DNA of 64,000 nt from Streptomyces sp. NBC_01235 (GTDB taxonomy: Bacteria; Actinomycetota; Actinomycetes; Streptomycetales; Streptomycetaceae). Made by a program: the position numbers and the translations under genes. Under the pieces are notes generated by a model. It saw nothing but the letters and a program-made list of their open reading frames with translations, was not told where the DNA came from and made no database searches. Below, in pieces: positions 1-64,000 of the stretch. Within the stretch, counting starts at the first letter, position 1; every line of letters begins with the position of its first letter. The stretch covers positions 8,680,001 through 8,744,000 of the forward strand of contig NZ_CP108513.1 of assembly GCF_035989285.1 (NCBI RefSeq), given 5' to 3'.

Positions 1-69
1 GTCGCGGGGTGTGGGGCGGGAACACGCGCGCGTACCTGCGCACGCACGGGCGCGCCAGGGGGGAGAGCT

Positions 70-384
70 GTGTTGCGAAGCGTGGGGCAGAGGGCAGTGA
101 CCGGCAACGACGAGGATCCGAGGGTGGCGGAACTGCGGACCGCGGTGTCCCGGCTGCGCCGCGAACTCGCCGCGCACCCGGCCGAGTTCCCGGACCGGGT
201 CATCGCCGAGGACGAACTGGCCGCACTCGCCGCGATGGCGACCCACGGCGTCCCGGAGGTCCCCCGGTTACGCCGCTCCCTGCTGCTGATCGCGGGCGCG
301 ATCGGCTCGGTGAGCGCGCTGGCCCGCGGTCTGTCGGACGTACGCCACGCCGTGGAGCTGTTCGGGGAGACACCGCGCCGCTGA
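70..384 (+). CDS. DUF5955-like small conserved protein
   Basis: A 104-residue protein of unknown function. It starts at GTG. It is rich in Arg, Ala and Leu, with predicted amphipathic helices around residues 19-35 (VAELRTAVSRLRRELAAH) and a more hydrophobic helix near residues 68-90 (RRSLLLIAGAIGSVSALA). The pattern matches, from memory, a short Streptomyces-only family named DUF5955. There is no signal peptide and no catalytic motif. It is followed by about 300 bases without a gene before the convergent AllR gene, so nothing ties it to the allantoin genes. Certain as a gene, function unknown. Confidence 0.75.
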   Translation: MLRSVGQRAVTGNDEDPRVAELRTAVSRLRRELAAHPAEFPDRVIAEDELAALAAMATHGVPEVPRLRRSLLLIAGAIGSVSALARGLSDVRHAVELFGETPRR

Positions 385-556
385 GTCGCAGCCGGAAGCG
401 AGCCGTGGCCGGGGCGCGCTCAGCTGTCGGGCGGCGAAGAGCGGCGAAGTCGTTCGGCTGCCCGTCGGGGTCCGTCCGGCCAGGGTCTTCCCGGCAGGTC
501 GAGTCGCCGGAGATCCGCAGCGCCTGATCGGCGCCGGTGATCGGGGTTACGGGGTC

Positions 557-586
557 CCCTGCGCGAGCGAAGCCGAGCGTGGGGGG
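557..586. repeat. Streptomyces-type short intergenic element
   Basis: The stretch with core GCGCGAGCGAAGCCGAGCGT, flanked by CCCC and GGGG, resembles a short motif I recall from many Streptomyces intergenic regions. It contains a direct repeat of CGAGCG separated by AAGC. It lies in the gap at 385-679, which otherwise shows only GC-rich sequence without a credible gene. Its role is unknown. Confidence 0.4.
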
Positions 587-679
587 AGCCGGGGGAGTCG
601 GCGACCACGGCAACGCCGCAGAGGGGCCCGCCGGGCCGGCCCTGCGTCGTCGGCATGATCGGCGGGACGGGCGCAGGCC

Positions 680-1477
680 CTATGCCACCGGCCCCGAACT
701 CGTCAGTGCCTCCGAGAGTTCCACCGCCACCTGCTGGAGCACCGGCACGATCTTCTCCGTGGCCGACTCCGTGACGCGGCCCGCCGGGCCGGAGATGGAG
801 ATGGCCGCGGCGGTGGGGGAGTCCGGCACGGACACCGCCAGGCAGCGGACGCCGATCTCCTGCTCGTTGTCGTCGACCGCGTACCCCGCCTGCCGCACGT
901 CCGCGAGCGCCGCGAGGAAACCGTCGGGTGTGGTGATCGTCTTCTCCGTGGCGGCGGGCATGCCGGTGCGGGCGAGCAGAGCGCGCACCTCGGCGTCCGG
1001 GAAGCCCGCCAGCAGCGCCTTGCCGACGCCCGTGGAGTGCGGCAGGACCCGGCGGCCGACCTCGGTGAACATCCGCATCGAGTGCTTGGACGGCACCTGC
1101 GCCACGTACACGATCTCGTCGCCGTCGAGCAGCGCCATGTTCGCCGTCTCGCCGGTCTCCTCGACCAGGCGGGCCAGATAGGGGCGGGCCCAGGTGCCCA
1201 GCAGCCGGGAGGCGGACTCGCCGAGCCGGATCAGCCGCGGGCCCAGCGCATAGCGGCGGTTGGTCTGCTGACGGACGTATCCGCAGACCACCAGGGTGCG
1301 CATCAGGCGGTGGATGGTGGGCAGGGGCAGTCCGCTGCTCGCGGAGAGCTCGCTCAGCCCTACCTCGCCTCCCGCGTCCGCCATCCGCTCGAGCAGGTCG
1401 AAGGCGCGCTCGAGGGACTGGACCCCTCCGCCGGCGGACTTGGCGGAGTCGGTGGTGCTGGCGCTGGACGTCGGCAC
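680..1477 (-). CDS. allR: IclR-family repressor of allantoin genes (AllR-like)
   Basis: A 265-residue IclR-family regulator read from a GTG start, with AAAGGAA just upstream as ribosome binding site. Residues about 18-72 form the IclR winged helix (GVQSLERAFDLLERM to IHRLMRTLVVCGYV). The C-terminal effector domain follows, with STGVGKALLAG and EIGVRCLAVSV. IclR proteins usually bind a small metabolite that releases them from DNA; AllR orthologues respond to allantoin-pathway intermediates. It is divergent from allantoinase across a 289-base region that holds two copies of a TTCCG-N5-GTGGAA palindrome. That layout is classic for a repressor of its neighbour and supports the AllR assignment. 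Confidence 0.9.
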   Translation of the reverse strand: MPTSSASTTDSAKSAGGGVQSLERAFDLLERMADAGGEVGLSELSASSGLPLPTIHRLMRTLVVCGYVRQQTNRRYALGPRLIRLGESASRLLGTWARPYLARLVEETGETANMALLDGDEIVYVAQVPSKHSMRMFTEVGRRVLPHSTGVGKALLAGFPDAEVRALLARTGMPAATEKTITTPDGFLAALADVRQAGYAVDDNEQEIGVRCLAVSVPDSPTAAAISISGPAGRVTESATEKIVPVLQQVAVELSEALTSSGPVA

Positions 1478-1530
1478 GGCGCGTTCCTTTCGAAACTGGC
1501 GGGAAGGGCTGAAGCCTACCCGGCGGTCGG

Positions 1531-1559
1531 TTGACTCCTCGCTTGTGCGTAGCTACGTT
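1531..1559 (+). promoter_or_regulatory. putative sigma70-type promoter for allantoinase
   Basis: TTGACT and TACGTT are separated by exactly 17 bases, pointing toward the allantoinase gene. The first palindrome (1579-1593) lies about 20 bases downstream of the predicted -10, where a bound repressor would block elongation or open-complex formation. No transcript data, so this is a sequence-only prediction. Confidence 0.45.
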
Positions 1560-1578
1560 CTGCCTACTGGAATGCTAA

Positions 1579-1593
1579 TTCCGCTTTGTGGAA
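1579..1593. promoter_or_regulatory. candidate AllR operator 1
   Basis: TTCCGCTTTGTGGAA is a 15-base palindrome-like site with TTCC/GGAA ends. It is nearly repeated at 1687-1701. It lies in the intergenic region between allR and allantoinase and is preceded by GGAAT-GCTA-ATTCC (1569-1582), itself a perfect inverted repeat. Confidence 0.5.
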
Positions 1594-1686
1594 ACGTCCA
1601 GAGTGGTGGCGGTGGGTGCACTGTGGAGAAGTGTGCCCTTGACGGCGCGAAGGCGGGAGTGAAGACTCCTTCAACAGAACGTTGAA

Positions 1687-1701
1687 TTCCGTTACGTGGA
1701 A
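1687..1701. promoter_or_regulatory. candidate AllR operator 2
   Basis: TTCCGTTACGTGGAA repeats the site at 1579 in 12 of 15 positions and keeps both TTCCG and GTGGAA ends. A further inverted repeat TTCAAC-N5-GTTGAA (1670-1686) abuts it. Spacing between the two TTCCG sites is 108 bases, which would permit a looped repressor. Confidence 0.5.
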
Positions 1702-1766
1702 GTTTCTGGAAAGTCTCCGGAACCTTCCCCGGAGTGAACGGAAGAGAACGGAAGAGAGGGGTCCGG

Positions 1767-3104
1767 GTGTCCGACGCTGAACTGGTGCTGCGCTCGACGC
1801 GCGTCATCACTCCCGAAGGGACGCGGCCCGCCACGGTCGCCGTCGCCGACGGCGAGATCACGGCCGTCCTGCCGTACGACACCCCCGTGCCCGAGGGCGC
1901 CCGGCTGGAGGACTTCGGGGACGACGTCCTGCTGCCCGGCCTGGTCGACACGCACGTGCACGTCAACGACCCCGGCCGCACTCACTGGGAGGGCTTCTGG
2001 ACCGCCACGCGCGCGGCGGCGGCCGGCGGCGTCACCACCCTCGTCGACATGCCCCTCAACTCCCTCCCGCCGACCACGACGGTCGACCACCTCCGCGTCA
2101 AACAGGAGGTCGCCGCCGACAAGGCGCACATCGACGTCGGCTTCTGGGGCGGCGCCCTGCCCGACAACGTCAAGGACCTGCGCCCGCTGCACGACTCCGG
2201 TGTCTTCGGCTTCAAGGCCTTCCTCTCCCCGTCGGGCGTCGACGAGTTCCCGCACCTCGACCAGGACGGGCTCGCCCGGTCGCTCGCCGAGATCGCCGCC
2301 TTCGACGGCCTGCTGATCGTGCACGCCGAGGACCCCCATCACCTGGACGCCGCCCCGCAGCAGGGCGGCCCCAGATACGCCGACTTCCTGGCCTCCCGTC
2401 CCCGCGACGCCGAGGACACCGCCATCGCGCACCTCATCGCGCAGGCCAAGCGCCTGCACGCGCGCGTGCACGTCCTGCACCTCTCCTCCAGCGACGCGCT
2501 GCCACTGATCGCCGCCGCCAAGGCCGACGGCGTCCGCATCACGGTCGAGACCTGCCCCCACTACCTGACCCTCACGGCCGAGGAAGTCCCCGACGGCGCC
2601 AGCGAGTTCAAGTGCTGCCCGCCCATCCGCGAGTCCGCCAACCAGGACCTGCTCTGGCAGGCCCTCGCGGACGGCACCATCGACTGTGTGGTCACCGACC
2701 ACTCCCCGTCCACGGCCGACCTGAAGACCGACGACTTCGCGACCGCGTGGGGCGGCATCTCGGGCCTTCAGCTGAGTCTGGCGGCGGTCTGGACCGAGGC
2801 ACGCGGGCGCGGCCACGGCCTGGAGGACGTCGTCCGGTGGATGTCCGCGCGCACGGCCGCCCTCGTGGGCCTCTCCCGCAAGGGCGCGATCGAGGCGGGC
2901 CGCGACGCCGACTTCGCCGTTCTCGCCCCCGACGAGACCTTCACCGTCGACCCGGCCAACCTCCAGCACCGCAACCGCGTCACGGCGTACGCCGGCCGGA
3001 CCCTGTACGGCGTCGTGAAGTCCACCTGGCTGCGCGGCGAACGGATCGTCGGAGACGGCGAGTTCACCGAGCCGAAGGGCCGGCTCCTCACCCGTACCCC
3101 CTGA
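1767..3104 (+). CDS. allB: allantoinase
   Basis: Allantoinase opens the hydantoin ring of allantoin to give allantoate, the first committed step in purine-ureide breakdown for nitrogen. The cyclic amidohydrolase signature is complete: [17 protein letters not shown] with the two zinc-binding His, FKAFLSPSG with the Lys that is carboxylated to bridge the metals, [17 protein letters not shown], and DHSPS with the catalytic Asp. The frame is open from GTG at 1734, but the GTG at 1767 has AGAGGGG at the right distance and gives 445 residues, the usual family length. Allantoicase follows after about 80 bases, probably in the same transcript. Confidence 0.93.
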
Positions 3105-3184
3105 GCCGAAGGGACGCCCGACTCGCACTTCCGACTCCACCCGCACCCGCACCGGCCGACTCCCGAAAGGCAGACCTGATCACC

Positions 3185-4300
3185 GTGACGGCGATAGAGA
3201 GCTTCACCGGCGACGCGAACCCCTACGGCGGCGGCGACCCGTACGCGGACTACCGCACCGCCGACTTCCCCTTCACCCGGTACGCCGACCTCGCCGACCG
3301 CAGGCTCGGCGCCTCGGTCGTCGCCGCCAACGACGAGTTCTTCGCCCAGCGCGAGAACCTGCTGGTGCCCGGGCCCGCCGAGTTCGACCCGGAGCACTTC
3401 GGACACAAGGGCAAGATCATGGACGGCTGGGAGACCCGCCGCCGCCGCGGCGCCTCCGCCGAGCACCCGTGGCCGACGGCCGAGGACCACGACTGGGCCC
3501 TGGTCCGCCTCGGCGCGCCGGGTGTCGTACGGGGCATCGTGGTCGACACGGCCCACTTCCGCGGCAACTACCCGCAGGCCGTGTCGGTCGAGGGCACGTC
3601 GGTACCCGGCTCGCCGTCCCCCGAGGAACTCCTGTCGGACGACGTGAAGTGGACGACGCTCGTCCCGCGCACGCCGGTCGGCGGCCATGCGGCGAATGGT
3701 TTCTCCATAGGCGTCGAACAGCGCTTCACACACCTGCGCGTCAACCAGCACCCCGACGGCGGCATCGCCCGTCTGCGTGTCTACGGCGAGGTCGTCCCGG
3801 ACCCGAAGTGGCTGGAGGTCCTCGGCACCTTCGACGTGGTCGCCCTGGAGAACGGCGGCCAGGCCGAGGACGCGTCCAACCTCTTCTACTCACCCGCCGG
3901 CAACACCATCCAGCCGGGGCGCTCCCGCAAGATGGACGACGGCTGGGAGACGCGTCGCCGCCGCGACCAGGGCAACGACTGGATCAGCTACCGGCTGGTC
4001 GCGCAGTCCCAGATCCGCGCCCTGGAGATCGACACCGCGTACCTGAAGGGCAACAGCGCCGGCTGGGCCTCGGTGTCGGTCAAGGACGGCGAGAGCGGCG
4101 AGTGGACGGAGATCCTCCCGCGCACCCGCCTCCAGCCCGACACCAACCACCGCTTCGTCCTGCCGGCCCCGGCCGTCGCCACGCACGCGCGCGTGGACAT
4201 CCATCCCGACGGCGGCATCTCCCGCCTGCGCCTGTTCGGCTCCCTCACGGACGCGGGCGCGGCGGCGCTGACGGCCCGCCACCAGGAACTGGGCGGCTGA
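3185..4300 (+). CDS. alc: allantoicase
   Basis: Allantoicase hydrolyses allantoate to ureidoglycolate and urea, the step after allantoinase. The 371-residue protein shows the diagnostic internal duplication. KIMDGWETRRRR with DTAHFRGNYP in the first half is matched by KMDDGWETRRRR with DTAYLKGNSAGW in the second, and HPDGGIARLRVYG is matched by HPDGGISRLRLFG. Each half is a jelly-roll-like domain. The GTG start at 3185 follows GAAAGG. The last enzyme of the pathway is not in this window. Confidence 0.93.
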   Translation: MTAIESFTGDANPYGGGDPYADYRTADFPFTRYADLADRRLGASVVAANDEFFAQRENLLVPGPAEFDPEHFGHKGKIMDGWETRRRRGASAEHPWPTAEDHDWALVRLGAPGVVRGIVVDTAHFRGNYPQAVSVEGTSVPGSPSPEELLSDDVKWTTLVPRTPVGGHAANGFSIGVEQRFTHLRVNQHPDGGIARLRVYGEVVPDPKWLEVLGTFDVVALENGGQAEDASNLFYSPAGNTIQPGRSRKMDDGWETRRRRDQGNDWISYRLVAQSQIRALEIDTAYLKGNSAGWASVSVKDGESGEWTEILPRTRLQPDTNHRFVLPAPAVATHARVDIHPDGGISRLRLFGSLTDAGAAALTARHQELGG

Positions 4301-4316
4301 GCCGGCCTCCGCTACG

Positions 4317-4348
4317 GTGAACACCCCGGCGGGGACCGGGGTGTTCAC
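4317..4348. terminator. hairpin between allantoicase and next gene
   Basis: GTGAACACCCCGG and CCGGGGTGTTCAC are perfect 13-base arms around a six-base loop. The hairpin lies 16 bases after the allantoicase stop and immediately before the GGGGAGG ribosome site of the next gene. It could be a terminator for the allantoin operon or an attenuator for the downstream gene. There is no T-tract. Confidence 0.6.
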
Positions 4349-4359
4349 GGGGAGGCACG

Positions 4360-5370
4360 ATGGCGGTCCTGCTCTACTACCCGTTGGTGAAGCCACCGAC
4401 GGAGGTGCTGCACCAGGCACTGCTGTACTGGGACGGCATCGCCACGGTCGTACCCCGCGATCCCGCGGTGTACGAGGTCGCCGTCTCCGCCGAGCTGACG
4501 GACCTGCGGGACCGCTCGCTGTACACACCGCTGGTCTTCGACCGGGACGCGATGGAGCGGCTGGACGACCCGGACCACGGCCTGGTCTCCCTCGGCTCCC
4601 TCACCTCCCAGGTGCTGCGCCAGGAACTGCGCCGCCTGGCCGAGAGCCCGAACCCGCCACGGCTCCCCGTACCGCCGGACACCTTCATCTACGGCTCGAA
4701 GCTGACCGACTGGCTGGAGGAGGAACTGCTGCGTCTCGGCCTGGCCGAGCGCTGCGACCGTGAGTACCGGAGCCTGGCCGTACCGAAGCGGGTCCAGCAG
4801 CTGATCGTCGGCGTCATGGCACGCGAACTGGCCGCCGCCGGGCGGGTCGCGTACGTCCCGTACACCGACCACGCGGACGCCGCCGCCGCGTCCCTGTGCG
4901 CCCCCGCCGAGCACCGGCTGCCCGCCTACCAGGCGGACCTCGGCGGCCTCCTGCCGGTCCCCGCCCCGGGCACCCCCACCGCCGACGTCCTCGCCTTCCG
5001 CGACCGCCACGGCGACGAGCGGGAGCGTCTGATGCGGGCCCTGCACCGGCTGCTCGGCGACCTGCGCCGCGACTACGCACACCCGGCCGACGTCCTCGCC
5101 CAGCTGCGGCGCGAGATCGAAGGGTCCGTCGCGGACTACCGCTCGGCGGCCAGGAGCAGCCGGATGGCCTGGGTGGAACGGTCCGTGATGGTGACCGTGG
5201 GCCTAGCGGCCGCTGCCGGTGAAGTGGTGCGGCCCGGCCTGGGCTGGGTGCTGGGGTCGGTCGGCGGCATCGCGCTGAACCTGGCCACCCGGGAGATCCG
5301 GCCCCTGGCCCGAGCCCGGGAGGACCACGACTTCAGCTACCTGCACCGCGTCCGGGAGGCCCTGGCCTGA
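4360..5370 (+). CDS. DUF6236-like protein of unknown function
   Basis: A 336-residue protein that begins MAVLLYYPLVKPPTEVLHQALLYWDGIATVVP. This opening, YYP followed by a helix and LLYWDGI, resembles the family I remember as DUF6236, whose role is unknown. Residues about 210-275 are rich in charged residues and look helical (LMRALHRLLGDLRRDYAHPADVLAQLR). A hydrophobic stretch near 285-310 (VMVTVGLAAAAGEVVRPGLGWVLGSVGGIALNLA) may be membrane associated. The ATG follows GGGGAGG at good spacing. It is separated from the allantoin operon by a hairpin, so its role is probably independent. Confidence 0.7.
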   Translation: MAVLLYYPLVKPPTEVLHQALLYWDGIATVVPRDPAVYEVAVSAELTDLRDRSLYTPLVFDRDAMERLDDPDHGLVSLGSLTSQVLRQELRRLAESPNPPRLPVPPDTFIYGSKLTDWLEEELLRLGLAERCDREYRSLAVPKRVQQLIVGVMARELAAAGRVAYVPYTDHADAAAASLCAPAEHRLPAYQADLGGLLPVPAPGTPTADVLAFRDRHGDERERLMRALHRLLGDLRRDYAHPADVLAQLRREIEGSVADYRSAARSSRMAWVERSVMVTVGLAAAAGEVVRPGLGWVLGSVGGIALNLATREIRPLARAREDHDFSYLHRVREALA

Positions 5371-5391
5371 CACCCAGGCGCACTCAGGGGC

Positions 5392-6138
5392 TCACGCCGC
5401 GTGCCCGCCGTCCACGGCGAACTCGGCGCCCGTGACATAGGCGGCCCCCGCCAGGTGCGCGACCGTCGCCGCCACCTCCTGCGCCGTCCCGAAGCGGCCC
5501 AGCGCGGTCATCGTCGCCTGACCGGCCGCGAACGGGCCGTCCGCCGGGTTCATGTCCGTGTCGACCGGGCCGGGGTGGACGACGTTCGCCGTGATCCCGC
5601 GCGGCCCCAGCTCCCTGGCGAGGGCCTTGGTCAGTCCCACCAGGGACGACTTGCTCATCGCGTACAGCGTCCCGCCGGGACCGGGCACCCGCTGGGTCAT
5701 GCAGGTGCCGATCGTGATGATCCGCCCGCCGCCCGCCATCCGCCCGGCCGCCGCCTGCGAGGCCAGGAACACCCCGCGCACGTTCACCGACAGCACCCGG
5801 TCGACGTCGGAGAGGGAGAGCTCCGCCAACGGTCCGAGGACGCCGACGCCCGCGTTGTTCACCAGCACGTCGAGGCCGCCCAGCGCCTGAACCGTGCGGT
5901 CCACCGCCCCGGCCGCCTCCGCCGGGTCCGCCGCGTCCGCCCGCAGGGCCACGGCCCGCCGTCCGAGAGCCTGAACGGCCCCTACGACGTCCTCGGCCGC
6001 CTCCTTGCCGTTCACGTACGTCACCGCCACGTCCGCGCCTTCCTGGGCGAGCCGCAGGGCCGTCGCCGCCCCGATGCCGCGGCTGCCGCCGGTCACCAGG
6101 GCCACCTTGCCGTTCAGAGTTCCGTAGGTCGTTGTCAT
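5392..6138 (-). CDS. SDR-family oxidoreductase
   Basis: A 248-residue short-chain dehydrogenase/reductase. The Rossmann glycine motif TGGSRGIG is at residues 15-22, NNAG occurs near residue 91, and the catalytic YAMSK is near residue 155. The tail VTGAEFAVDGGHA is the usual C-terminal cap. At the position 13 residues before the catalytic Tyr, where most members have Ser, the sequence reads IGTCMTQ, so the classical Ser seems replaced by Cys or Thr. The MNPADGP segment resembles the BdcA-like subgroup. Substrate cannot be inferred. It converges on the DUF6236-like gene and is divergent from the AIM24 gene. Confidence 0.88.
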   Translation of the reverse strand: MTTTYGTLNGKVALVTGGSRGIGAATALRLAQEGADVAVTYVNGKEAAEDVVGAVQALGRRAVALRADAADPAEAAGAVDRTVQALGGLDVLVNNAGVGVLGPLAELSLSDVDRVLSVNVRGVFLASQAAAGRMAGGGRIITIGTCMTQRVPGPGGTLYAMSKSSLVGLTKALARELGPRGITANVVHPGPVDTDMNPADGPFAAGQATMTALGRFGTAQEVAATVAHLAGAAYVTGAEFAVDGGHAA

Positions 6139-6270
6139 GGGTCCATCCCAGCGGCCGGCGCCCCGGCGTGCTGGCGGCGAACGGACACCGAGGTCGAGGG
6201 GCCGAAGCAGCCGAGTGGCCGAAAGCAGGCGGGCCGGAACTCTTTCCTCCGTCTCCCGCGTTCTCCTCTC

Positions 6271-7098
6271 GTGACCCTTCAGCAAGAAATCGTCGGCAAC
6301 GCCATGCAGATGGCGGTCGTCAGCCTGCACCCCGGCCAGACCGTGTACTGCGAGGCAGGAAAGTTCCTGTTCAAGACGGTGAACGTGAGCATGGAGACCC
6401 GCCTGGGCGGCCCGTCCGGCGGTGCCGGCGGCCGGCAACCGCAGGGCGGTGGCAGCGGTGGCGGTGGCATGGGCGGCATGCTGCGCCAGGCCATGGGCAC
6501 GGCCATGCAGGTCGGCCAGCGCGCCCTCGCGGGCGAGTCGCTGGCGTTCCAGTACTTCACCGCGCAGGGCGGCGAGGGCACGGTCGGCTTCGCGGGCGTG
6601 CTCCCCGGCGAGATGCGGGCACTGGAGCTGGACGGCACGCGCGCGTGGTTCGCCGAGAAGGACGCCTTCGTGGCCGCCGAGTCCACCGTCGACTTCGGCA
6701 TCGCCTTCCAGGGCGGCCGCACCGGCATGAAGGGCGGCGAGGGCTTCATCCTGGAGAAGTTCACCGGCCACGGCACGGTGATCATCGCCGGCGCCGGCAA
6801 CTTCATCGACCTCAACCCCGCCGACTTCGGCGGCCGCATCGAGGTCGACACGGGCTGCGTGGTCGCCTTCGAGGAGGGCATCCAGTACGGCGTCCAGCGC
6901 GTCGGCGGCCTCAACCGCCAGGGGATCATGAACGCCGTGTTCGGCGGCGAGGGTCTGTCCCTGGCCACCCTGGAGGGCAACGGCCGCGTCATCCTGCAGT
7001 CCCTCACCATCGAGAGCCTGGCCAACGCCCTGAAGAAGGCCCAGGGCGGCGACAAGCAGGGGCCCACGGGCGGACTGTTCTCGACGAACGCGGGCTGA
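6271..7098 (+). CDS. AIM24/TIGR00266-family protein
   Basis: A 275-residue member of the AIM24 family, a beta-barrel fold of unclear molecular role that is common in Streptomyces. It shows the repeated patterns EGTVGFAGVLPGEMRALEL, GGEGFILEKFTG and ALKKAQGGDKQGPTGGLFS. A Gly-rich insert (about residues 50-72) precedes a segment rich in Met and Gln. The GTG start at 6271 gives the N terminus MTLQQEIVGNAM, which fits recalled orthologues, but no clear ribosome site precedes it, so the message may be leaderless or poorly translated. The cytoplasm is the likely location. Confidence 0.82.
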   Translation: MTLQQEIVGNAMQMAVVSLHPGQTVYCEAGKFLFKTVNVSMETRLGGPSGGAGGRQPQGGGSGGGGMGGMLRQAMGTAMQVGQRALAGESLAFQYFTAQGGEGTVGFAGVLPGEMRALELDGTRAWFAEKDAFVAAESTVDFGIAFQGGRTGMKGGEGFILEKFTGHGTVIIAGAGNFIDLNPADFGGRIEVDTGCVVAFEEGIQYGVQRVGGLNRQGIMNAVFGGEGLSLATLEGNGRVILQSLTIESLANALKKAQGGDKQGPTGGLFSTNAG

Positions 7099-7172
7099 AC
7101 CGATGAGTTGCGGGCGCCGGTGGGGTCTGAGGTGATGACAACAGACCCCACTCCAGAAAGCAGGCATTCGCC

Positions 7173-7802
7173 ATGGGCAAGCTGGTCTACACGATCTTCG
7201 TCACCCTCGACGGCGTCTACCAGGCCCCCGGCGGCCGCGACGAGGACACCCGCGGCGGCTTCGAGCACGGCGGCTGGAGCTTCCCGTACGGCGACGAGGA
7301 CTTCGGCCGGTTCATCTCCGGAGTCTTCGACAACGTCGGCGCGTTCCTCCTCGGCCGCCGCACGTACGAGATCTTCGCCGGGTTCTGGCCGAAGGTCACC
7401 GATCCGGCCGACCCGGTCGCGGGCAAGCTGAACGCGCTGCCCAAGTACGTGGCCTCCACGACACTCACCGACCCCGCCTGGGAAGGCACCACCGTGATCC
7501 GCGGCGACGACCTCGCCAAGGAGGTCTCCGCACTCAAGGAGCGCACCGACGGCGAGCTCCAGGTCCACGGCAGCGGCGCCCTGGCGCAGTCGCTGTTCGC
7601 GCAGGACCTCGTGGACACCGTTCACCTGCTGACGTTCCCGGTCGTGCTCGGCTCCGGCCTCCGGCTGTTCGCCGAGGGCGCCCTGCCCACCGCGTTCCGG
7701 CACACCGGCGGCCTGATCACCGCCGCGGGCGTCTCCGTCCAGACGTACGACCTTCAGGGCCGTCCCACCTACGGCTCGTACGAACTCCCGGACAACGGCT
7801 AG
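7173..7802 (+). CDS. dihydrofolate-reductase-family (RibD C-domain-like) protein
   Basis: A 209-residue protein of the DHFR/RibD-C superfamily. The opening KLVYTIFVTLDGVYQAPGG matches the first strand and loop of the fold, FLLGRRTYEIFAGFWP is the nucleotide-binding helix region, and LQVHGSGALAQSLF with LLTFPVVLGSGLRLF completes the NADPH site. Most such stand-alone proteins are not the essential DHFR and their substrates are unknown. It is 74 bases downstream of the AIM24 gene and may share its transcript. Confidence 0.85.
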   Translation: MGKLVYTIFVTLDGVYQAPGGRDEDTRGGFEHGGWSFPYGDEDFGRFISGVFDNVGAFLLGRRTYEIFAGFWPKVTDPADPVAGKLNALPKYVASTTLTDPAWEGTTVIRGDDLAKEVSALKERTDGELQVHGSGALAQSLFAQDLVDTVHLLTFPVVLGSGLRLFAEGALPTAFRHTGGLITAAGVSVQTYDLQGRPTYGSYELPDNG

Positions 7803-7898
7803 CCGCAGGTTAACTTCCCGAAAACTCAACGGACTTGCCGGGAAAATCCTCGGACTTGTCATTGACATGCCACTGTCTACGCGCGTCATCATGAGGGC

Positions 7899-8285
7899 AT
7901 GAGATTCCCCCCACGCATCACCCGCATAGGCGCCTCGGCCGCCATCCTGTCCGCCCTTCTCGTCGGCGGCACCGTCTCCGCCACGACGGCGCACGCCGCG
8001 GTCGGCAGCATCTGCTACGGCGATCTGCCCACCCAGGCGTACGACACGCTCGAGCTGATCGAGCAGGGCGGCCCGTTCCCGTACTCGCAGGACGGGGCGG
8101 TCTTCCAGAACCGGGAAGGCGTGCTGCCCTCGCAGTCGACCGGTTACTACCACGAGTACACGGTGAAGACCCCCGGGTCGTCGACGCGCGGAGCGCGCCG
8201 CATCGTGACCGGGAAGAAGACCGACGAGGACTACTACACCGGGGACCACTACGCCACGTTCGACCTGATCGACTACGGCTGCTGA
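7899..8285 (+). CDS. secreted guanyl-specific ribonuclease (RNase Sa-like)
   Basis: A 128-residue secreted RNase of the N1/T1 family that cleaves RNA after guanine. Residues 1-33 are a signal peptide: RR-containing start, hydrophobic core AAILSALLVGG, cleavage after AHA. The mature 95-96 residues match Streptomyces RNase Sa closely as I recall it. Using that numbering, the catalytic Glu (YYHEYTV), Arg (STRGARR) and His (GDHYATF) correspond to precursor residues 86, 97 and 117. Cys39 and Cys128 would form the single disulfide. No barstar-like inhibitor gene lies nearby, as expected for an exported enzyme. TTGACA at 7862 could be a -35 element close to the start. Confidence 0.93.
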   Translation: MRFPPRITRIGASAAILSALLVGGTVSATTAHAAVGSICYGDLPTQAYDTLELIEQGGPFPYSQDGAVFQNREGVLPSQSTGYYHEYTVKTPGSSTRGARRIVTGKKTDEDYYTGDHYATFDLIDYGC

Positions 8286-8330
8286 GCCGCCGGGCGATCA
8301 ACGGTTGACCGTCGAGGAACGGTGCGACCG

Positions 8331-8370
8331 GCCGGAGGTCCGACTCCCCCCACTCAGCCGGACCTCCGGC
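8331..8370. terminator. bidirectional hairpin terminator
   Basis: GCCGGAGGTCCG (8331-8342) pairs perfectly with CGGACCTCCGGC (8359-8370). It sits between the convergent RNase and small membrane protein genes, and the stop codon of the latter lies in the loop. Streptomyces terminators often lack a T-tract. Confidence 0.7.
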
Positions 8371-8554
8371 TCTCCGCTGCGGCGAACAGGGCGAACGCCA
8401 GGACGACGAGTGCGACGCCGGCGTAGACCTCGTAGCCGTCGAGGAAGCCGATCCGCTGCACGAGGCCCACATGCCAGTGGCTGAACTCGTGCACCAGGCC
8501 CAGCACGCCCTGCACGAGGGCGAGAAAACCGAGTACTTCCAGCAGTTCCTTCAT
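8354..8554 (-). CDS. small two-helix membrane protein
   Basis: A 66-residue protein from ATG. Two hydrophobic segments, about residues 5-22 (LEVLGFLALVQGVLGLVH) and 43-62 (YAGVALVVLAFALFAAA), are joined by a hydrophilic His-rich loop (HEFSHWHVGLV). It would sit in the cytoplasmic membrane as a hairpin. No family recognised. It is divergent from the histidine kinase gene and 200 bases away. Confidence 0.65.
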   Translation of the reverse strand: MKELLEVLGFLALVQGVLGLVHEFSHWHVGLVQRIGFLDGYEVYAGVALVVLAFALFAAAESRRSG

Positions 8555-8755
8555 GTCCAAGACCCTCGCGCCGCGGGCCCCGGCAGGCCATCGGCCGTGG
8601 GGCGGCACCCGTCCGACGCAAGGCTCCGGTCGGCCGGTCCGGCGGCGCCGAAAGTAGCCGGCGGCACGACTTCGGTCGATGGTCGTCTCCTTTCGGTGGC
8701 GGATCCCCGTCGACGGGGAGGTGGCGCGGCCCTCCGCTGCGTAGATTTGTCGACC

Positions 8756-10024
8756 ATGAGGGCAGACGACGCGGATGTCGCGGACGAGGCGGCACGGGAG
8801 GCGTCCGGGTTCACGGGACGTCGCTGGCTGCTGCCGTCGACCCTGGTCGCGGAGCTCGCCCCGGAAGCCGAGCGGCCCGGCCGGTCGCACCGGCGCACCG
8901 CGCGCGATTGGGTCGTCGACTTCTGCTGCTTCCTCCTGGCCGTCGCCGTCGGCCTGGCGGTCGCCGACTCCTTCCCCGGCGAACGGGACCTCCCGCCCGC
9001 CTTCGCCCTGACCGACCAGCTCCTGGGCGCCCTCGCCTGCGCGGCGGTCTGGCTGCGCCGCCGGTGGCCCCTCGGCCTCGCGGTCGCGATGGTCCCCCTC
9101 GGCTTCCTGTCGACCACCTCGGCCGGCGCCTGCACCGTCGCCCTCTTCACGCTCGCCGTGCACCGGCCCCTGCGGTACGTGGCCTGGGTGGGCGGCACCC
9201 AGCTCGCCCTGATCCCGCTGCTGGCCTGGGCGCGCCCGGACCCCACGCTGGCGTACGGGCCCGCGGTGGTGTGGAGCGTGCTCATCACCGTCACGGCCGT
9301 CGGCTGGGGCATGTTCGTACGGTCCAAGCGGCAGCTGATGCTGAGCCTGCGCGAGCGCGCCCGGCGCGCCGAGACGGAGGCCCGCCTGCGCGGCGAGCAG
9401 GCACAGCGGCTCGCCCGCGAGGCCATCGCCCGGGAGATGCACGACGTGCTCGCCCACCGGCTCACCCTGCTCAGCGTGCACGCGGGCGCGCTGGAGTTCC
9501 GCCCCGACGCGCCTCGCGAGGAGATCGCGCGGGCGGCCGGCGTCATCCGCGAGAGCGCCCACGAGGCCCTCCAGGACCTGCGGGAGATCATCGGCGTCCT
9601 GCGGGCGGGCGAGCCCGACGACGCCGGGCGCCCGCAGCCGACGCTGGCCGCCCTGGACACGCTGGTCGCCGAGTCCCGTGAGGCGGGCATGAAGGTCACC
9701 CTCGACCAGCGCGTCACCGACGCCGCGGCCGTCCCCGCCTCCGTCGGCCGCACCGCCTACCGCATCGCCCAGGAGTGCCTCACCAACGCCCGCAAGCACG
9801 CCCCGGGCGCGGAGACCGCGGTCACCGTCACCGGCGGCCCCGGCGAGGGCCTGGCCGTCACCGTACGCAACCCGGCCCCCGAGGGCGACGTACCCCCCGT
9901 CCCCGGCTCCGGCCAGGGCCTGATCGGCCTGACCGAACGAGCGACGCTGGCCGGAGGCCGGCTGGAACACGGGGCGTGGGGAGACGGGGGATTCGAGGTA
10001 CGGGCGTGGCTGCCGTGGGGGTGA
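8756..10024 (+). CDS. two-component sensor histidine kinase (NarL/DesK type)
   Basis: A 422-residue membrane histidine kinase. About four to five transmembrane segments span residues 50-190 (for example VDFCCFLLAVAVGLAVAD and PLGLAVAMVPLGFLS). The HisKA_3 dimerisation helix carries the phospho-acceptor His in AIAREMHDVLAHRLTLL. The ATPase domain has the N box CLTNARKHAPG and G-rich GSGQGLIGLTERATLAGG. The ATG at 8756 is the first good start. Its signal is unknown since there is no extracellular sensor domain. The cognate response regulator is 312 bases downstream. The stop overlaps the start of a small open frame. Confidence 0.9.
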   Translation: MRADDADVADEAAREASGFTGRRWLLPSTLVAELAPEAERPGRSHRRTARDWVVDFCCFLLAVAVGLAVADSFPGERDLPPAFALTDQLLGALACAAVWLRRRWPLGLAVAMVPLGFLSTTSAGACTVALFTLAVHRPLRYVAWVGGTQLALIPLLAWARPDPTLAYGPAVVWSVLITVTAVGWGMFVRSKRQLMLSLRERARRAETEARLRGEQAQRLAREAIAREMHDVLAHRLTLLSVHAGALEFRPDAPREEIARAAGVIRESAHEALQDLREIIGVLRAGEPDDAGRPQPTLAALDTLVAESREAGMKVTLDQRVTDAAAVPASVGRTAYRIAQECLTNARKHAPGAETAVTVTGGPGEGLAVTVRNPAPEGDVPPVPGSGQGLIGLTERATLAGGRLEHGAWGDGGFEVRAWLPWG

Positions 10025-10263
10025 GCGGTGTCCGTCTCGTCGTCCGGGGGCCGAGCCGCGCCGGCCTGACCGGCCCGTGCGGGTGGGCGGTGCCGGTGCG
10101 CGTGCAGCGGGTGCGGGCCTGCACCGTGGGCGCCCCGCCGCCCGGCCCGCCGCTGGTCCAGGTCTGCTCCGAATCCGGCGGCCCGGCATCCGTGACAGCC
10201 GTCGTCTGGTGGGAGGCCCGCCGGCTGCGCAGCCGCTACGGGGTGTCGCTGCGCGGGCGGTGA
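10021..10263 (+). CDS. possible small protein between kinase and regulator
   Basis: An open frame of 80 residues starts at a GTG that overlaps the kinase stop (GTGA), a typical translational-coupling arrangement. It reads SGVRLVVRGPSRAGLTGP to RRLRSRYGVSLRGR, is basic, and has no known motif. The codon bias is compatible with coding, but it is short and could be spurious. Its place inside a two-component operon is the main argument for reality. Confidence 0.4.
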   Translation: MSGVRLVVRGPSRAGLTGPCGWAVPVRVQRVRACTVGAPPPGPPLVQVCSESGGPASVTAVVWWEARRLRSRYGVSLRGR

Positions 10264-10335
10264 CCCGGCGCACCCGCTCAACTCGCAGGCCACAACGGCG
10301 ACCAGGTACTCCACAGCCGTGATTACGTAAGGCCC

Positions 10336-11028
10336 ATGACTGCGATCAGACTCCTCCTCGTCGACGACGATCCCCTGGTGCGGGCCGGTCTGGCCTTCAT
10401 GATGGGGGGCGCCGACGACATCGAGATCGTCGGTGAGGCCGCCGACGGCGGCGAGGTCGAGGCTCTCGTGGACCGCACCCGACCCGATGTCGTCCTGATG
10501 GACATCCGGATGGCGGCCGTGGACGGGCTCACCGCCACGGAGCGGCTGCGCGGGCGGGCGGACGCTCCGCAGGTCGTGGTGCTCACCACCTTCCACGCCG
10601 ACGAGCAGGTGCTGCGGGCGCTGCGCGCGGGGGCCGCCGGGTTCGTCCTCAAGGACACCCCGCCCGCAGAGATCCTGGACGCCGTGCGCCGGGTCGCGGC
10701 CGGTGACCCGGTCCTGTCGCCCACGATCACGCGGCAGTTGATGGACCACGCGGCCGGTACGGCGGCCGACACCCGGCGCGCTCACGCGCGCGTGCGGCTC
10801 GCCGCGCTCGGCGAACGCGAACGCGAGGTGGCCGTCGCCGTCGGCCGGGGACTGTCCAACGCGGACATCGCCGCCCGACTGTTCATGAGCGTCGCCACCG
10901 TCAAGGCCCACGTCTCCCGGGTCCTGGCCAAGCTCGACCTCAACAACCGGGTGCAGATCGCCCTGTTGGCGTACGACGCTGGGCTCCTGGAGGACGGGGT
11001 GGCGGACGCGGCGGAGGACGGGTACTAG
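10336..11028 (+). CDS. LuxR-family response regulator
   Basis: A 230-residue NarL/FixJ-type response regulator. The receiver domain (residues 1-120) has the acidic pocket VDDD at 9-12, phospho-acceptor Asp56 in VVLMDIRM, Thr in VVVLTTFHA and Lys in FVLKDTPP. The C-terminal LuxR helix-turn-helix is at about 160-215 (ALGEREREVAVAVGRGLSNADIAARLFMSVATVKAHVSRVLAKL). It is the evident partner of the HisKA_3 kinase upstream. Target genes are not predictable from the window. Confidence 0.92.
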   Translation: MTAIRLLLVDDDPLVRAGLAFMMGGADDIEIVGEAADGGEVEALVDRTRPDVVLMDIRMAAVDGLTATERLRGRADAPQVVVLTTFHADEQVLRALRAGAAGFVLKDTPPAEILDAVRRVAAGDPVLSPTITRQLMDHAAGTAADTRRAHARVRLAALGEREREVAVAVGRGLSNADIAARLFMSVATVKAHVSRVLAKLDLNNRVQIALLAYDAGLLEDGVADAAEDGY

Positions 11029-11052
11029 CCGTCGCTCCCGTGCGTCGGGGGA

Positions 11053-11390
11053 GTGACGGAGGGGAGTGGCCTGGCCGAGGTGATCGATCTGGGGGAGTTC
11101 GGCGACGGGCTGGGCGGGACCCGCACACGGTGTACGCGCGACTGCGCGAGCGCGGCCCGGTGCCCCGGGCGCGGCCGCCCGGCGCCGACGGACGGTACGC
11201 GACGTGGCTCGTCGTGGGGTACGAGCAGGCGCGGGCGGCGCTCGCCGACCCGAGACTGTCCAAGGACAGCAGCCGGATCGGGGGCACGTACCTCGACGAG
11301 CAGCTGATCGGCCCGTATCTGCTGACCGCCGACCCGCCGCAGCACACCCGCCTGCGCGCGCTGGTCTCCCGTGCCTCGGAGACCGTCAGG
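11053..11390 (+). pseudogene. truncated, frameshifted cytochrome P450
   Basis: GTG at 11053 opens VTEGSGLAEVIDLGEFGDGLG, a normal start for an actinobacterial P450. After about residue 21 the match jumps to the next frame: DPHTVYARLRERGPVPRA, then YATWLVVGYEQARAALADPRLSKDSSRIGG and LLTADPPQHTRLRALVSRA. The last segment is the helix C region (DPPxHTRLR) near residue 110. The similarity stops there. The I-helix, ExxR and heme Cys are all missing. A frameshift plus a large 3' truncation make it a pseudogene. Confidence 0.75.
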
Positions 11391-11491
11391 TCAGGGCCGT
11401 GTCCGGGCGGCGCCCTTCACAGGCCGGGCACCCGCCGGCCCTCGGGCAACGCGCTCACCCGACGGGAACGCGCTCGCCGACGGGGGCGTGC

Positions 11492-12508
11492 TCAGCCGGC
11501 TCCCGATGTCGCCGGGATCTCCGCGAGCCATACCGCCCTGCGCTCACGCCGGGACACCTCGCAGGCCTCCGCGATGCGCAGGGCGTGGAGGGCCTCGCGG
11601 CCGTCGCAGGGATTGGCCCGCTCGCCGCGCACGACGTCCACGAACGCGGCGAGCTCCGCCTCGTACGCGGGCTCGAAGCGCTCCAGGAACCCGCTCCACG
11701 GCTTGTCCGCGGCCGGCGGACCGGTGGGCTCGGTGGACGCGATCGGCGTGCGGTCGTCCAGGCCCACGACGATCTGGTCGAGTTCCCCGGCCAGCTCCAT
11801 GCGGACGTCGTAGCCCGCGCCGTTCAGCCGCGTCGCCGTCGCCGTGGCGAGCGTGCCGTCGTCGAGGGTGAGAACCACGGCGGCCGTGTCGACGTCTCCC
11901 GCCTCGCGGAACATCGCGGGCCCGGCGTCGGAGCCGGCCGCGTACACGTCCGTCACCTGGCGCCCGGTGACCCAGCGCAGGCAGTCGAAGTCGTGGATGA
12001 GCGCGTCCCGGTAGATCCCGCCGGACACCGGCAGCCACGCGGCCGGCGGCGCCGACTCGTCGGACGTCAGCGCCCGCACGGTGTGCAGCCGTCCGAGCCG
12101 CCCCGACCGCACCGCCTCGCGAGCCCCCGTGTACCCCGCGTCGAAGCGGCGCTGGAAGCCCATCTGAAGGATCGTTCCGGCAGCCTCGACCTCGGCGATC
12201 GCCTGTAATGTCCCGGCCAGGTCCAGGGCGATCGGCTTCTCGCAGAAGACCGGAAGCCCGGAGCGCGCTGCCCGACCGATCAGTTCGGCGTGGGCCGAGG
12301 TCGCCGTCGTGATCACGACGGCGTCCACGCCCCAGCGGAATATCTCGTCCACCCCAGGGGCGGCCGTCTCGCCCAGCCGATGCGCGAGCTCCTGGGCGCG
12401 CGCGTGGTCCGCGTCCGTCAGGATCAGGGATCCGACCTCGCGGTGACGGCTGAGTGTGTTCGCATGAATGGTGCCTATGCGGCCCGTCCCGATGACCCCG
12501 ATGCGCAT
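11492..12508 (-). CDS. Gfo/Idh/MocA-family oxidoreductase, inositol dehydrogenase-like
   Basis: A 338-residue NAD(P)-dependent sugar or inositol dehydrogenase. It begins MRIGVIGTGRIGTIHANTL, a Rossmann nucleotide site, and carries the EKP motif in PVFCEKPIALDL that contacts nicotinamide. The region GFQRRFDAGYTGAREAVRSGRLGRLH is typical of inositol 2-dehydrogenase (IolG) proteins, and the catalytic His is likely in RDALIHDFDCLRW. It is divergent from a GntR regulator with a 102-base gap holding the palindrome TGTCCGGACA, so it is probably under that regulator. Substrate is inferred only from family resemblance. Confidence 0.87.
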   Translation of the reverse strand: MRIGVIGTGRIGTIHANTLSRHREVGSLILTDADHARAQELAHRLGETAAPGVDEIFRWGVDAVVITTATSAHAELIGRAARSGLPVFCEKPIALDLAGTLQAIAEVEAAGTILQMGFQRRFDAGYTGAREAVRSGRLGRLHTVRALTSDESAPPAAWLPVSGGIYRDALIHDFDCLRWVTGRQVTDVYAAGSDAGPAMFREAGDVDTAAVVLTLDDGTLATATATRLNGAGYDVRMELAGELDQIVVGLDDRTPIASTEPTGPPAADKPWSGFLERFEPAYEAELAAFVDVVRGERANPCDGREALHALRIAEACEVSRRERRAVWLAEIPATSGAG

Positions 12509-12550
12509 GAAACAAAAGTGGGGTCGAGGGCCGCATCCTGTCAATGCGTA

Positions 12551-12560
12551 TGTCCGGACA
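12551..12560. promoter_or_regulatory. candidate GntR operator, copy 1
   Basis: TGTCCGGACA is a perfect 10-base palindrome in the intergenic region shared by the Gfo/Idh and GntR genes. The same sequence recurs downstream of the GntR gene at 13429-13438. See that entry for the paired site. Confidence 0.5.
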
Positions 12561-12610
12561 ACCGAACTACACAACTTCCCGTCAACCGGCCGCAGAGCTA
12601 CGCTCGGCCC

Positions 12611-13375
12611 GTGCCGAAACCAGAAGTGGACCCGACCGTGCAGCTCGAACTCCGTGTGGACCGAAGCTCTCCGGTGCCGTTGTACTTCCAGTTGGCCCAG
12701 CAGTTGGAAGCCGCGATCGAGCACGGCTCGCTCACCCCCGGCAGCCTGCTGGGCAACGAGATCGAGCTCGCGGCACGGCTCGGCCTGTCCCGGCCGACCG
12801 TGCGCCAGGCGATCCAGTCGCTCGTCGACAAGGGTCTCCTGGTCCGCCGCCGGGGCGTGGGCACGCAGGTCGTGCACAGCCAGGTCAAGCGGCCGCTGGA
12901 GCTCAGCAGCCTGTACGACGACCTGGAGGCGGCCGGGCAGCGTCCGGCGACCACGGTCCTGGTCAACACCATGGTCCCGGCGTCCGCCGAGGTCGCTGCC
13001 GCGCTCGCGGTGGCCGAGGGCAGTGACGTCCACCGGGTGGAGCGGCTGCGGCTGGCGCACGGGGAGCCGATGGCGTACCTGTGCAACCACCTCCCCTCCG
13101 GCCTGCTCGACCTGGACACCGACCAGCTCCAGGCCACCGGCCTGTACCGCCTGATGCGGGCCGCCGGGATCACCCTGCACAGCGCCCGCCAGTCCATCGG
13201 GGCCCGCGCCGCGACCGCCGACGAGGCCGAGCGGCTCGCCGAGGACGAGGGCGCCCCGCTGCTGACCATGCAGCGCACCACCTTCGACGACACCGGCCGG
13301 GCGGTGGAGTTCGGCGACCACATCTATCGGCCGACCCGCTACTCCTTCGAGTTCCAGCTGCTCGTAAGGCCCTGA
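12611..13375 (+). CDS. GntR/HutC-family transcriptional regulator
   Basis: A 254-residue repressor of the HutC subfamily. The winged helix is at residues about 15-80 (VPLYFQLAQQLEAAIEHGSLTPG, then LSRPTVRQAIQSLVDKGLLVRRRGVGTQVV). The UTRA effector domain follows (LYDDLEAAGQRPATTVL to FGDHIYRPTRYSFEFQLLVRP), which binds sugars or related ligands. The GTG start at 12611 gives MPKPEVDPT. Position and domain match the regulator of a sugar ABC transporter locus near a ROK kinase that I recall from S. coelicolor (around SCO6256-SCO6260). Here the transporter is missing. Confidence 0.9.
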   Translation: MPKPEVDPTVQLELRVDRSSPVPLYFQLAQQLEAAIEHGSLTPGSLLGNEIELAARLGLSRPTVRQAIQSLVDKGLLVRRRGVGTQVVHSQVKRPLELSSLYDDLEAAGQRPATTVLVNTMVPASAEVAAALAVAEGSDVHRVERLRLAHGEPMAYLCNHLPSGLLDLDTDQLQATGLYRLMRAAGITLHSARQSIGARAATADEAERLAEDEGAPLLTMQRTTFDDTGRAVEFGDHIYRPTRYSFEFQLLVRP

Positions 13376-13408
13376 AACCGGGGGCGAGAGGCCCGTATGC
13401 GTCGCAAT

Positions 13409-13438
13409 GTCCCGACAATGTGACCGGATGTCCGGACA
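13409..13438. promoter_or_regulatory. paired candidate GntR operator, copies 2 and 3
   Basis: TGTCCCGACA (13409-13418) and TGTCCGGACA (13429-13438) start exactly 20 bases apart, two helical turns. The second is identical to the palindrome upstream of the regulator. They would have controlled the transporter operon whose first gene survives as a fragment at 13722-14070. They are now stranded before a transposase remnant. Confidence 0.5.
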
Positions 13439-13466
13439 GGGCGACCGAGGGGTGGTCCCCGGCCGT

Positions 13467-13736
13467 GAGGCGGTTGTTCCCCGTGCAGAGGGATCGAGAA
13501 GAACTCGCGCAGGAGCCAGGCCGAGTTCGTCTGCGTGCCCTGTGGGTTCACCTGCGACGCCGACGAGAACGCAGCACACGATGTCGCGGCAGGACAGGGC
13601 GGGATCCCACGCCCCCGGGGCTCAGCCGGTGCCGGAGGGATGACAACGGCCACCCGCCGTTCGAGCGTCCGTGAACCTCGGCCCGCCTGGGGTGGAATCC
13701 CCCTCTTTGAGGGGGGAGGATGTCAATGAACACAGC
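13467..13736 (+). mobile_element. IS200/IS605-type tnpB 3' remnant with terminal hairpin
   Basis: In one frame the sequence reads CSPCRGIEKNSRRSQAEF, VCVPCGFTCDADENAAHDVAAG and then PAWGGIPLFEGGGCQ-stop. This is the C-terminal zinc ribbon (CxxC...CxxC), DADxNAA catalytic motif and tail of a TnpB/OrfB protein. The stop is followed at once by the conserved right end of such elements, GGAATCCCC-hairpin-GGGGAGGATGTCAA. The N-terminal two thirds and the left end are gone. The element ends next to the start of a sugar-binding lipoprotein gene. Confidence 0.75.
13698..13717 (+). ncRNA. relic 3' hairpin of an IS605 omega-RNA
   Basis: TCCCCCTC-TTT-GAGGGGGGA forms a strong stem directly after the tnpB remnant. 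In TnpB systems the guide RNA overlaps the 3' end of tnpB and ends at the right end of the element, with the guide being the flanking DNA. The hairpin is preserved here although the protein is not. Whether it is transcribed is unknown. Confidence 0.45.
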
Positions 13737-14070
13737 AAGAAGGGCGGGCGGGCACGTGAAGGGCACGCGGCCTCGTGGCATGGTTGGGGACCTGGGCAGG
13801 GATCGCGTTGGCGAGGGGCACTCGGCGTGGCCCCGGCAGGATGCGGCGCGACCGGTGGCAAGCGCGTGGAAGTCGCCCGCAAGGCCGCTGCCGCCCAGGG
13901 AAGGGTGGCGGTGAAGACCCCGCTGGACGTTCGCGATGATCACCCGCTCGGGTGACGGCGACACCTTCTGGGACATCGTCCGGAGCGGCGAGCAGACGGC
14001 CGTCACGGACAACGTCAACTTTCTGTCCTCCGTCGCCGCGCTGCGCTGCCCCGCTCGGCACCCGACGTGA
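13722..14070 (+). pseudogene. sugar ABC transporter substrate-binding lipoprotein, remnant
   Basis: ATG near 13728 begins MNTARRAGG. In the next frame comes GALGVAPAGCGATGGKRVEVARKA, with lipobox PAGC (Cys codon 13842-13844), then VAVKTP. A one-base slip at about 13923 leads to WTFAMITRSGDGDTFWDIVRSG and TDNVNFLSS, the first strand of a periplasmic sugar-binding fold. After about 14034 similarity ends and a stop appears. This is the first third of a substrate-binding lipoprotein with at least two frameshifts. It identifies the lost transporter. Confidence 0.7.
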
Positions 14071-14092
14071 GGGTGAGGCAGAATCGGCGACG

Positions 14093-15241
14093 ATGAGCAC
14101 CTACGGCAACTTCAGCGCCCCCATCGGCTCCCGCCGCGCCCCCGCACTCCGCACCGTGGGCACCAGGGAGCGCCGCTCGCACCTCACCGCACCCCGTGTG
14201 CCGACCGTCGGCATCGACATCGGCGGCACCAAGGTGATGGCGGGCGTCGTCGACGCCGACGGCAACATCCTGGAGAAGGTCCGCACGGAGACCCCGGACA
14301 AGTCCAAGAGCCCGAAGGTCGTGGAGGACACGATCGTCGAGCTGGTCCTGGACCTGTCCGACCGCCACGACGTGCACGCGGTCGGCGTCGGCGCGGCGGG
14401 GTGGGTCGACGCGGACCGCAACCGCGTCCTGTTCGCGCCCCACCTGTCCTGGCGCAACGAGCCCCTCAGGGACCGCCTCTCCGGCCGCCTGGCGGTTCCC
14501 GTCCTGGTGGACAACGACGCCAACACCGCCGCCTGGGCGGAGTGGCGGTTCGGCGCGGGCCGCGGCGAGGACCACCTCGTCATGATCACCCTCGGCACCG
14601 GCATCGGCGGCGCGATCCTGGAGGACGGCCAGGTCAAGCGCGGCAAGTACGGCGTTGCCGGCGAGTTCGGCCATATGCAGGTCGTGCCCGGCGGTCACCG
14701 CTGCCCGTGCGGCAACCGCGGCTGCTGGGAGCAGTACAGCTCGGGCAACGCGCTGGTCAGGGAGGCGCGCGAACTGGCCGCGGCCGACTCTCCGGTGGCC
14801 TACGGGATCATCGAGCACGTCAAGGGCAACATCGGTGACATCACCGGCCCGATGATCACCGAGCTGGCCCGTGAGGGCGACGCCATGTGCATCGAGCTGC
14901 TCCAGGACATCGGCCAGTGGCTCGGCGTCGGCATCGCCAACCTGGCCGCCGCCCTCGACCCGTCCTGCTTCGTGATCGGCGGCGGTGTCTCGGCCGCCGA
15001 CGACCTGCTGATCAGCCCCGCGCGGGACGCGTTCAAGCGCCAGCTCACCGGCCGCGGCTACCGTCCCGAGGCCCGGATAGTGCGCGCTCAGCTGGGCCCC
15101 GAGGCCGGCATGGTCGGCGCCGCAGACCTGGCCCGACTGGTCGCCCGCCGCTTCCGGCGCGCCAAGCGCCGCCGCGTCGAGCGCTACGAGCGCTTCGAAC
15201 GGTTCACGGAGGCGGCCCGCCGCACCCAGGACACGGCATGA
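14093..15241 (+). CDS. ROK-family sugar kinase (glucokinase-like)
   Basis: A 382-residue ROK protein. After a 38-residue N-terminal extension come the ATP site VGIDIGGTKVMAG (40-52), the sugar-binding VDNDANTAAWAEW with catalytic Asp near 140-142, the ATP motif LGTGIGGAI and the zinc motif CPCGNRGCWE (204-213). A basic C-terminal tail (RRFRRAKRRRVERYERFERF) follows. No HTH is present, so it is a kinase rather than an NagC-type repressor. Position and sequence resemble S. coelicolor SCO6260, a second glucose kinase encoded with an ABC transporter. Here the transporter genes before it are lost. Confidence 0.9.
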   Translation: MSTYGNFSAPIGSRRAPALRTVGTRERRSHLTAPRVPTVGIDIGGTKVMAGVVDADGNILEKVRTETPDKSKSPKVVEDTIVELVLDLSDRHDVHAVGVGAAGWVDADRNRVLFAPHLSWRNEPLRDRLSGRLAVPVLVDNDANTAAWAEWRFGAGRGEDHLVMITLGTGIGGAILEDGQVKRGKYGVAGEFGHMQVVPGGHRCPCGNRGCWEQYSSGNALVREARELAAADSPVAYGIIEHVKGNIGDITGPMITELAREGDAMCIELLQDIGQWLGVGIANLAAALDPSCFVIGGGVSAADDLLISPARDAFKRQLTGRGYRPEARIVRAQLGPEAGMVGAADLARLVARRFRRAKRRRVERYERFERFTEAARRTQDTA

Positions 15242-15275
15242 CCGCCGCGTCCCCCCGTACCACCCGGGACACCGC

Positions 15276-15869
15276 ATGACAGCATCGCTGCCCCGCCAGG
15301 CCGCGCCCCCCGACGAGCCGTCCCCCCCGCCGGAGGACCGCCGTCACGTGATCCGCCGCAGGGCGCTCACCCTGCTGATCATCGTGCTGCTCATCGGCGT
15401 CCCGGCCGGTTACCTGGTGATCTCCGCCAACCAGAGCCGGGACAGCGGCAAGGACAAGGAGGCGAAGTACTCGGCGACCGGCCTGACCGCCGACTGGCCG
15501 TCGATGGTCCAGCGCCGCCTGTACCAGGTGCCGATCCCGCACCCCTCCAACCAGGTCGCCTACTACGAGACGAACAACTGGAAGACCAGCCGGCTCTACG
15601 TGCAGTTCCAGACCACGCAGGCCGGACTCGACCAGTTCCTCGCGGACATCGGCGTCAGCCGGGCCGCCCTGAAGAAGGGCGACATCACCATCAGCGCCCG
15701 CGACCAGGAGATCACCGGCTGGAAGTTCACGGGCCCCGGCTCCCGCCCCGGCGACGACTTCGGCATCGCCCGTGAGCAGAAGAACCCCGACCCGACGCTG
15801 GACGTGGTGGTGAACACCGGCAACGCGATCTACCCCTTCGTCTACGTCGTCTCGCGCACGGTGCCCTGA
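15276..15869 (+). CDS. membrane-anchored protein of unknown function
   Basis: A 197-residue protein. A Pro-rich cytoplasmic N terminus (residues 1-22) is followed by RRR and one transmembrane helix (about 29-49, [21 protein letters not shown]). The C-terminal 145 residues would be outside the membrane and include [32 protein letters not shown] and a conserved-looking [23 protein letters not shown] end. No known domain is recognised. It is 34 bases downstream of the ROK gene, perhaps in one transcript, and precedes the helicase gene by about 100 bases. Confidence 0.78.
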
Positions 15870-15976
15870 CCGGACCCGATCGGGTGTCCGGCCGGCCGCC
15901 GGGACCGATTGTCAGACCCCGCCCGTAGAGTCGAAGACGACTGATCCGACATGCGGGCGGGAGGTGGACACAAGGT

Positions 15977-18910
15977 ATGAGCGCCATGGTCGGCGGGACG
16001 CATTCGGCGGAGCCTCTCTCCGTCTCCGTGCGGCTCGCCGCCGTCTTCCTGCCCGCACCCCTCCCGCGCGAGGGCCGCGTCGCCTTCTGGGACCCGTCGG
16101 ACGGCCCGACGACCATCACGGCGGACGCGGAACACGCCGGACACGCGGAACGCGCCGGACACGCGGAACGCGCCGGACACGCGGGACGCGCCGGACACGC
16201 GGGACACGTGGACCAGGGGGAACTCACGGAGCTCACCGTCGTCACGCGGCACGGCTCCTCCATCCGCCGCAAGCAGGCCTCCGCCCTGTCCCTGCCGCTC
16301 GACAAGGCACTCCCGCTGCTCGTGCGCGCCCGCCGCGATCCCGCCGCCCACCCGGCCACCGCCTGCTGGGGCGCCGCCGCACTGCACGCCCTGCGGCTGA
16401 CCGCCCGCGGCCGCCTGCTGCCCGGCCTGACGCCCACCGGACACGACGCCTGGCGGGCGGGCCCCCTGGATCCCGAGGACATCGCCCACCTGCGCGCGGT
16501 CGCCGCCGCGCTCCCGTACGAGGGCCACGCCGTGCCGCTCCCCGGCCCCGGCCCGCTCCGGCTGCCGAAGCCGGAGGCCCTGATGCGGTCCTTCCTGGAC
16601 GCCGTGGCGGACACCCTGCCCCGCACCCCGGCCGCGCCGCACGCGTGCGGGAAGCCCTTCGCGGACCGCCGGCCCCAGCGGCTGCCCGGCGCGCACGACT
16701 GGGCCGCCGAGGTCGCGGCCGGTATGGACGCGGGCGTGCGGATCTCGCTCCGCCTCGACCTGTCCGCGTACGACATGTTCGACGCCTCCGACGACGGCGG
16801 GCGGGCGCGCAGCGCGGGCGCCGCGATCGTCCAGGTGCACAGCCTCGCCGACCCGACATTGGTGACCGACGCGGCAACCCTGTGGGCGGGCGTGGCCGAC
16901 GCCGCCTTCGGGGCACGCGCACGCGTGGACGCGGCCCTCGCCGTGCGGCGCGCGGCCCGCGTCTGGCCCCCGCTCGCCCGGCTCGCCGAACAGGACGCGC
17001 CGGACGTCCTGGCCCTCTCCGAGGACGAACTGGGCGACCTGCTCGGCGTGGCGGCCACCCGGCTCGCGGCGGCCGGGGTCGCCGTGCACTGGCCGAGGGA
17101 CCTGGCGCAGGACCTCAGCGCGGCCGCCGTGGTCCGACCCGCGCCGGGCTCGGCGACGGACGGCACCGGCTTCTTCGAGGGCGAGGAACTGCTCCAGTTC
17201 CGCTGGCAGCTCGCGCTCGGCGGCGACCCGCTCAGCGAGGCCGAGATGGACGCTCTGGCGGAGGCCCACCGCCCGGTGGTCCGGCTCCGCGACCAGTGGG
17301 TCCTGGTCGACCCGGCGCTCGTCCGCAAGGCCCGCAAACGCGAACTGGGCCTGCTGGACCCGGTCGACGCCCTGTCCGTCGCCCTCTCCGGCACCGCGGA
17401 GGTCGACGGCGAGACCGTGGAGGCGGTCCCCGTCGGCGCCCTGGCGGCCCTGCGCGACCGTCTCACCGCCGGGGTGCACCCCGCGCAGCCGCCCGTCGGC
17501 CTGCACGCCACGCTCCGCGACTACCAGCTGCGCGGCCTGGCCTGGCTGGACCTCATGACCTCCCTCGGCCTCGGCGGCTGCCTCGCCGACGACATGGGCC
17601 TCGGCAAGACGATCACCGTCATCGCCCTGCATCTGAAGCGGGCCCGCACCGAGCCGACCCTGGTGGTCTGCCCGGCCTCCCTCCTGGGCAACTGGCAGCG
17701 CGAGATCACCCGCTTCGCGCCGGGCGTCCCCGTCCGGCGCTTCCACGGCCCCGAACGCAGCCTGACGGACCTGACCGGCGGCTTCGGCCTCACCACGTAC
17801 GGCACGATGCGTTCGGCCGCCGCGACCCTGGCCGGGCAGCCCTGGGGCATGGTCGTCGCGGACGAGGCCCAGCACGTGAAGAACCCCTACTCGGCGACGG
17901 CGAAGGCCCTGCGCACCATCCCGACACCCGCGCGCGTGGCCCTGACCGGCACCCCCGTCGAGAACAACCTCTCCGAGCTCTGGGCCCTGCTCGACTGGAC
18001 GACACCGGGACTCCTCGGTCCCCTGAAGTCCTTCCGCGCCCGGCACGCGCGCGCGGTGGAGAACGGCGAGGACGATCTGGCGGTGGAGCGCCTCGCCCGC
18101 CTGGTGCGTCCGTTCCTCCTGCGCCGCAAGAAGTCCGACCCCGGCATCGTGCCCGAGCTGCCGCCGAAGACCGAGACCGACCACCCGGTCCCGCTCACCC
18201 GGGAACAGGCGGCGCTCTACGAGGCGGTGGTGCGCGAGTCCCTGCTGGCCATCGAGACGGCGGACGGTATCGCCCGCCGCGGCCTGGTGCTGAAGCTCCT
18301 GGGCGCGCTGAAGCAGATCTGCGACCATCCGGCCCTGTACCTCAAGGAGGAGAGCGCCTCGGTCGGCGACGCGCTGGCCGCCCGCTCCGGCAAGCTCGCC
18401 CTGCTGGACGAGCTGTTGGACACCCTGCTCGCCGAGGACGGCTCGGCACTCGTCTTCACGCAGTACGTCGGCATGGCCCGCCTGATCGCCGCCCACCTCA
18501 TCGCCCGCGCGGTCCCGGTCGACCTCCTGCACGGCGGCACCCCGGTACCCGAGCGGGAGCGGATGGTGGACCGCTTCCAGAGCGGCGCGACCCCGGTCCT
18601 GGTCCTCTCCCTGAAGGCGGCCGGCACCGGCCTCAACCTCACGCGCGCGGGCCATGTCGTCCACTTCGACCGCTGGTGGAACCCGGCTGTCGAGGAACAG
18701 GCCACCGACCGCGCCTACCGCATCGGCCAGACCCAGCCGGTCCAGGTCCACCGCCTCATCACCGAGGGCACCGTCGAGGACCGCATCGCCGAGATGCTCC
18801 AGGCCAAGCGCGCCCTGGCCGACGCGATCCTCGGCTCCGGCGAGTCGGCCCTCACGGAACTGACGGACCGCGAGCTGTCCGACCTGGTCAGGCTGCGGAG
18901 GGAGGCGTGA
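15977..18910 (+). CDS. SNF2-family DEAD/DEAH-like helicase
   Basis: A 977-residue Swi2/Snf2 ATPase. Motif I DDMGLGKT is near residue 540, motif II DEAQ near 630, motif [12 protein letters not shown] near 655. The helicase C domain includes [40 protein letters not shown] and [21 protein letters not shown] near 895-917. The N-terminal half is the divergent SNF2_N-like domain found in bacterial members. Residues 50-76 are an AGHAE-type repeat coded by an 18-base tandem repeat. It overlaps the SWIM gene by one base, so the two are translationally coupled and probably act together on protein-DNA or transcription complexes. Confidence 0.93.
16126..16207 (+). repeat. 18-base tandem repeat inside helicase gene
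   Basis: About four and a half copies of a unit like CGCGGAACGCGCCGGACA encode successive [12 protein letters not shown] and GRAGHA blocks near residues 50-76. It lies in a linker before the conserved domains and is likely to vary in copy number between strains through slippage. Confidence 0.8.
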
Positions 18911-21093
18911 TGGGGGAGACGGAGAAGGACGAGGTCCAGGCGGAGGCGGAGGTCGAGACCGAGGCCGAGGCCGTCACGGCGGGGGCGCACCAGGAGCAGG
19001 GCAGCAGGCCGGCCGACGAGGCCCGCCGTGCGCTGCGGGCGGCCCGGGAGCGGCGGCTGGAACAGCAGGCGGAGGAGTCGTCGCAGCAGCCCGAAGGCCC
19101 GGCACCGCGGCCCGGCGACGCAGCCCGCGCGGCCCTGCGGCGCCCGCCGGACGCCACTCCCGCAGCGGCCACGCGCCCGCCGGACGCCACTCCCGCGGCG
19201 GGCACCCCGGTAACCGGCGCCGTCTCCGCAGTGGAGTCGGCTCCACCGGCGGATGCCTCTCCGGCAGCCGACACGTCGCGCGCACCGCGCGCACCGCGCG
19301 CCTCGCACGTCCCGACCGGCTCGCGCCCCGGGGACATCGCCCGTGAGGCCCTGCGTGCGGCACGTGCGCAGGCGGCGCGGCAGGGCTCGGCCGAAGCCGC
19401 AGAGCAGACAGGACGGGAGACCGTGCGCAGCGGCCCCCACGCCCACCCCAGCCCCCGCACCGCAGCCCACCTCCCTGAAGAGGGGCGCCCCGCCCGCCCG
19501 CGTGACCCCGTGGCCCAAGAACGAGCCCGTGTCGTAAGGGAGTTGCTCTCGGGCGCCTTCCGGATGCCACCGGACGAGACATCCGAGCCCGAGCCGAATC
19601 CGTACCCGGACCCGGAGCCGTACCCAGACCCGGACCCGAATCCAGACCCGGACCCGAATCCGGAGCCGGACCCGAATCCGGAGCCGTACCCGGACCCGGA
19701 GCCGTACCCGAATCCGGAGCCGTACCCGGACCCGGAGCCGTACCCGGATCTTGCGTCCGGTCAGAACAACGTGCCGCCCACCAAGGGCAGTTCACCTTCC
19801 TCGGTCGCCGCCGAACCACCCCGCACCCCCCGCTCGATGGCCGCCCCCTCCCGGGACGGCGACCACCGCCGCACCTTCCCCGCGTTCCCCCCGCGCGCCG
19901 GCGGCTCCTTCGCCGAGACCTGGTGGGGCAACGCCTGGGTCACCGCGCTCGAAGAAGGCGCCCTGGATCCCAAGCGCCTGGCCCGCGGCCGTGGGTACGC
20001 CGAGCAGGGAAACGTGGACGCGATCACGGTCACCCCCGGGCTCGTCCTGGCGTACGTGCAGGGCAGCCGCCCCCGCCCCTACCGCGTGCAGGTGCGACTG
20101 CGCACCCTCGGCGAGGAGGACTGGGAGCGCTTCCTGGACGCCGCCGTCGAGCGCCCCGGGCACATCGCCGCGCTGCTCGACAAGGAGATGCCCGAGTCCC
20201 TCGCCGACTGCGGGGTGCCACTGCTGCCCGGCCCCGGTGACCTCGACCCGCACTGCAGCTGCCCCGACCGCGGTCACCCTTGCAAGCACGCGGCAGCCCT
20301 CTGCTATCAGACCGCGCGGCTGCTCGACGCCGACCCGTTCGTGCTGCTTCTGCTGCGCGGTCGCGGCGAACGCGAACTGCTCGACGCACTGTCCCGCCGT
20401 AACGCCACCCGCGCGGCCCGCGCCGCTCAGGAACAGGAACCGGAACCCCTGCCGGGCGTACGGGCCGCCGAGGCCCTCGCCGAACGTCGACTCCCGCCTC
20501 TCCCGGCCCCTTTGCCCGTGCCCCCGCACCCCGAGCAGCCCCCGGCGTACCCGTCCGCGCCGAACGGCCCCGACTCCTTCGCGCTGGACCACCTCGCGAC
20601 CGACGCGGCCGCCCGCGCCCACGCTCTGCTGACCACCGGTCATGACGAGACCGGCGAACTGACCCTCTGGCAGGACGCCGTACGCCTCGCCGCGTCCCGC
20701 CCCGGCTCCGGGCTCACCGCCACCACCCGCTCCCTCTACGCCTCGCTCGCCTCCGCCGCCGGCCGTACCCCGTCCGAGCTGGCGCGCGCGGTGGCCGCGT
20801 GGCGACAGGGCGGCCCGGACGGGCTCACCGTCCTGGAGGAGTCCTGGGATCCGCCGGCCGGACGCTTCGACCGGGCCCGTTCTCTCCTCCTGGCCGCCGA
20901 CCTCCCCGCCTTCCGCCCCCGCCACAACCACCTCACCCACCCCCGCGGCCACGTCCAACTCCGCTTCGGACGTGACGGCTTGTGGTACGCGTACGAGTCG
21001 GAACCGGGCCACGACGACTGGTGGCCCCGCGGCACCCCCGACCCGGATCCGGTGGGCGCGCTCACCGGCCTGGGCGGCTCGGACGATTTCTGA
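18910..21093 (+). CDS. SWIM zinc-finger protein, SNF2 partner
   Basis: A 727-residue protein whose ATG overlaps the helicase stop (TGATG). Residues 1-220 are low complexity, rich in Ala, Arg and Glu. Residues about 225-280 are a Pro-Asp/Glu/Asn repeat (PDPEPYPDP and similar). The folded part starts near residue 305 ([23 protein letters not shown]), a block typical of this family. The SWIM zinc finger [16 protein letters not shown] is near residues 448-463 and would bind DNA or protein. Such SWIM proteins are encoded next to SNF2 helicases across actinobacteria. The cytoplasm or nucleoid is the expected location. Confidence 0.92.
19586..19751 (+). repeat. GC-rich repeat encoding a PxP-type linker
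   Basis: Units of 6 and 12 bases such as CCGGACCCGGAG, CCGTACCCGGAC and CCGAATCCGGAG encode alternating Pro with Asp, Glu, Asn or Tyr. The region forms an extended, acidic linker between the low-complexity N terminus and the SWIM region. Imperfect copies suggest older expansion. Confidence 0.8.
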
Positions 21094-21215
21094 TCTTGTA
21101 CGTTACGTTCGACACGGCGCATGTCAGGCGCCGTTCCCACGGGGGCGAGAAGCGGGACGGTACCGCATCGACAGGGGTCGAGGCGCGTCACGATGCACGG
21201 GCGTGAGGTCCGGCG

Positions 21216-21249
21216 ACCCGGCCCGCTGCGGAAGCCGTGCGGGCCGGGT
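21216..21249. terminator. hairpin terminator between SWIM and oleate hydratase genes
   Basis: ACCCGGCCCGC and GCGGGCCGGGT are perfect 11-base arms around a 12-base loop, located between two convergent genes. It likely stops transcription from either side. Confidence 0.65.
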
Positions 21250-21259
21250 GACCGGGGGC

Positions 21260-22849
21260 TCAGGCCAGCGTGGCTCTGAGCACCTCGAGGGCGGTCGTCG
21301 GGTCGGCGAGGGCGTGGTAGATCCCGGGGATCTCGTGGTCGAGGCCGAGCAGGCCGTGGACGGCGTGCATGGCGCCGCGCACGGAGTACTCGACGGTGAA
21401 GACGACATCCTCCGGGAGCTCCGCGAACTGGCCCAGGAAGGCGAAGTTGGTCGCACCCTGCGGAATGACCAGGGGCCTGTCGTGGACGGTGCGGGGGGCG
21501 AACTGGCTGGTGATGTACGGCATCATCACCGGGATCACCGTCGTGGTCGCCGCGACCTGTTCCTCGATGTCCGACAGACCGAGGTGGCCGAGCAGTTCGG
21601 TGAGGATCTCCCGTCCGGTGGCCCGCGCCATCGGCTTGTCGACGAAGTCACCCTCCTTGTCGACGAACAGGCCGTAGCCCCACAGGGTGTACACGTCCTC
21701 GGGCTGGCCCTCGAAGTGCGGGGCATGCGGTACCACGATCGACATCAGCCAGTGGGAGTCCTTGAACGTCATCAGCGCGCCCGTGCCGGGGAGGTTGCCG
21801 GACAGTTCCTCGATGCGGTGCAGCAGCAGCGGGCTGCGCATGGTGAGGGTGAAGGACTCCCACTTCGCCTCGTCCACATTGCCGTTGAAGGCGGTGGGGC
21901 GGCCGAAGTCCTCGGCCTTGGCGGCGATGGTCTCCCACAGCCGCCAGCCGCCGTCGCGCTTGTCGCGGATCAGGTCGGGCGGGGTGGCGTCGCTTCCGGA
22001 GGCGGCGTCGGCGGTCATCGAGCCGATGGTGAGGAACGCGTAGTCGGTGTCGGTGAGTTCGTAGGCGTCCGGCTGCCCGTCGCGTTCGAGGTGCAGCCGG
22101 CGCACGCGCCGGGCGCCCTGCTCGTCGGTGGCGAAGTCGACGTCGGTGACCCGCACGCCGTACTCGAAGCGCACGCCGTGGTTCTCCAGCCAGGCCCGCA
22201 CCGGGCGGATGATCGAGTCGTACTGGTTGAGGCGGGTACGGCGTACCCCGGCCAGGGTGTGCATGCGCGGGAACTCCTGCATGAAGCGCAGCAGGTAGCG
22301 CTTGAGCTCGATGGCGCTGTGCCAGTTCTGGAAGGCGAAGGTGGTGCGCCACATCGTCCAGAAATTGGTGTCGAAGAAGTGCGGGGAGAAGAAGTCCTCG
22401 ATCCGGCGGGCGCCGATGACCGCCTCGGGCAGTACCAGCAGGCGGGTCAGCTCCAGGCGGTCGCGGGTGTCGAGGCCGTAGTCGGAGGCGTCCAGGATCG
22501 TGGTGTCCTTGCCGATCAGGCGGGCCTTGGCGTCGGTGGGCCACTTGGCGTTGAACGCCTGGATCTCCTCGCGTACCGACACCGTCTCGTCGGTGAGGGT
22601 GGGGATGGACTCCAGGAGGTTCCACAGGCAGGTGTACGCCTCCTCCTCCAGCATCCGCCCGCCGCGGGTGACGTATCCGGCGGGCTCGCCGCTCCCGTCC
22701 ATGGAGCCGCCGGCGACCGGGAGCTCCTCCAGGACGTGGATGTTCTCGCCTGGGAAGTCGCCGTCACGGACGAGGAAGGCCGCAGCTGCGAGGGAGGCGA
22801 TGCCGCCGCCGACGAGGTAGGCGTGGGATGTGTGCGGAGCGTCGGCCAT
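21260..22849 (-). CDS. ohyA: oleate hydratase
   Basis: A 529-residue flavoprotein that adds water to the cis-9 double bond of oleic and related fatty acids to give 10-hydroxy acids. The FAD-binding motif VGGGIASLAAAAFLVRDG lies at residues 13-30, with ELPVAGGSMDGSG next. RMLEEEAYTCLWNLLESIPTL contains the family Glu-rich active-site region, and NFWTMWRTTFAFQNWHSA is another hallmark block. The C-terminal part (YITSQFAPR, FLGQFAE, VFTVEYSVRGAM) completes the family pattern. GGAGGAA precedes the ATG. It may protect against free unsaturated fatty acids, which connects loosely with the desaturase and CYP102 genes in the window. Confidence 0.93.
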   Translation of the reverse strand: MADAPHTSHAYLVGGGIASLAAAAFLVRDGDFPGENIHVLEELPVAGGSMDGSGEPAGYVTRGGRMLEEEAYTCLWNLLESIPTLTDETVSVREEIQAFNAKWPTDAKARLIGKDTTILDASDYGLDTRDRLELTRLLVLPEAVIGARRIEDFFSPHFFDTNFWTMWRTTFAFQNWHSAIELKRYLLRFMQEFPRMHTLAGVRRTRLNQYDSIIRPVRAWLENHGVRFEYGVRVTDVDFATDEQGARRVRRLHLERDGQPDAYELTDTDYAFLTIGSMTADAASGSDATPPDLIRDKRDGGWRLWETIAAKAEDFGRPTAFNGNVDEAKWESFTLTMRSPLLLHRIEELSGNLPGTGALMTFKDSHWLMSIVVPHAPHFEGQPEDVYTLWGYGLFVDKEGDFVDKPMARATGREILTELLGHLGLSDIEEQVAATTTVIPVMMPYITSQFAPRTVHDRPLVIPQGATNFAFLGQFAELPEDVVFTVEYSVRGAMHAVHGLLGLDHEIPGIYHALADPTTALEVLRATLA

Positions 22850-23213
22850 GACGTTCCTCCGTTCTGCCGCCCGGGTCTCACGGGCGGTCGACAGTGGTGA
22901 GGATCCCGTGCGCCAGAGCCCGTCGTGGTGGGGCGACGCAACGTGTAGCGGCGCCACCGTGATCGGGCCGGGCACGGTGCCCGTGGTGCTCAGTCAACGC
23001 GTGGGGTGATTGCGCGGGCAGGTGCCGAATGTCCCTCCCCGGGTGCCGAGGGGCCCGGGCCCGATGTCCTCGCGACCGTGCTCCCGTTCGCCCTGTGCCG
23101 GCAGTCCCAGGTCCTCGTCGAGCGTTTCCTCGCCTCGAACCTGCCCGCCGGGTGCCGTCGGAACGCCGGCCGACCCTGCGGGGCAGCCGGCGTTACGTCT
23201 TGGTGCCAGGCAG
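22850..23213. other. gap without a supported gene
   Basis: The promoter region of oleate hydratase followed by a stretch with a short open segment that reads VLPFALCRQSQVLVERFLAS in one frame. That segment resembles protein, but I cannot assign it and it is interrupted. It ends at the Tn3 transposase remnant. Confidence 0.5.
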
Positions 23214-23570
23214 CTCACCGTGCAGGAGTCCCGCCACCGCCTGGCCCGCGCGATCTGCCACGGCGGCCGGGGCCGGATCCGCCAGGCGTACCGGGAGGGC
23301 CAGGAGGACCAGGAGGACCAGCTCGCCGCCCTCGGTCTGGTCCTCAACGCCGTCGTCCTGTGGAACACCCGCTACCTGGATGCCGCCGTCGCCCAGCTCC
23401 GCGCCGAGGGCCACGACATCAAGGACGAGGACGTGGCCCGCCTCTCCCCGCTCGAAGACCGGCACATCAACTTCCTGGGCGGCTATCTGTTCAACATCAA
23501 GGCCGGCGGACCCGGTCAGGGCCTGCGCTCCTTCCGGGACCCGGAGGCTGTCGAGGACGACGAGGGTTGA
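23214..23570 (+). pseudogene. Tn3-family transposase, C-terminal remnant
   Basis: The frame reads QLTVQESRHRLARAICHGGRGRIRQAYREGQEDQ, then LAALGLVLNAVVLWNTRYLDAAVAQLRAEG and DEDVARLSPLEDRHINFLGGYLFNI, ending at 23570. This is the last ~115 residues of a Tn3-type DDE transposase. The rest, including the catalytic Asp residues, is absent. GGACCAGGA is duplicated in place, giving EDQEDQ. No terminal inverted repeats or resolvase are visible. Confidence 0.82.
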
Positions 23571-23694
23571 CGGCGGCGCACCCCGCCCGCTGGGCCACTC
23601 GTTTCATCCTGTGGAGGCCAGGCGCCCGACGCTCCGGGCCGAGGCGAGGAACGCCGAGCCGGGCTTGGCACTGGCTCGACGACCTCGCGGAGCC

Positions 23695-24981
23695 CTAAAC
23701 GGCACCCTTCTGAACGGGATCCCAGGATTCCGGGTGATCTGGATCATCGGCCGGGGCGGCGGCACGCAGCGCCGCCTCGACCTGGCGGTTGCTGGTCATG
23801 GTCGACGTGACGGCGGTCATGGTGAGGAGGAGGCCGGCGGCGGTGTAGAGCGGGGTGCGTACGTCGTAGGTGGTGGCCAGCCAGCCGCCGAGGAAGGCGC
23901 CGAACGGGGCGGCGCACATGGCGAGCATCCGGGAGGTGGAGGCGACCCGGCCCATCAGGTGGGCGGGGACGACCGCCTGTCGGAGGGAGGGGCCGAGCAC
24001 CATCGTGGCGCCCATGCCCGCTCCGCAGACGGCGAGCGCGAGGCCGGCGACGTACGGGTTCGGGGCGACGGCAAGGCCCAGGATGGCGAGTCCCTCGACT
24101 GCGGCCGTGCAGGTGAGCGCGGTGCCGGTGCCGAGTCGTCGGCCGAGGAAGGAGGCGATGCCCGCGCCGAGCAGACCGCCGGTGGCCTCCGCCGTGAGGA
24201 GCAGGCCGAAGCCGAAGGTGTCGATGCCGAGACGATCGTGCGCGAAGAGGGCGAGTACGGTCTCCACGGCGAGGAAGGCGATGTTCCCGACCGCCGGACG
24301 CAGCGCGAGCCCGAGCAGCAACTGATCCCGGAATACGTACGAGGCGCCGGCCCGCGCCTGCCGCAACAGCGACTCACGGGCCTGCGGTACGGGCCGGGGT
24401 GCGGCAGGCAGCGACCGTACGAGCAGTGCGGAGAGCGCGAACGACACCGCGTCGGCGAGCAGCGGAACCGCCCGCCCGAGCGCGAGCAGGGCACTGCCCG
24501 CAGGCGGCCCCGCGAAGCCGGACGCGGCGGTCTGGGTGCCGCGCAGGCGGGCGTTGGCGCGCTCCAGGAGCGCGGGGTCGCGGCCGAGCAGATCCGGCAG
24601 ATAGGCCGTGGCGGCCGTGTCGAAGAAGAGTCCGCCGAGGCCGAGCAGGAAGGCGACGGCCGCGAGCAGTGCAATGCTCAGCACGTCGAGCGCGGCCGCT
24701 GCCGCCGGTATCGCGAGCAGCACCGCACGCGCCGCGTCCATGACCCACATCGTGCGCCGACGGTCCCAGCGGTCCACCAGCGCACCGCCGAGCACCCCGA
24801 AGAGCAGCCACGGCAGCGTTCCGGCGGCCGTGACGACGGCCAGCGCCATCGGATCCCGCGTCAACGTCAACGCGAGCAGCGGCAGCGCGGCATGCGACAC
24901 CCCGTCACCGAGCGAGGACACAGTCTGCGCAGTCCACAGCCGTCCGAACCCGGTCGGCAACTTCCGAACGTCTGAGGTCAC
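23695..24981 (-). CDS. MFS transporter, exporter type
   Basis: A 428-residue major facilitator with about 12 membrane helices. The signature between helices 2 and 3 is present as GGALVDRWDRRRTMWVMDAARAV. The family includes drug and macrolide exporters (enterobactin-exporter/MefA-like). RLWTAQTVSSLGDGVSHAALPLLALTL is the usual first helix block. It overlaps by four bases (ATGA) with an upstream winged-helix regulator gene, so the two form an operon and the regulator probably senses a compound the pump expels. Confidence 0.9.
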   Translation of the reverse strand: MTSDVRKLPTGFGRLWTAQTVSSLGDGVSHAALPLLALTLTRDPMALAVVTAAGTLPWLLFGVLGGALVDRWDRRRTMWVMDAARAVLLAIPAAAAALDVLSIALLAAVAFLLGLGGLFFDTAATAYLPDLLGRDPALLERANARLRGTQTAASGFAGPPAGSALLALGRAVPLLADAVSFALSALLVRSLPAAPRPVPQARESLLRQARAGASYVFRDQLLLGLALRPAVGNIAFLAVETVLALFAHDRLGIDTFGFGLLLTAEATGGLLGAGIASFLGRRLGTGTALTCTAAVEGLAILGLAVAPNPYVAGLALAVCGAGMGATMVLGPSLRQAVVPAHLMGRVASTSRMLAMCAAPFGAFLGGWLATTYDVRTPLYTAAGLLLTMTAVTSTMTSNRQVEAALRAAAPADDPDHPESWDPVQKGAV

Positions 24982-25517
24982 TTGGCGTCCCCTTCGGCCT
25001 GCTCGCGCGGTGTCGGGTGGAACAGTGCGAAGACGAGTGACGCGTCCGGCAGCGACGGATCGGACAGCTCCCGGTACTCGTCCGCCAGTGCCTGCAGCCG
25101 CGCCCCCAGCTCCGCGAACTGCTCCTCGGTGAGCCGCAGATGCGCCATCCGTACGTGCCGCTCGCCATCCACCGGCGCTGCCTCCAGGTCCGCCACCGCA
25201 TGCCGCATCAGCACATCCGGGCCTCCCTCGCCCGGATCCGGCAGCACGATCGCCCGCGCGGCCATTGCGTAGTACCGCTCGGTGACCCCCCGGACCTTCC
25301 GCGTTCGTACGACCTTCACCAGGCCGGCCCGTTCGAGCAGCCGTACGTGGTAGCTGGAACTCCCCTTCGCAAGGCCCACTCGCTCGGCGATCTGCGTAAT
25401 CGTCGCGGGCTCGAAGCGGAGCACGGCCATGATCCGGTGACGCGTGAGATTGGAAACGGCGCGTAGCTGCTCGTCAGTGGTGACGTGGAACGTCTCGGGA
25501 AGATCATCGGTAGGCAT
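24978..25517 (-). CDS. ArsR/HTH_20-type repressor of the MFS operon
   Basis: A 179-residue regulator. The winged helix covers residues about 18-95 (QLRAVSNLTRHRIMAVLRFEPATITQIAERVGL, then SSYHVRLLERAGLVKVVRTRKVRGVTERYY). The C-terminal half (LRLTEEQFAELGARLQALADEYRELS) is the HTH_20 dimerisation part. The ATG is at 25517. A 30-base inverted repeat begins four bases upstream of the start (25521-25550), which suggests tight autorepression of the two-gene operon. Confidence 0.88.
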   Translation of the reverse strand: MPTDDLPETFHVTTDEQLRAVSNLTRHRIMAVLRFEPATITQIAERVGLAKGSSSYHVRLLERAGLVKVVRTRKVRGVTERYYAMAARAIVLPDPGEGGPDVLMRHAVADLEAAPVDGERHVRMAHLRLTEEQFAELGARLQALADEYRELSDPSLPDASLVFALFHPTPREQAEGDAK

Positions 25518-25520
25518 GCC

Positions 25521-25550
25521 CCCAATGGTCAACACTTCTTGACCATTGGG
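25521..25550. promoter_or_regulatory. long inverted-repeat operator of the MFS operon
   Basis: CCCAATGGTCAA and TTGACCATTGGG are perfect 12-base arms around CACTTC. The site abuts the ATG of the repressor at 25517. TTGACC would fit a -35 element on the plus strand and TTGACC on the minus strand too, so it may cover a promoter. Confidence 0.75.
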
Positions 25551-25829
25551 CAAGGGAGTTTTGTTCGGGCTCCCGGAATCGGCTGTCCAGCACGCGAGGC
25601 CTTCGCTCCCGCACTCTCCTTCGCGCCCTCGCTCAACCCGCACCCGGGCGCCTTCGCCCCGCCTGTCGCGGAAGCTCGGCCGCACCCGCCCGAGTCCTCG
25701 CCCTCGCAGTGAAGCCGAACCGCGAACGTCGCCGCGTGGTGTCGTCGGTCATGCGGATTCCTCCCTCACGGCAACGTCGGGGTGGTGTGCTTCGGGCCGC
25801 CGGGCCGGGCAGCCACTCGTGCCGCCTAT

Positions 25830-25849
25830 AATTGAAGAGTTCTTCAATT
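25830..25849. promoter_or_regulatory. ArsR operator A (AATTG-N10-CAATT)
   Basis: AATTGAAGAGTTCTTCAATT is a perfect palindrome with nine-base arms around GT. It is about 50 bases upstream of a three-gene operon that contains an ArsR regulator. The same AATTG-N10-CAATT frame recurs at the other two ArsR paralogues (27611-27630 region and 31828-31847). Confidence 0.7.
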
Positions 25850-25895
25850 GACTAGTTGCGGTGGTCGATAGGTGATCCGAGGTACGGAGGTCGGG

Positions 25896-26078
25896 GTGGG
25901 CACAGTTGTCGAGGCGCTGCTGGCGCGGGTGCGGGCGGCTCGGGCAAGGCTCGCGGCCGCTGTGGCGGCAAGGGACCCGTACGCCGTGGCAGTGGCCCAG
26001 GACGAGCTGGACGACGCGGTACGGGTGGCCCGCGGGCACGGGCTCGACGTCGACGTCGAGCGGGCGGACGAGGAGTGA
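25896..26078 (+). CDS. small helical protein, first in ArsR operon
   Basis: A 60-residue protein beginning MGTVVEALLARVRAARARLAAAV, from GTG at 25896 with GGAGG five bases upstream. An earlier GTG at 25872 is less well placed. It is predicted to be one or two long helices (ARARLAAAVAARD, AQDELDDAVRVARGHGL) and to be cytoplasmic. No family recognised. It ends six bases before the ArsR gene and is part of its operon. Confidence 0.6.
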   Translation: MGTVVEALLARVRAARARLAAAVAARDPYAVAVAQDELDDAVRVARGHGLDVDVERADEE

Positions 26079-26083
26079 TCGGG

Positions 26084-26422
26084 ATGCCAGTTCCGCTGTA
26101 CGAGGCGAAGGCGGAGTTCTTCCGGATGCTCGGGCATCCGGTGCGGATAAGGGTGCTGGAGCTGCTGCAGGACGGGCCGAAGCCGGTGCGCGACCTGTTG
26201 GCCGCGATCGAGGTCGAGCCGTCGAACCTGTCCCAGCAGCTCGCCGTGCTGCGCCGCTCGGGCATCGTGACCGCCACGCGCACCGGCTCCACGGTGGTGT
26301 ATGAGCTGGCCGGCGGTGACGTGGCGGAGCTGCTCGCCGCCGCGCGGCGGATCCTGGCCGTCCTCTGGTCCGGCCGGCGCGACCTGCTGGACGAGCTGCA
26401 GGCCGCGGAGCCCTCACCATGA
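26084..26422 (+). CDS. ArsR-family regulator, paralogue A
   Basis: A 112-residue winged-helix regulator. MPVPLYEAKAEFFRMLGHPVRIRVLELL is followed by the recognition helix region EVEPSNLSQQLAVLRRSGIVT and the wing ATRTGSTVVYELAG. It has no Cys at all, so it cannot be a metal-thiolate sensor such as classic ArsR or CmtR. It is over half identical to paralogues at 27091 and 31391. ATP-binding gene follows with ATGA overlap. Its probable operator is the palindrome at 25830. Confidence 0.9.
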   Translation: MPVPLYEAKAEFFRMLGHPVRIRVLELLQDGPKPVRDLLAAIEVEPSNLSQQLAVLRRSGIVTATRTGSTVVYELAGGDVAELLAAARRILAVLWSGRRDLLDELQAAEPSP

Positions 26423-26892
26423 CGAGCGAGGGAGGGTTCCGGCTGCCGTGGCGGCGGAGCAGGCCGGCAGCCGCGATCGAGCATCTGCCGCCGGCGGTGC
26501 AGCGGCACATCGTCTCGCTGAAGCTGGGGCCGGACACGGCCAGGCGGACACGCGAAGCGGTGGCCCGGCACCTGCCGGACGCGGGCGTCGCGCTGAACTC
26601 GGCGTTCGCGGACGCGGTGCTGCTGGTGACCAGTGAGCTGGTCACGAACGTGCTGCGGCATGCCGCCCACTCGCCGGTGATCGACGTCGGCCTGACGAGG
26701 TCGGCCGGACAGCTCGTTGTCAGCGTCGCGGACGCCGAACCCCGCCTGCCCGACCTCACCGCTGACGGCATGGGGGCCGGACTGCGGATGGTCACCGAGG
26801 TCGCCGCCGACTACGACGGCGATCTCAGTGCCGAACCAGCCGTCGACCACGACGGCAAGGTCGTCCTCGTACGGCTCCGGATGCCTTCGTAG
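26419..26892 (+). CDS. HATPase_c anti-sigma-factor-like ATP-binding protein
   Basis: A 157-residue protein of the RsbW-like single-domain GHKL class. The N box is LLVTSELVTNVLRHAAHSP near residues 65-83. VSVADAEPRLPDLTADGMGAGLRMV replaces the usual DxGxG and G2 boxes, only partly conserved. Such Streptomyces proteins often act as Ser kinases or anti-sigma factors on STAS partners. It is translationally coupled to ArsR paralogue A. A STAS partner is encoded nearby at 28199. Confidence 0.82.
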   Translation: MTSEGGFRLPWRRSRPAAAIEHLPPAVQRHIVSLKLGPDTARRTREAVARHLPDAGVALNSAFADAVLLVTSELVTNVLRHAAHSPVIDVGLTRSAGQLVVSVADAEPRLPDLTADGMGAGLRMVTEVAADYDGDLSAEPAVDHDGKVVLVRLRMPS

Positions 26893-27090
26893 AGCACCCC
26901 GGCCCAGATCAAGAAGCGGAGACACTCCAGGAACGGTGTGCTTGGGGTCCTGGAGGCACATGACCGGCGAGCGGCCGGGAGCTGCTGTTGCTGTCGCGGC
27001 AGGTGCCGCTGCCGGAGTACGGCCCGGGTGACCCTGATGCCTGCGTAGCTGTCCAGCTCACGGGAGACGGCCGCCGTACGTGGGCCGTCG

Positions 27091-27441
27091 TTACGACGGC
27101 GGTTCGGCCTGCCCCTGGGCGGCCTGGAGGTCGGCGAGCAGTTCGGCCTGCCCGGTCAGCACCCCGGAGAGGATGGTGCGGGCGACCCGCAGCAGCTGGG
27201 CGACGTGCGGGCTGGTGAGCGAGTAGTAGACCGTCGAGCCCTCCTTGCGGGTCACGACCAGGTTCGCCCGCCGCAGCACCGCCAGCTGCTGGGAGAGGTG
27301 CGCGGGCTCGACGCCCACCTCGGGCAGCATCTCCGAGACCGCGTGCTCTCGTACGCTCAGCAGCTCCAGGACCCGGATGCGCACCGGATGCCCGAGCGTC
27401 TTGAAGAACTCGGCCTTCAGTTGGTACAGCGGCGCACTCAC
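27091..27441 (-). CDS. ArsR-family regulator, paralogue B
   Basis: A 116-residue winged-helix regulator from GTG at 27441, preceded by GGAGGAG. It reads MSAPLYQLKAEFFKTLGHPVRIRVLELL, then EVGVEPAHLSQQLAVLRRANLVVTRKEGSTVYYSL. Like the other two paralogues it has no Cys. The open frame extends further upstream to 27627, but the internal GTG has the good ribosome site and matches paralogue lengths. It is divergent from a small zinc-ribbon gene across a 38-base perfect palindrome. Confidence 0.88.
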   Translation of the reverse strand: MSAPLYQLKAEFFKTLGHPVRIRVLELLSVREHAVSEMLPEVGVEPAHLSQQLAVLRRANLVVTRKEGSTVYYSLTSPHVAQLLRVARTILSGVLTGQAELLADLQAAQGQAEPPS

Positions 27442-27600
27442 TGGGCCCTCTCCTCCCCGCGACAGCAGCACGGCTCTGCCGGCCGGAGCTCGGCGCATCG
27501 CATCCACCCACTCGTCACACACATGCGGCCCATCCTCACCCGCGCAACCGGCCACACCGAATCCGTGCTGGGACACCGGACCGCCGAACCCGGCGGTGAC

Positions 27601-27638
27601 CATCTCTTTAATTGCTAACATTAGCAATTAAAGAGATG
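27601..27638. promoter_or_regulatory. 38-base perfect palindrome, ArsR operator B
   Basis: CATCTCTTTAATTGCTAA followed by CA and then its exact complement TTAGCAATTAAAGAGATG. The 18-base arms with a two-base centre contain AATTG-N10-CAATT at the core. It lies between ArsR paralogue B (minus) and the zinc-ribbon gene (plus) and is the strongest operator candidate in the window. Confidence 0.8.
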
Positions 27639-27654
27639 ACGCGAAGGGGTTTGT

Positions 27655-27840
27655 ATGAGGATCACTCCACTGCGCGGTATCGGCGTCCCCTGGTTCAAGT
27701 GCCCCGCCTGCCGCCTGAAGTGCCGCCCGGCCGCAGTCGGCCCGGACGGCAACTGCCCGGGCTGCGGCCATGCCCACATCCTCAAGCTCTCCTTCGGCAG
27801 CCGCTCCACCCAGCAGCCCACCCGGAACGACCGCGACTGA
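27655..27840 (+). CDS. small zinc-ribbon protein
   Basis: A 61-residue protein. MRITPLRGIGVPWFKCPACRLKCRPAAV and GNCPGCGHAHILKL carry two CPxC pairs, which should bind one zinc in a ribbon. GAAGGGG precedes the ATG. It is divergent from ArsR paralogue B and begins 17 bases after the 38-base palindrome, so it is likely under ArsR control. Function unknown. Confidence 0.68.
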   Translation: MRITPLRGIGVPWFKCPACRLKCRPAAVGPDGNCPGCGHAHILKLSFGSRSTQQPTRNDRD

Positions 27841-28198
27841 TCCGCGCCCGCCCGCCAGTCCGGCACCCGCCCGCCAGTCGGGCGTTCGCGGGGTGGCGGC
27901 CGGGTTGGACAGGCCGTTCGCCGAGGGCAGCACCGGACGGGCCACGAACGGGGCGCAGGCGCGGGCGAGAGGGACCACGAGGCATCGGGGGTGACGGCGT
28001 TGCGCCGGGCGGTTGGCCGGGCGGCCTGCGACGGCACCGCCGACCTCGCCCGCGTGGTTGCCGTCGGCCTTTCAGGCCGCGAGCTGACGGCGCTGGGCTG
28101 CGCGGAGGACACCGCCGTCGCCACCCAGGAGGACGCCTGCGCCCTCGTACCGGTACGCGACGGCGAGGGCGCCTTCGCCCCAGGATGACCTGGCCGCG
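27841..28198. other. gap, possible gene remnant
   Basis: GTG at 27991 opens 65 codons that read VTALRRAVGRAACDG to VVAVGLSGRELTALGCAEDTAVATQEDACALVP. The sequence looks like true protein and ends at 28188, but I cannot place it in a family and there is no clear ribosome site. The upstream 150 bases show nothing. Confidence 0.35.
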
Positions 28199-28612
28199 TC
28201 AGCGATGGGCGTCCTCCGTCGGCCAGCCCGTGGTGCGCCACTCCTGTCGCTCCTCGGGCTGGTCCTCCTTCTGTCCGGTGTCGTGCGCGGCGAGCGCGGA
28301 GGCCAGGTCGGCATGGACCGGGATGGGCGGGCAGCCACCGGCAGGGACGAGGGAGCCGTCGGCGGGGATCGCGGCCAGCTCCAGGCTGCGGCCCGCCTCG
28401 GCGAGGCGGAGAGCGGCTTCGGTGATGGCCAGCTGCCCTTCCGTCGACCAGTTGCGCAGCTCGGTGAGGTCGACGACGACCGGACCGGTGCCGCGGGCCA
28501 GGGCCCAGCCGATGGCTCCGCTGAAGCGGCGCACGGCGTCGGGACCGAGGTATCCGGCGACGGAGAGGACGCCGAGGCGGTCCTGGACGGTGTAGCGCCA
28601 GTCGATGGTCAT
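28199..28612 (-). CDS. STAS-domain protein (anti-anti-sigma-like)
   Basis: A 137-residue STAS protein. DWRYTVQDRLGVLSVAGYLGPDAVRRF is the first strand and helix, and GPVVVDLTELRNWSTEGQLAI replaces the SpoIIAA pattern (DLSxVxxMDSSG) with NWSTEG, where Ser or Thr could be phosphorylated. The C-terminal 35 residues are a hydrophilic tail (KEDQPEERQEW). It is the last gene of the ArsR-SulP-PPOX-HATPase-STAS operon, and the HATPase just upstream is the likely partner in a switch. Confidence 0.85.
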   Translation of the reverse strand: MTIDWRYTVQDRLGVLSVAGYLGPDAVRRFSGAIGWALARGTGPVVVDLTELRNWSTEGQLAITEAALRLAEAGRSLELAAIPADGSLVPAGGCPPIPVHADLASALAAHDTGQKEDQPEERQEWRTTGWPTEDAHR

Positions 28613-28660
28613 GGTGGTGTGCTTCCTCGCGCGGGTCGGGTGGTGAGGTCTGTGCTCCGG

Positions 28661-29086
28661 TCAGAGGGGGAGGGTGATCCAGATGCTCTTGCCCTGGCCG
28701 TCGGCGTCACCGCGGACGGCGGCGGTGCCACCCAGGCCCATGACGAGTTCCATGACGGTGCCCAGGCCACCTGCCCCGGCACCGGTGACCGCCCCGTACA
28801 GCGGCGGCTGGTAGGGGTGGCGGTCGTACACGGCGAAGGCCAGACAGTCCGCGCCCGCCGCGTAGATCACGGTGACCTTTGGGGAGAGCACAGCGGCATG
28901 CCGGACGCTGTTGGTGACCAGCTCGCTCAGGATCAGCAGTGCCGGATCCACCGTGGGGTGGCGCAGTCCGATGCCCCACTCGACCAGCACCTGTTCCGCG
29001 GTCTCGCGCGCGAGGCGGACGGCGGGCGGTTCGCTGGGCACGGTGAGCACGTGCCGGCGGGGCAGCGTCTCGACTCTGACGGACAT
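28661..29086 (-). CDS. HATPase_c serine-kinase/anti-sigma-like protein
   Basis: A 141-residue single-domain GHKL ATPase. RLARETAEQVLVEWG leads into the N box LILSELVTNSVRHAAVLSP. FAVYDRHPYQPPL replaces the DxGxG box and AGAGGLGTVMELVMGLGG the G-rich loop. Its start codon overlaps the PPOX stop by one base. A STAS gene follows 48 bases later. The pair has the architecture of an RsbW/RsbV or SpoIIAB/SpoIIAA switch. Confidence 0.83.
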   Translation of the reverse strand: MSVRVETLPRRHVLTVPSEPPAVRLARETAEQVLVEWGIGLRHPTVDPALLILSELVTNSVRHAAVLSPKVTVIYAAGADCLAFAVYDRHPYQPPLYGAVTGAGAGGLGTVMELVMGLGGTAAVRGDADGQGKSIWITLPL

Positions 29087-29643
29087 CAGCTCTCCGTGCG
29101 GGTGAGGCGGAAACCGGTCACGGTCTCGGGGTGGATGCGCAGCACCGTGTCGTGCGGGCCATGGCTCCGGCCGGACGGGGTGCGGAGGATGGGGGCACCT
29201 CCCACGTCCTTGAGGCAATGGGGGACGGCGGCCTCGATCGGGTCGTTGATCACCTCGGCGGGGCCGGGTCGCGGTGCAGGACGGCGTGCTGGCCGGGGAT
29301 GGCGAAGTCCTCGGTGAGTTCGGCGATGCCCGCCAGGTCGCCGACCGGTCGGCGGTCGGCCGTCTCCGGGCCGGTGTCGCGCCGACAGGGTCACCGTCCG
29401 GCCGGTGCCGGTCACGACCCCGAGCTCGTCCACCTGATACGTCGCCGCCTCGATCGCGACAGCCGCCTGGACGGGAGTCCGGACGAGCGGGCGCCCGGAT
29501 TCCCCCACGTGCCGGGCGGGCCGTACGACGGTCGGTTCCCCCTGCGCGTACACCAGCCGCCCCATGCTGCTGCCCTCCACCAGCCGGAGCGCCTCCGCGC
29601 CGGAGACCTCGGCCAGGCGCAGGGCCGCACGGGGAAGCTTCAT
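29086..29643 (-). pseudogene. PPOX-like (FMN-binding) gene, probably frameshifted
   Basis: The 185-codon frame starts MKLPRAALRLAEVSGAEALRLVEGSSMGRLVYAQG and ends DTVLRIHPETVTGFRLTRTES. Both ends match the pyridoxamine-phosphate-oxidase-like family seen again at 33135 (IFVRVESELVTGREL). The middle (residues about 90-130, RPPTGRRPGGHRRTHRGLRH) looks like out-of-frame sequence. A different frame there reads VGDLAGIAELTEDFAIPGQHAVLHRD. Two compensating indels would explain it. It overlaps SulP by four bases and the HATPase by one. Confidence 0.6.
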
Positions 29644-31394
29644 CGGAGAGGCTCCTCACGGGATTCGGGGGACGTCGTGGCGTTCGGGAGCGTCATCCGC
29701 CGGTGGGCCGCGGCCGGCAGGATCCCTGCAAGTTCCAGGTGATCGCGGGCGCCCAGGATCGCCTCCGGGGTGGTGGCGTAGTCCCGGCCGTTGTGCCGCA
29801 GCAGTTCCAGCGCGCCGACGGAGTCCAGGACCTGGTGCTGGTCGGGGCGTATGCCGGAGGCCAGGACAAGGATCCCGCGCCGGGTCAGCTTCTCCACGGC
29901 GTCCTTCAGGACGAGGGCGCCGGTGGCGTCCATCGTCGACACCCGTGACATACGCAGGATCACGACCCGGACGTCCGCGACCTCGGTCAGCTCCAGCAGG
30001 AAGCGGTGAGCGGCGGCGAAGAACAGCGGCCCGTCGATGCGGTACGCGACGATGTGCTCGGCGAGCAGGGCGTGTTCCTCGGCGCTGTGGTCCCCGCGGT
30101 CGAGGGGGACCTCTTCGAGGCGGGCCTGCTTGGCGACCGCACGCAGGGCGAGGACGCCCGCGACGGTGAGGCCGATGATCACGGCGTACACGAGGTCGAG
30201 GGCGAGCGTCGCGATGGCGGTGAGCACGAGGATCAGGGCATCGGAACGGGTGGCCTTCGCCATCGCCCTCAGCGAGCCCACCTCGACCATGCGGATCGCG
30301 GTGGCCAGCAGCACACCCGCCAGCGCGGCCAGCGGGATCCTGGAGACGAGGGGTGCTGCCGCGAAGACGATCACGGCGAGGATCGCGGCGTGGACCAGGG
30401 AGGCGAGCCGGGAGGTCGCGCCGGTGCGGACGTTGACCGCGGTGCGGGCGATCGCACCGGTGGCCGGGACACCGCCGAACAGCGGGGCGGCGATGTTGGC
30501 CAGCCCCTGCCCGAACAGCTCCCGGTCGGGGTCGTGCTTCTGGCCGACTGTCATGCCGTCGGCGACCGAGGCCGACAACAGAGACTCCAGGGCGGCCAGC
30601 GCCGCCACGGCGACCGCTGGGGCGAGAAGGGAGCCGAGCGCGCCCGGGTTCAGGAAGGCGAGGGAGGGCGCGGGCAGACCGGACGGCAGGTCGCCGATCT
30701 GCTTCGCCGCGTCCAGGCCGGCGACCTGGGCCACGATCGTGGCCGCGATCACGGCGAGAATGGAGAAGGGGATCGCGGGCCGCAGGCGGGCCCCGAGCAG
30801 CATGACGCCGGCGACTGCCAGGGCGAAGGCGACGGCAGTCCAGTTCGGGTTCTCCGCGAACTCCTCCAGCGCACGCCAGGTCACCACGAGGACGCGGTCG
30901 CCCTCGGGCTTGGGCACGCCAAGGGCGTTCGGAATCTGCTGTAGGCCGATGATGCAGGCGATGCCGAGAGTGAAGCCCTCGACGACAGGCGCGGGCACGT
31001 ACTGCATGTACTTGCCGGCCCGCAGCACCGCCAGCGCGACGAGTATCACGCCCGCCATCAATCCGACGGTCAGTACCCCTCCCGGCCCGTGCTCGGCGAC
31101 GATCGGCACCAGCACCACCGTCATCGCCCCGGTCGGCCCGGAGACCTGCAGATTCGACCCGCCGAACACCGCCGCGAGCGCACCGGCGACCACCGCGGTC
31201 GCCAGCCCCGCCTCGGCGCCGAGCCCGGAGGAGACGCCGAAACCGAGCGCGAGCGGCAGCGCGACGATCGCCACCGTGAGGCCGGCCAGCAGGTCGCGGC
31301 GCGGATCCCGGCGTATCTCCGTCAGATCGGTACGGCCGGGCAGCAGCGCGGTGAGCCGAGCCCTGGCCCGGCCAAGGTCGAAGGAGGTGCTCAT
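29640..31394 (-). CDS. SulP-family anion transporter with STAS domain
   Basis: A 584-residue SLC26/SulP protein with about 12-14 membrane helices. GLTVAIVALPLALGFGVSSGLG and GSNLQVSGPTGAMTVVLVPI are the transport-core motifs, and FGGVPATGAIARTAVNVRTGA matches the family block. The C-terminal STAS domain (about residues 440-560) has VVILRMSRVSTMDATGALVLKDAVEKL. Substrate could be sulfate, bicarbonate or another anion; there is no fused carbonic anhydrase. It overlaps ArsR paralogue C upstream and the PPOX gene downstream, both by four bases, so translation is coupled. Confidence 0.92.
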   Translation of the reverse strand: MSTSFDLGRARARLTALLPGRTDLTEIRRDPRRDLLAGLTVAIVALPLALGFGVSSGLGAEAGLATAVVAGALAAVFGGSNLQVSGPTGAMTVVLVPIVAEHGPGGVLTVGLMAGVILVALAVLRAGKYMQYVPAPVVEGFTLGIACIIGLQQIPNALGVPKPEGDRVLVVTWRALEEFAENPNWTAVAFALAVAGVMLLGARLRPAIPFSILAVIAATIVAQVAGLDAAKQIGDLPSGLPAPSLAFLNPGALGSLLAPAVAVAALAALESLLSASVADGMTVGQKHDPDRELFGQGLANIAAPLFGGVPATGAIARTAVNVRTGATSRLASLVHAAILAVIVFAAAPLVSRIPLAALAGVLLATAIRMVEVGSLRAMAKATRSDALILVLTAIATLALDLVYAVIIGLTVAGVLALRAVAKQARLEEVPLDRGDHSAEEHALLAEHIVAYRIDGPLFFAAAHRFLLELTEVADVRVVILRMSRVSTMDATGALVLKDAVEKLTRRGILVLASGIRPDQHQVLDSVGALELLRHNGRDYATTPEAILGARDHLELAGILPAAAHRRMTLPNATTSPESREEPLR

Positions 31395-31732
31395 CGCGCC
31401 GCGCCCTCGGCTTCCCGCAGCTCGGCCAGCAGCTCGTTCTGTCCGGTGAGCATCTCGGTCAGGATCCGGCGCGCGGCCTGCATCAGGTCGGCGACGTCCC
31501 CGCTCGCGAGGGCATAGACCACGGTCGAGCCCTCGCGCTGCGAGGTGACGATGCCCGAGCGACGCAGCATCGCCAGCTGTTGCGACAGGCTGGAGGGCTC
31601 CACCTCGATCTCCGCGAGCAGATCACGCACCGGCAAGGGCCCGTCCCGTAGCAGCTCCAGCACCCTTATCCGTACCGGATGCCCCAGCAAACGGAAGAAC
31701 TCGGCCTTGGCCTGGTACAGCGGAACGGACAC
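31391..31732 (-). CDS. ArsR-family regulator, paralogue C
   Basis: A 113-residue regulator read from GTG at 31732 with GAGGAG upstream. It reads MSVPLYQAKAEFFRLLGHPVRIRVLELLRDGPLPVRDLL and EVEPSSLSQQLAMLRRSGIVTSQREGSTVVYAL. No Cys. It is very close to paralogue A. It heads a five-gene operon with SulP, PPOX, HATPase and STAS genes. The likely operator is the 20-base near-palindrome at 31828. Confidence 0.9.
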   Translation of the reverse strand: MSVPLYQAKAEFFRLLGHPVRIRVLELLRDGPLPVRDLLAEIEVEPSSLSQQLAMLRRSGIVTSQREGSTVVYALASGDVADLMQAARRILTEMLTGQNELLAELREAEGAAR

Positions 31733-31827
31733 GGCTCCTCGACTTCTCCGACAGCACCCCACACGGGGCAGATACAGAAGGCTTTGCCCGCGGCAACCTG
31801 CGGGCGCAGTCAACACAGCATCTAACG

Positions 31828-31847
31828 AATTGCGAAATTTTGCAATT
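31828..31847. promoter_or_regulatory. ArsR operator C (AATTG-N10-CAATT)
   Basis: AATTGCGAAATTTTGCAATT is palindromic except for one mismatched pair. It lies 95 bases upstream of the ArsR paralogue C start and shares AATTG-N10-CAATT with the sites at 25830 and inside 27601-27638. The surrounding bases are unusually AT-rich for this genome. Confidence 0.7.
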
Positions 31848-31960
31848 AAGCATCCGGTTGTCGCCCTGGGCGATTGCTTCACGGGCGGGGCGGAGAGTCG
31901 AACGGCCGTGGCGGACGTGGGCCGGTGAGGGGTGTCCGGCCGACCGTCATCCGGTGCGGA

Positions 31961-32320
31961 TCAGGCTTTCCTCACCACGCTGGACTTCAGCTGCATCGCC
32001 CCGAAGCCGTCGATCTTGCAGTCGATGTCGTGGCCGTCGACACCGTCGACCAGCCTGATGTTGCGCACCTTGGTGCCGGCCTTGATGCCCGAGGGGCTGC
32101 CCTTGACCTTGAGCGCCTTGACGACGACCACGCTGTCGCCGTCCTGCAGCACATTGCCGACGGAGTCCTTGATGACCTGTTCCGCGGCGGCGCCCCCGCC
32201 CTCCGTTCCGCTCTCGGCCAGAACCCATTCGTGGCCGCACTCCGGGCACACCACCAGGGCGTTCATCTCGTAGGTGTACTCACATGAGCACTTCGGACAG
32301 GGAGGAAGATTCTCAATCAC
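31961..32320 (-). CDS. PhnA/YjdM-family zinc-ribbon protein
   Basis: A 119-residue protein. [27 protein letters not shown] is an N-terminal zinc ribbon with two CPxC pairs. The C-terminal PhnA domain reads [35 protein letters not shown] and [20 protein letters not shown]. The family was named after phosphonate genes but does not hydrolyse phosphonates in most bacteria; its real role is unclear. The start is one of two adjacent GTG codons (32320 or 32323), without a strong ribosome site. Confidence 0.87.
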
Positions 32321-32344
32321 CACGCCAGGGTATCCAGCGCCGGC

Positions 32345-32698
32345 CTCCGCCCCGCCACGACGGCGGATGAGTTCTGGGCGGCGAAAACGACTCTGCGAGG
32401 GGAGCGCGCCCCGCTCCGGCCGGCCACGGCCGACGACGCACCGACGCTGCTGCCGATGTTCCAGGATCCCGAGGCGTCCCGGCTCACCGGCGGCCACGGC
32501 GGCGAGGAGCCGGACATGGCAAGGATCCATGCTCGGCACGACACGTGCCGGGACGGCCTTGCCGGGCCCGGCTGGGCGAGGTCGCCGCGATCGAGGCCGG
32601 CCTCGCCGCCGCCGAGCAGAAGCTCACCACCCTGAGGGACGTCGTCCGTACCTCCGCCGACAGGCTCACCGACCCGGCCGGGGAGAATGTGTGATCGA
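32345..32698 (+). pseudogene. GNAT N-terminal fragment and a second unassigned remnant
   Basis: From about 32350 one frame reads [44 protein letters not shown], the first 45 residues of a GNAT acetyltransferase. It then runs into an unrelated segment. From about 32570 another frame reads [32 protein letters not shown] to a stop at 32695, a helical C-terminal end of unknown origin. Both lack the rest of their genes. Confidence 0.5.
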
Positions 32699-32744
32699 TC
32701 CCCAGGCGTGCGCCAAAGCCGCGATCGCCATGGGGAGTAACCCT

Positions 32745-32799
32745 GGGCCACGGGCCACGGGCCACGGGCCACGGGCCACGGGCCACGGGCCACGGGCCA
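32745..32799. repeat. 7-base tandem repeat (GGGCCAC)
   Basis: Almost eight direct copies of GGGCCAC with no spacer and no mismatch until the last. It lies in a gene-free stretch between 32700 and 33134. No protein reads through it convincingly. It is a simple satellite likely to vary in copy number. Confidence 0.9.
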
Positions 32800-32886
32800 G
32801 CGGCCGCAGGCCAGAAGCCGGCGGCCAGCGGACCGGCAGGACTCGGCCGGGAGTCACGGGGGCGACCGGGAGGGGTGAGGCGCGGG

Positions 32887-32904
32887 TAGGGCCGATCGGC
32901 CCTA
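32887..32904. promoter_or_regulatory. 18-base palindrome, DevR/OsdR-box candidate
   Basis: TAGGGCCGATCGGCCCTA is a perfect palindrome 230 bases upstream of a PPOX gene. It recurs with 16 of 18 bases at 60831 upstream of the DevR-like regulator. The form GGGCC-N4-GGCCC resembles boxes bound by DosR/DevR-type regulators (GGGAC-N4-GTCCC). Confidence 0.55.
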
Positions 32905-33134
32905 TCGCCCGGTTTGCCGGATATGTCGTGCCGGTCCGGCGATGCGATGCGGCCGACCCCGCCCGCTGGTAACCGCACACCCCGGACGGGGCGTCCTCGC
33001 GCCCCTTGGACAGGGATGTGACACGGGTCCTTCTCCGGCACGGCCGGGACTCATGGCCCCTCAGCTGCGGCCCCGTCCGCGCGCAGAGTAGAAGGACGTA
33101 GTACCGCTGTACCAGGCGAAGGACGGGCTGGCCG

Positions 33135-33575
33135 ATGTACCCCAATGACGGTTTCCGCGAACTCGAGCGGCAGGAGTGCCTGCGGCTGATGGCCAAGGTG
33201 CCCGTCGGCCGCATCGTCTACACGCGCCAGGCCCTGCCCGCCGTGCTGCCGGTGAACTTCAGCCTGGACCGCGACGGCGCGGTCCTGCTGCGCACCTCCG
33301 CAACCTCGGAACTGGTCCGTGCGATCGACGGCGCGGTGGTCGCCTTTGAGACCGATGATGTCGACGCGGCCCGGCACTCCGGCTGGAGCGTCGTCGTCAC
33401 GGGCACGGCCACGGTGGTGACCGACCCCGCCGAGCACGAACGCCTGGCCCGCACCGGCCCGGTCTCCTGGGTGCCCGCACCGCAGGAGATCTTCGTCCGC
33501 GTCGAGTCCGAACTGGTCACTGGGCGGGAGCTCGTTGGCGGACGCACCCTGTACGGGGTGGGCCGCACCGCCTGA
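33135..33575 (+). CDS. pyridoxamine 5'-phosphate oxidase-like (PPOX) protein
   Basis: A 146-residue flavin-binding PPOX-fold protein: FRELERQECLRLMAKVPVGRIVYTRQALPAVLPVNFSLD, then VVAFETDDVDAARHSGWSVVVTGTATVV and EIFVRVESELVTGREL. Such proteins bind FMN or F420 and many are members of hypoxia regulons in actinobacteria. It is much better preserved than the homologue at 29086. The palindrome at 32887 is the candidate control site. Confidence 0.86.
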   Translation: MYPNDGFRELERQECLRLMAKVPVGRIVYTRQALPAVLPVNFSLDRDGAVLLRTSATSELVRAIDGAVVAFETDDVDAARHSGWSVVVTGTATVVTDPAEHERLARTGPVSWVPAPQEIFVRVESELVTGRELVGGRTLYGVGRTA

Positions 33576-33620
33576 ACGTCCCGATTCTCCTTCCCGGTCC
33601 ATCCCGTCCGGCTGGGTCCG

Positions 33621-33656
33621 GGGCCGTACGGCCCGACGGGATGGGCCGTACGGCGT
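33621..33656. promoter_or_regulatory. tandem palindromes of the GGGCC-N4-GGCCC form
   Basis: GGGCCGTACGGCCC (33621-33634) is a perfect palindrome, and GGGCCGTACGGC (33643-33654) repeats most of it 22 bases later, two helical turns. They are about 170 bases upstream of the decayed usp gene and resemble the DevR-type sites at 32887 and 60831. This block could also be read as a hairpin after the PPOX gene. Confidence 0.4.
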
Positions 33657-33814
33657 GGCGCCGGGTTCCCTCGGCCTCTGCCCGCAGCGTCCGCAGACGA
33701 TGAGCATCCTTCAACGAGCTGCCGTGGATCGACGCTCGGCCGGCCGCGGCGAGTCCGCCATCCGTCGGCGCCCCCGGGGATGAACACCCTGCGCACGGAA
33801 CAGGCGGGAACAGG

Positions 33815-34090
33815 ATGATGACTGACCGTCATGTGGTCGCCGGAGTGGACCTTCACCGGTCGCCGTACGGACCTTGGACGGTGCCGCCGCGGAAGCGGTG
33901 CGCCGCGGCGCCGCGTTGCGCATCCTGCACGCCGTGACCGACCGCGACGAGGCAGGCGGGGCCGGTTCTGGCGTCGGCAGCCTCACGCGTCCGCGAGCTC
34001 CGTTCCGGTCTGCCGGTGGAGACCGGGCGCCTGGAGAGCGACGCGGGCGAGCCCGCGGCCGCCCATGCCTTGCCCCCTGCCGGGCGTAGG
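33815..34090 (+). pseudogene. universal stress protein, frameshifted remnant
   Basis: ATGATGACTGACCG opens MMTDRHVVAGVD, then after a slip the match resumes as DGAAAEAVRRGAALRILHAVTDRDEAGG. A second slip leads to PVLASAASRVRELRSGLPVETGRLESDAGEPAAAHAL. These are strands and helices 1-3 of a UspA domain. At least two frameshifts and a missing ATP-binding C-terminal (GxxG) motif show decay. The gene is followed by a hairpin and a 10-base repeat. Confidence 0.65.
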
Positions 34091-34103
34091 CGATGCCGGA
34101 CGT

Positions 34104-34137
34104 CGGGGCACCCCCCGCTCGTCGGCGGGGTGCCCCG
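34104..34137. terminator. hairpin after usp remnant
   Basis: CGGGGCACCCC and GGGGTGCCCCG are 11-base arms around 12 bases. It likely terminated the usp gene and now separates it from the pyruvate formate-lyase gene. Confidence 0.55.
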
Positions 34138-34177
34138 GACACCCGTGTCCCCGTCGGCTCGGTGCGGCGAGGCTCGG

Positions 34178-34220
34178 CCTGACCGGGCCTGACCGGGCCT
34201 GACCGGGCCTGACCGGGCCC
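34178..34220. repeat. 10-base tandem repeat (GACCGGGCCT)
   Basis: Four consecutive copies of GACCGGGCCT, the last ending in C. It is 130-170 bases upstream of the pyruvate formate-lyase start. One period per helical turn would put any bound protein on the same DNA face. Confidence 0.75.
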
Positions 34221-34349
34221 GATCGGCCTGGCGGAGAAGGGACGGATGGCGCACCCCAGATGCGCCGACAGGCCCTCCTTGCAGGCATCGCGAGCGACGA
34301 GCATCGACGGTGCAGAAGTTCTGTGTGCTGAGTGAGGGAGAGACCGGCG

Positions 34350-36611
34350 ATGACGGCAACGGTGACAGCTGGACCGCGGGCGACGACCGAGGCATGGCGA
34401 GGCTTCGCCGGTGCGCACTGGCGGGATCAGGTCGACGTGCGCGACTTCATCCAGGCCAACTACACGCCGTACGAGGGCGATTCCACGTTCCTCACCGGGC
34501 CGACCGAGCGCACGCTCACTGTCTGGGGCAAGGTCGCCGCGCTGTTCCCCGAGGAGCGGCGCCGGGGCGTCCTCGACGTCGACCCGGGCAACCCGTCCAC
34601 CATCACCTCACATCGGCCGGGCTTCATCGACCGCGACCGTGAGCTGATCGTCGGCCTGCAGACCGACGCCCCGCTCCGGCGGGCGATCATGCCCAATGGC
34701 GGACTGCGGATGGTGGAGAACGGGCTGAAGGCGTACGGCTACCGGGCCGACCCGTTCGTCACGCGCGTCTTCGGGACCTACCGCAAGACCCACAACGACG
34801 GTGTCTTCGACGCGTACACCCCCGAGATGCGCGCCGCCCGCAAGGCCGGCATCATCACCGGACTGCCCGACGCCTACGGCCGCGGCCGGATCATCGGCGA
34901 CTACCGGCGCGTGGCGCTGTACGGCACCGACCGGCTGATCGGGGCCAAGCGCGCCGAGAAGGCCCGGCTGGACGCCGAGCCGTCGAGCGAGCACGTCATC
35001 CGCGACCGCGAGGAACTCGCCGAGCAGATCAAGGCCCTGGGTGAACTGACCCGCATGGCGGCGACCTACGGTTGCGACGTCTCCCGTCCCGCGGTCACCG
35101 CGCACGAGGCCGTGCAGTGGCTCTACCTCGGCTTCCTCGCGGCGGTGAAGGAACAGAACGGCGCCGCGATGTCGCTGGGCCGCACCTCCACCTTCCTCGA
35201 CGTCTACCTCCAGCGCGACCTGGACGAGGGAGTCCTCGACGAGTCCCGTGCCCAGGAGCTCGTCGACGACTTCGTGATCAAGCTGCGGATCGTCCGGTTC
35301 CTGCGCACCCCCGAGTACGACGCCCTGTTCTCCGGCGACCCCACCTGGGTCACCGAGTCCATCGGCGGCATCGGCGACGACGGCCGCCCGCTGGTCACCC
35401 GCACCTCCTTCCGCTTCCTGCAGACCCTCTACAACCTCGGCCCCGCCCCCGAGCCCAACCTCACCGTCCTGTGGTCGCCCCGACTGCCCGCCGGCTTCAA
35501 GGAGTTCTGCGCGCAGGTGTCCATCGACACCAGCGCCGTCCAGTACGAGTCCGACGACCTGTTGCGCCCCCGCAACGGCGACGACACCGCGATCGCCTGC
35601 TGCGTCTCCGCCATGGCGGTGGGCAAGGAGATGCAGTTCTTCGGCGCCCGCGTCAACCTGGCCAAGGCGCTGCTGTACGCGGTCAACGGCGGCCGGGACG
35701 AGATGACCGGCGAGCAGATCGCCCCCGAGACGCCCGCGATCACCCGCGAGTACCTGGACTACGAGCAGCTGTCGGCGGCCTACGACCACATGCTCGACTG
35801 GCTGGCGGCCACCTACGTCAACGCGCTCAACGTCATCCACTACATGCACGACAAGTACGCCTACGAGCGCATCGAGATGGCCCTGCACGACCACCCCGTG
35901 CACCGCTTCATGGCCTGCGGCATCGCAGGGCTGTCGGTCGCCGTCGACAGCCTGTCCGCCGTCAAACACGCGCGCGTGAAGGTCATCCGGGACGCGACCG
36001 GGCTCGCCGTCGACTACGAGATCGAGGGGGACTACCCGGCGTACGGCAACAACGACGAGCGCGCGGACGCCCTCGCCGCCGACCTGGTCCGGTCCTTCAT
36101 GGCCAAGGTGCGCAAGCACCCGACCTACCGGGACGCCGAGCACACCCAGTCGGTGCTGACCATCACCTCGAACGTCGTCTACGGCAAGCACACCGGCAAC
36201 ACCCCCGACGGCCGCCGGGCCGGACAGCCGTTCGCCCCCGGCGCCAACCCGATGAACGGCCGTGACCGGCACGGCGTGGCAGCCTCCGCGCTCTCGGTGG
36301 CCAAGCTGCCGTACGAGCAGGCCCGCGACGGCATCTCGCTGACCACGACCATCACCCCGGAGGGACTGGGACACGTCCCCCAGGAGCGCGCGGGCCACCT
36401 GGTCGGCATCCTCGACGCCTACATGGGCGCCGGCGGGTTCCACATGAACGTCAACGTCCTCGACCGCGCCACCCTCGAGGACGCGATGGAGCACCCGGAG
36501 AAGTACCCCGACCTGACCATCCGGGTCTCCGGGTACGCCGTCAACTTCGTCCGGCTGACCCGCGAGCAGCAGCTCGACGTGATCAGCCGCACCTTCCACG
36601 GATCGCTGTGA
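34350..36611 (+). CDS. pflB: pyruvate formate-lyase (glycyl radical enzyme)
   Basis: A 753-residue glycyl radical enzyme that converts pyruvate and CoA to formate and acetyl-CoA. The paired active-site cysteines are Cys417-Cys418 in AIACCVSAM. The radical Gly is Gly728 in [53 protein letters not shown] and [17 protein letters not shown] are also PFL hallmarks. Length is normal (about 760). The ATG at 34350 is preceded by GGGAGAG. The activase is directly downstream and overlaps. The radical is destroyed by oxygen, so expression is expected only without air, which is unusual for a Streptomyces. Confidence 0.95.
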
Positions 36612-37354
36612 GCACCATGGCCGAGCCGCTGACGGGCCGGATCCACTCCTGGGACCTGTCCACGGGAGTGGACGGTCCCGGGACCCGGTTCGTGCTGTTC
36701 CTCAGCGGCTGCCCCCTGCGCTGCCTGTACTGCGCCAACCCCGACACCTGGCACATGCGCGACGGGAAGCAGACCACCGTCGACGAGGTGATGGCCGAGA
36801 TCGAGAGGTACCGGCCCTTCATCACCACCGCCGGCGGGGGAGTGACGCTCACCGGCGGCGAGGCGCTGCTGCAGCCCGCCTTCACGGCCGCGATCTTCCG
36901 CCGCTGCAAGGAACTCGGCCTGCACACCGCCCTCGACACCTCAGGCTTCCTCGGCGCCCGCGCGACCGACGAACTGCTCGCCGACACCGACCTGGTCCTG
37001 CTGGACATCAAGTCCTTCGACGTGCGCACCTACCGGAAGCTGACCGGCGGAGACCTCTCCCCGACCCTCAACTTCGCCACCCGCCTCGACCGGCTCGGCG
37101 TCCCGGTGTGGATCCGCTATGTCCTCGTGCCCGGCTGGACCGACGACCCTGCGGCCGTCGACGGGCTCGGCGCGTTCCTCGCGGAGCTGGCCAACGTCGA
37201 CCGGGTGGACGTTCTGCCGTTCCACAAGCTCGGCGCCCACAAGTACGAGGCGCTGGGGATCCCCTTCCCGCTGCGCGACACACCCGCGCCGGATCCGGAC
37301 CTGACGGAGCGGGTGCGCGAGCAGTTCCGGGAGCATGGCCTGCGGGCGTTCTGA
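36608..37354 (+). CDS. pflA: pyruvate formate-lyase activating enzyme
   Basis: A 248-residue radical-SAM enzyme that installs the glycyl radical on PflB. The cluster motif CxxxCxxC is Cys35-Cys39-Cys42 in [26 protein letters not shown] is the SAM-binding GGE motif. [11 protein letters not shown] and [11 protein letters not shown] complete the fold. GTG at 36608 overlaps the PflB stop (GTGA); an ATG nine bases later is the alternative. The gene ends before a 52-base perfect palindrome that should terminate the operon. Confidence 0.94.
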
Positions 37355-37395
37355 CCGCGCAGCCCCACACGGCGTGAGCGAGGTGGAACAGTTCG

Positions 37396-37447
37396 GAGCC
37401 CCGGCCGGATCGCTCCGGAGCGCTCCGGAGCGATCCGGCCGGGGCTC
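37396..37447. terminator. 52-base perfect palindrome after pflA
   Basis: The palindrome begins GAGCCCCGGCCGGATCGCTCC (37396-37416) and ends with its exact complement (37427-37447); the central ten bases GGAGCGCTCC are also self-complementary. As RNA it makes a very long stem. It lies 42 bases after the pflA stop. There is no T-tract, as usual in Streptomyces. Confidence 0.75.
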
Positions 37448-37589
37448 ACCGTACGCGGGTGGGGTCTGTGCCCGGTTCTGGGACGCGGCCACACCCTGGC
37501 CTGGGAAGGCACCCGGCACCCTTCGTCGGCCGGTCCGCCGTACACCGGGCGGCGTGCGGCAGACCGGTTCGGGCGGTCGCATCTCGACG

Positions 37590-37795
37590 ACGATGCGTGC
37601 CTTGATCTGCCCGTTGAGGACCTCGGCGATGGACTCGTCGACGGTGGCACGGACGGGTCTCGTGGATGGCCTCGGCGCGTCCGGCGGCGTGCAACTGGAA
37701 GACCTCGTCCAGGTCCTGGCGGGTGCCGACGATGGAGCCGATGTGCACGGCGTGGCGGACCACCACGGCCAAGGCCCTTGTGGTGGCCCGCACGC
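37590..37795 (-). pseudogene. zinc alcohol dehydrogenase, C-terminal remnant
   Basis: Reading right to left, one frame gives VHIGSIVGTRQDLDEVFQLHAAGRAEAIHETR, and after a slip the next gives ATVDESIAEVLNGQIKARIVVEM. These are the last ~60 residues of an AdhP-type alcohol dehydrogenase. The N-terminal catalytic domain is missing. A fermentative Adh next to pyruvate formate-lyase would make metabolic sense, so this may be the lost ethanol branch. Confidence 0.6.
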
Positions 37796-37972
37796 CGGCA
37801 GAGGTGTGATTATGTGAGCTACCACATGTGTCTCATCAGCAGCCCCTCATCTGTCGGCAAATCACCGGCGTGAGTGGTTCCTGAGCGGGGAGATGGCGCG
37901 CGTGCCTCGGCTTCGTGATGGTGGACGAATTCCACGTCAACGAGGTGATCGAAGCGGGACGGGGGCGGCATC

Positions 37973-39078
37973 ATGATCGCCGATCTGTGCACGACGAGCC
38001 GAGCCCATTCGGAGAGCTGCCCGGGTACCGCCGGCCCGGTGGCTGTGCTGGACCGTGTCGGTGTCCGCGAGGGCCAGCCGTTCATTTTGGGAGGCGACGG
38101 GTCGTATGAACTGCAGCTGAACCGTTTTCTGCGTGAGTTGCCGAATTGGGGTGTGCGAGCCGAGAACAGCGTTCTGGGGTACGCCCGGGACGTGATGCTT
38201 TTCGTCCGGTTTCTGGAGACGTCGCGGTATGGCAAGTCGATTTGGGCGTGCGACAGCGATGACCTGCGGGCTTATAAGCGAGTGCGGTTGTGGTGTGGCG
38301 GGCCGGGTGCTGTGTCGGTGGGGACGTGGAACCGGTCGGTGGCGGCGCTGGACAAGTGGGTGGCGTGGTCACTGGACGCAGGGCTGCTGAAGCGGGCTCC
38401 GTTCCGGTACGTCGACAAGACGGTGATGACGCCGGCCGGCCCCCGCCGGGTTCACGTGAACGCCGACATGGAGTCAGATCCGCAGGACGAGCCGTTGCGG
38501 TTCGTGTCCTTCGAGGACTACCTGTTGTGGCGGAACGTAGGACTCCGTGGGGAGTTGCCGCAAGGCGGCGCTGATCCGGCGTGGCGGGGGCGGCACGGTG
38601 AGCGCAACGCTCTGTTCGCCGATGGTCTTGTTCACAGCGGGATGCGGCTGGGCGAGGGGGCCTGCCTGCTGGTGCCTGAGGTGCCCCCGCCGGGCGGGCC
38701 GGGGGAGTTCAGGGTGGCAGGGGCGGTGGCCAAGCGACGCAAAGGCCGCCGGGTGTTCCTGCCGCCGCGCAAGGTGCGCCAGTTTCACCAGTTCCTGGCC
38801 GTGGAACGCGATGCAATCGTGGCCCGCTGCACTGCGCAGGGCAGCTTCAGGCCTGCGGCTACGGACCGGACGGTGGTCCGCACGGGCCGGTATGCGCTGG
38901 CGACACGCCGGCTCACGATGAACCGGAGGGTGAGGAAGGGGAGGAGGAACCCATGCCCTGGCGGTCGAGTGCCCGGCAGTTCCGCCGCACCCTCGCCTGG
39001 CACCTCGCGCACCAGCCCTTCGGCGTCGTTGCAGGCGCCCGGCAGTACCAGCACGCCGAACTGGCACGTGAGCTGCGG
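37973..39078 (+). pseudogene. tyrosine recombinase/integrase, disrupted
   Basis: From ATG at 37973 the frame holds a core-binding domain (NRFLRELPNWGVRAENSVLGYARDVMLFVRFLE, SVGTWNRSVAALDKWVAWSLDAGLL) and the start of the catalytic domain with the first Arg box (LVHSGMRLGEGACLL). Around 38930 the frame is lost. The match resumes in another frame at 38953 as [37 protein letters not shown], the His/Arg box and the following helix. The region between the boxes is shortened. The final Tyr is absent because the gene is fused to an ABC fragment. GC is lower than around it, which agrees with transfer. Confidence 0.75.
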
Positions 39079-39380
39079 TCCGCCATCGGGTACGTGGAGC
39101 AGGACGCTCCTGTGCTGGCCGGCACGCTGCGCGAGAACCTGGTCTTCGCGGCGCCCCGCGCGACGGACGACGACATCCGCGACGTCCTGGCCCGGACGAG
39201 GCTCGACACCCTCGTCGGCCGCCTGCCCCACGGCCTGGAGACCCCGGTCGGACACCGCGGCTCGAAGTTGTCCGGCGGCGAGCGGCAGCGCATCGCCATC
39301 GCCCGCGCCCTGTCAGGATCGACTGTGCCGACGCGCTCTTGGGAGTGGCCGTCGCCTTGGTCGGCACACTGCTGAAGTGA
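39079..39380 (+). pseudogene. ABC exporter ATP-binding fragment joined to integrase
   Basis: In frame with the integrase tail comes [29 protein letters not shown], then [49 protein letters not shown]. This is the Q-loop through the signature motif (LSGGE) of an ABC exporter of the MsbA type. Walker A before it and Walker B after it are missing. The sequence then runs into an unrelated end. It marks a recombination junction. Confidence 0.75.
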
Positions 39381-39453
39381 CGCGGCGACGGTCACAGACG
39401 CCGGTGAGGAGGACGGGAGAGCGATGTCGCTGAGCCGCGTATCGGCCCTGGCC

Positions 39454-39480
39454 GGCCTCCGTCAGGCGCTGACGGAGGCC
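39454..39480. terminator. hairpin in mosaic region
   Basis: GGCCTCCGTCAG and CTGACGGAGGCC are perfect 12-base arms around GCG. It follows the ABC fragment at about 75 bases. Confidence 0.5.
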
Positions 39481-39797
39481 GGGGCCGTCGGCGACGAGCG
39501 CGCGAGATCGACGCCGATCAGCCGGCCGACCGAGGACTCCGCACCCTCCTGACTCGAACCGTACGCGGAGTTGAATTGGATCGCGGCGTCAGGCCCGCGG
39601 GCCAAACGGCCCGCTCCCGCGCGGACACCACGGCCGCAAGGCGGTCCGTGAACTGCGCTCAAGCCCGGGGACGCGCCAACGGGCCGGCCCACCACGCGTC
39701 GTACGAGTGACTGTGTGCATTCATGCTCTGCCCGACGTCGTGGGAGCCACGTCGAGCCTGGCCAGGGCGCTGGGCCACCCCTCCGGGTAGAACACAA

Positions 39798-39918
39798 GAT
39801 GCTCGCCGCCGCGGCGGTCATCGACCCGACTGGACGCCTGGTCGCTTCTCTCAGCCTGACCGTCGCCGGCGCGACGCAGCCCCGAGGGCGACAGCCGCAG
39901 AAAATGCCCGCCGCCTGA
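39798..39918 (+). pseudogene. fragment of a second MFS gene, related to 48524
   Basis: MLAAAAVIDPTGRLVASLS is identical in protein to residues of the MFS exporter at 49475-49531, with five silent differences in 58 bases. The next residues LTVAGATQP resemble that exporter's end (MTVAGTEAP), as if a deletion removed about 40 codons. It is a remnant of a homologous transporter and not a recent copy, because all changes are silent. Confidence 0.6.
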
Positions 39919-39998
39919 GAAGGCGCGAAAGCAGGCCGATCCCCGTCCTCGCCAGGCTCGTGCGTGTGGGCTGCGGCCCACTCTCAATGGCTTCTTGT

Positions 39999-40034
39999 TC
40001 AATCGACTTGCTCGTGAGACTAAGTCGGTAATAT
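39999..40034 (+). promoter_or_regulatory. promoter and operator of the first TetR gene
   Basis: TAATAT at 40029-40034 is a strong -10 and would start transcription close to the ATG at 40041, so the message is probably leaderless. CGACTT (40004-40009) and AAGTCG (40022-40027) form an inverted repeat across the promoter. TCAATCGAC (39999-40007) also occurs upstream of CYP102. Confidence 0.5.
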
Positions 40035-40040
40035 GGGCCC

Positions 40041-40664
40041 ATGGCTCATGTCCCAGCGGCCGAGCGCCGCCCTCAACTGATCAAAGCAGCCATCGACCTC
40101 ATGACGAGAGAAGGAGTCTCGGCCGGAAGCACCCGTGCCATCGCCACCGAACTGGGCGTCGCTCAAGCCACCGTGCACTACACGTTCGGCACGAAGGAGG
40201 GGCTCTACCGCGCCGTCATGGAACAGCTCACGGCGGAGCTGCTGGCGCAGGTCGAGCAGGCCGTTCCGGAGGATGCCGGATTCGAGGAGACGGTCGGCAC
40301 ATTGGCCTCAGCCCTCTGGAGCACGGTGCGCGAGAAGCCGGGCCACCACCTCCTCCTCTCGGAGCTGAGCATGTTCGCACTCCGCACGCCCGCGCTCAAC
40401 GAAGCCCTTGAGAGCCACTATCGTGGCGTGGTCGAAGTGACGGCGAGGCTCGTGACGCAGGCGGCCGAGCGCGCGGGTCAACCCTTGGCCGAGCCCGCAG
40501 AAACAGTCGCGCGATTCTTCCTCTCCGGTTTCGACGGGCTCGTCATGCAGCGCCTGACCCACCCCGACGAAGAGGCTGAGGCAACCTGCCTGCAAGCCTT
40601 CATCGCCTCCGTTGTGGCGCTGGCACGCGGTCAGCTGAGTCTCGTGGCCGTCCCGGCGTTCTGA
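40041..40664 (+). CDS. TetR-family regulator 1
   Basis: A 207-residue TetR protein. The N-terminal HTH is RRPQLIKAAIDLMTREGVSAGSTRAIATELGVAQATVHYTFGTKEGLYRAVMEQL (about residues 9-65). The C-terminal ligand domain includes GHHLLLSELSMFALRTPALNEAL. Ligand unknown. It is not adjacent to an intact structural gene; an AraC remnant converges on it. The promoter places the start codon next to the transcription start. Confidence 0.88.
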   Translation: MAHVPAAERRPQLIKAAIDLMTREGVSAGSTRAIATELGVAQATVHYTFGTKEGLYRAVMEQLTAELLAQVEQAVPEDAGFEETVGTLASALWSTVREKPGHHLLLSELSMFALRTPALNEALESHYRGVVEVTARLVTQAAERAGQPLAEPAETVARFFLSGFDGLVMQRLTHPDEEAEATCLQAFIASVVALARGQLSLVAVPAF

Positions 40665-41066
40665 CCGAGCTCGACGACGACCGGCGGTGGAGTCTGGTTC
40701 CGGGGCCCCTGAACCTCAGGGGGGCCAGCTCGTGCGGCCTGCCCCGGCGCCACGCCGTACTCGCGCTCGAAGGCTCTGGCGAAGGCGAACTCCGAGGGGT
40801 AACCGACGAGTTGGGCGATCGCGTGCAGCGGGGAGTTGTCCTCGCGCGGGAGGCGCCCCGCGCAGGTCATGCGCCACCGGATTCAGATGGGCGAGCGGCG
40901 GCGAACCGACCATCTCGGTGAACCGACGGGCGAAGACAGCACGGGACAGCCCACCCTCGACCGCCGGCTTCTCCACGGTCCACGTGTGGACGGGATCGGT
41001 ATGGATGGCGCGCAGGGCAGCCCCGATCGCGGGATCACGCAAGGCTCCGGCCCACCCGTGGTCCAC
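40631..41066 (-). pseudogene. AraC-family regulator, frameshifted C-terminal remnant
   Basis: From the right, one frame reads DPAIGAALRAIHTDPVHTWTVEKPAVEGGLSRAVFARRFTEMVGSPPLAHLN. After a one-base slip near 40870 the next frame continues RMTCAGRLPREDNSPLHAIAQLVGYPSEFAFARAFEREYGVAPGQ. Together they make the double HTH of an AraC protein. The N-terminal domain is missing. The stop overlaps the end of the TetR gene. Confidence 0.75.
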
Positions 41067-41327
41067 GTCCGGACCCGCTCATTGCTCGGCAGATGTCGGC
41101 ATGGCGCCGCCCCTGGCGCACGAGGGGACCGCGCCGCCCACATGGCCCGGGAGGCGTACACGACCGGCGTCGCCTCGGCCGCCTTCGGCAGCATCGGCCT
41201 CGCCACCACCCGGTTCAGCGACGCCCAGGACGACCACGCGCCCCTGGCCTACGCCTCCTCCCAGGCGAGGTCCCGTGGGTGCGCGATCCGGGGGAGCCCT
41301 CCTTCGGGGTTCATCAGACCACCCTCC

Positions 41328-41343
41328 AGTTGGTCAATCGTCC
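41328..41343. promoter_or_regulatory. operator candidate of TetR 2
   Basis: TTGGTCAATCGTCCAA is a 6-4-6 inverted repeat with one mismatch. It is 55 bases upstream of the second TetR gene. TTGGTCAGTCGACCAT at 44893-44908, upstream of the zinc alcohol dehydrogenase, is nearly the same. Confidence 0.45.
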
Positions 41344-41397
41344 AAGACGCTGAGTTAGGATGAGGTCGCCCAGCAAGCGTGGAGGAGCGGCGCCCGG

Positions 41398-41997
41398 ATG
41401 TCTCGCATGGCAGCGAAGGATCGACGAGAGCACTTGATCGCCGCGGCGATCCGCGTGATGGTCCGCGACGGAGTCGCGAAGGCCACGACACGCGCGATCG
41501 TCAATGAAGCGGACATGCCGTTGGGAGTCTTCCACTACTGCTTCAAGTCGCGCGAGGAACTCCTGCAAGAGGTCATCACTCGCCTCACGGACAGCAGTGT
41601 GGCCACGGCGCGGCAGGTGTTCGCGTCGGAAGGCGATCTCGGCTCGCGTATCGCCAACAGCCTGAACGCGTTCTGGCAGGGCGTGGAGGCCAGTCCGGGC
41701 GAGCATCAAGTGGGGTACGAACTCACCCACTACGCGTTGCGCCAGGCCGGGTTCGAAGAACTGGCTCAACGGCAGTACGCCCACTATCTGGAAGTACATC
41801 AGGAACTGCTCGCGGAAGCGGCCGAGAGCGCCGGTATCCAGTGGACCGTCCCGCTGTCCGTCCTGGCCCGCTACATGAACTCCGTCCTTGACGGGGTCAC
41901 CCTGTGCTGGCTTGTCGACCGCGACAGCGAGAGCAGTCGCGATGTGCTCCGCCTTGCCGCCCAGCACCTCGAGGCCCTCACCGAGAAGGCGGAGTAG
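41398..41997 (+). CDS. TetR-family regulator 2
   Basis: A 199-residue TetR protein. The HTH is RREHLIAAAIRVMVRDGVAKATTRAIVNEADMPLGVFHYCFKSREELLQEVI (residues about 8-60). The ligand domain has GEHQVGYELTHYALRQAGFEELAQRQY. It resembles TetR 1 in layout. The motif at 41328, shared with the dehydrogenase upstream region at 44893, suggests that it controls itself and that dehydrogenase. The converging gene at 42077 is a truncated aldolase. Confidence 0.88.
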   Translation: MSRMAAKDRREHLIAAAIRVMVRDGVAKATTRAIVNEADMPLGVFHYCFKSREELLQEVITRLTDSSVATARQVFASEGDLGSRIANSLNAFWQGVEASPGEHQVGYELTHYALRQAGFEELAQRQYAHYLEVHQELLAEAAESAGIQWTVPLSVLARYMNSVLDGVTLCWLVDRDSESSRDVLRLAAQHLEALTEKAE

Positions 41998-42076
41998 AGG
42001 GTCGGGCGCGCAGCCACCTCGCATGGAAGGGGCAGGCCGGCGCCTGTCCCTTCCCATCTGCGCGTCGCCGGTCGGG

Positions 42077-42775
42077 TCAGTCGAACAGATCCGGCTGCTC
42101 CGCGGTGATCTGGTCCCAGAGGGGCCGGAACTGGAACCAGCCCGGCAGTTCTCCGGAGATCTGGGCGCGGACCATCCGTGCCGTTTCGGCATCGATGAGT
42201 TTCGGTTCGCCCGCGGTCATGGCCGGCAGCTGGGCCTGGCACGAGCGTTCCATCGTGATGAAATACCAGGCTGCCTCGGCCACGGACGCTCCGACCGTGA
42301 GCAGTCCGTGGTTCTGCAGGACAACCGCCTTGCGGTCACCCAGGGCCACGCCGATCTTGCGACCCTCCTCGGTGTCGTTCACCACGCCGCGGTAGTCCGA
42401 GTAGATGCCGTGGTCCTCGTAGAAGGCACAGGCGTCCTGCGTGATCGGGGCCAAGGGGATACCGAGGCTGGAGAACGCCTTGCCGTGCACGGAGTGGGTG
42501 TGGGCGGCCGCGACCACGTCGGGCCGCGCACGGTGCACTTCGGAGTGGATGCAGAACGCGGCGTTGTTGACCGGGCGCCTGCCTTCGAGGAGCGTGCCGT
42601 CGTGGTCGACCAGGATCAGGTCAAAGACCCGTATCTGGCTGAACGACATCCCGAACGGGTTGACCCAGAAAGCCGAAGGGTTCTCCGGATCGCGGGCCGT
42701 GATGTGCCCGGCGACCCCCTCGGAGGAACCGAAGCGCGCGAAGAGCCGGAAAGCCGCCGCGAGTTCCTGCTTCGC
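42077..42775 (-). pseudogene. class II aldolase/adducin-family gene, 5' truncated
   Basis: The open part reads HITARDPENPSAFWVNPFGMSFSQIRVFDLILVDHDG and continues with AAHTHSVHGKAFSSLG (HxH zinc ligands), QNHGLLTVG and ITAEQPDLFD. It is a metal-dependent aldolase or epimerase-like domain. Similarity extends upstream of the first Met (42649) through KQELAAAFRLFARFGSSEGVAG to about 42772, with no start codon there. The first 20-40 residues are missing and the break coincides with a second broken gene. Confidence 0.75.
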
Positions 42776-43455
42776 AGAACGAGCACTTCGAGTTCTACTG
42801 GTTCCCGCACACCGAGAACTGCCTCACCCTGCGCAACAATCGCAGCGCGGGCCCCCTCGCCCCGAGGGGCCGGATCAGTGGCTGGTTCGACGACGAGTTC
42901 CTCTCCAACGGCATGTTCCAGGCACTCAATTCACTGGGCCGAGCCGTGCCCGCGACCATCCCGACGATCGCAAGGCTTTCCAGCCGCGCTCTCTCGGCAC
43001 GGACGTACACGGACATCCCCTACAAGGTCTTCACGAGCCCGCGCCGCGTCCGGATGATCGAACTGGAGTACGCCGTCCCGCGCGAAGCCCTCCTCGACGC
43101 CCTGCGCGAGCTCAAGACCATGGTCGACCGCTCAGATCTGCGCATCACCTTCCCCGTCGAAGTCCGCACAGCGCCCGCGGACGACATCACGCTCTCCACG
43201 GCGTCAGCACGAGACAGTGCCCATATCGCCGTCCACGTGTACCGGGGCACGCCCTGTCACCAGTACTTCACGGCGGCGGAACGCATCTTCACCGCGTACG
43301 ACGGGCGCCCGCACTGGGGCAAGCTTCATACCCGCAACGCCGACCACTTCGCCGAGACCTACCCGCGCTTCGGCGAGTTCACCGCATTGCGTGACCGTCT
43401 CGACCCGGACCGGCGCTTCGCAAACCCCTGCCTGCGACGGGTCCTGGGCGACTGA
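42772..43455 (+). pseudogene. D-arabinono-1,4-lactone oxidase, C-terminal part
   Basis: The frame opens without a start as SQNEHFEFYWFPHTENCLTLRNNR. It continues KVFTSPRRVRMIELEYAVPREALLDALREL, ITFPVEVRTAPADDITLSTA, CHQYFTAAERIFTAYDGRPHWGKLHT and YPRFGEFTALRDRLDPDRRFANPCLRRVLGD. This is the ALO substrate domain of an FAD-linked sugar-lactone oxidase. The FAD-binding N-terminal half is gone. It abuts, head to head, the truncated aldolase gene at about 42772. Confidence 0.8.
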
Positions 43456-43626
43456 ACCGGCCACGGGTGCCTACGGCGCGGGCACCCGCAAGTGGGCGCT
43501 GCGACGGGATCGGCGACCCATGTGCCTCCGCTGGGAGAGCGCAGCTATCGCGTGGGCGCCTCGGCCGACGGGATGATCACCAGGTGGCTGTGTGGATCCC
43601 CGCGGGGGTCCGGGCACTTCATGATG

Positions 43627-43706
43627 GGATGAACTCGTAGGGACCAGCGACTTCGTGTCGCTCCATGCGCCGCTGACCGCGGCCACGGAGGCCCGAGCGC
43701 ACTTCG
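43627..43706 (+). pseudogene. 2-hydroxyacid dehydrogenase fragment
   Basis: A short frame reads DELVGTSDFVSLHAPLTAATEARAHFA. This is the SDFVxLHxPLT segment of D-isomer-specific 2-hydroxyacid dehydrogenases. Nothing else of the gene is visible. It is one more shard in the mosaic. Confidence 0.5.
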
Positions 43707-43752
43707 CAGGAGGAGCCCCTCCGGCAACGTGCTGCCGGAGGGGCTCCTCCTG
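43707..43752. terminator. 20-base-arm hairpin terminator
   Basis: CAGGAGGAGCCCCTCCGGCA and its exact complement flank ACGTGC. It lies 20 bases beyond the end of the zinc alcohol dehydrogenase gene on the minus strand and should terminate it. Confidence 0.75.
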
Positions 43753-43772
43753 GATCGGGCGGGGCCGCGGAG

Positions 43773-44834
43773 TCAGGGCGTGAGTACGAGCCGGATCGGG
43801 TCGCCGATCTTCTTCTCCAAGCGGGCGACGGCGTCCGCCGCGTCGGCCAGGGGTACGTGGGCGGTGATGGACGGGGCCAGGTCGATCCGTCCGGCGGAGG
43901 CCAGGCCGATGAGCTCTTCCACGTGCTCGGGCCCGGAGCCGTAGTGGCCGCGGATCTGGTTGCCCTGGAAGCAGAAGCCCATGCTGTCGCCGATGGTGAT
44001 CGGCTCCGGCGTGAGCCCTGCCAGGACCAGGACCCCCTCGGGACCGAGTGCGGTGGTGGCCTGTGCGCGGGCCGCGGGGACGCCCGCGAAGTCGAACGCG
44101 ACCTGAATGCCCCGTCCGCCCGTGGCCTGGTCCACCGCCTCGGCGAAGTCCGCCGAGGTCGGGTCCAGCGCGACGTCCGCCCCGAAGGCGAGGGCGCGTT
44201 CGCGCGCGGTGGACAGCGGGTCGACGGCGATGATCGGAGCCGCGCCGATCATGCGGGCGAGCCGGATGCCGTGTGCACCCAGACCGCCCGCACCCCAGAT
44301 GCCGACCGCCTGCGCGGGCCGGACCGCGCCCGTCCCCACGATGGCGGCGTACGGGGTGGAGACCGCGTCGGGGATGATCGCGGCCTGGTCGAAGGGCAGG
44401 CCGTCCGGGACCGGGAGCAGGGTGTCCTCGCGGGCGACGGCGTACTGGGCCCAGCCCCCGTCGTAGTCCACGCCGCGCGTCAGCGGCTGCCGGCATGACA
44501 TGCGGCGCAGACAGCCTCCGCACTCCCCGCACGCCTGCCCCGCCTGGAGCACCACCCGCTGACCGGGTACCCACATGCCCTGCACGTCCGGGCCGAGGGT
44601 GTGGACGACGCCCGCGACCTCGTGGCCGAGGGTGACCGCCCGGCTGTTCGCGACCGCGTCGACCGGGAAGAAGGGGCTGATACTGCCGTCGATCAGGTGG
44701 ACGTCCGACAGGCACACCCCGGCGGCCCGCACCTCGACCAGGACCTCTCCCGGACCCGGGACCGGCAGGGGAACCTCTTCGACTGCGAACGTACGTGTGT
44801 CCAGGTGAAGCCGTCCGGCGAGCATGGTGCTCAT
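43773..44834 (-). CDS. zinc-dependent alcohol dehydrogenase (MDR family)
   Basis: A 353-residue medium-chain dehydrogenase. Catalytic zinc ligands are in AAGVCLSDVHL and TLGHEVAG. The structural zinc site is CGECGGCLRRMSC. The Rossmann motif VGIWGAGGLGAHGIRLARM and GIQVAFDFAGV follow. ATG at 44834 is preceded by GAGG. It is divergent from CYP102 across 261 bases that carry several inverted repeats, so the two may be co-regulated: hydroxylation by CYP102 followed by alcohol oxidation. Confidence 0.9.
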   Translation of the reverse strand: MSTMLAGRLHLDTRTFAVEEVPLPVPGPGEVLVEVRAAGVCLSDVHLIDGSISPFFPVDAVANSRAVTLGHEVAGVVHTLGPDVQGMWVPGQRVVLQAGQACGECGGCLRRMSCRQPLTRGVDYDGGWAQYAVAREDTLLPVPDGLPFDQAAIIPDAVSTPYAAIVGTGAVRPAQAVGIWGAGGLGAHGIRLARMIGAAPIIAVDPLSTARERALAFGADVALDPTSADFAEAVDQATGGRGIQVAFDFAGVPAARAQATTALGPEGVLVLAGLTPEPITIGDSMGFCFQGNQIRGHYGSGPEHVEELIGLASAGRIDLAPSITAHVPLADAADAVARLEKKIGDPIRLVLTP

Positions 44835-44892
44835 GGCGGGAACCTCGATTCGTCCGATGGTGAATGTGCGGATGTGACTGCGCACAAACGAT

Positions 44893-44908
44893 TTGGTCAG
44901 TCGACCAT
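44893..44908. promoter_or_regulatory. operator candidate upstream of zinc ADH
   Basis: TTGGTCAGTCGACCAT, a 6-4-6 inverted repeat with one mismatch, nearly repeats the site before TetR 2 at 41328. It is 59 bases upstream of the dehydrogenase start. Confidence 0.45.
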
Positions 44909-45019
44909 GTCGGCAAACCTTGTCAATGGACGAAGTCGTACGTCAAGTCGTCGGCCCGCCTGACGTCCTGCGCCTCCTTCTGGTTCTGTCGGATGACCGT
45001 GTCATGCAACACAATCAAT

Positions 45020-45043
45020 CGACATTGTCAGCCGACAATGTCG
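45020..45043. promoter_or_regulatory. operator palindrome upstream of CYP102
   Basis: CGACATTGTC and GACAATGTCG are perfect 10-base arms around AGCC, 53 bases upstream of the CYP102 start. TCAATCGAC (45015-45023) overlaps it. In Bacillus, CYP102 genes are controlled by a TetR-type repressor (Bm3R1) at such a palindrome. Confidence 0.65.
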
Positions 45044-45095
45044 TGCGTACATTGATCCCCAAGCGACTTGCTGGTGCGGAACGAAAGGCACGCTC

Positions 45096-48000
45096 ATGAC
45101 TCACGCGTCCGTTGAAACGGCCCAGGCGATCCCCGAGCGTCCTGCGCTGCCCCTGATCGGCCACGTCCTCGACATCCCGAGCGGGGCCGACGGCCTCGTC
45201 CACCTGATGAAGGAGGTCAAGGAGCTGGGGCCGGTGTTCCGGGTCCGTGTCTTCGGGACCGAGACCGTCATCATCGGCGGCCTGGATCTGGTGAAGGAAC
45301 TGTCGGACGAGACCCGGTTTCGCAAGAACGTGCACCCTGACCTGGTCGAGATCCGCCAGATCGCCGGGGACGGACTGTTCACCGCCTTCAACCACGAGGC
45401 GAACTGGCAGAAGGCGCACGACATCCTGATGCCGGCGTTCTCACTCGGGGCGATGCGCGGCTACCACGCGACGATGCTCCGTGTGGCCCGCTCCCTGATC
45501 GCCAAGTGGGACCGGGCCGCCGGGGAGCATGCCGTGGACGTCCCCGAGGACATGACCCGGCTGACCTTCGACACGATCGGGCTGTGCGGGTTCGACTACG
45601 ACTTCGAGTCGTTCCGCAAGGACGAGCCGCACCCGTTCGTCGACGCCATGTCGCGGGCACTGCACTTCACCCAGGACAAGGGCGAGTCGATCCCGGGCAC
45701 GGAGCTGTTCAAGTGGAAGCAGGCCAACCAGTTCCGCAAGGACGCCGAGCTGATGACGGACCTGGTCGACGAGGTGATCCGGCAGCGCAGGGCGTCCGGC
45801 GACCCGAGCGCGGACGATCTGCTGGGCCGGATGCTGCACACCCCCGACCCGGCGACGGGCGAGCCGCTGGACGACGTGAACATCCGCCACCAGGTGATCA
45901 CCTTCCTCATCGCCGGCCACGAGACCACCAGCGGGGCCCTCTCGTTCGCCCTGTACTACCTGACCAAGCACCCCGAGGTGCTCGCGCGGGCCCAGGCCGA
46001 GGTGGACGCCCTGTGGGGTGACACGGACACCCCGGACCCCGACTACGGCGACATCGGCAAACTCACCTACATCCGCCAGGTGCTCAGCGAGAGCCTGCGG
46101 CTGTGGCCGACCGCCCCCGCCTTCGCCCTGGAGCCCGTCGAGGACACCGTCATCGGCGGCAAGTACGCCGTGCGCAAGGGCGAGACGCTGATGGTGCTCA
46201 CCCCGGCCCTGCACCGCGACCCCGCCTGGGGAGAGAACGTCGAGCTGTTCGACCCCGACCGCTTCACGCCCGAGCAGGAGGCGACGCGCCCGGTCCACCT
46301 GTTCAAGCCGTTCGGCAGCGGTGAACGCGCCTGCATCGGCAGGCAGTTCGCCCTGCACGAGGCCACCCTGCTGCTCGGCCTGCTGGTACACCGCTACCGG
46401 CTGATCGACCACGCCGACTACCAGCTGAAGATCAAGCAGTCGCTCACCATCAAGCCCGACGAGCTCACCCTCGAACTCGCCCGGCGCACCAGCGGCGAAC
46501 GCCGTCTGCCCGCCGTCGCCGCGAGCCGCGCCGCCGCCGGCCAGGAAGGGCCGGCAGCCCGACGCGCCACCGGCACCGCGCTGACCCTGCTGCACGGCTC
46601 CAACCTGGGCACCTGTGCGGGCATCGCACGCGATCTGGCGGTGGACGGCGACGAGCACGGATTCGCCCCGTCCGTCGCTCCGCTCAACGACACCGTGGGC
46701 AAACTGACCGCCGGTGACGGACCAGTGGTGATCGTGGCCGCGTCCTACAACGGCAGGCCCACCGACGACGCCGCCGAGTTCGTCACATGGCTGGAGGGCC
46801 TGGAGCCCGGTTCACTCAACGGCGTCCAGTACGCCGTGCTCGGCGTCGGCGACCGCAACTGGGCAGCCACCTATCAGCGCGTCCCCACCCTCATCGACGA
46901 GCGCCTGGCGGAGGCCGGTGCCACGTCACTGCTGGAGCGCGGCGCAGCCGATGCCTCCGGGGACTTCGCCGGTGCGGTCGACCGTTGGACGGGCGACCTG
47001 TGGACCGCCCTGCTGGAGCGGTACGGCGACTCGGCGGCGGGGGCCGTGGCGGCCGCCGAACCGGAGGACGACCAGGGCCTCTACGAACTCCAGGACGCCA
47101 CCGACTCCGTCATCGGCCGGCTCGCGGCACGGCACGGCGTCCAGCCGATGGAGGTGCTGGACACGTACGAACTGGTCGACATGGACCACGAGCTGGGCCG
47201 CTCCAAGCGCTTCCTGCGGCTGCGGCTGCCCGAGGGGGTCACCTACCGCACCAGCGATCACCTGGCCGTGCTCCCGAGCAACCCGGAGGGCCTGGTGCGG
47301 CGGGTGGCCGACCGCTTCGCCCTTGATCTGGACCGCACGGTGCGGCTGCGGGCCCGCCGCCGCAGCCGCAACACCCTGCCCGTCGACCGCCCGCTGACCC
47401 TGCGCCGCCTGCTCACCGACTTCGTCGAACTGCAGGACAGCGCCACCCAGGAGCAGGTCGCCATACTCGCCGAGCACACCGCCTGCCCGCCCGAGAAGCG
47501 CCCCCTGGCGGAACTCGCCGCGGCGGACCCGGAGGTCTTCCGCGAGCAGGTGACCGCCGCCGGACGCAGCCTCCTCGACCTGCTGGAGCGCCACCGCGCC
47601 TGCGAGTTGCCCTTCGAACGCTTCCTGGAACTGCTGCCGGTGCTGCGCCCACGCCACTACTCGATCTCCTCGTCCGCCGGGGCGACGCCCGGTGAGGTGG
47701 ACCTGATGGTGTCGCTGCTCGCCGCGCCCCTCCGCGCCGGCGAGGGCACCTTCCACGGCATCGCCTCGCACTACCTCCAGACCGTGACGGCCGGCGACAC
47801 CGTCCAGGCCCGGGTGCTGCCCTGCAGCGAGACATTCCGCCTGCCCCAGGACGACTCCGTGCCGGTGATCCTGGTCAGCGCGGGCACGGGTCTGGCACCG
47901 TTCCGGGGCGCCGTCCTCGACCGCCACCACACCCGGTCCACTGGAACGCTGCTGTGCTACTTCGGCTGCGACCACCCCGACGTCGACTACCTCCACCGCG

Positions 48001-48308
48001 AGGAGTTCGAGGCGGCCGAGGCCGCCGGAGCCGTCAGCATGCGGCCCACCTACAGCTGCGCCCCCGAAGACGGCGCCCGCTTCGTCCAGGACCGCATCGC
48101 GAAGGAGAGCGACGAGGTCTGGGCCGTGCTGGGGGCCGGCGGCCGGGTCTACATCTGCGGGGACGGCCGCCGGATGGCCCCGGCAGTGCGGGAGGCGTTC
48201 ATAGCGATCTACCGAGACCGCACCGGCGCGGGCGACGAAGAGGCCACCGCCTGGCTGGCCGCCCTGACCGAGTCCGGTCACTACGTGGAGGACGTCTGGG
48301 CCGGCTGA
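45096..48308 (+). CDS. CYP102-family self-sufficient cytochrome P450/reductase
   Basis: A 1070-residue fusion like P450 BM3. Heme domain 1-470: DGLFTAFNHEANW, FLIAGHETTSGAL, ESLRLWPTAP, and heme ligand Cys413 in FGSGERACIGRQ. FMN domain about 495-640: LTLLHGSNLGTCAGIARDLA, IVAASYNGRPTDDA. FAD/NADPH reductase 680-1070: RHYSISSS, GIASHYLQ, SAGTGLAPFRG, VYICGDGRRMAP. It would hydroxylate medium/long-chain fatty acids near the omega end with NADPH and oxygen. The distal Phe is conserved. It is in the cytosol. An operator palindrome lies upstream and an MFS exporter follows after 215 bases. Confidence 0.95.
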   Translation: MTHASVETAQAIPERPALPLIGHVLDIPSGADGLVHLMKEVKELGPVFRVRVFGTETVIIGGLDLVKELSDETRFRKNVHPDLVEIRQIAGDGLFTAFNHEANWQKAHDILMPAFSLGAMRGYHATMLRVARSLIAKWDRAAGEHAVDVPEDMTRLTFDTIGLCGFDYDFESFRKDEPHPFVDAMSRALHFTQDKGESIPGTELFKWKQANQFRKDAELMTDLVDEVIRQRRASGDPSADDLLGRMLHTPDPATGEPLDDVNIRHQVITFLIAGHETTSGALSFALYYLTKHPEVLARAQAEVDALWGDTDTPDPDYGDIGKLTYIRQVLSESLRLWPTAPAFALEPVEDTVIGGKYAVRKGETLMVLTPALHRDPAWGENVELFDPDRFTPEQEATRPVHLFKPFGSGERACIGRQFALHEATLLLGLLVHRYRLIDHADYQLKIKQSLTIKPDELTLELARRTSGERRLPAVAASRAAAGQEGPAARRATGTALTLLHGSNLGTCAGIARDLAVDGDEHGFAPSVAPLNDTVGKLTAGDGPVVIVAASYNGRPTDDAAEFVTWLEGLEPGSLNGVQYAVLGVGDRNWAATYQRVPTLIDERLAEAGATSLLERGAADASGDFAGAVDRWTGDLWTALLERYGDSAAGAVAAAEPEDDQGLYELQDATDSVIGRLAARHGVQPMEVLDTYELVDMDHELGRSKRFLRLRLPEGVTYRTSDHLAVLPSNPEGLVRRVADRFALDLDRTVRLRARRRSRNTLPVDRPLTLRRLLTDFVELQDSATQEQVAILAEHTACPPEKRPLAELAAADPEVFREQVTAAGRSLLDLLERHRACELPFERFLELLPVLRPRHYSISSSAGATPGEVDLMVSLLAAPLRAGEGTFHGIASHYLQTVTAGDTVQARVLPCSETFRLPQDDSVPVILVSAGTGLAPFRGAVLDRHHTRSTGTLLCYFGCDHPDVDYLHREEFEAAEAAGAVSMRPTYSCAPEDGARFVQDRIAKESDEVWAVLGAGGRVYICGDGRRMAPAVREAFIAIYRDRTGAGDEEATAWLAALTESGHYVEDVWAG

Positions 48309-48523
48309 CCGCCCCCACGCGCGGCGGCAGCAGTCCACCGCACCGAATCCCCGATCAACCCGCCACGGACGCCCAACGCGTCCGTGGCCCGGGTCCCGAA
48401 AAGCGGCCCGGGTCCCGAAAGCGGCCCGTCCCCCCTGACTCGTGAGGTCCTTATGCTTGTTGCACGCTCGGCGCTCCGCCGAGGACCGGTGGGTGTCCCC
48501 AACTCCTCGCAGGGGGACTGCCG

Positions 48524-49732
48524 GTGAACGCGCGCAGCGGCTCCGCCCTGACCTTCGCCGTGGCGATGGCGCTGATCGCCGGGGTCACCCTCGGCAGCGG
48601 CGGGGCGAACGTGATGCCCGTCTTCGTCGACGACTTCGCCTCGCGCTTCGGACTGTCGGACTCCAGCGCCGGACTCGTCGCCGCGACCCAGCTGATGGCC
48701 ACGGCGGTCGTGACGCTGCTGCTGGCCAAACGGGCCGCGCGGCCAGGGCGTGTGAGGATGACACGCCTGGGTCTGGCTCTCTCAGGAGCCGGCTTCCTGG
48801 CGGCGACGGCGGCCACCGACCCGGTGACTCTGGTCCTGGCCAATCTGGTCGTCGGCGCGGGGCTGGGCGCGGTCTACGCGGCGGCCACGGCCGCGCTCGC
48901 CGCCACCGACGACGCCGACAAGGCCTCCGCGGTCACCATCTCCGGCGTGGTCGGCGTGACAGCACTGCTGATCATGGGCGTCCCCGCCGCCAACCACGAC
49001 CTGGGGGCGGGCACCGGCTTCCTGCTCATGGCGCTGTGCTGTCTCGTCGCCTGGCCGCTGGTACGCCGACTCCCAGAAGGCCCCGCCGGCCCCGCGACAC
49101 CGGACGCCGGATCCGCCGGTACGGGAGGAACAACGGCCGCGGCGAGGCCATCGGTGGTTCTGCTCCTCGGGACCGCGCTTCTGTGGGCCGTCACCCAGGG
49201 CGCATGGTCGTACGCCTCGGTCCTGGGCCGCCAGCACACCGGCATGTCGCACTCGGCCGTGTCGGCCGTCCTGGCGATCTCCAGCGTCGTGGCGCTCGTC
49301 GGCGCCGTGGTGGGTCCCATGGCCGCGCGACGCTTCGGGCGCATGCGGTCGATGGCCGCCTTCGTCACGGCCCAGGCCCTGGCGATGGCAGTCCTGATCT
49401 TCACCCACGACCCCGTGCTGTTCATCATCGCCGCCGTCCTCTGGCAGGCCTGCCAGCTGGCCGTCATGGTGCAGATGCTCGCCGCCGCAGCGGTCATCGA
49501 CCCGACCGGACGGCTGGTCGCCTCCCTCAGCGGCGCGGGTGCGCTGGGCACCGGCATCGGCCCGCTGCTCGTCGGTGCCGTCCTCGATGCCGCCGGGGCG
49601 GAGGTGCTCGGCATCGTCCTGGCGCTCGGCACGTTCATCGCCTCGCTGCCCCTGCTCCGGATGACCGTGGCCGGCACGGAGGCCCCGGCCGAGGGGCAGC
49701 TCGCGCCCTCGTCCGCTGCCGAAACCGGGTGA
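48524..49732 (+). CDS. MFS transporter
   Basis: A 402-residue major facilitator with about 12 helices: FAVAMALIAGVTLGSGGANVMPVFVDDFA at helix 1, LLLAKRAARPGRVRMTRLGLALS at the loop 2-3 signature and QMLAAAAVIDPTGRLVASLSGAGALGTGIGPLL near helix 10-11. GTG follows GGGGG. The substrate is unknown. It might export products of the P450 or dehydrogenases around it. A homologous shard lies at 39798. Confidence 0.85.
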   Translation: MNARSGSALTFAVAMALIAGVTLGSGGANVMPVFVDDFASRFGLSDSSAGLVAATQLMATAVVTLLLAKRAARPGRVRMTRLGLALSGAGFLAATAATDPVTLVLANLVVGAGLGAVYAAATAALAATDDADKASAVTISGVVGVTALLIMGVPAANHDLGAGTGFLLMALCCLVAWPLVRRLPEGPAGPATPDAGSAGTGGTTAAARPSVVLLLGTALLWAVTQGAWSYASVLGRQHTGMSHSAVSAVLAISSVVALVGAVVGPMAARRFGRMRSMAAFVTAQALAMAVLIFTHDPVLFIIAAVLWQACQLAVMVQMLAAAAVIDPTGRLVASLSGAGALGTGIGPLLVGAVLDAAGAEVLGIVLALGTFIASLPLLRMTVAGTEAPAEGQLAPSSAAETG

Positions 49733-49933
49733 GCGCTTCCGTTGGATTGTTAGACGCCCCGATGAGGTGAAGCGGCCACCGCTGCCTGACGCGGAACAGG
49801 AGCGGTGGCCGAGTCCGTTCGTCGCCCGACGTCTGCAGGGATGTGGCTGAAGCCGAGATCGAGACGCCGCACTACCGGACACAAACCCTCTGGTATGGCA
49901 CATCGCCGACGTGAGTCCGCCACTCGGCCCGCG

Positions 49934-50110
49934 TCAGTTCAGCGCCTCCCGCGCGGTGCAGACCTCGGTGACCGCCCGCCCCGGATCGATGACGTGGCGC
50001 TGCACCGGGACATGCGCGCCGGCCGCGTACACGGTGGTGCCGTCCGGGCTGAAGGACAGGGAGACGACCGCGTCACCGGGTGTGGTCAGCGGACCGCCGA
50101 GGGATGAGCG
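49934..50110 (-). pseudogene. WD40-repeat protein, C-terminal fragment
   Basis: Reading right to left: GPLTTPGDAVVSLSFSPDGTTVYAAGAHVPVQRHVIDPGRAVTEVC. SLSFSPDGTTVYAAG is one WD40 blade strand set and ERVC-type ends are typical of Streptomyces WD40 kinase-like proteins. Only about the last 55 residues exist. The gap from 49733 to here shows nothing else. Confidence 0.6.
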
Positions 50111-50127
50111 TGGACCTCGCTTGGAAG

Positions 50128-50225
50128 ACACGAGTTGGGACCGGGAGGTGTCCACTGTCAACCAGTTCTACCTGTGGGCGATCGAGCAGGACCTTGTCCG
50201 GGCCAATCCCATCCGTCAGCGCGCG
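50128..50225 (+). pseudogene. integrase core-binding fragment
   Basis: TSWDREVSTVNQFYLWAIEQDLVRANPIRQRA is the N-terminal SAM-like helix pair of a phage-type integrase. Neither the beginning nor the catalytic domain is present. Confidence 0.55.
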
Positions 50226-50308
50226 GCTTCGTCGACGCGCACTTCCGGCCCCGCATCCCGGCCCCAGCCCGGCCTGCGGTTGCGACGGAACCCTCCGGAT
50301 CCGATGTA

Positions 50309-50485
50309 CGTACGGAAGCCAACCTGAGCCGGCTACGGAAGGAGAACAGCGACCTGCGCCGCACCCTCGCCCTGTACGAGGAGGCCATCCGCCAGCTGGC
50401 CATCGAAAACGACGCCCTGCGCAGTGGCGCCGCCGTCATTCCCCTGCCCAACCGCAGCACGCTCGCGCCACCCGCGCCGTCCTGA
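50309..50485 (+). pseudogene. DUF6262-type mobile-element protein, C-terminal fragment
   Basis: VRTEANLSRLRKENSDLRRTLALYEEAIRQLAIENDALRSG is a coiled-coil end found in small proteins encoded beside site-specific integrases in Streptomyces elements (DUF6262-like, from memory). It follows an integrase fragment, so the two come from one dead element. Confidence 0.55.
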
Positions 50486-50572
50486 ATCCGACACCGCCCC
50501 CGGAGGCGTCTGGCGTGCGAAAGGACGCTGGGCGTGGCGCGCAGCCAACTACCGATGATCAAGGGAAGTTCA

Positions 50573-51496
50573 TCAAGCCGTGCGTGCCGGCGGCATCCCG
50601 GCTCCCGCCCTTGTCGCGCCGGTGCCCCAGCTGGCCAGCAGTCGTAGTGCCTCCGCGGACGGGGAGTTGGGCTCGGCGTGGTACGTCACCAGCATCTGTT
50701 CGTGGTCGTCGGCCTGGTGGAACGACTCGAGGCGGAGGTCGAGTTCGCCGACGAGCGGGTGGTGCAGGCGCTGGATGCCGTGGCACTTCTCCTTGACGTC
50801 GTGGGTGGCCCACAGCCGCCGGAACTCCTCGCTCTTCACGGAGAGTTCGCCCACCAGAGCGGACAGCCGGGGGTCCTCCGGATGGGAGCCGGCGTCCATG
50901 CGCAGCTGAGAGACGACGTCGTTCGCTTTGTGCTCCCAGTCCACGAACAGGTCGCGGTACTCGGGCCTCAGGAACACCAGCCGTGCCCAGTTCTGCTCCT
51001 GCGTGGGCAGCTCGGCCCAGTCGCCGAAGACCGCCGCGGCCATCCGGTTCCAGGCGAGGATGTCCGAGCGCCGCCCCACGAGGATCGCCGGGACGCCGTC
51101 CATGGTGTCCAGCAGCGTCCGCAGGGGGCCCCGCACCTGCTGGGCGCGGACGGCCGGCTTCTTCTTCTGCTGCTTCGGCTTCGCCAGGTGCGTGAGGTGG
51201 GCGTGCTCGGCGTCGCTCAGCCTGAGCGCGCGGGCGATGGCGTCGAGGACCTCCGCCGACACGTTCCGCCCGTTGCCCTGTTCCAGCCGCGTGTAGTACG
51301 CCACGGACACCCCGGCCAGCTGCGCCAGCTCCTCGCGGCGCAGCCCCGGCACCCGCCGGTGCCGGCCGAAGCCCCGCAGCCCCACGTCCTCCGGCTTCAG
51401 CCGGGCCCGCCGGGTGCGCAGGAACTCGCTGAGCTCGGCACGCGGGTCCAGCGCGCCGGCGGCGGGCGCGTGCACCGGTTCGGGGTATTCGTCCAT
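50573..51496 (-). CDS. XRE/MmyB-type transcriptional regulator
   Basis: A 307-residue regulator. The HTH_3 domain is at about 25-95 ([53 protein letters not shown]). The MmyB-like ligand-binding domain follows ([50 protein letters not shown]). MmyB members bind a fatty-acid-like ligand in one structure. It is divergent from the alcohol dehydrogenase at 51668 (172-base gap) and probably controls it; in actinobacteria this gene pair is common. Confidence 0.9.
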
Positions 51497-51667
51497 GCCT
51501 CGAGTATCCACGGTCGGACGCGCACCAGCCTGACCCAGCCAGTGGTAGGCAGAGCGGACGTACACAGAGCCGTGGCCTGGGTGGATGCCGGCCCGTCCGG
51601 GACGCTGGCCACTGTGCCCGGCCGGAAGGCAGCCGGGCAGGGAACCTCAGCCAGGAGAACCATCGGC

Positions 51668-52708
51668 ATGACCACTGTTGCTGCGTACGCTGTCCCCGCC
51701 GCCAAGGCTCCCTTGGAGCGCACCACCATCGAGCGCCGCGCGGTTCGCGAGTTCGATGTGCTGATCGACATCAAGTTCGCGGGTATCTGCCACTCGGACA
51801 TCCACCAGGCCCGCGAGGGCTGGGGCGAGGCGATCTTCCCGATGGTCCCGGGCCACGAGATCGCGGGTGTCGTCTCCGAGGTCGGCCCCGGGGTGACCAA
51901 GTACAAGGTCGGCGACCGCGTGGGCGTCGGCTGCCTGGTCGACTCCTGCCGCGAGTGCGACAACTGCAAGGCCGGCCAGGAACAGCACTGTGTACGGGGG
52001 GCTGTCCAGACGTACAACGGCATCGGTCGTGACGGAGAGCCCACCTACGGCGGCTACGCCACGCACGTCGTCGTCGACGAGAACTTCGTCGTCCGTATCC
52101 CCGACGGGCTGTCCCTGGACGTCGCCGCGCCGCTGCTGTGCGCGGGCATCACCACGTACGCGCCGCTCAAGCAGTGGGGCGCGGGCCCCGGCAAGAAGGT
52201 CGCTGTGGTCGGTCTGGGCGGTCTCGGCCACGTGGGCGTCAAGATCGCGCACGCGCTCGGCGCGGAGGTCACGGTCCTCTCCCAGTCGCTGCGCAAGAAG
52301 GACGACGGCCTGAAGCTGGGCGCCGACCACTATTACGCGACCAGTGACCCGAAGACGTTCGAGGAGCTCGCGGGCTCCTTCGACCTGATCGTCTCCACGG
52401 TGTCGGCGCCACTGGACTTCGGCGCGTACCTCAGTCTGCTCCGGACGGGCGGCGCCCTGGTGAACGTGGGCGTCCCGGAGGAGCCCGTCGCCTTCCATCC
52501 GTTCTCCCTCATCGGTGGCAACAAGATCCTCGCCGGGTCGATGATCGGCGGCATTCCCGAGACGCAGGAGATGTTGGACTTCTGCGCCGAGCACGGCATC
52601 GGCGCGGAGATCGAGCTGATCACCGCATCCGAGATCAACGAGGCATACGAGCGGGTCACCGCCAGCGATGTGCGCTACCGGTTCGTGATCGACACGGCCA
52701 CCATCTGA
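51668..52708 (+). CDS. NAD(P)-dependent alcohol dehydrogenase (YahK/CAD type)
   Basis: A 346-residue zinc dehydrogenase of the cinnamyl-alcohol group. [19 protein letters not shown] and [10 protein letters not shown] hold catalytic-zinc ligands, [15 protein letters not shown] the structural-zinc ligands and [30 protein letters not shown] the nucleotide site. NADPH preference is typical. Such enzymes reduce many aldehydes. An aldehyde dehydrogenase gene follows after 150 bases and an XRE/MmyB regulator is divergent. Confidence 0.92.
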
Positions 52709-52861
52709 GACCGGTCGAGCGAGTGAGGGCCCCGGCGGACGAGGCGGATTCCAGGGGTCGTTGAAGCACAAGCCGTCATCCGTCACCTACCACATCACCA
52801 GTACCACGGCAGGCCCACGCCTTTGACGGCGTGGCGTGCATCAAGAACGGAGTACACCCCC

Positions 52862-54208
52862 ATGACCGCAACAACAGCCAATGAGTCGAGGACGCGCCGG
52901 AGCGAAACGGCCGCGGAGGTGGTCGGCCGCCTTCGCGCGACGTTCAACACCGGCGTCACCCGCGGACTGGACTGGCGCGTCAACCAGCTGCAGCGGCTGC
53001 GGGCACTGCTGGTCGAGAACGAGCAGGAGCTGATCGAAGCGCTCTGGGCGGATCTGAGGAAGAACGCCGCCGAGGCCAAGATGCAGGAGATCGACTTCAC
53101 CGTCGCCGACATCGACGAGGCACTGGCGAACCTCGAAAACTGGCTTCAGCCTCGCCCGGTGGAGGTTCCCGCCCACTTCGGTCCCACGACAACGGCCTAC
53201 ACCACGTACGACCCGCTCGGGGTCATCCTGGTGATCGCTCCGTGGAATTTCCCGCTGCACCTTCTCATCGACCCCATCATCGGCGCACTGGCCGCCGGAA
53301 ACACCGTGGTGGCCAAGCCGAGCGAGATCTCGGTGCACACATCGGCAGTGGCTTCACGCCTCCTGCGACAGTACTTCGACGCCGACGTGCTCACCGTCGT
53401 CGAGGGGGGCGCCGAGGAGACCACGGCCCTGCTGGCACAGCGTTTCGACCATATCTTCTACACCGGCAATGGCACCGTCGGCCGGATCGTCATGGCCGCA
53501 GCCGCCAAGAACCTCACCCCCGTCACGCTCGAACTCGGAGGCAAGTCGCCGGTCTTCGTGGCGCCCGACGCCGACGTGGACGAGACCGCGAAGCGGCTGG
53601 TCGGTGCCAAGTTCGGCAACGCGGGGCAGCAGTGCATAGCCCCCGACTACGTTCTGGCCGATCCTGCCACCGCCGCCGCACTGGTCCCCGCCCTCCGCGC
53701 GGCGGTCGACGCCCAGTTCGGCTCCACTCCGCAGACCTCAGCCGACTTCGGCCGGATCATCAACGAGCGGCACTTCGACCGGCTCACCGCTCTGCTGGAC
53801 TCCGGCCGGGCGGCGGTGGGAGGCCGGCACGACCGCGACGACCTGTTCATCGCACCGACCGTGCTCACCGATGTCGACCCCGCATCGCCGGTCATGCAGG
53901 AGGAGATCTTCGGTCCGATCCTCGCCGTCGTCGAAGTCGCCGACCTCGATGCCGCCATCGCCTTCATCAACGAACGCGAAAAGCCACTCGCGCTCTACGC
54001 CTTCACCACGTCCGAGGCCACCAAGTCGCGCCTCGTGAACGAGACTTCCTCCGGCGGCGTCGCCTGGGGCCAGCCGGTGATGCAACTGCTCATGCCCGGC
54101 CTGCCTTTCGGCGGCGTCGGCGAAAGCGGCATGGGCCGGTACCACGGCCGGTATTCCCTCGAGACGTTCAGCCACCTCAAGGCCGTCGCGGACGTGCCGC
54201 TCAACTAG
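52862..54208 (+). CDS. aldehyde dehydrogenase (class 3-like)
   Basis: A 448-residue ALDH of the short class 3 type. PLGVILVIAPWNFPLHLLIDPIIGALAAGN is the NAD(P) entry block, VTLELGGKSP contains the base Glu, and NAGQQCIAPDYV the nucleophilic Cys. The ATG at 52862 is preferred over an upstream TTG. It would oxidise aldehydes to acids. The three genes ADH, ALDH and OYE at 51668-55462 are collinear and may form a detoxification or lipid-aldehyde operon. Confidence 0.92.
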   Translation: MTATTANESRTRRSETAAEVVGRLRATFNTGVTRGLDWRVNQLQRLRALLVENEQELIEALWADLRKNAAEAKMQEIDFTVADIDEALANLENWLQPRPVEVPAHFGPTTTAYTTYDPLGVILVIAPWNFPLHLLIDPIIGALAAGNTVVAKPSEISVHTSAVASRLLRQYFDADVLTVVEGGAEETTALLAQRFDHIFYTGNGTVGRIVMAAAAKNLTPVTLELGGKSPVFVAPDADVDETAKRLVGAKFGNAGQQCIAPDYVLADPATAAALVPALRAAVDAQFGSTPQTSADFGRIINERHFDRLTALLDSGRAAVGGRHDRDDLFIAPTVLTDVDPASPVMQEEIFGPILAVVEVADLDAAIAFINEREKPLALYAFTTSEATKSRLVNETSSGGVAWGQPVMQLLMPGLPFGGVGESGMGRYHGRYSLETFSHLKAVADVPLN

Positions 54209-54373
54209 GCCCGCGCTCTCCCGAAGCAGGCTGCCCGACTGGTGATCGGCTACGCAGAAAGTGCCTCTGCCCAGCCGAAATGAGGACTGCTGAGGTCCCG
54301 GTTCCCTGACACCCGCCGGGCCCATGCTGCCGCCTGTCTCTTTCACCCGACCCATTCTTCGAAGGAAGCTGCC

Positions 54374-55462
54374 ATGACTACCGCGTTCGACCCGATCGAC
54401 CTGGGCGGCAAGACGCTGGCCAACCGCGTCGCGATGGCGCCGATGACCCGCAGCCGCGCCGACGCTCCCGCAGCCACGGCGACGGAGCTGATGGCGACCT
54501 ATTACGCCCAGCGTGCGAGCGCCGGCCTGATCATCACCGAGGGCATACAGCCGTCGGTGGGCGGCCAGGGCTACACCAACACTCCGGGCCTGCACTCCGC
54601 CCAGCAGGTCGACGCCTGGCGGAAGGTGACCGACGCCGTCCATGCCCAGGGCGGCACGATCTTCGCGCAGCTGATGCACACCGGCCGGATCAGCCACCCC
54701 AGCCTGCTGCCCGAGGGACTCATCCCCGTCGCCCCCTCCTCCGTCGCGGCGGCGGGCCAGGTGTTCACCTACCAGGGCCCCCAGGACTACGTCACTCCGA
54801 AGGAACTGGACCAGGACGACATCACCCAGACGATCGCCGACTACGCCGACGCCGCGCGCAACGCGATCGCCGCCGGTTTCGACGGCGTGGAGATCCACGG
54901 GGCGAACGGCTACCTGATCCACCAGTTCCTCGCCCCCAACACCAATCTGCGCACCGACAGCTGGGGAGGCGGCGCCGCTGACCGGGTCCGCTTCGGTATC
55001 GAGGTCGCCACGGCCGTCGCGGAGGCGATCGGCGGCCACCGGACCGGCTTCCGTATCTCTCCCGGCAACCCCTACAACGACATCGCCGAGACCGACCCGG
55101 CGGACGTGCTGGAGACCTACGCCACCCTGATCGCCGGTCTCGCCCGGCTGGACCTCGCCTACCTGCACCTGGTCGAGAGCCCGGACCGCGACCTGACCGC
55201 CCGGCTGCGCAAGGACTGGCCGACGGCGTTCATCCTCAACCCCTTCACCCACCCCGAGACCACCGGCCCCGGCGCTCTCGCCCACATCGAGGACGGCACC
55301 GCGGACATCATCGCCTACGGCGCGCTGTTCCTGGCCAACCCGGACCTGCCCGCCCGCCTCGCAGCCGACGGCCCCTACAACACCCCCGACGCGGCCACCT
55401 TTTACGGCGGCGACCACCGCGGCTACACCGACTACCCGACGCTGCCCGCCGACAGCGCGTGA
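54374..55462 (+). CDS. alkene reductase, Old Yellow Enzyme family
   Basis: A 362-residue FMN enzyme like NemA. NRVAMAPMTRSRA binds FMN, TIFAQLMHTGRISH gives Gln and His contacts, GVEIHGANGYLIHQFLAPNTNLRTDSWGG holds the His-Asn pair that binds the substrate. IIAYGALFLANPDLPARL is the C-terminal phosphate site. It reduces activated C=C bonds of enals, enones or nitro compounds with NADPH. It follows ADH and ALDH genes on the same strand. Confidence 0.94.
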   Translation: MTTAFDPIDLGGKTLANRVAMAPMTRSRADAPAATATELMATYYAQRASAGLIITEGIQPSVGGQGYTNTPGLHSAQQVDAWRKVTDAVHAQGGTIFAQLMHTGRISHPSLLPEGLIPVAPSSVAAAGQVFTYQGPQDYVTPKELDQDDITQTIADYADAARNAIAAGFDGVEIHGANGYLIHQFLAPNTNLRTDSWGGGAADRVRFGIEVATAVAEAIGGHRTGFRISPGNPYNDIAETDPADVLETYATLIAGLARLDLAYLHLVESPDRDLTARLRKDWPTAFILNPFTHPETTGPGALAHIEDGTADIIAYGALFLANPDLPARLAADGPYNTPDAATFYGGDHRGYTDYPTLPADSA

Positions 55463-55559
55463 CCTGAAAAAGAGTCATCGCCAGCGAGTGCGGCGAGGCA
55501 AGACGTGGCGTTTCAGGCCACCGAAGTCCTCCTGGTCCGGACCTATGTCACGATGGCGA

Positions 55560-55683
55560 CACTGCCGCCTGCCACATCCAGCGGATCACCTTGGGGAACC
55601 GGCAGCTGAGAGAAGAACTTGAGGCTGCGACGGGCGTCGCTCGCCTGACCTCCGTCCCTTCCGGGCGGTCAGCAACCAACTGA
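55560..55683 (+). pseudogene. mobile-element coiled-coil protein remnant
   Basis: In one frame the end reads CHIQRITLGNRQLREELEAATGVARLTSVPSGRSATN-stop. It has the NRxLRxELEAAxGVxRL pattern seen at the C termini of DUF6262-type proteins. Stops upstream break the gene. Confidence 0.45.
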
Positions 55684-55725
55684 GGAAGTGGTCAACGGTC
55701 AACCGCAAACCCTGGCCACAACCGC

Positions 55726-55920
55726 TCACGGCCGCGTTCTCCCCAGCATGACAGGGGTCGTTGCCGCGGCGTGGACGCGTTCGAGCAAGTCACGGTGGCG
55801 ATAGAGGAAGGTGCGGTCGACGCGGGCGGCGGGGGCGATCCCGGACACGGTGACCTCCGCATCGCCGCGCAGGGCGGCATCGAGAGCTTGGACGACGCGT
55901 TCGCGACCGCGTCGGAGCAC
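55726..55920 (-). pseudogene. DUF6262-like N-terminal fragment
   Basis: [50 protein letters not shown] resembles the HTH-like N terminus of the same mobile-element family (AAxAGVSRTFLYRHxDL). It ends by truncation. With the remnants at 50128-50485 and 55560 it marks a dead integrative element. 55921-56384 shows nothing convincing. Confidence 0.45.
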
Positions 55921-56384
55921 GGTGCCAGAACCGACGTCACCACTGGTCCGGGGTCCTTCACACCGGAGGGCCCTGACCCATGCCCGCAGTGGACAACGGA
56001 CAGGACGAAACCCATCCATGACTTCGGCTCACCCGCCCACCCCGGCAGCAGCGCAGGGTCGGACACAGGGGCGGCGAGCATCGGTTCCGGCAGTGTCCGC
56101 GTCACAGCCCATGCCTTCCACCCAGCCCGCCCGTCGGCAAACCGAGTGCGCGTACGCACCCGACTACCGGCCCGACCATGGCAGGTCAGCGCACTACAAC
56201 ACCTCGCCGGGGGCTGTGTGCTGAGCTCCTGGCGCACGTCCAGGTGGCAGCGCAGCCGGACACTGGCTGCCCCGGATCCCGTGTCGTACGGTCTGACGTC
56301 GCCGTCGCCCACCGTCAGCAACGGATCTCACCGAACCCGGCGGTGCCGCCGGTACGGCCGAGAGATCTGAACCAATACCGGGAA

Positions 56385-57503
56385 TCAGGCGGCGACGAGC
56401 TCCTGCTCGCGGTCCGGCGTTTTGACCTTGGGCTTCTTGTTCGGCAGCGAGAGCCGGAAGACCTTGTGCCACGCGGAGAACACCTGCTTGGGCAGCGGCC
56501 CGGTGACGTACTCCAGCTCGTACTTCTCGAACAGCGCGCGCACCTTCACCGCGACCTCGGCGTACCGGTTGCTCGGCAGGTCCGGGAACAGGTGGTGCTC
56601 GATCTGGTGCGACAGGTTGCCGGTCATGAAGTGCATGGCCTTGCTGCCGCTGATGTTCGCCGAGCCCAGCATCTGGCGCAGGTACCACTGGCCGCGCGTC
56701 TCGCCCTTGATCGACCGGCGCTCGAAGACCTGCACGCCTTCGGGGAAGTGCCCGCACATGATCACCGAGTGGGTCCAGATGTTGCGGACCAGGTTCGCGG
56801 TGAACGTGGCGGCGAGCGTGGTGAGGAACGACGGGCCCGACAGCAGCGGGTGGATCACGTAGTCCTTGAGCACCTGCTTGCGGATCTTGCGGCCCACGGC
56901 CTTGGCCCGCGCGCGGAACTCCGGGTTCTTGCGGCGGCGCTTGTGCAGGTTCTTGCCCAGCTCCAGGTCGTACGCTGCGATGCCGTACTCGAAGAAGCAG
57001 GCGTTGATGAAGTTCCACAGCGGCTGGCCGAGGTGGAACGGGTGCCACTTCTGGTCCTCGTCGACGCGCATGATGCCGTAGCCGAGGTCGTTGTCCTTGC
57101 CGATCACGTTGGTGTACGTGTGGTGCAGCTCGTTGTGCGAGTGCTTCCACTGCTCGGACGGCGAGACGTGATCCCACTCCCAGGTGGTGGAGTGAATCTT
57201 CGGGTCCCGCATCCAGTCCCACTGGCCGTGCAGGATGTTGTGGCCGATCTCCATGTTGTCCATGATCTTCGCCACGGACAGACCGGCGGTGCCGAGCAGC
57301 CACGCGGGCGGGAAGATCGAGAACAGCAGCACGCCCCTGCTGACCAGCTCGAGCTTGCGCTGCGCCGAGATGACCTTACGGATGTAGGCGGCGTCTTTCT
57401 CGCCGCGGCCGGCGATCACCTCGTCGCGGATCGCGTCCAGCTCGCGGCCCAGCTCCTCGATCTGCTCCGTGGTCAGGTGGGCGGTGGGGTCGATGGCGGT
57501 CAA
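56385..57503 (-). CDS. acyl-CoA/fatty acid desaturase (DesA3-like)
   Basis: A 372-residue membrane desaturase. Three His boxes bind the di-iron centre: HNILHGQW, HNELHHTYTN and QIEHHLFPDLP. It corresponds to mycobacterial DesA3, a delta-9 stearoyl-CoA desaturase. The start is TTG at 57503 with AGGAG five bases upstream. Four hydrophobic segments are expected (for example GVLLFSIFPPAWLLGTAGLS). The reductase that supplies electrons is immediately upstream with an eight-base gap, as in Rv3229c-Rv3230c. Confidence 0.93.
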   Translation of the reverse strand: MTAIDPTAHLTTEQIEELGRELDAIRDEVIAGRGEKDAAYIRKVISAQRKLELVSRGVLLFSIFPPAWLLGTAGLSVAKIMDNMEIGHNILHGQWDWMRDPKIHSTTWEWDHVSPSEQWKHSHNELHHTYTNVIGKDNDLGYGIMRVDEDQKWHPFHLGQPLWNFINACFFEYGIAAYDLELGKNLHKRRRKNPEFRARAKAVGRKIRKQVLKDYVIHPLLSGPSFLTTLAATFTANLVRNIWTHSVIMCGHFPEGVQVFERRSIKGETRGQWYLRQMLGSANISGSKAMHFMTGNLSHQIEHHLFPDLPSNRYAEVAVKVRALFEKYELEYVTGPLPKQVFSAWHKVFRLSLPNKKPKVKTPDREQELVAA

Positions 57504-57510
57504 GGTGCTC

Positions 57511-58566
57511 CTACCGTTCGATGTCGCAGGGGCCCGCCGCGGCGGACACGCAGGTCTGGATGAGGACGCCCGGCTCGGCCTCGGTGATCTCGCCGGTGCG
57601 CAGGTCGCGGACGGCGCCGGCCTTGAGCGGCGTGACGCAGCCGAAGCAGATGCCCATGCGGCACCCGGAGGGCATGAGCACGCCGGCCTCCTCGCCGATG
57701 TCCAGCAACGGCGTGGCGCCGTCCGCGTCGACGGTCTTGCCGGTGGCGCTGAACGTGACCTCGCCGCCGTCGCCGGCGACGACGATGCCGGGGCGGAAGC
57801 GTTCGGTGTGCAGGCGCTCTTGTACGCCGTGCTCGGTCCAGTGCTCTTCGGCGGCGTCGAGCAGGCCCGCGGGCCCGCAAGCCCAGGTCTCGCGCTCGGC
57901 CCAGTCGGGCACGAGTTCGTCGAGACGGGCGATGTCGAGCATGCCGTCTGTGTCGGTGTGCACCTCGGTGAGCCGCAGCTTCTTGTCCGCGACCAGGTCG
58001 TGCAGTTCGTTGCGGAAGATCACGTCTTGTGGCTGTGGCGCGCAGTGGACCATGACGACGTCGTCGAACTCGGTGTCGCGCAGCATGCCCATCACGGGCG
58101 TGATGCCGCTGCCGGCCGTCAGGTAGAGCACCTTGGCGGGCTTGGCCTGCGGCAGCACGAAGTCACCGGTCGCCTGGTCGAGCTGGATCAGCGTGCCCGG
58201 TTTGGCCCTCCTGACCAGGTGGGTGCTGACCTTGCCGTCCGGGATCGCCTTCACGGTGATCGTGACGCGGCCGTCCTGGCGGTCTGTCGGCGAGGTGATG
58301 GAGTAGGCACGCCACAGGCGCACCCCGTCGACGTCGACGCCGATCCGCACGTACTGACCGGCTGTGTGGCCGCGCCAGCCCCGTCCCGGCCTGATCACGA
58401 CAGTCGCGGCGTCACCCGTCTCGGGGTGCACGGCCTCGATGCGCCCACGCAGGTCAGCGCCCGCACGCAGCGGGCTGACCAGGTCGAGGTAGTCCGACGG
58501 CAGCAGCGGCGTCGTGACCATCTCCAGCAGTTTCCACGCCCTGCTGCGGAGGGCTGCACTCGTCAT
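57511..58566 (-). CDS. ferredoxin-NADP reductase-type electron-transfer protein
   Basis: A 351-residue protein of three modules. An FAD domain has RAYSITSP near residues 90-97 (RxYS). The NADPH domain has YLTAGSGITPVMGML and WACGPAGLLDAAE. The C-terminal plant-type [2Fe-2S] ferredoxin has SGCRMGICFGCVTPL and ending LIQTCVSAAAGPCD, giving the C-x4-C-x2-C-x(n)-C ligands. It is the Rv3230c-type partner of DesA3, passing electrons from NADPH to the desaturase. ATG at 58566. Confidence 0.93.
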   Translation of the reverse strand: MTSAALRSRAWKLLEMVTTPLLPSDYLDLVSPLRAGADLRGRIEAVHPETGDAATVVIRPGRGWRGHTAGQYVRIGVDVDGVRLWRAYSITSPTDRQDGRVTITVKAIPDGKVSTHLVRRAKPGTLIQLDQATGDFVLPQAKPAKVLYLTAGSGITPVMGMLRDTEFDDVVMVHCAPQPQDVIFRNELHDLVADKKLRLTEVHTDTDGMLDIARLDELVPDWAERETWACGPAGLLDAAEEHWTEHGVQERLHTERFRPGIVVAGDGGEVTFSATGKTVDADGATPLLDIGEEAGVLMPSGCRMGICFGCVTPLKAGAVRDLRTGEITEAEPGVLIQTCVSAAAGPCDIER

Positions 58567-58597
58567 GACTCCAGCTTGCTGCCCCTCAAGGCGTAAA

Positions 58598-58613
58598 GTC
58601 CTGACCGCAGGAC
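58598..58613. promoter_or_regulatory. operator candidate between desaturase operon and CdaR gene
   Basis: GTCCTG-ACCG-CAGGAC is a 16-base inverted repeat in the 87-base gap between the divergent genes. CGTAAA occurs on both sides as a near direct repeat. It is the likely site for the adjacent regulator. Confidence 0.45.
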
Positions 58614-58653
58614 GTAAATCTGGTCGGCTGAATTGTTCGCAGGGAACAAAAAC

Positions 58654-59793
58654 ATGAGCCATGCAATCCGGAGGGCCGGCGAACTGGCCCTGGATGAGAC
58701 GACGGTCACCGCACTTCGGGCCGCGCTGAAGAGCACCGCCGACGAGGTCGTCCAGGCGATCATCGACGAGGTCCCTCCCTACGCCAACGCCCTTTCGGGC
58801 CACATGGGCGCCACCATCCGCCGAGCCGTCCGCACCGCCCTGGGGCACTACCTGGACCGCGCGAGCGGGAACGCCACGGGCGGCGACGCCGGTGACGCGG
58901 CCTACGAGCTGGGCCGCGGCGAGGTGCGCGACGGCCGTTCGATGGACGCCCTGCTCAGCGCCTACCGCGTCGGCGCCCGCGTGGCCTGGCGATGCCTGGC
59001 AGCGGGTGCCGTGCCCGCAGGTCTGCCCGCCGCCGAGGTCGCCAAGTTCGCCGAGCTGACCTTCGCCTACATCGACGAGCTCTCCGCCGCGAGCGCCGCG
59101 GGCCACGCCGACGAACTGGCCGCCCGGGGCAGGGACCACGAGCGCCACCTGGAACACCTGGCCCGCGACCTCCTCGCCGGCGCGAGCCCGGACGTGCTGC
59201 TGGCCTCTGCTCAACGGGCCGGGTGGCAGCCTCCGGTTTCGCTGACCGCGGTCCTGCTGCCCGCCGCCCAGGCCCGGCCTGCCTACCGCGCGCTCGACCC
59301 GAGCACCCTCGTCCTCGACGATCTGCCGGACGCCACCGGTGTGCTGCTCGTCCCCGATGCCGACCGATCACATCTCTTGCGGCAGCTGACCGACCGCACC
59401 GCCGTGGTCGGCCCGGCCCGGCCATGGACTCGTGGGTCCGCCTCGTACGCACGAGCCGTACGCGCGCGCTCCCTCTCCTCCGATATCCGCGACACCGAGG
59501 ACCACCTGCCCGAGCTGGTGCTGAGCGCCGACGTGGACGCGTTCGCAGACCTGCGTGCCCGAGCCCTCGCACCGTTGCGGACCTTGCCTGTCGCGACCGC
59601 ACGGCGGCTGGAGGAGACGTTGCGGGAGTGGCTGCTGCACCAGGGCAGGCGGGACGAGGTGGCGGCGGCGTTGTTCGTCCATCCCCAGACGGTCCGGTAC
59701 CGGATGTCGCAGCTGCGGGAGCTGTTTCCGGATCTCGCATCGCCACACCGGGTCCTTGAACTGACGCTGGCGGTCGGTCTTCGGGTCAGCTGA
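58654..59793 (+). CDS. PucR/CdaR-family transcriptional regulator
   Basis: A 379-residue regulator. An N-terminal RsbRD-like/helical domain (residues about 15-165, VPPYANALSGHMGATIRRAVRTALGHYLD) is followed by a GGDEF-like degenerate middle. The C-terminal HTH_30 is at about 330-375 (LEETLREWLLHQGRRDEVAAALFVHPQTVRYRMSQLRELF). ATG at 58654 is chosen with AGGGAAC upstream; TTG at 58633 is an alternative. It is divergent from the desaturase operon and probably activates it. Confidence 0.87.
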   Translation: MSHAIRRAGELALDETTVTALRAALKSTADEVVQAIIDEVPPYANALSGHMGATIRRAVRTALGHYLDRASGNATGGDAGDAAYELGRGEVRDGRSMDALLSAYRVGARVAWRCLAAGAVPAGLPAAEVAKFAELTFAYIDELSAASAAGHADELAARGRDHERHLEHLARDLLAGASPDVLLASAQRAGWQPPVSLTAVLLPAAQARPAYRALDPSTLVLDDLPDATGVLLVPDADRSHLLRQLTDRTAVVGPARPWTRGSASYARAVRARSLSSDIRDTEDHLPELVLSADVDAFADLRARALAPLRTLPVATARRLEETLREWLLHQGRRDEVAAALFVHPQTVRYRMSQLRELFPDLASPHRVLELTLAVGLRVS

Positions 59794-60234
59794 CGCGTAC
59801 TTCGACCGTCCACGACCGCGTCCGCGAGCGGTCCAGGAATCGTGCCTCGTTCTCGGTGCCGTCAGCCGGCTCATGCGGCCCGGGGAAGAGCGGTATCAGC
59901 CGGCTGGGACCGGGGGCTGATGTGAAGACCGGACAAGGCCTTGGGAAGCCCGTCGGGGGCGCTGTCTCCGAGAAGCGCGGTGGCGGATACGCCTCGACTG
60001 GATCCGATGGACGATGCGCACCGGCCCGCTCGTCGACGCGCTGACCGGCGGGGCGGCCAGGCCGGGTCACCAGGGGCGGGGGGCCGGGCCGCTCGCGCCG
60101 GGGACCACCGTGGTTCTGCGACGGCCCCGTGCCTGCCTTCCGACAGGTCGGCCGGACGACCGACCGGGCCGGCCTGGCACACCGCGCGAGGGATGATGGG
60201 GATGGAATGACGGAACGTGAGGTCAGGAGCTTGC
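59794..60234. other. gap without a supported gene
   Basis: 440 bases. Open frames exist on both strands but their translations are Arg/Pro-rich shadows. A minus-strand end reads RFLDRSRTRSWTVEVRVS and may be a fragment, without an assignment. Confidence 0.5.
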
Positions 60235-60573
60235 ATGGCGAAGCGGGTTCACCGACCCCGTGAGGACGCGGAGTTCAATTTCATCCTCGGGATGAGCAAA
60301 GTTCCGGTCCTCGCATACTTCACCGGGACATGGCCCAAGGCACTCGAGCCCTGCCGGGTGATGGACCTCGTCGTGGATGGCATCGCCGACGACTACACGG
60401 GCCGCCTGACGGCCGTCCGCGCCGACATCACGCGTTGTCCGGCCGCAACCGAGCGATACGGGATCACCGGAGCCCCGTCCTTCGTCCTGCTGAAGGAGGG
60501 AGAGGCGGTGGCGCACGGCACGGGGCCCATGACCATCGCCGAGGTACGGAAGTTCCTGGACGGCCACCTCTGA
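60235..60573 (+). CDS. thioredoxin-like protein with altered active site
   Basis: A 112-residue protein of thioredoxin fold. EFNFILGMSKVPVLAYFTGTWPKALEPCRVMDLVVDGIADDY aligns with the strand-active site-helix block, and YGITGAPSFVLLKEGEAVAHGTGPMTIAEVRKFLDGHL with the cis-Pro and C-terminal part. WCGPC is changed to TWPKALEPC: the first Cys is missing and two residues are inserted. It cannot act as a normal disulfide reductase. AGGAG is five bases before the ATG. It lies close to the DevR-like gene. Confidence 0.82.
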   Translation: MAKRVHRPREDAEFNFILGMSKVPVLAYFTGTWPKALEPCRVMDLVVDGIADDYTGRLTAVRADITRCPAATERYGITGAPSFVLLKEGEAVAHGTGPMTIAEVRKFLDGHL

Positions 60574-60956
60574 GCGGCCGCTGCGGCACGTGGCCGCGAC
60601 GCCCCTCACGTCTCGTCCATGGGAGCTGCGCCGCCTGAGACACCTTGGGGCTGAGACACCCCCACAGGTCACATGACTCCGTCCGGGACCGGCCGTGCGG
60701 GTGGCCGATATCTGGAGATCATTCTCGTGCCCCGGCTTGAGCGCGCCGACCAGATCCTCGTTCGGCGGCGGCCGGATCGGGGTAGGCGAGCGGATTGGGT
60801 ACCCGTGAGAAGACGGGGCGCCGGGGTCGGTAGGGCCGACCGGCCCTGGCCCTTCGGCCCGGGATTGCGCAAGATCTGCGATAGACAAGAACAGGTCGCA
60901 CCCGTGGGGCGAAGTCCCGGTGCGGGATTCACACGGCGAAGAACAAGGAGTATCCG
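60574..60956. other. gap with regulatory motifs before response regulator
   Basis: 383 bases without a gene. The palindrome at 60831-60848 is the clear signal. AAGGAG at 60945 is the ribosome site of the next gene. Confidence 0.5.
60831..60848. promoter_or_regulatory. DevR/OsdR-box candidate upstream of response regulator
   Basis: TAGGGCCGACCGGCCCTG matches the perfect palindrome at 32887 in 16 of 18 positions. It is 110-125 bases upstream of the regulator and could be an autoregulatory site. Confidence 0.55.
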
Positions 60957-61649
60957 ATGGCGGACGGCGCGCAGCCCGGACCCGACAACCCGATCCGGGT
61001 CTTCCTGCTGGACGACCACGAGGTTGTCCGGCGCGGGGTGCACGACCTGCTGAACGACGAGCCGGACATCACCGTGGTCGGCGAGGCCGCCAATGTCGAA
61101 CAGGCCCTGATCCGTGTGCCCGCTCTGCGCCCGCAGGTGGCGGTGCTCGATGTGCGTCTGCCGGACGGCGACGGGGTGACCGTGTGCCGGGAGCTGCGCT
61201 CGCAGATGCCGGAGCTGGCCTGCCTGATGCTGACCTCGTTCGACGACGAGGAGGCCCTGCTGGACTCGATCATGGCGGGCGCCTCCGGGTACGTGCTGAA
61301 GCAGATCCAGGGCTCGGACCTGGTGTCGGCGGTGCGGACGGTGGCTGCCGGCCAGTCCCTGCTCGACCCCAGCGCCACCGCCAAGCTGATGGCCCGGCTG
61401 CGCCAGGGCCGCGAGCCGGAGCCCGAGCCCGACGCACTGCCGGGCCTGACCGAGAGGGAGCGGGAGATCCTGGCCCTCATCGGTGAGGGGCTGACCAACC
61501 GCCAGATCGGCCAGCGGCTCTACCTCGCCGAGAAGACGGTGAAGAACCATATCTCCCGGCTGCTGGCCAAGCTCGGTGTGGAGCGGCGCGTCCAGGCCGC
61601 CGTCATCGCCACCCAGGCCCAGGACCGGCTGAGGCAGGAAGGCCACTGA
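60957..61649 (+). CDS. DevR/DosR-like LuxR-family response regulator
   Basis: A 230-residue NarL-type regulator. The receiver contains [29 protein letters not shown], phospho-acceptor Asp65 in [13 protein letters not shown] and Lys in [11 protein letters not shown]. The HTH is [73 protein letters not shown] resembles DevR/DosR, the hypoxia/nitric oxide regulator of mycobacteria. No sensor kinase is encoded nearby. GAPDH follows after 127 bases. Confidence 0.88.
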
Positions 61650-61667
61650 CGCCGCGTGGCGAGCCGT

Positions 61668-61683
61668 GGGGCCGAACGTCCCC
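61668..61683. promoter_or_regulatory. DosR-type box candidate upstream of GAPDH
   Basis: GGGGCCGAACGTCCCC is a 16-base palindrome with two mismatched pairs, close to the mycobacterial DosR form GGGACTTTAGTCCC. It is 94 bases upstream of the GAPDH start and just after the regulator stop. Confidence 0.45.
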
Positions 61684-61776
61684 CGGCCCGCCCCCGTACG
61701 GCCCAAGTCCGCTCGCGTCCCCGGCCGCCAGGCTGGCAGCGCACAGAGACGCGGATCGATCGGGAGGACGACGGAC

Positions 61777-62805
61777 ATGAGCGTGCGCGTGGGCATCAAC
61801 GGCTTCGGCCGTATCGGACGCAACTACCTGCGCTGCGTGCTGGAGCGCGCGGAGAGCGCCGCCGGCACCCCGGTGGAGGTCGTGGCGATCAACGACGTCA
61901 CCTCGCCGGCCGCACTGGCCCATCTGCTGGCGTACGACTCGACGTACGGCCGCCTCGGCCGCCCCGTCGAGCACGACGACGACTCGATCACCGTCGACGG
62001 GCATCGGGTCACGGTGACCGCCGAACGCGACCCGGCTGCCCTGGCCTGGGGTGACCTCGGCGTGGATGTCGTCATCGAGTCCACCGGCCGCTTCCGCACC
62101 CGCGAGGACGCCGGACTGCACCTGAAGTCCGGCGCGCGCAAGGTGCTGCTGTCCGTGCCGGGCAAGGGCGTCGACGCCACGATCGTGATGGGCGTCAACG
62201 AAGGCACCTACGACCCGGACCACGACCACGTGGTCTCCAACGCCTCGTGCACCACGAACTGCGTGGCACCCATGGTGAAGGTGCTGGACGAGCACTTCGG
62301 CCTCGTCAAGGGCCTGATGACCACCATCCACGGCTACACCAACGACCAGGTCGTCCTCGACGGTCCGCACAAGGACCTACGCCGCGGCCGCAGCGCCGCC
62401 GTCAACATCATCCCGACCAGCACCGGTGCCGCGCGGGCCGTCGGCCTCGTCCTCCCGGAACTGGCCGGCACCCTGGACGGCATCGCCGTACGGGTCCCCG
62501 TCGAGGACGGCTCGCTGACCGACCTGAGCGTGATCCTGGAGCGGCCCGTGACCGCCGACGAGGTCAACGCGGCGTTCCGGGAGGCCGCGGACGGTCCGCT
62601 GAAGGGCGTCCTGCGAGTGTCCGACGCCCCGATCGTCTCCCGCGACGTCGTCGGCGACCCCGCCTCCTGTGTCATGGACGCCCCGCTGACCCAGGCGCAC
62701 GGCGAACTGGTGAAGGTCTTCGGCTGGTACGACAACGAGTGGGGCTACACCAACCGACTGCTCGACCTCACCGAGTACGTCGCCACCAGCCTCCCACGGA
62801 ACTGA
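61777..62805 (+). CDS. gap: glyceraldehyde-3-phosphate dehydrogenase, type I
   Basis: A 342-residue GAPDH. VRVGINGFGRIGRNYLRCVLE is the NAD site, SNASCTTNCVAPMVKVL contains catalytic Cys158, and VKVFGWYDNEWGYTNRLLDL the C-terminal NAD contact. VNIIPTSTGAARAVGLVLPEL is also typical. GGGAGGACG precedes ATG at 61777. Streptomyces usually encode a further glycolytic gap elsewhere, so this copy, next to a DevR-type regulator, may serve fermentative or stress metabolism. Confidence 0.94.
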   Translation: MSVRVGINGFGRIGRNYLRCVLERAESAAGTPVEVVAINDVTSPAALAHLLAYDSTYGRLGRPVEHDDDSITVDGHRVTVTAERDPAALAWGDLGVDVVIESTGRFRTREDAGLHLKSGARKVLLSVPGKGVDATIVMGVNEGTYDPDHDHVVSNASCTTNCVAPMVKVLDEHFGLVKGLMTTIHGYTNDQVVLDGPHKDLRRGRSAAVNIIPTSTGAARAVGLVLPELAGTLDGIAVRVPVEDGSLTDLSVILERPVTADEVNAAFREAADGPLKGVLRVSDAPIVSRDVVGDPASCVMDAPLTQAHGELVKVFGWYDNEWGYTNRLLDLTEYVATSLPRN

Positions 62806-63366
62806 CCGACCGGGCCGGTGGGACCGAGAGCGGGCTGGTGGCCGTCGGCTCGGGCTCCGGCCCCGTCGGCGCGCTCTCACCTTCCGGGCGGGTATGCCGG
62901 TACCTGCCGGTCCTGCCCGAGGTGCTCGGCGTCGGCCCGGATCACGTCGATGCGCGGCGGATGCCTCCGTGCGGGCGCCCTCCACGAGCTGCCGCCCGGC
63001 GCGAGCGCCGTTCCCGTGGGGACGGGGGAGCCCCTTGCGGTGGTCGAGCTCGACGCCCGCGCCTACCCCAATGATCACTGCGGAACCATGGGCGCGAGAG
63101 GGGCGAGCGGACCCGGATGGGGGCCGATGAGGGCCTTGCGAGCCCGCGGCCGGTTCGTGGTGCGGGGATGCGCGCAGCCACGTTGTCCGGTGGCGCTCAG
63201 GACTCCGTGAGACACCCGGGGCCCGTCGGGCGGACACTGGAATCGGGTCGTGGGGCGCGGACCGATCGCCGTCGTGGGCGTGGGCGTCGGCACGTCCGCC
63301 ACTTGGCTCATCGGGGTACACGACGGAGCAGACCCACGTCGCCTCGGCGGCGTGTGAGGAGGATGA
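62806..63366. other. gap without a supported gene
   Basis: 560 bases. One plus-strand frame reads GALHELPPGASAVPVGTGEPLAVVELDARAYPNDHCG, which might be part of a protein, but it has no start or family and is broken. Nothing else was supported. Confidence 0.5.
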
Positions 63367-64000
63367 GTGGCTTCGCGACAGCTTGACGAGAAGACGGTGA
63401 TCAGCCTGGTGGCCGAGGCTGCTGCGGCCCCGTCCATGCACAACGCGCAGCCGTGGCGCTTCCGCTTCCTGACCGGTGAGCGCGTTCTGCTGCTGCGCGC
63501 CGACCCGCAGCGGGCCATGCCCCGGTCCGATCCCGACAACCGGGCGCTGCACATCGGCTGCGGGGCCGCACTGTTCAACCTGCGCGTCGCCGCCGCGCAC
63601 GCGAACCTCCTCCCGGAGACCCGGCTGCTGCCCGAGCCGCAGGACCCGCTGCTGCTCGCCGCTGTCCATCTGGCTGACGAGGCCGGGCGCCCGCGGGACG
63701 AGGACGTGGCGCGGCTGCACCCGGCGATCGGCCGGCGGCACACCAGCCGCTATCCCTTCGCCGAGAAGGACGTCCCCGAAGACGTGCGGGTGACCCTGCA
63801 GGACGCTGCCGAGCGGGAGGGCGCCGTGCTGCTCTTCCCCGGTCCCTGGCACACCGAGACCGTGCTCGACCTGATCCGCGACGCCGAGAGCCGGGACACC
63901 ATGGACCCGGACGCGAGCGAGGACCTGGTCCGCTGGACCCGGCTCGGGCCGGAGGCGGACACGGCCGTCGACGGCGTCCCCGAGTACGCGTTCGGGCCGC
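63367..64000 (+). CDS. Acg-type nitroreductase-family protein (runs off end)
   Basis: At least 211 residues are present and the frame is open at the window end. GTG follows AGGAGG. VAEAAAAPSMHNAQPWRFRF is the FMN-binding start of the family, DNRALHIGCGAALFNLRVAAAHA the second FMN block. Proteins of this group (mycobacterial Acg, Rv2032) belong to DosR regulons and may sequester FMN rather than reduce nitro compounds. It is near the DevR-like regulator, which supports a hypoxia role. Confidence 0.88.
   Translation, partial: MASRQLDEKTVISLVAEAAAAPSMHNAQPWRFRFLTGERVLLLRADPQRAMPRSDPDNRALHIGCGAALFNLRVAAAHANLLPETRLLPEPQDPLLLAAVHLADEAGRPRDEDVARLHPAIGRRHTSRYPFAEKDVPEDVRVTLQDAAEREGAVLLFPGPWHTETVLDLIRDAESRDTMDPDASEDLVRWTRLGPEADTAVDGVPEYAFGP

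Follow-up and report, generated by a model that had tools for sequence, protein, structure and literature searches.

Cysteine-free ArsR paralogues of Streptomyces sp. NBC_01235: relatives of Rv0081 downstream of predicted palindromic operators

What do three ArsR-type proteins without a single cysteine control, through which DNA sites, and in response to what kind of signal? The question is raised by a 64-kb stretch of the genome of Streptomyces sp. NBC_01235 (hereafter the window), in which a first-pass annotation had placed an AATTG-N10-CAATT palindrome upstream of each of three ArsR paralogues (starting at 26084 on the + strand, 27441 and 31732 on the − strand) and had proposed a small, self-contained circuit in which the ten central bases set which paralogue binds which site. 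A pattern search of the window returned exact matches at 25830-25849, 27610-27629 and 31828-31847, as described, and no further exact copy was found in the rest of the window or in the 11,090,044-base genome (11.09 Mb); the pattern was absent from 100 shuffles of the window, and the backwards pattern had no match genome-wide. Each of the genome's three exact sites lies upstream of one of the Cys-free paralogues, about 234 (ArsR1), 168 (ArsR2) and 95 (ArsR3) bases from the start codon. While the upstream position stands, the surroundings are less simple than had been supposed, with an ORF intervening at site 1 and a divergent gene at site 2; a fourth close paralogue is encoded at another genomic location (G000:C1:410311) and is preceded, at about 150 bases, by a site with two mismatches. 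Within NBC_01235, strong sites are confined to ArsR-paralogue promoters. The features are:

25830..25849, + strand: predicted operator 1, AATTGAAGAGTTCTTCAATT, an exact match of the AAGA type, as in the ArsR1a group
25896..26078, + strand: 60-aa ORF (translation, no Pfam match) separating operator 1 from ArsR1
26084..26422, + strand: ArsR1, 112 aa, Cys-free, Rv0081-like by profile and sequence comparison
26419..26892, + strand: HATPase_c protein (Pfam) after ArsR1, which we take to be of the RsbW-like type
26893..27090, no strand: 198-base gap between ArsR2 and the ArsR1 unit, where a hydrogenase-4-like operon sits in relatives
27091..27441, − strand: ArsR2, Cys-free, with the top bit score of the three against Rv0081
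27601..27638, no strand: predicted operator 2, core 27610-27629 being AATTGCTAACATTAGCAATT, between ArsR2 and the divergent gene
27655..27840, + strand: 61-aa zinc-ribbon-like protein, CxxC-rich, 26 bases beyond operator 2 and divergent from ArsR2
28199..28612, − strand: STAS_2-like protein (26 bits, under the Pfam cut-off of 29.2), in the ArsR3 operon
28661..29086, − strand: HATPase_c protein of the ArsR3 operon (Pfam)
29086..29643, − strand: PNPOx-like gene position of the ArsR3 operon, no Pfam match, apparently a frame-disrupted copy
29640..31394, − strand: SulP anion transporter with STAS domain (Pfam)
31391..31732, − strand: ArsR3, without Cys, at the head of the SulP operon, by profile and sequence comparison
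31828..31847, − strand: predicted operator 3, reading AATTGCAAAATTTCGCAATT in the direction of the gene, then a −10-like TTAGATGCTG stretch seen again in the ArsR3 group

The palindromes look like genuine operators, since an exact upstream site is present in 51 of 154 related same-genus genes, compared with 0.1 expected from shuffles, an enrichment near this ArsR subfamily that is far above chance and in line with the earlier proposal; with up to two mismatches allowed, the count rises to 110 of 154, compared with 3.9. Among the 75 exact sites listed, 44 precede ArsR, the commonest neighbour among the genes looked for, 11 directly precede SulP, ATPase or YjdM genes and 20 lie elsewhere. An operator within 450 bases is missing from 27 of 58 ArsR2 genes, some of which, not all, are clearly located 3′ of same-strand SulP, ATPase, STAS or YjdM genes. 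Same-type palindromes also precede relatives in other Actinomycetes families; outside the genus they are found upstream of 61/78 relatives, and TGAT[AG]ANTTCTTCAA is found upstream of 36/44 mycobacterial or Gordonia orthologues. The core of operator 2 forms the centre of a 38-base inverted repeat whose 18-base arms are separated by 2 unpaired bases, and a conserved TAGAT stretch lies 3 bases past the operator in the ArsR3 group (38 genes). The sole match to a consensus sigma-70 promoter, at 25532-25503, is located away from any operator.

All three proteins score above the curated cut-offs of PF01022 and NF033788, which places them in the ArsR/SmtB superfamily, and all begin with PLY-x2-KAEFF-x2-LGHPVRIRVLELL. 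Their Cys count of zero agrees with the earlier statement that none can sense metals by thiolates; a single Cys occurs in 1/154 and 4/89 relatives, and in one of the latter four it precedes the start Met. The best structure match by far is Rv0081 of Mycobacterium tuberculosis (PDB 6jmi; 134 bits vs 59 for the next), which is also the closest solved relative, over nearly the full length. Judged by sequence, ArsR1–3 are relatives of this mycobacterial hypoxia regulator rather than an isolated invention, and a winged-helix fold can be assigned to them by homology to 6jmi. Rv0081 shares the PLY-x2-KAEFF start and has an inverted repeat in its own promoter region, as ArsR1–3 do; in addition, a gene that by our reading has a VDAGSCNGCE motif follows the orthologue in a mycobacterium-like relative (L227), and the motif recurs in HycG-like proteins after some ArsR2 genes. 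The present system differs in having three to four paralogues, the half-sites of which have diverged, and a SulP, PNPOx, ATPase and STAS operon, and in the absence of a hydrogenase-4-like operon from the window locus. In the portions of the literature available to us, Rv0081-type proteins form cluster 3 of an ArsR network, a cluster described as largely uncharacterised (PMC10509353), and PMC4757040 presents Rv0081 as a hub in the response of mycobacteria to hypoxia; no signal is named in these portions. The available part of PMC6177252 reports self-repression via an inverted repeat, and a positive action on the Rv3334 promoter, where the palindrome alone failed to bind Rv0081.

We propose, with a probability of roughly three in four, that ArsR1–3 are Rv0081-type winged-helix repressors, each of which would bind the 20-bp palindrome heading its own transcription unit and repress that unit. 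ArsR1 would control the unit with the RsbW-like ATPase, ArsR2 its own gene and the divergent small CxxC-rich gene, and ArsR3 the SulP, PNPOx, ATPase and STAS genes. The outer TTG...CAA would be family-wide while the inner bases set a preference; as this would separate the paralogues incompletely, the SulP unit is likely to be cross-regulated. We infer that the module is part of oxygen-limited energy metabolism, release being brought about by a signal that uses neither a Cys thiolate nor an alpha5 metal site.

The earlier idea that the centre sets the choice of paralogue survives in part. The centre reads TTGAAGA-NN-TCTTCAA for ArsR1 types, TTGCtAAT for ArsR2 and TTGCnAAA for ArsR3, and these class-linked forms recur across species. 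On the protein tree of 116 labelled genes, the AAGA and C types require 7 changes, compared with at least 29 in 200 shuffles, although the number of independent changes behind this link is small. PLYEAK proteins have 10 AAGA and 0 C sites, PLYQLK proteins 25 C and 0 AAGA sites, and residue 49, just before the LSQQL recognition helix, is N, S or A with AAGA sites and mostly H, A, S or G with C sites. These links between centre, residue 49 and protein type are what an insulated circuit would predict, in which each paralogue binds its own operator only. However, the recognition helices of ArsR1–3 differ at very few residues, and an ArsR3-type operator precedes SulP in seven genomes that yielded no ArsR3 (L091, L099, L115, L137, L159, L180 and L184), five being draft assemblies that may hide an ArsR3 and two (G007 and G136) single contigs. 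In two of the seven (G130 and G142), ArsR2 is the sole family member at 1e-30, and at L086, in a genome whose only detected family member is an ArsR1a, hydrogenase-4-like genes follow an ArsR2-type site. Since operators of the ArsR3 type are kept before SulP without a detected ArsR3, the centre probably does not act as a strict address, and full insulation seems unlikely to us.

Considerably less probable is metal sensing through non-Cys ligands. SmtB, CzrA and NmtR share the fold family of ArsR1–3 and presumably also palindromic operators, and metal-sensing ArsR proteins use an alpha3 Cys or an alpha5 Asp/His set. One His of ArsR2 aligns, by our reading, with an alpha5 ligand position of CzrA, and operator 2 faces the CxxC-rich gene. 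However, ArsR1–3 have no Cys, alignment to CzrA and NmtR reveals no complete alpha5 Asp/His set in them, and Rv0081 itself has no defined metal site in the available part of PMC6177252. The persulfide sensors BigR, SqrR and HlyU are also ArsR proteins, with an NCBIfam BigR match far under cut-off here, but the Cys pair that defines them (PMC10509353, in the part available), located in alpha2 and alpha5 of BigR and SqrR, is missing from ArsR1–3. That the palindromes are RNA hairpins or another regulator's sites, near ArsR genes by proximity only, is the most improbable reading: inverted repeats of 36-38 bases do surround some ArsR2 sites, and matches at flanking pairs 11-13 exceed the prediction from column make-up, but on the protein tree the type of site goes with the type of ArsR, and ArsR is the commonest neighbour among the genes looked for.

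For Rv0081-type repressors acting on their own units, 'self-contained' understates the reach, as SulP, PNPOx, ATPase and STAS genes also lie behind predicted operators, and so do hydrogenase-4-like genes in relatives. A HATPase_c relative lies 3′ of 9/10 ArsR1a genes, the window's ArsR1 included, and relatives of the 61-aa protein have equal operator spacing at L088 and L146. In relatives ArsR1 and ArsR2 flank the hydrogenase-4-like operon, whereas in NBC_01235 the operon is gone and the regulators are kept; tblastn of the 198-base gap gave chance-level matches (best E 0.064), so that a remnant was rejected. Linkage to hydrogenase-4/formate-hydrogenlyase-like genes is thus seen in some relatives but not in the window, and formate-hydrogenlyase function is weakened by the missing CxxC motif in four large-subunit sequences. 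A co-occurrence with PFL was also seen, uncorrected for phylogeny. A carbonic anhydrase constantly present would have pointed to bicarbonate; matches came from 3 of the 122 same-genus loci covered and, in addition, from the S. nojiriensis island, so that this partner was rejected as a constant one. The OsdR/DevR dormancy regulon shares the hypoxia theme, and the window contains a response regulator of the LuxR type and a weak match to nitroreductase; the DevR box is not enriched there (2 matches with up to one mismatch vs 10.3 by chance), and neither ArsR nor Rv0081 turned up when the main text of PMC5069765 was searched for these terms.

We found neither the paralogue operator code nor the extended regulon in the literature searched. 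A wider reading, which we regard as doubtful, is that the family has split into three to four paralogues that share the address TTG...CAA and have centres of their own, and that in this partly cross-wired network a signal that no ArsR is known to sense is coupled to a transporter for an anion (bicarbonate or formate, perhaps), to RsbW/STAS-type switches and to a membrane complex resembling complex I. With predicted operators, predicted targets and natural gene losses, these soil-bacterial paralogues would make specificity and signal testable without a pathogen.

The three AATTG-N10-CAATT palindromes that the first-pass annotation had placed upstream of three ArsR paralogues were correctly positioned and are all exact, and Cys is indeed absent from all three proteins.

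Paralogues and candidate operators
26084, plus strand: ArsR1; operator 1 at 25830-25849
27441, minus strand: ArsR2; operator 2 at 27610-27629
31732, minus strand: ArsR3, heading a SulP-PNPOx-ATPase-STAS operon; operator 3 at 31828-31847

When the whole genome (11,090,044 bases) was scanned, the exact pattern was found only at these three operators (control 0). ArsR1 shares 52% identity with ArsR2 and 72% with ArsR3. A fourth close paralogue (G000:C1:410311 in this genome; 193.6 bits, the next-ranked ArsR of the genome reaching 45.9) is preceded at about 150 bases by a site with two mismatches, AATTGAAGATTTCTTCATCT. Allowing up to one mismatch, TTGAAGANNTCTTCAA matched only the ArsR1 and fourth-paralogue promoters, and allowing up to two it matched 20 places versus 7 for the control; AATTGCNAANNTTNGCAATT with up to three mismatches matched operators 2 and 3 only. 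Strong sites are confined to paralogue promoters even under these looser patterns. A separate inverted repeat, CCCAATGGTCA...TGACCATTGGG (25521-25550), lies immediately upstream of a leftward HTH/MFS gene pair (25517 to 23695) and is perhaps its own operator, and a short tandem repeat of the 7-base unit GGGCCAC is found at 32745-32800.

The enrichment near ArsR genes that the operator proposal implied is borne out across the genus, where 85 of 150 genomes contain such an ArsR (1e-30). We scored the 154 genes in compared stretches, the window and fourth paralogue included, leaving out one full gene, one partial match and some weaker genes (e.g. in genomes G015, G064 and G126). Within 450 bases upstream, the closest match to the pattern had no mismatch in 51 genes, one in 29, two in 30 and three or more in 44, while dinucleotide shuffles gave 0.1, 0.2 and 3.6 for none, one and two. 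The exact pattern is found in 67/150 same-genus genomes; among the 75 exact sites listed, 44 have an ArsR gene starting no more than 450 bases downstream, 11 directly precede SulP, ATPase or YjdM without an ArsR, and 20 lie elsewhere, 10 of them outside the compared stretches. At position 4075 of the relative's locus L191, neither an ArsR nor a module gene (such as SulP, ATPase, STAS or YjdM) was found close to the perfect palindrome AATTGTTAGCGCTAACAATT, which likely belongs to another regulator. Within the class, 111 of 296 genomes gave a match at 1e-25, and a wider set of 89 genes was drawn from part of these, 11 of them belonging to the genus. When palindromes were scored with a preference for TTG...CAA, 71 of the 89 genes came out above the best of 80 single-base shuffles; outside the genus this held for 61 of 78, 35 of the 61 being of the AAGA type (centre TTGAAGA, as opposed to TTGC in the C type).

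The centre sequence is associated with paralogue type. ArsR1-type genes are divided here into ArsR1a (like ArsR1) and ArsR1b (like the fourth paralogue).

Group consensus sites, descriptive only because the groups were drawn with the site type known
ArsR3, 38 genes: AATTGC.AAAtT..GCAATT, then.g.TAgATGCTG; median 92 bases to start
ArsR2, 26 genes: a.TTGCtAAT.TtaGCAAtT; median 164 bases to start
ArsR1a, 10 genes: aCTTGAAGAgTTCTTCAATT; median 235 bases to start
ArsR1b, 44 genes: A.TTGAAGA..TCTTCAA.T; median 141 bases to start

Grouping by N-terminal motif and the protein tree are both independent of site type. By the motif alone, PLYEAK proteins had 10 AAGA and 0 C sites, PLYQLK proteins 0 AAGA, 25 C and 27 other or none, and PLYQAK proteins 39 AAGA and 34 C. 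On the tree (152 genes, 116 labelled) the two site types require 7 changes, versus at least 29 in 200 label shuffles. Residue 49, directly before LSQQL, is N/S/A in 29/22/3 AAGA genes and H/A/S/G/N in 24/18/12/7/1 C genes. Since the independent events are few, we regard the association between paralogue and centre as a lead. In descriptive comparisons, matching above column make-up was seen for symmetric pair 9 in ArsR1b and the wider set and for pairs 11-13 in ArsR2.

ArsR3 is followed by SulP in 33/38 genes and ArsR1a by the ATPase in 9/10, while ArsR1b is preceded in 37/44 by a conserved gene (e.g. L007 918-1292) without a Pfam match, which we take to be roadblock-like. An own operator is missing in 27 of 58 ArsR2 genes, some of which sit on the same strand after a module gene (six after SulP, four each after ATPase, STAS and YjdM). 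Eight loci (L083, L091, L099, L115, L137, L159, L180, L184) have an ArsR3-type site immediately ahead of SulP with no ArsR3 between; in L138 and L168 the site precedes an ArsR3 that has decayed, and in L178, L185 and L186 an ATPase. An ArsR3 is present elsewhere in the L083 genome (L081); for the remaining seven loci, a search at 1e-30 recovered none from the genome, and in G130 and G142 it recovered no family member but ArsR2. ArsR3-type sites without ArsR3 are either served by another paralogue or relics. In L118 (9630) a class I/II aminotransferase gene has an ArsR3-type site 53 bases upstream. In the window's ArsR3 operon, the PNPOx-like gene (29086-29643, minus strand) has no Pfam match and looks frame-disrupted; a relative's gene at this position matches Pyridox_ox_2.

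In the relatives' loci L102, L109 and the L092/L093 pair, ArsR3-SulP-PNPOx-(ATPase)-(STAS) is followed by c10, a 2-phosphosulfolactate-phosphatase-like gene, the small CxxC gene/ArsR2, a hydrogenase-4-like operon and, after some extra genes, a convergent ATPase-ArsR1 unit; L078 carries ArsR2 through ArsR1 on a single contig, with ArsR3 on a separate one. The window shows this order inverted, with 198 bases replacing the hydrogenase-4-like operon, and no remnant of it above chance was found in that gap; large-subunit homologues elsewhere in this genome are just 30-31% identical. A decayed C-terminal piece of c10, whole there in relatives, is still present (27952-28185, plus strand), which supports this being the same locus after losses. 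Within the compared stretches, hydrogenase-4-like genes lie near ArsR in 8/150 genomes, beside ArsR1 in L078, L092, L102 and L109 and also ArsR2 in L078, L102 and L109; in L086 an ArsR2-type site precedes them, 15 bases from the first gene by its longest reading and about 300 by the start from 160-residue relatives. The operon encodes Oxidored_q6, Proton_antipo_M, NADHdh and 49- and 30-kDa subunit domains, with a partial NiFeSe_Hases match above cut-off; by NCBIfam, all under cut-offs, its membrane parts resemble hydrogenase 4 B, F and a membrane subunit and its large subunit NuoD. Because the CxxC motif is missing from the four large subunits (L078, L092, L102, L109; that of L078 is shorter), the predicted complex is unlikely to function as a NiFe hydrogenase. 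It resembles the hydrogenase-related (Ehr) complexes. Adjoining the window's ArsR locus are a PFL and its radical-SAM partner (34332-37354), and at 60957-64000 lie a LuxR-type response regulator and a weak nitroreductase match, together a dormancy-like neighbourhood. PFL was found in 55/150 genomes, 45 of which have the ArsR versus 40 of 95 without PFL (Fisher p 2.7e-6, uncorrected for phylogeny).

ArsR1-3 all pass the Pfam and NCBIfam ArsR HTH cut-offs and fall far under those of BigR, CmtR and similar equivalog profiles. The proposal that they do not sense through thiolates holds, a single Cys in the first 112 residues occurring in just 1/154 genus and 4/89 wider-set relatives, one of the four (L205) preceding the start Met. 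At the alpha5 positions that we take to hold the CzrA and NmtR ligands, the metal-ligand set is missing, one His being kept in ArsR2. The nearest solved structure is Rv0081 (6jmi), the Mycobacterium tuberculosis hypoxia regulator, with a profile score of 134 bits versus 59 for the second and single-sequence scores of 94.7 (ArsR3), 112.8 (ArsR2) and 102.6 (ArsR1). Among 44 named loci (43 mycobacterial-type records and one Gordonia; L297-L339, L350), 36 have TGAT[AG]ANTTCTTCAA no more than 130 bases ahead of the orthologue, and its exact form is missing there in L308, L325, L327, L329, L333, L337, L338 and L339. PMC6177252 cites self-repression of Rv0081 via an inverted repeat, and describes positive action at the Rv3334 promoter, where the palindrome alone was not bound. 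In PMC4757040, seven of ten predicted Rv0081 sites are reported to give gel shifts, including GAGAATTC, which resembles the AAGA-operator centre.

Most likely, an ArsR dimer would sit on the palindrome next to a -10-like stretch and stop transcription, and release would come by a signal or by a drop in repressor level. Given SulP, and the carbonic anhydrase encoded on an annotated S. nojiriensis plasmid island, bicarbonate or formate is conceivable, although carbonic anhydrase matches were found in just 3/122 loci searched. That island (L370, NZ_CP107888.1) has four annotated ArsR genes with SulP, PNPOx, ATPase, STAS and carbonic anhydrase; weaker relatives are present on Rhodococcus plasmids. 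In the literature covered (titles and abstract beginnings, with most subscription journals outside coverage), nothing was found on these Streptomyces regulators or this operator code. ArsR1-3 are new proteins of the already known Rv0081-like type, and what sets the system apart is its paralogue-linked candidate operators and predicted extended regulon.
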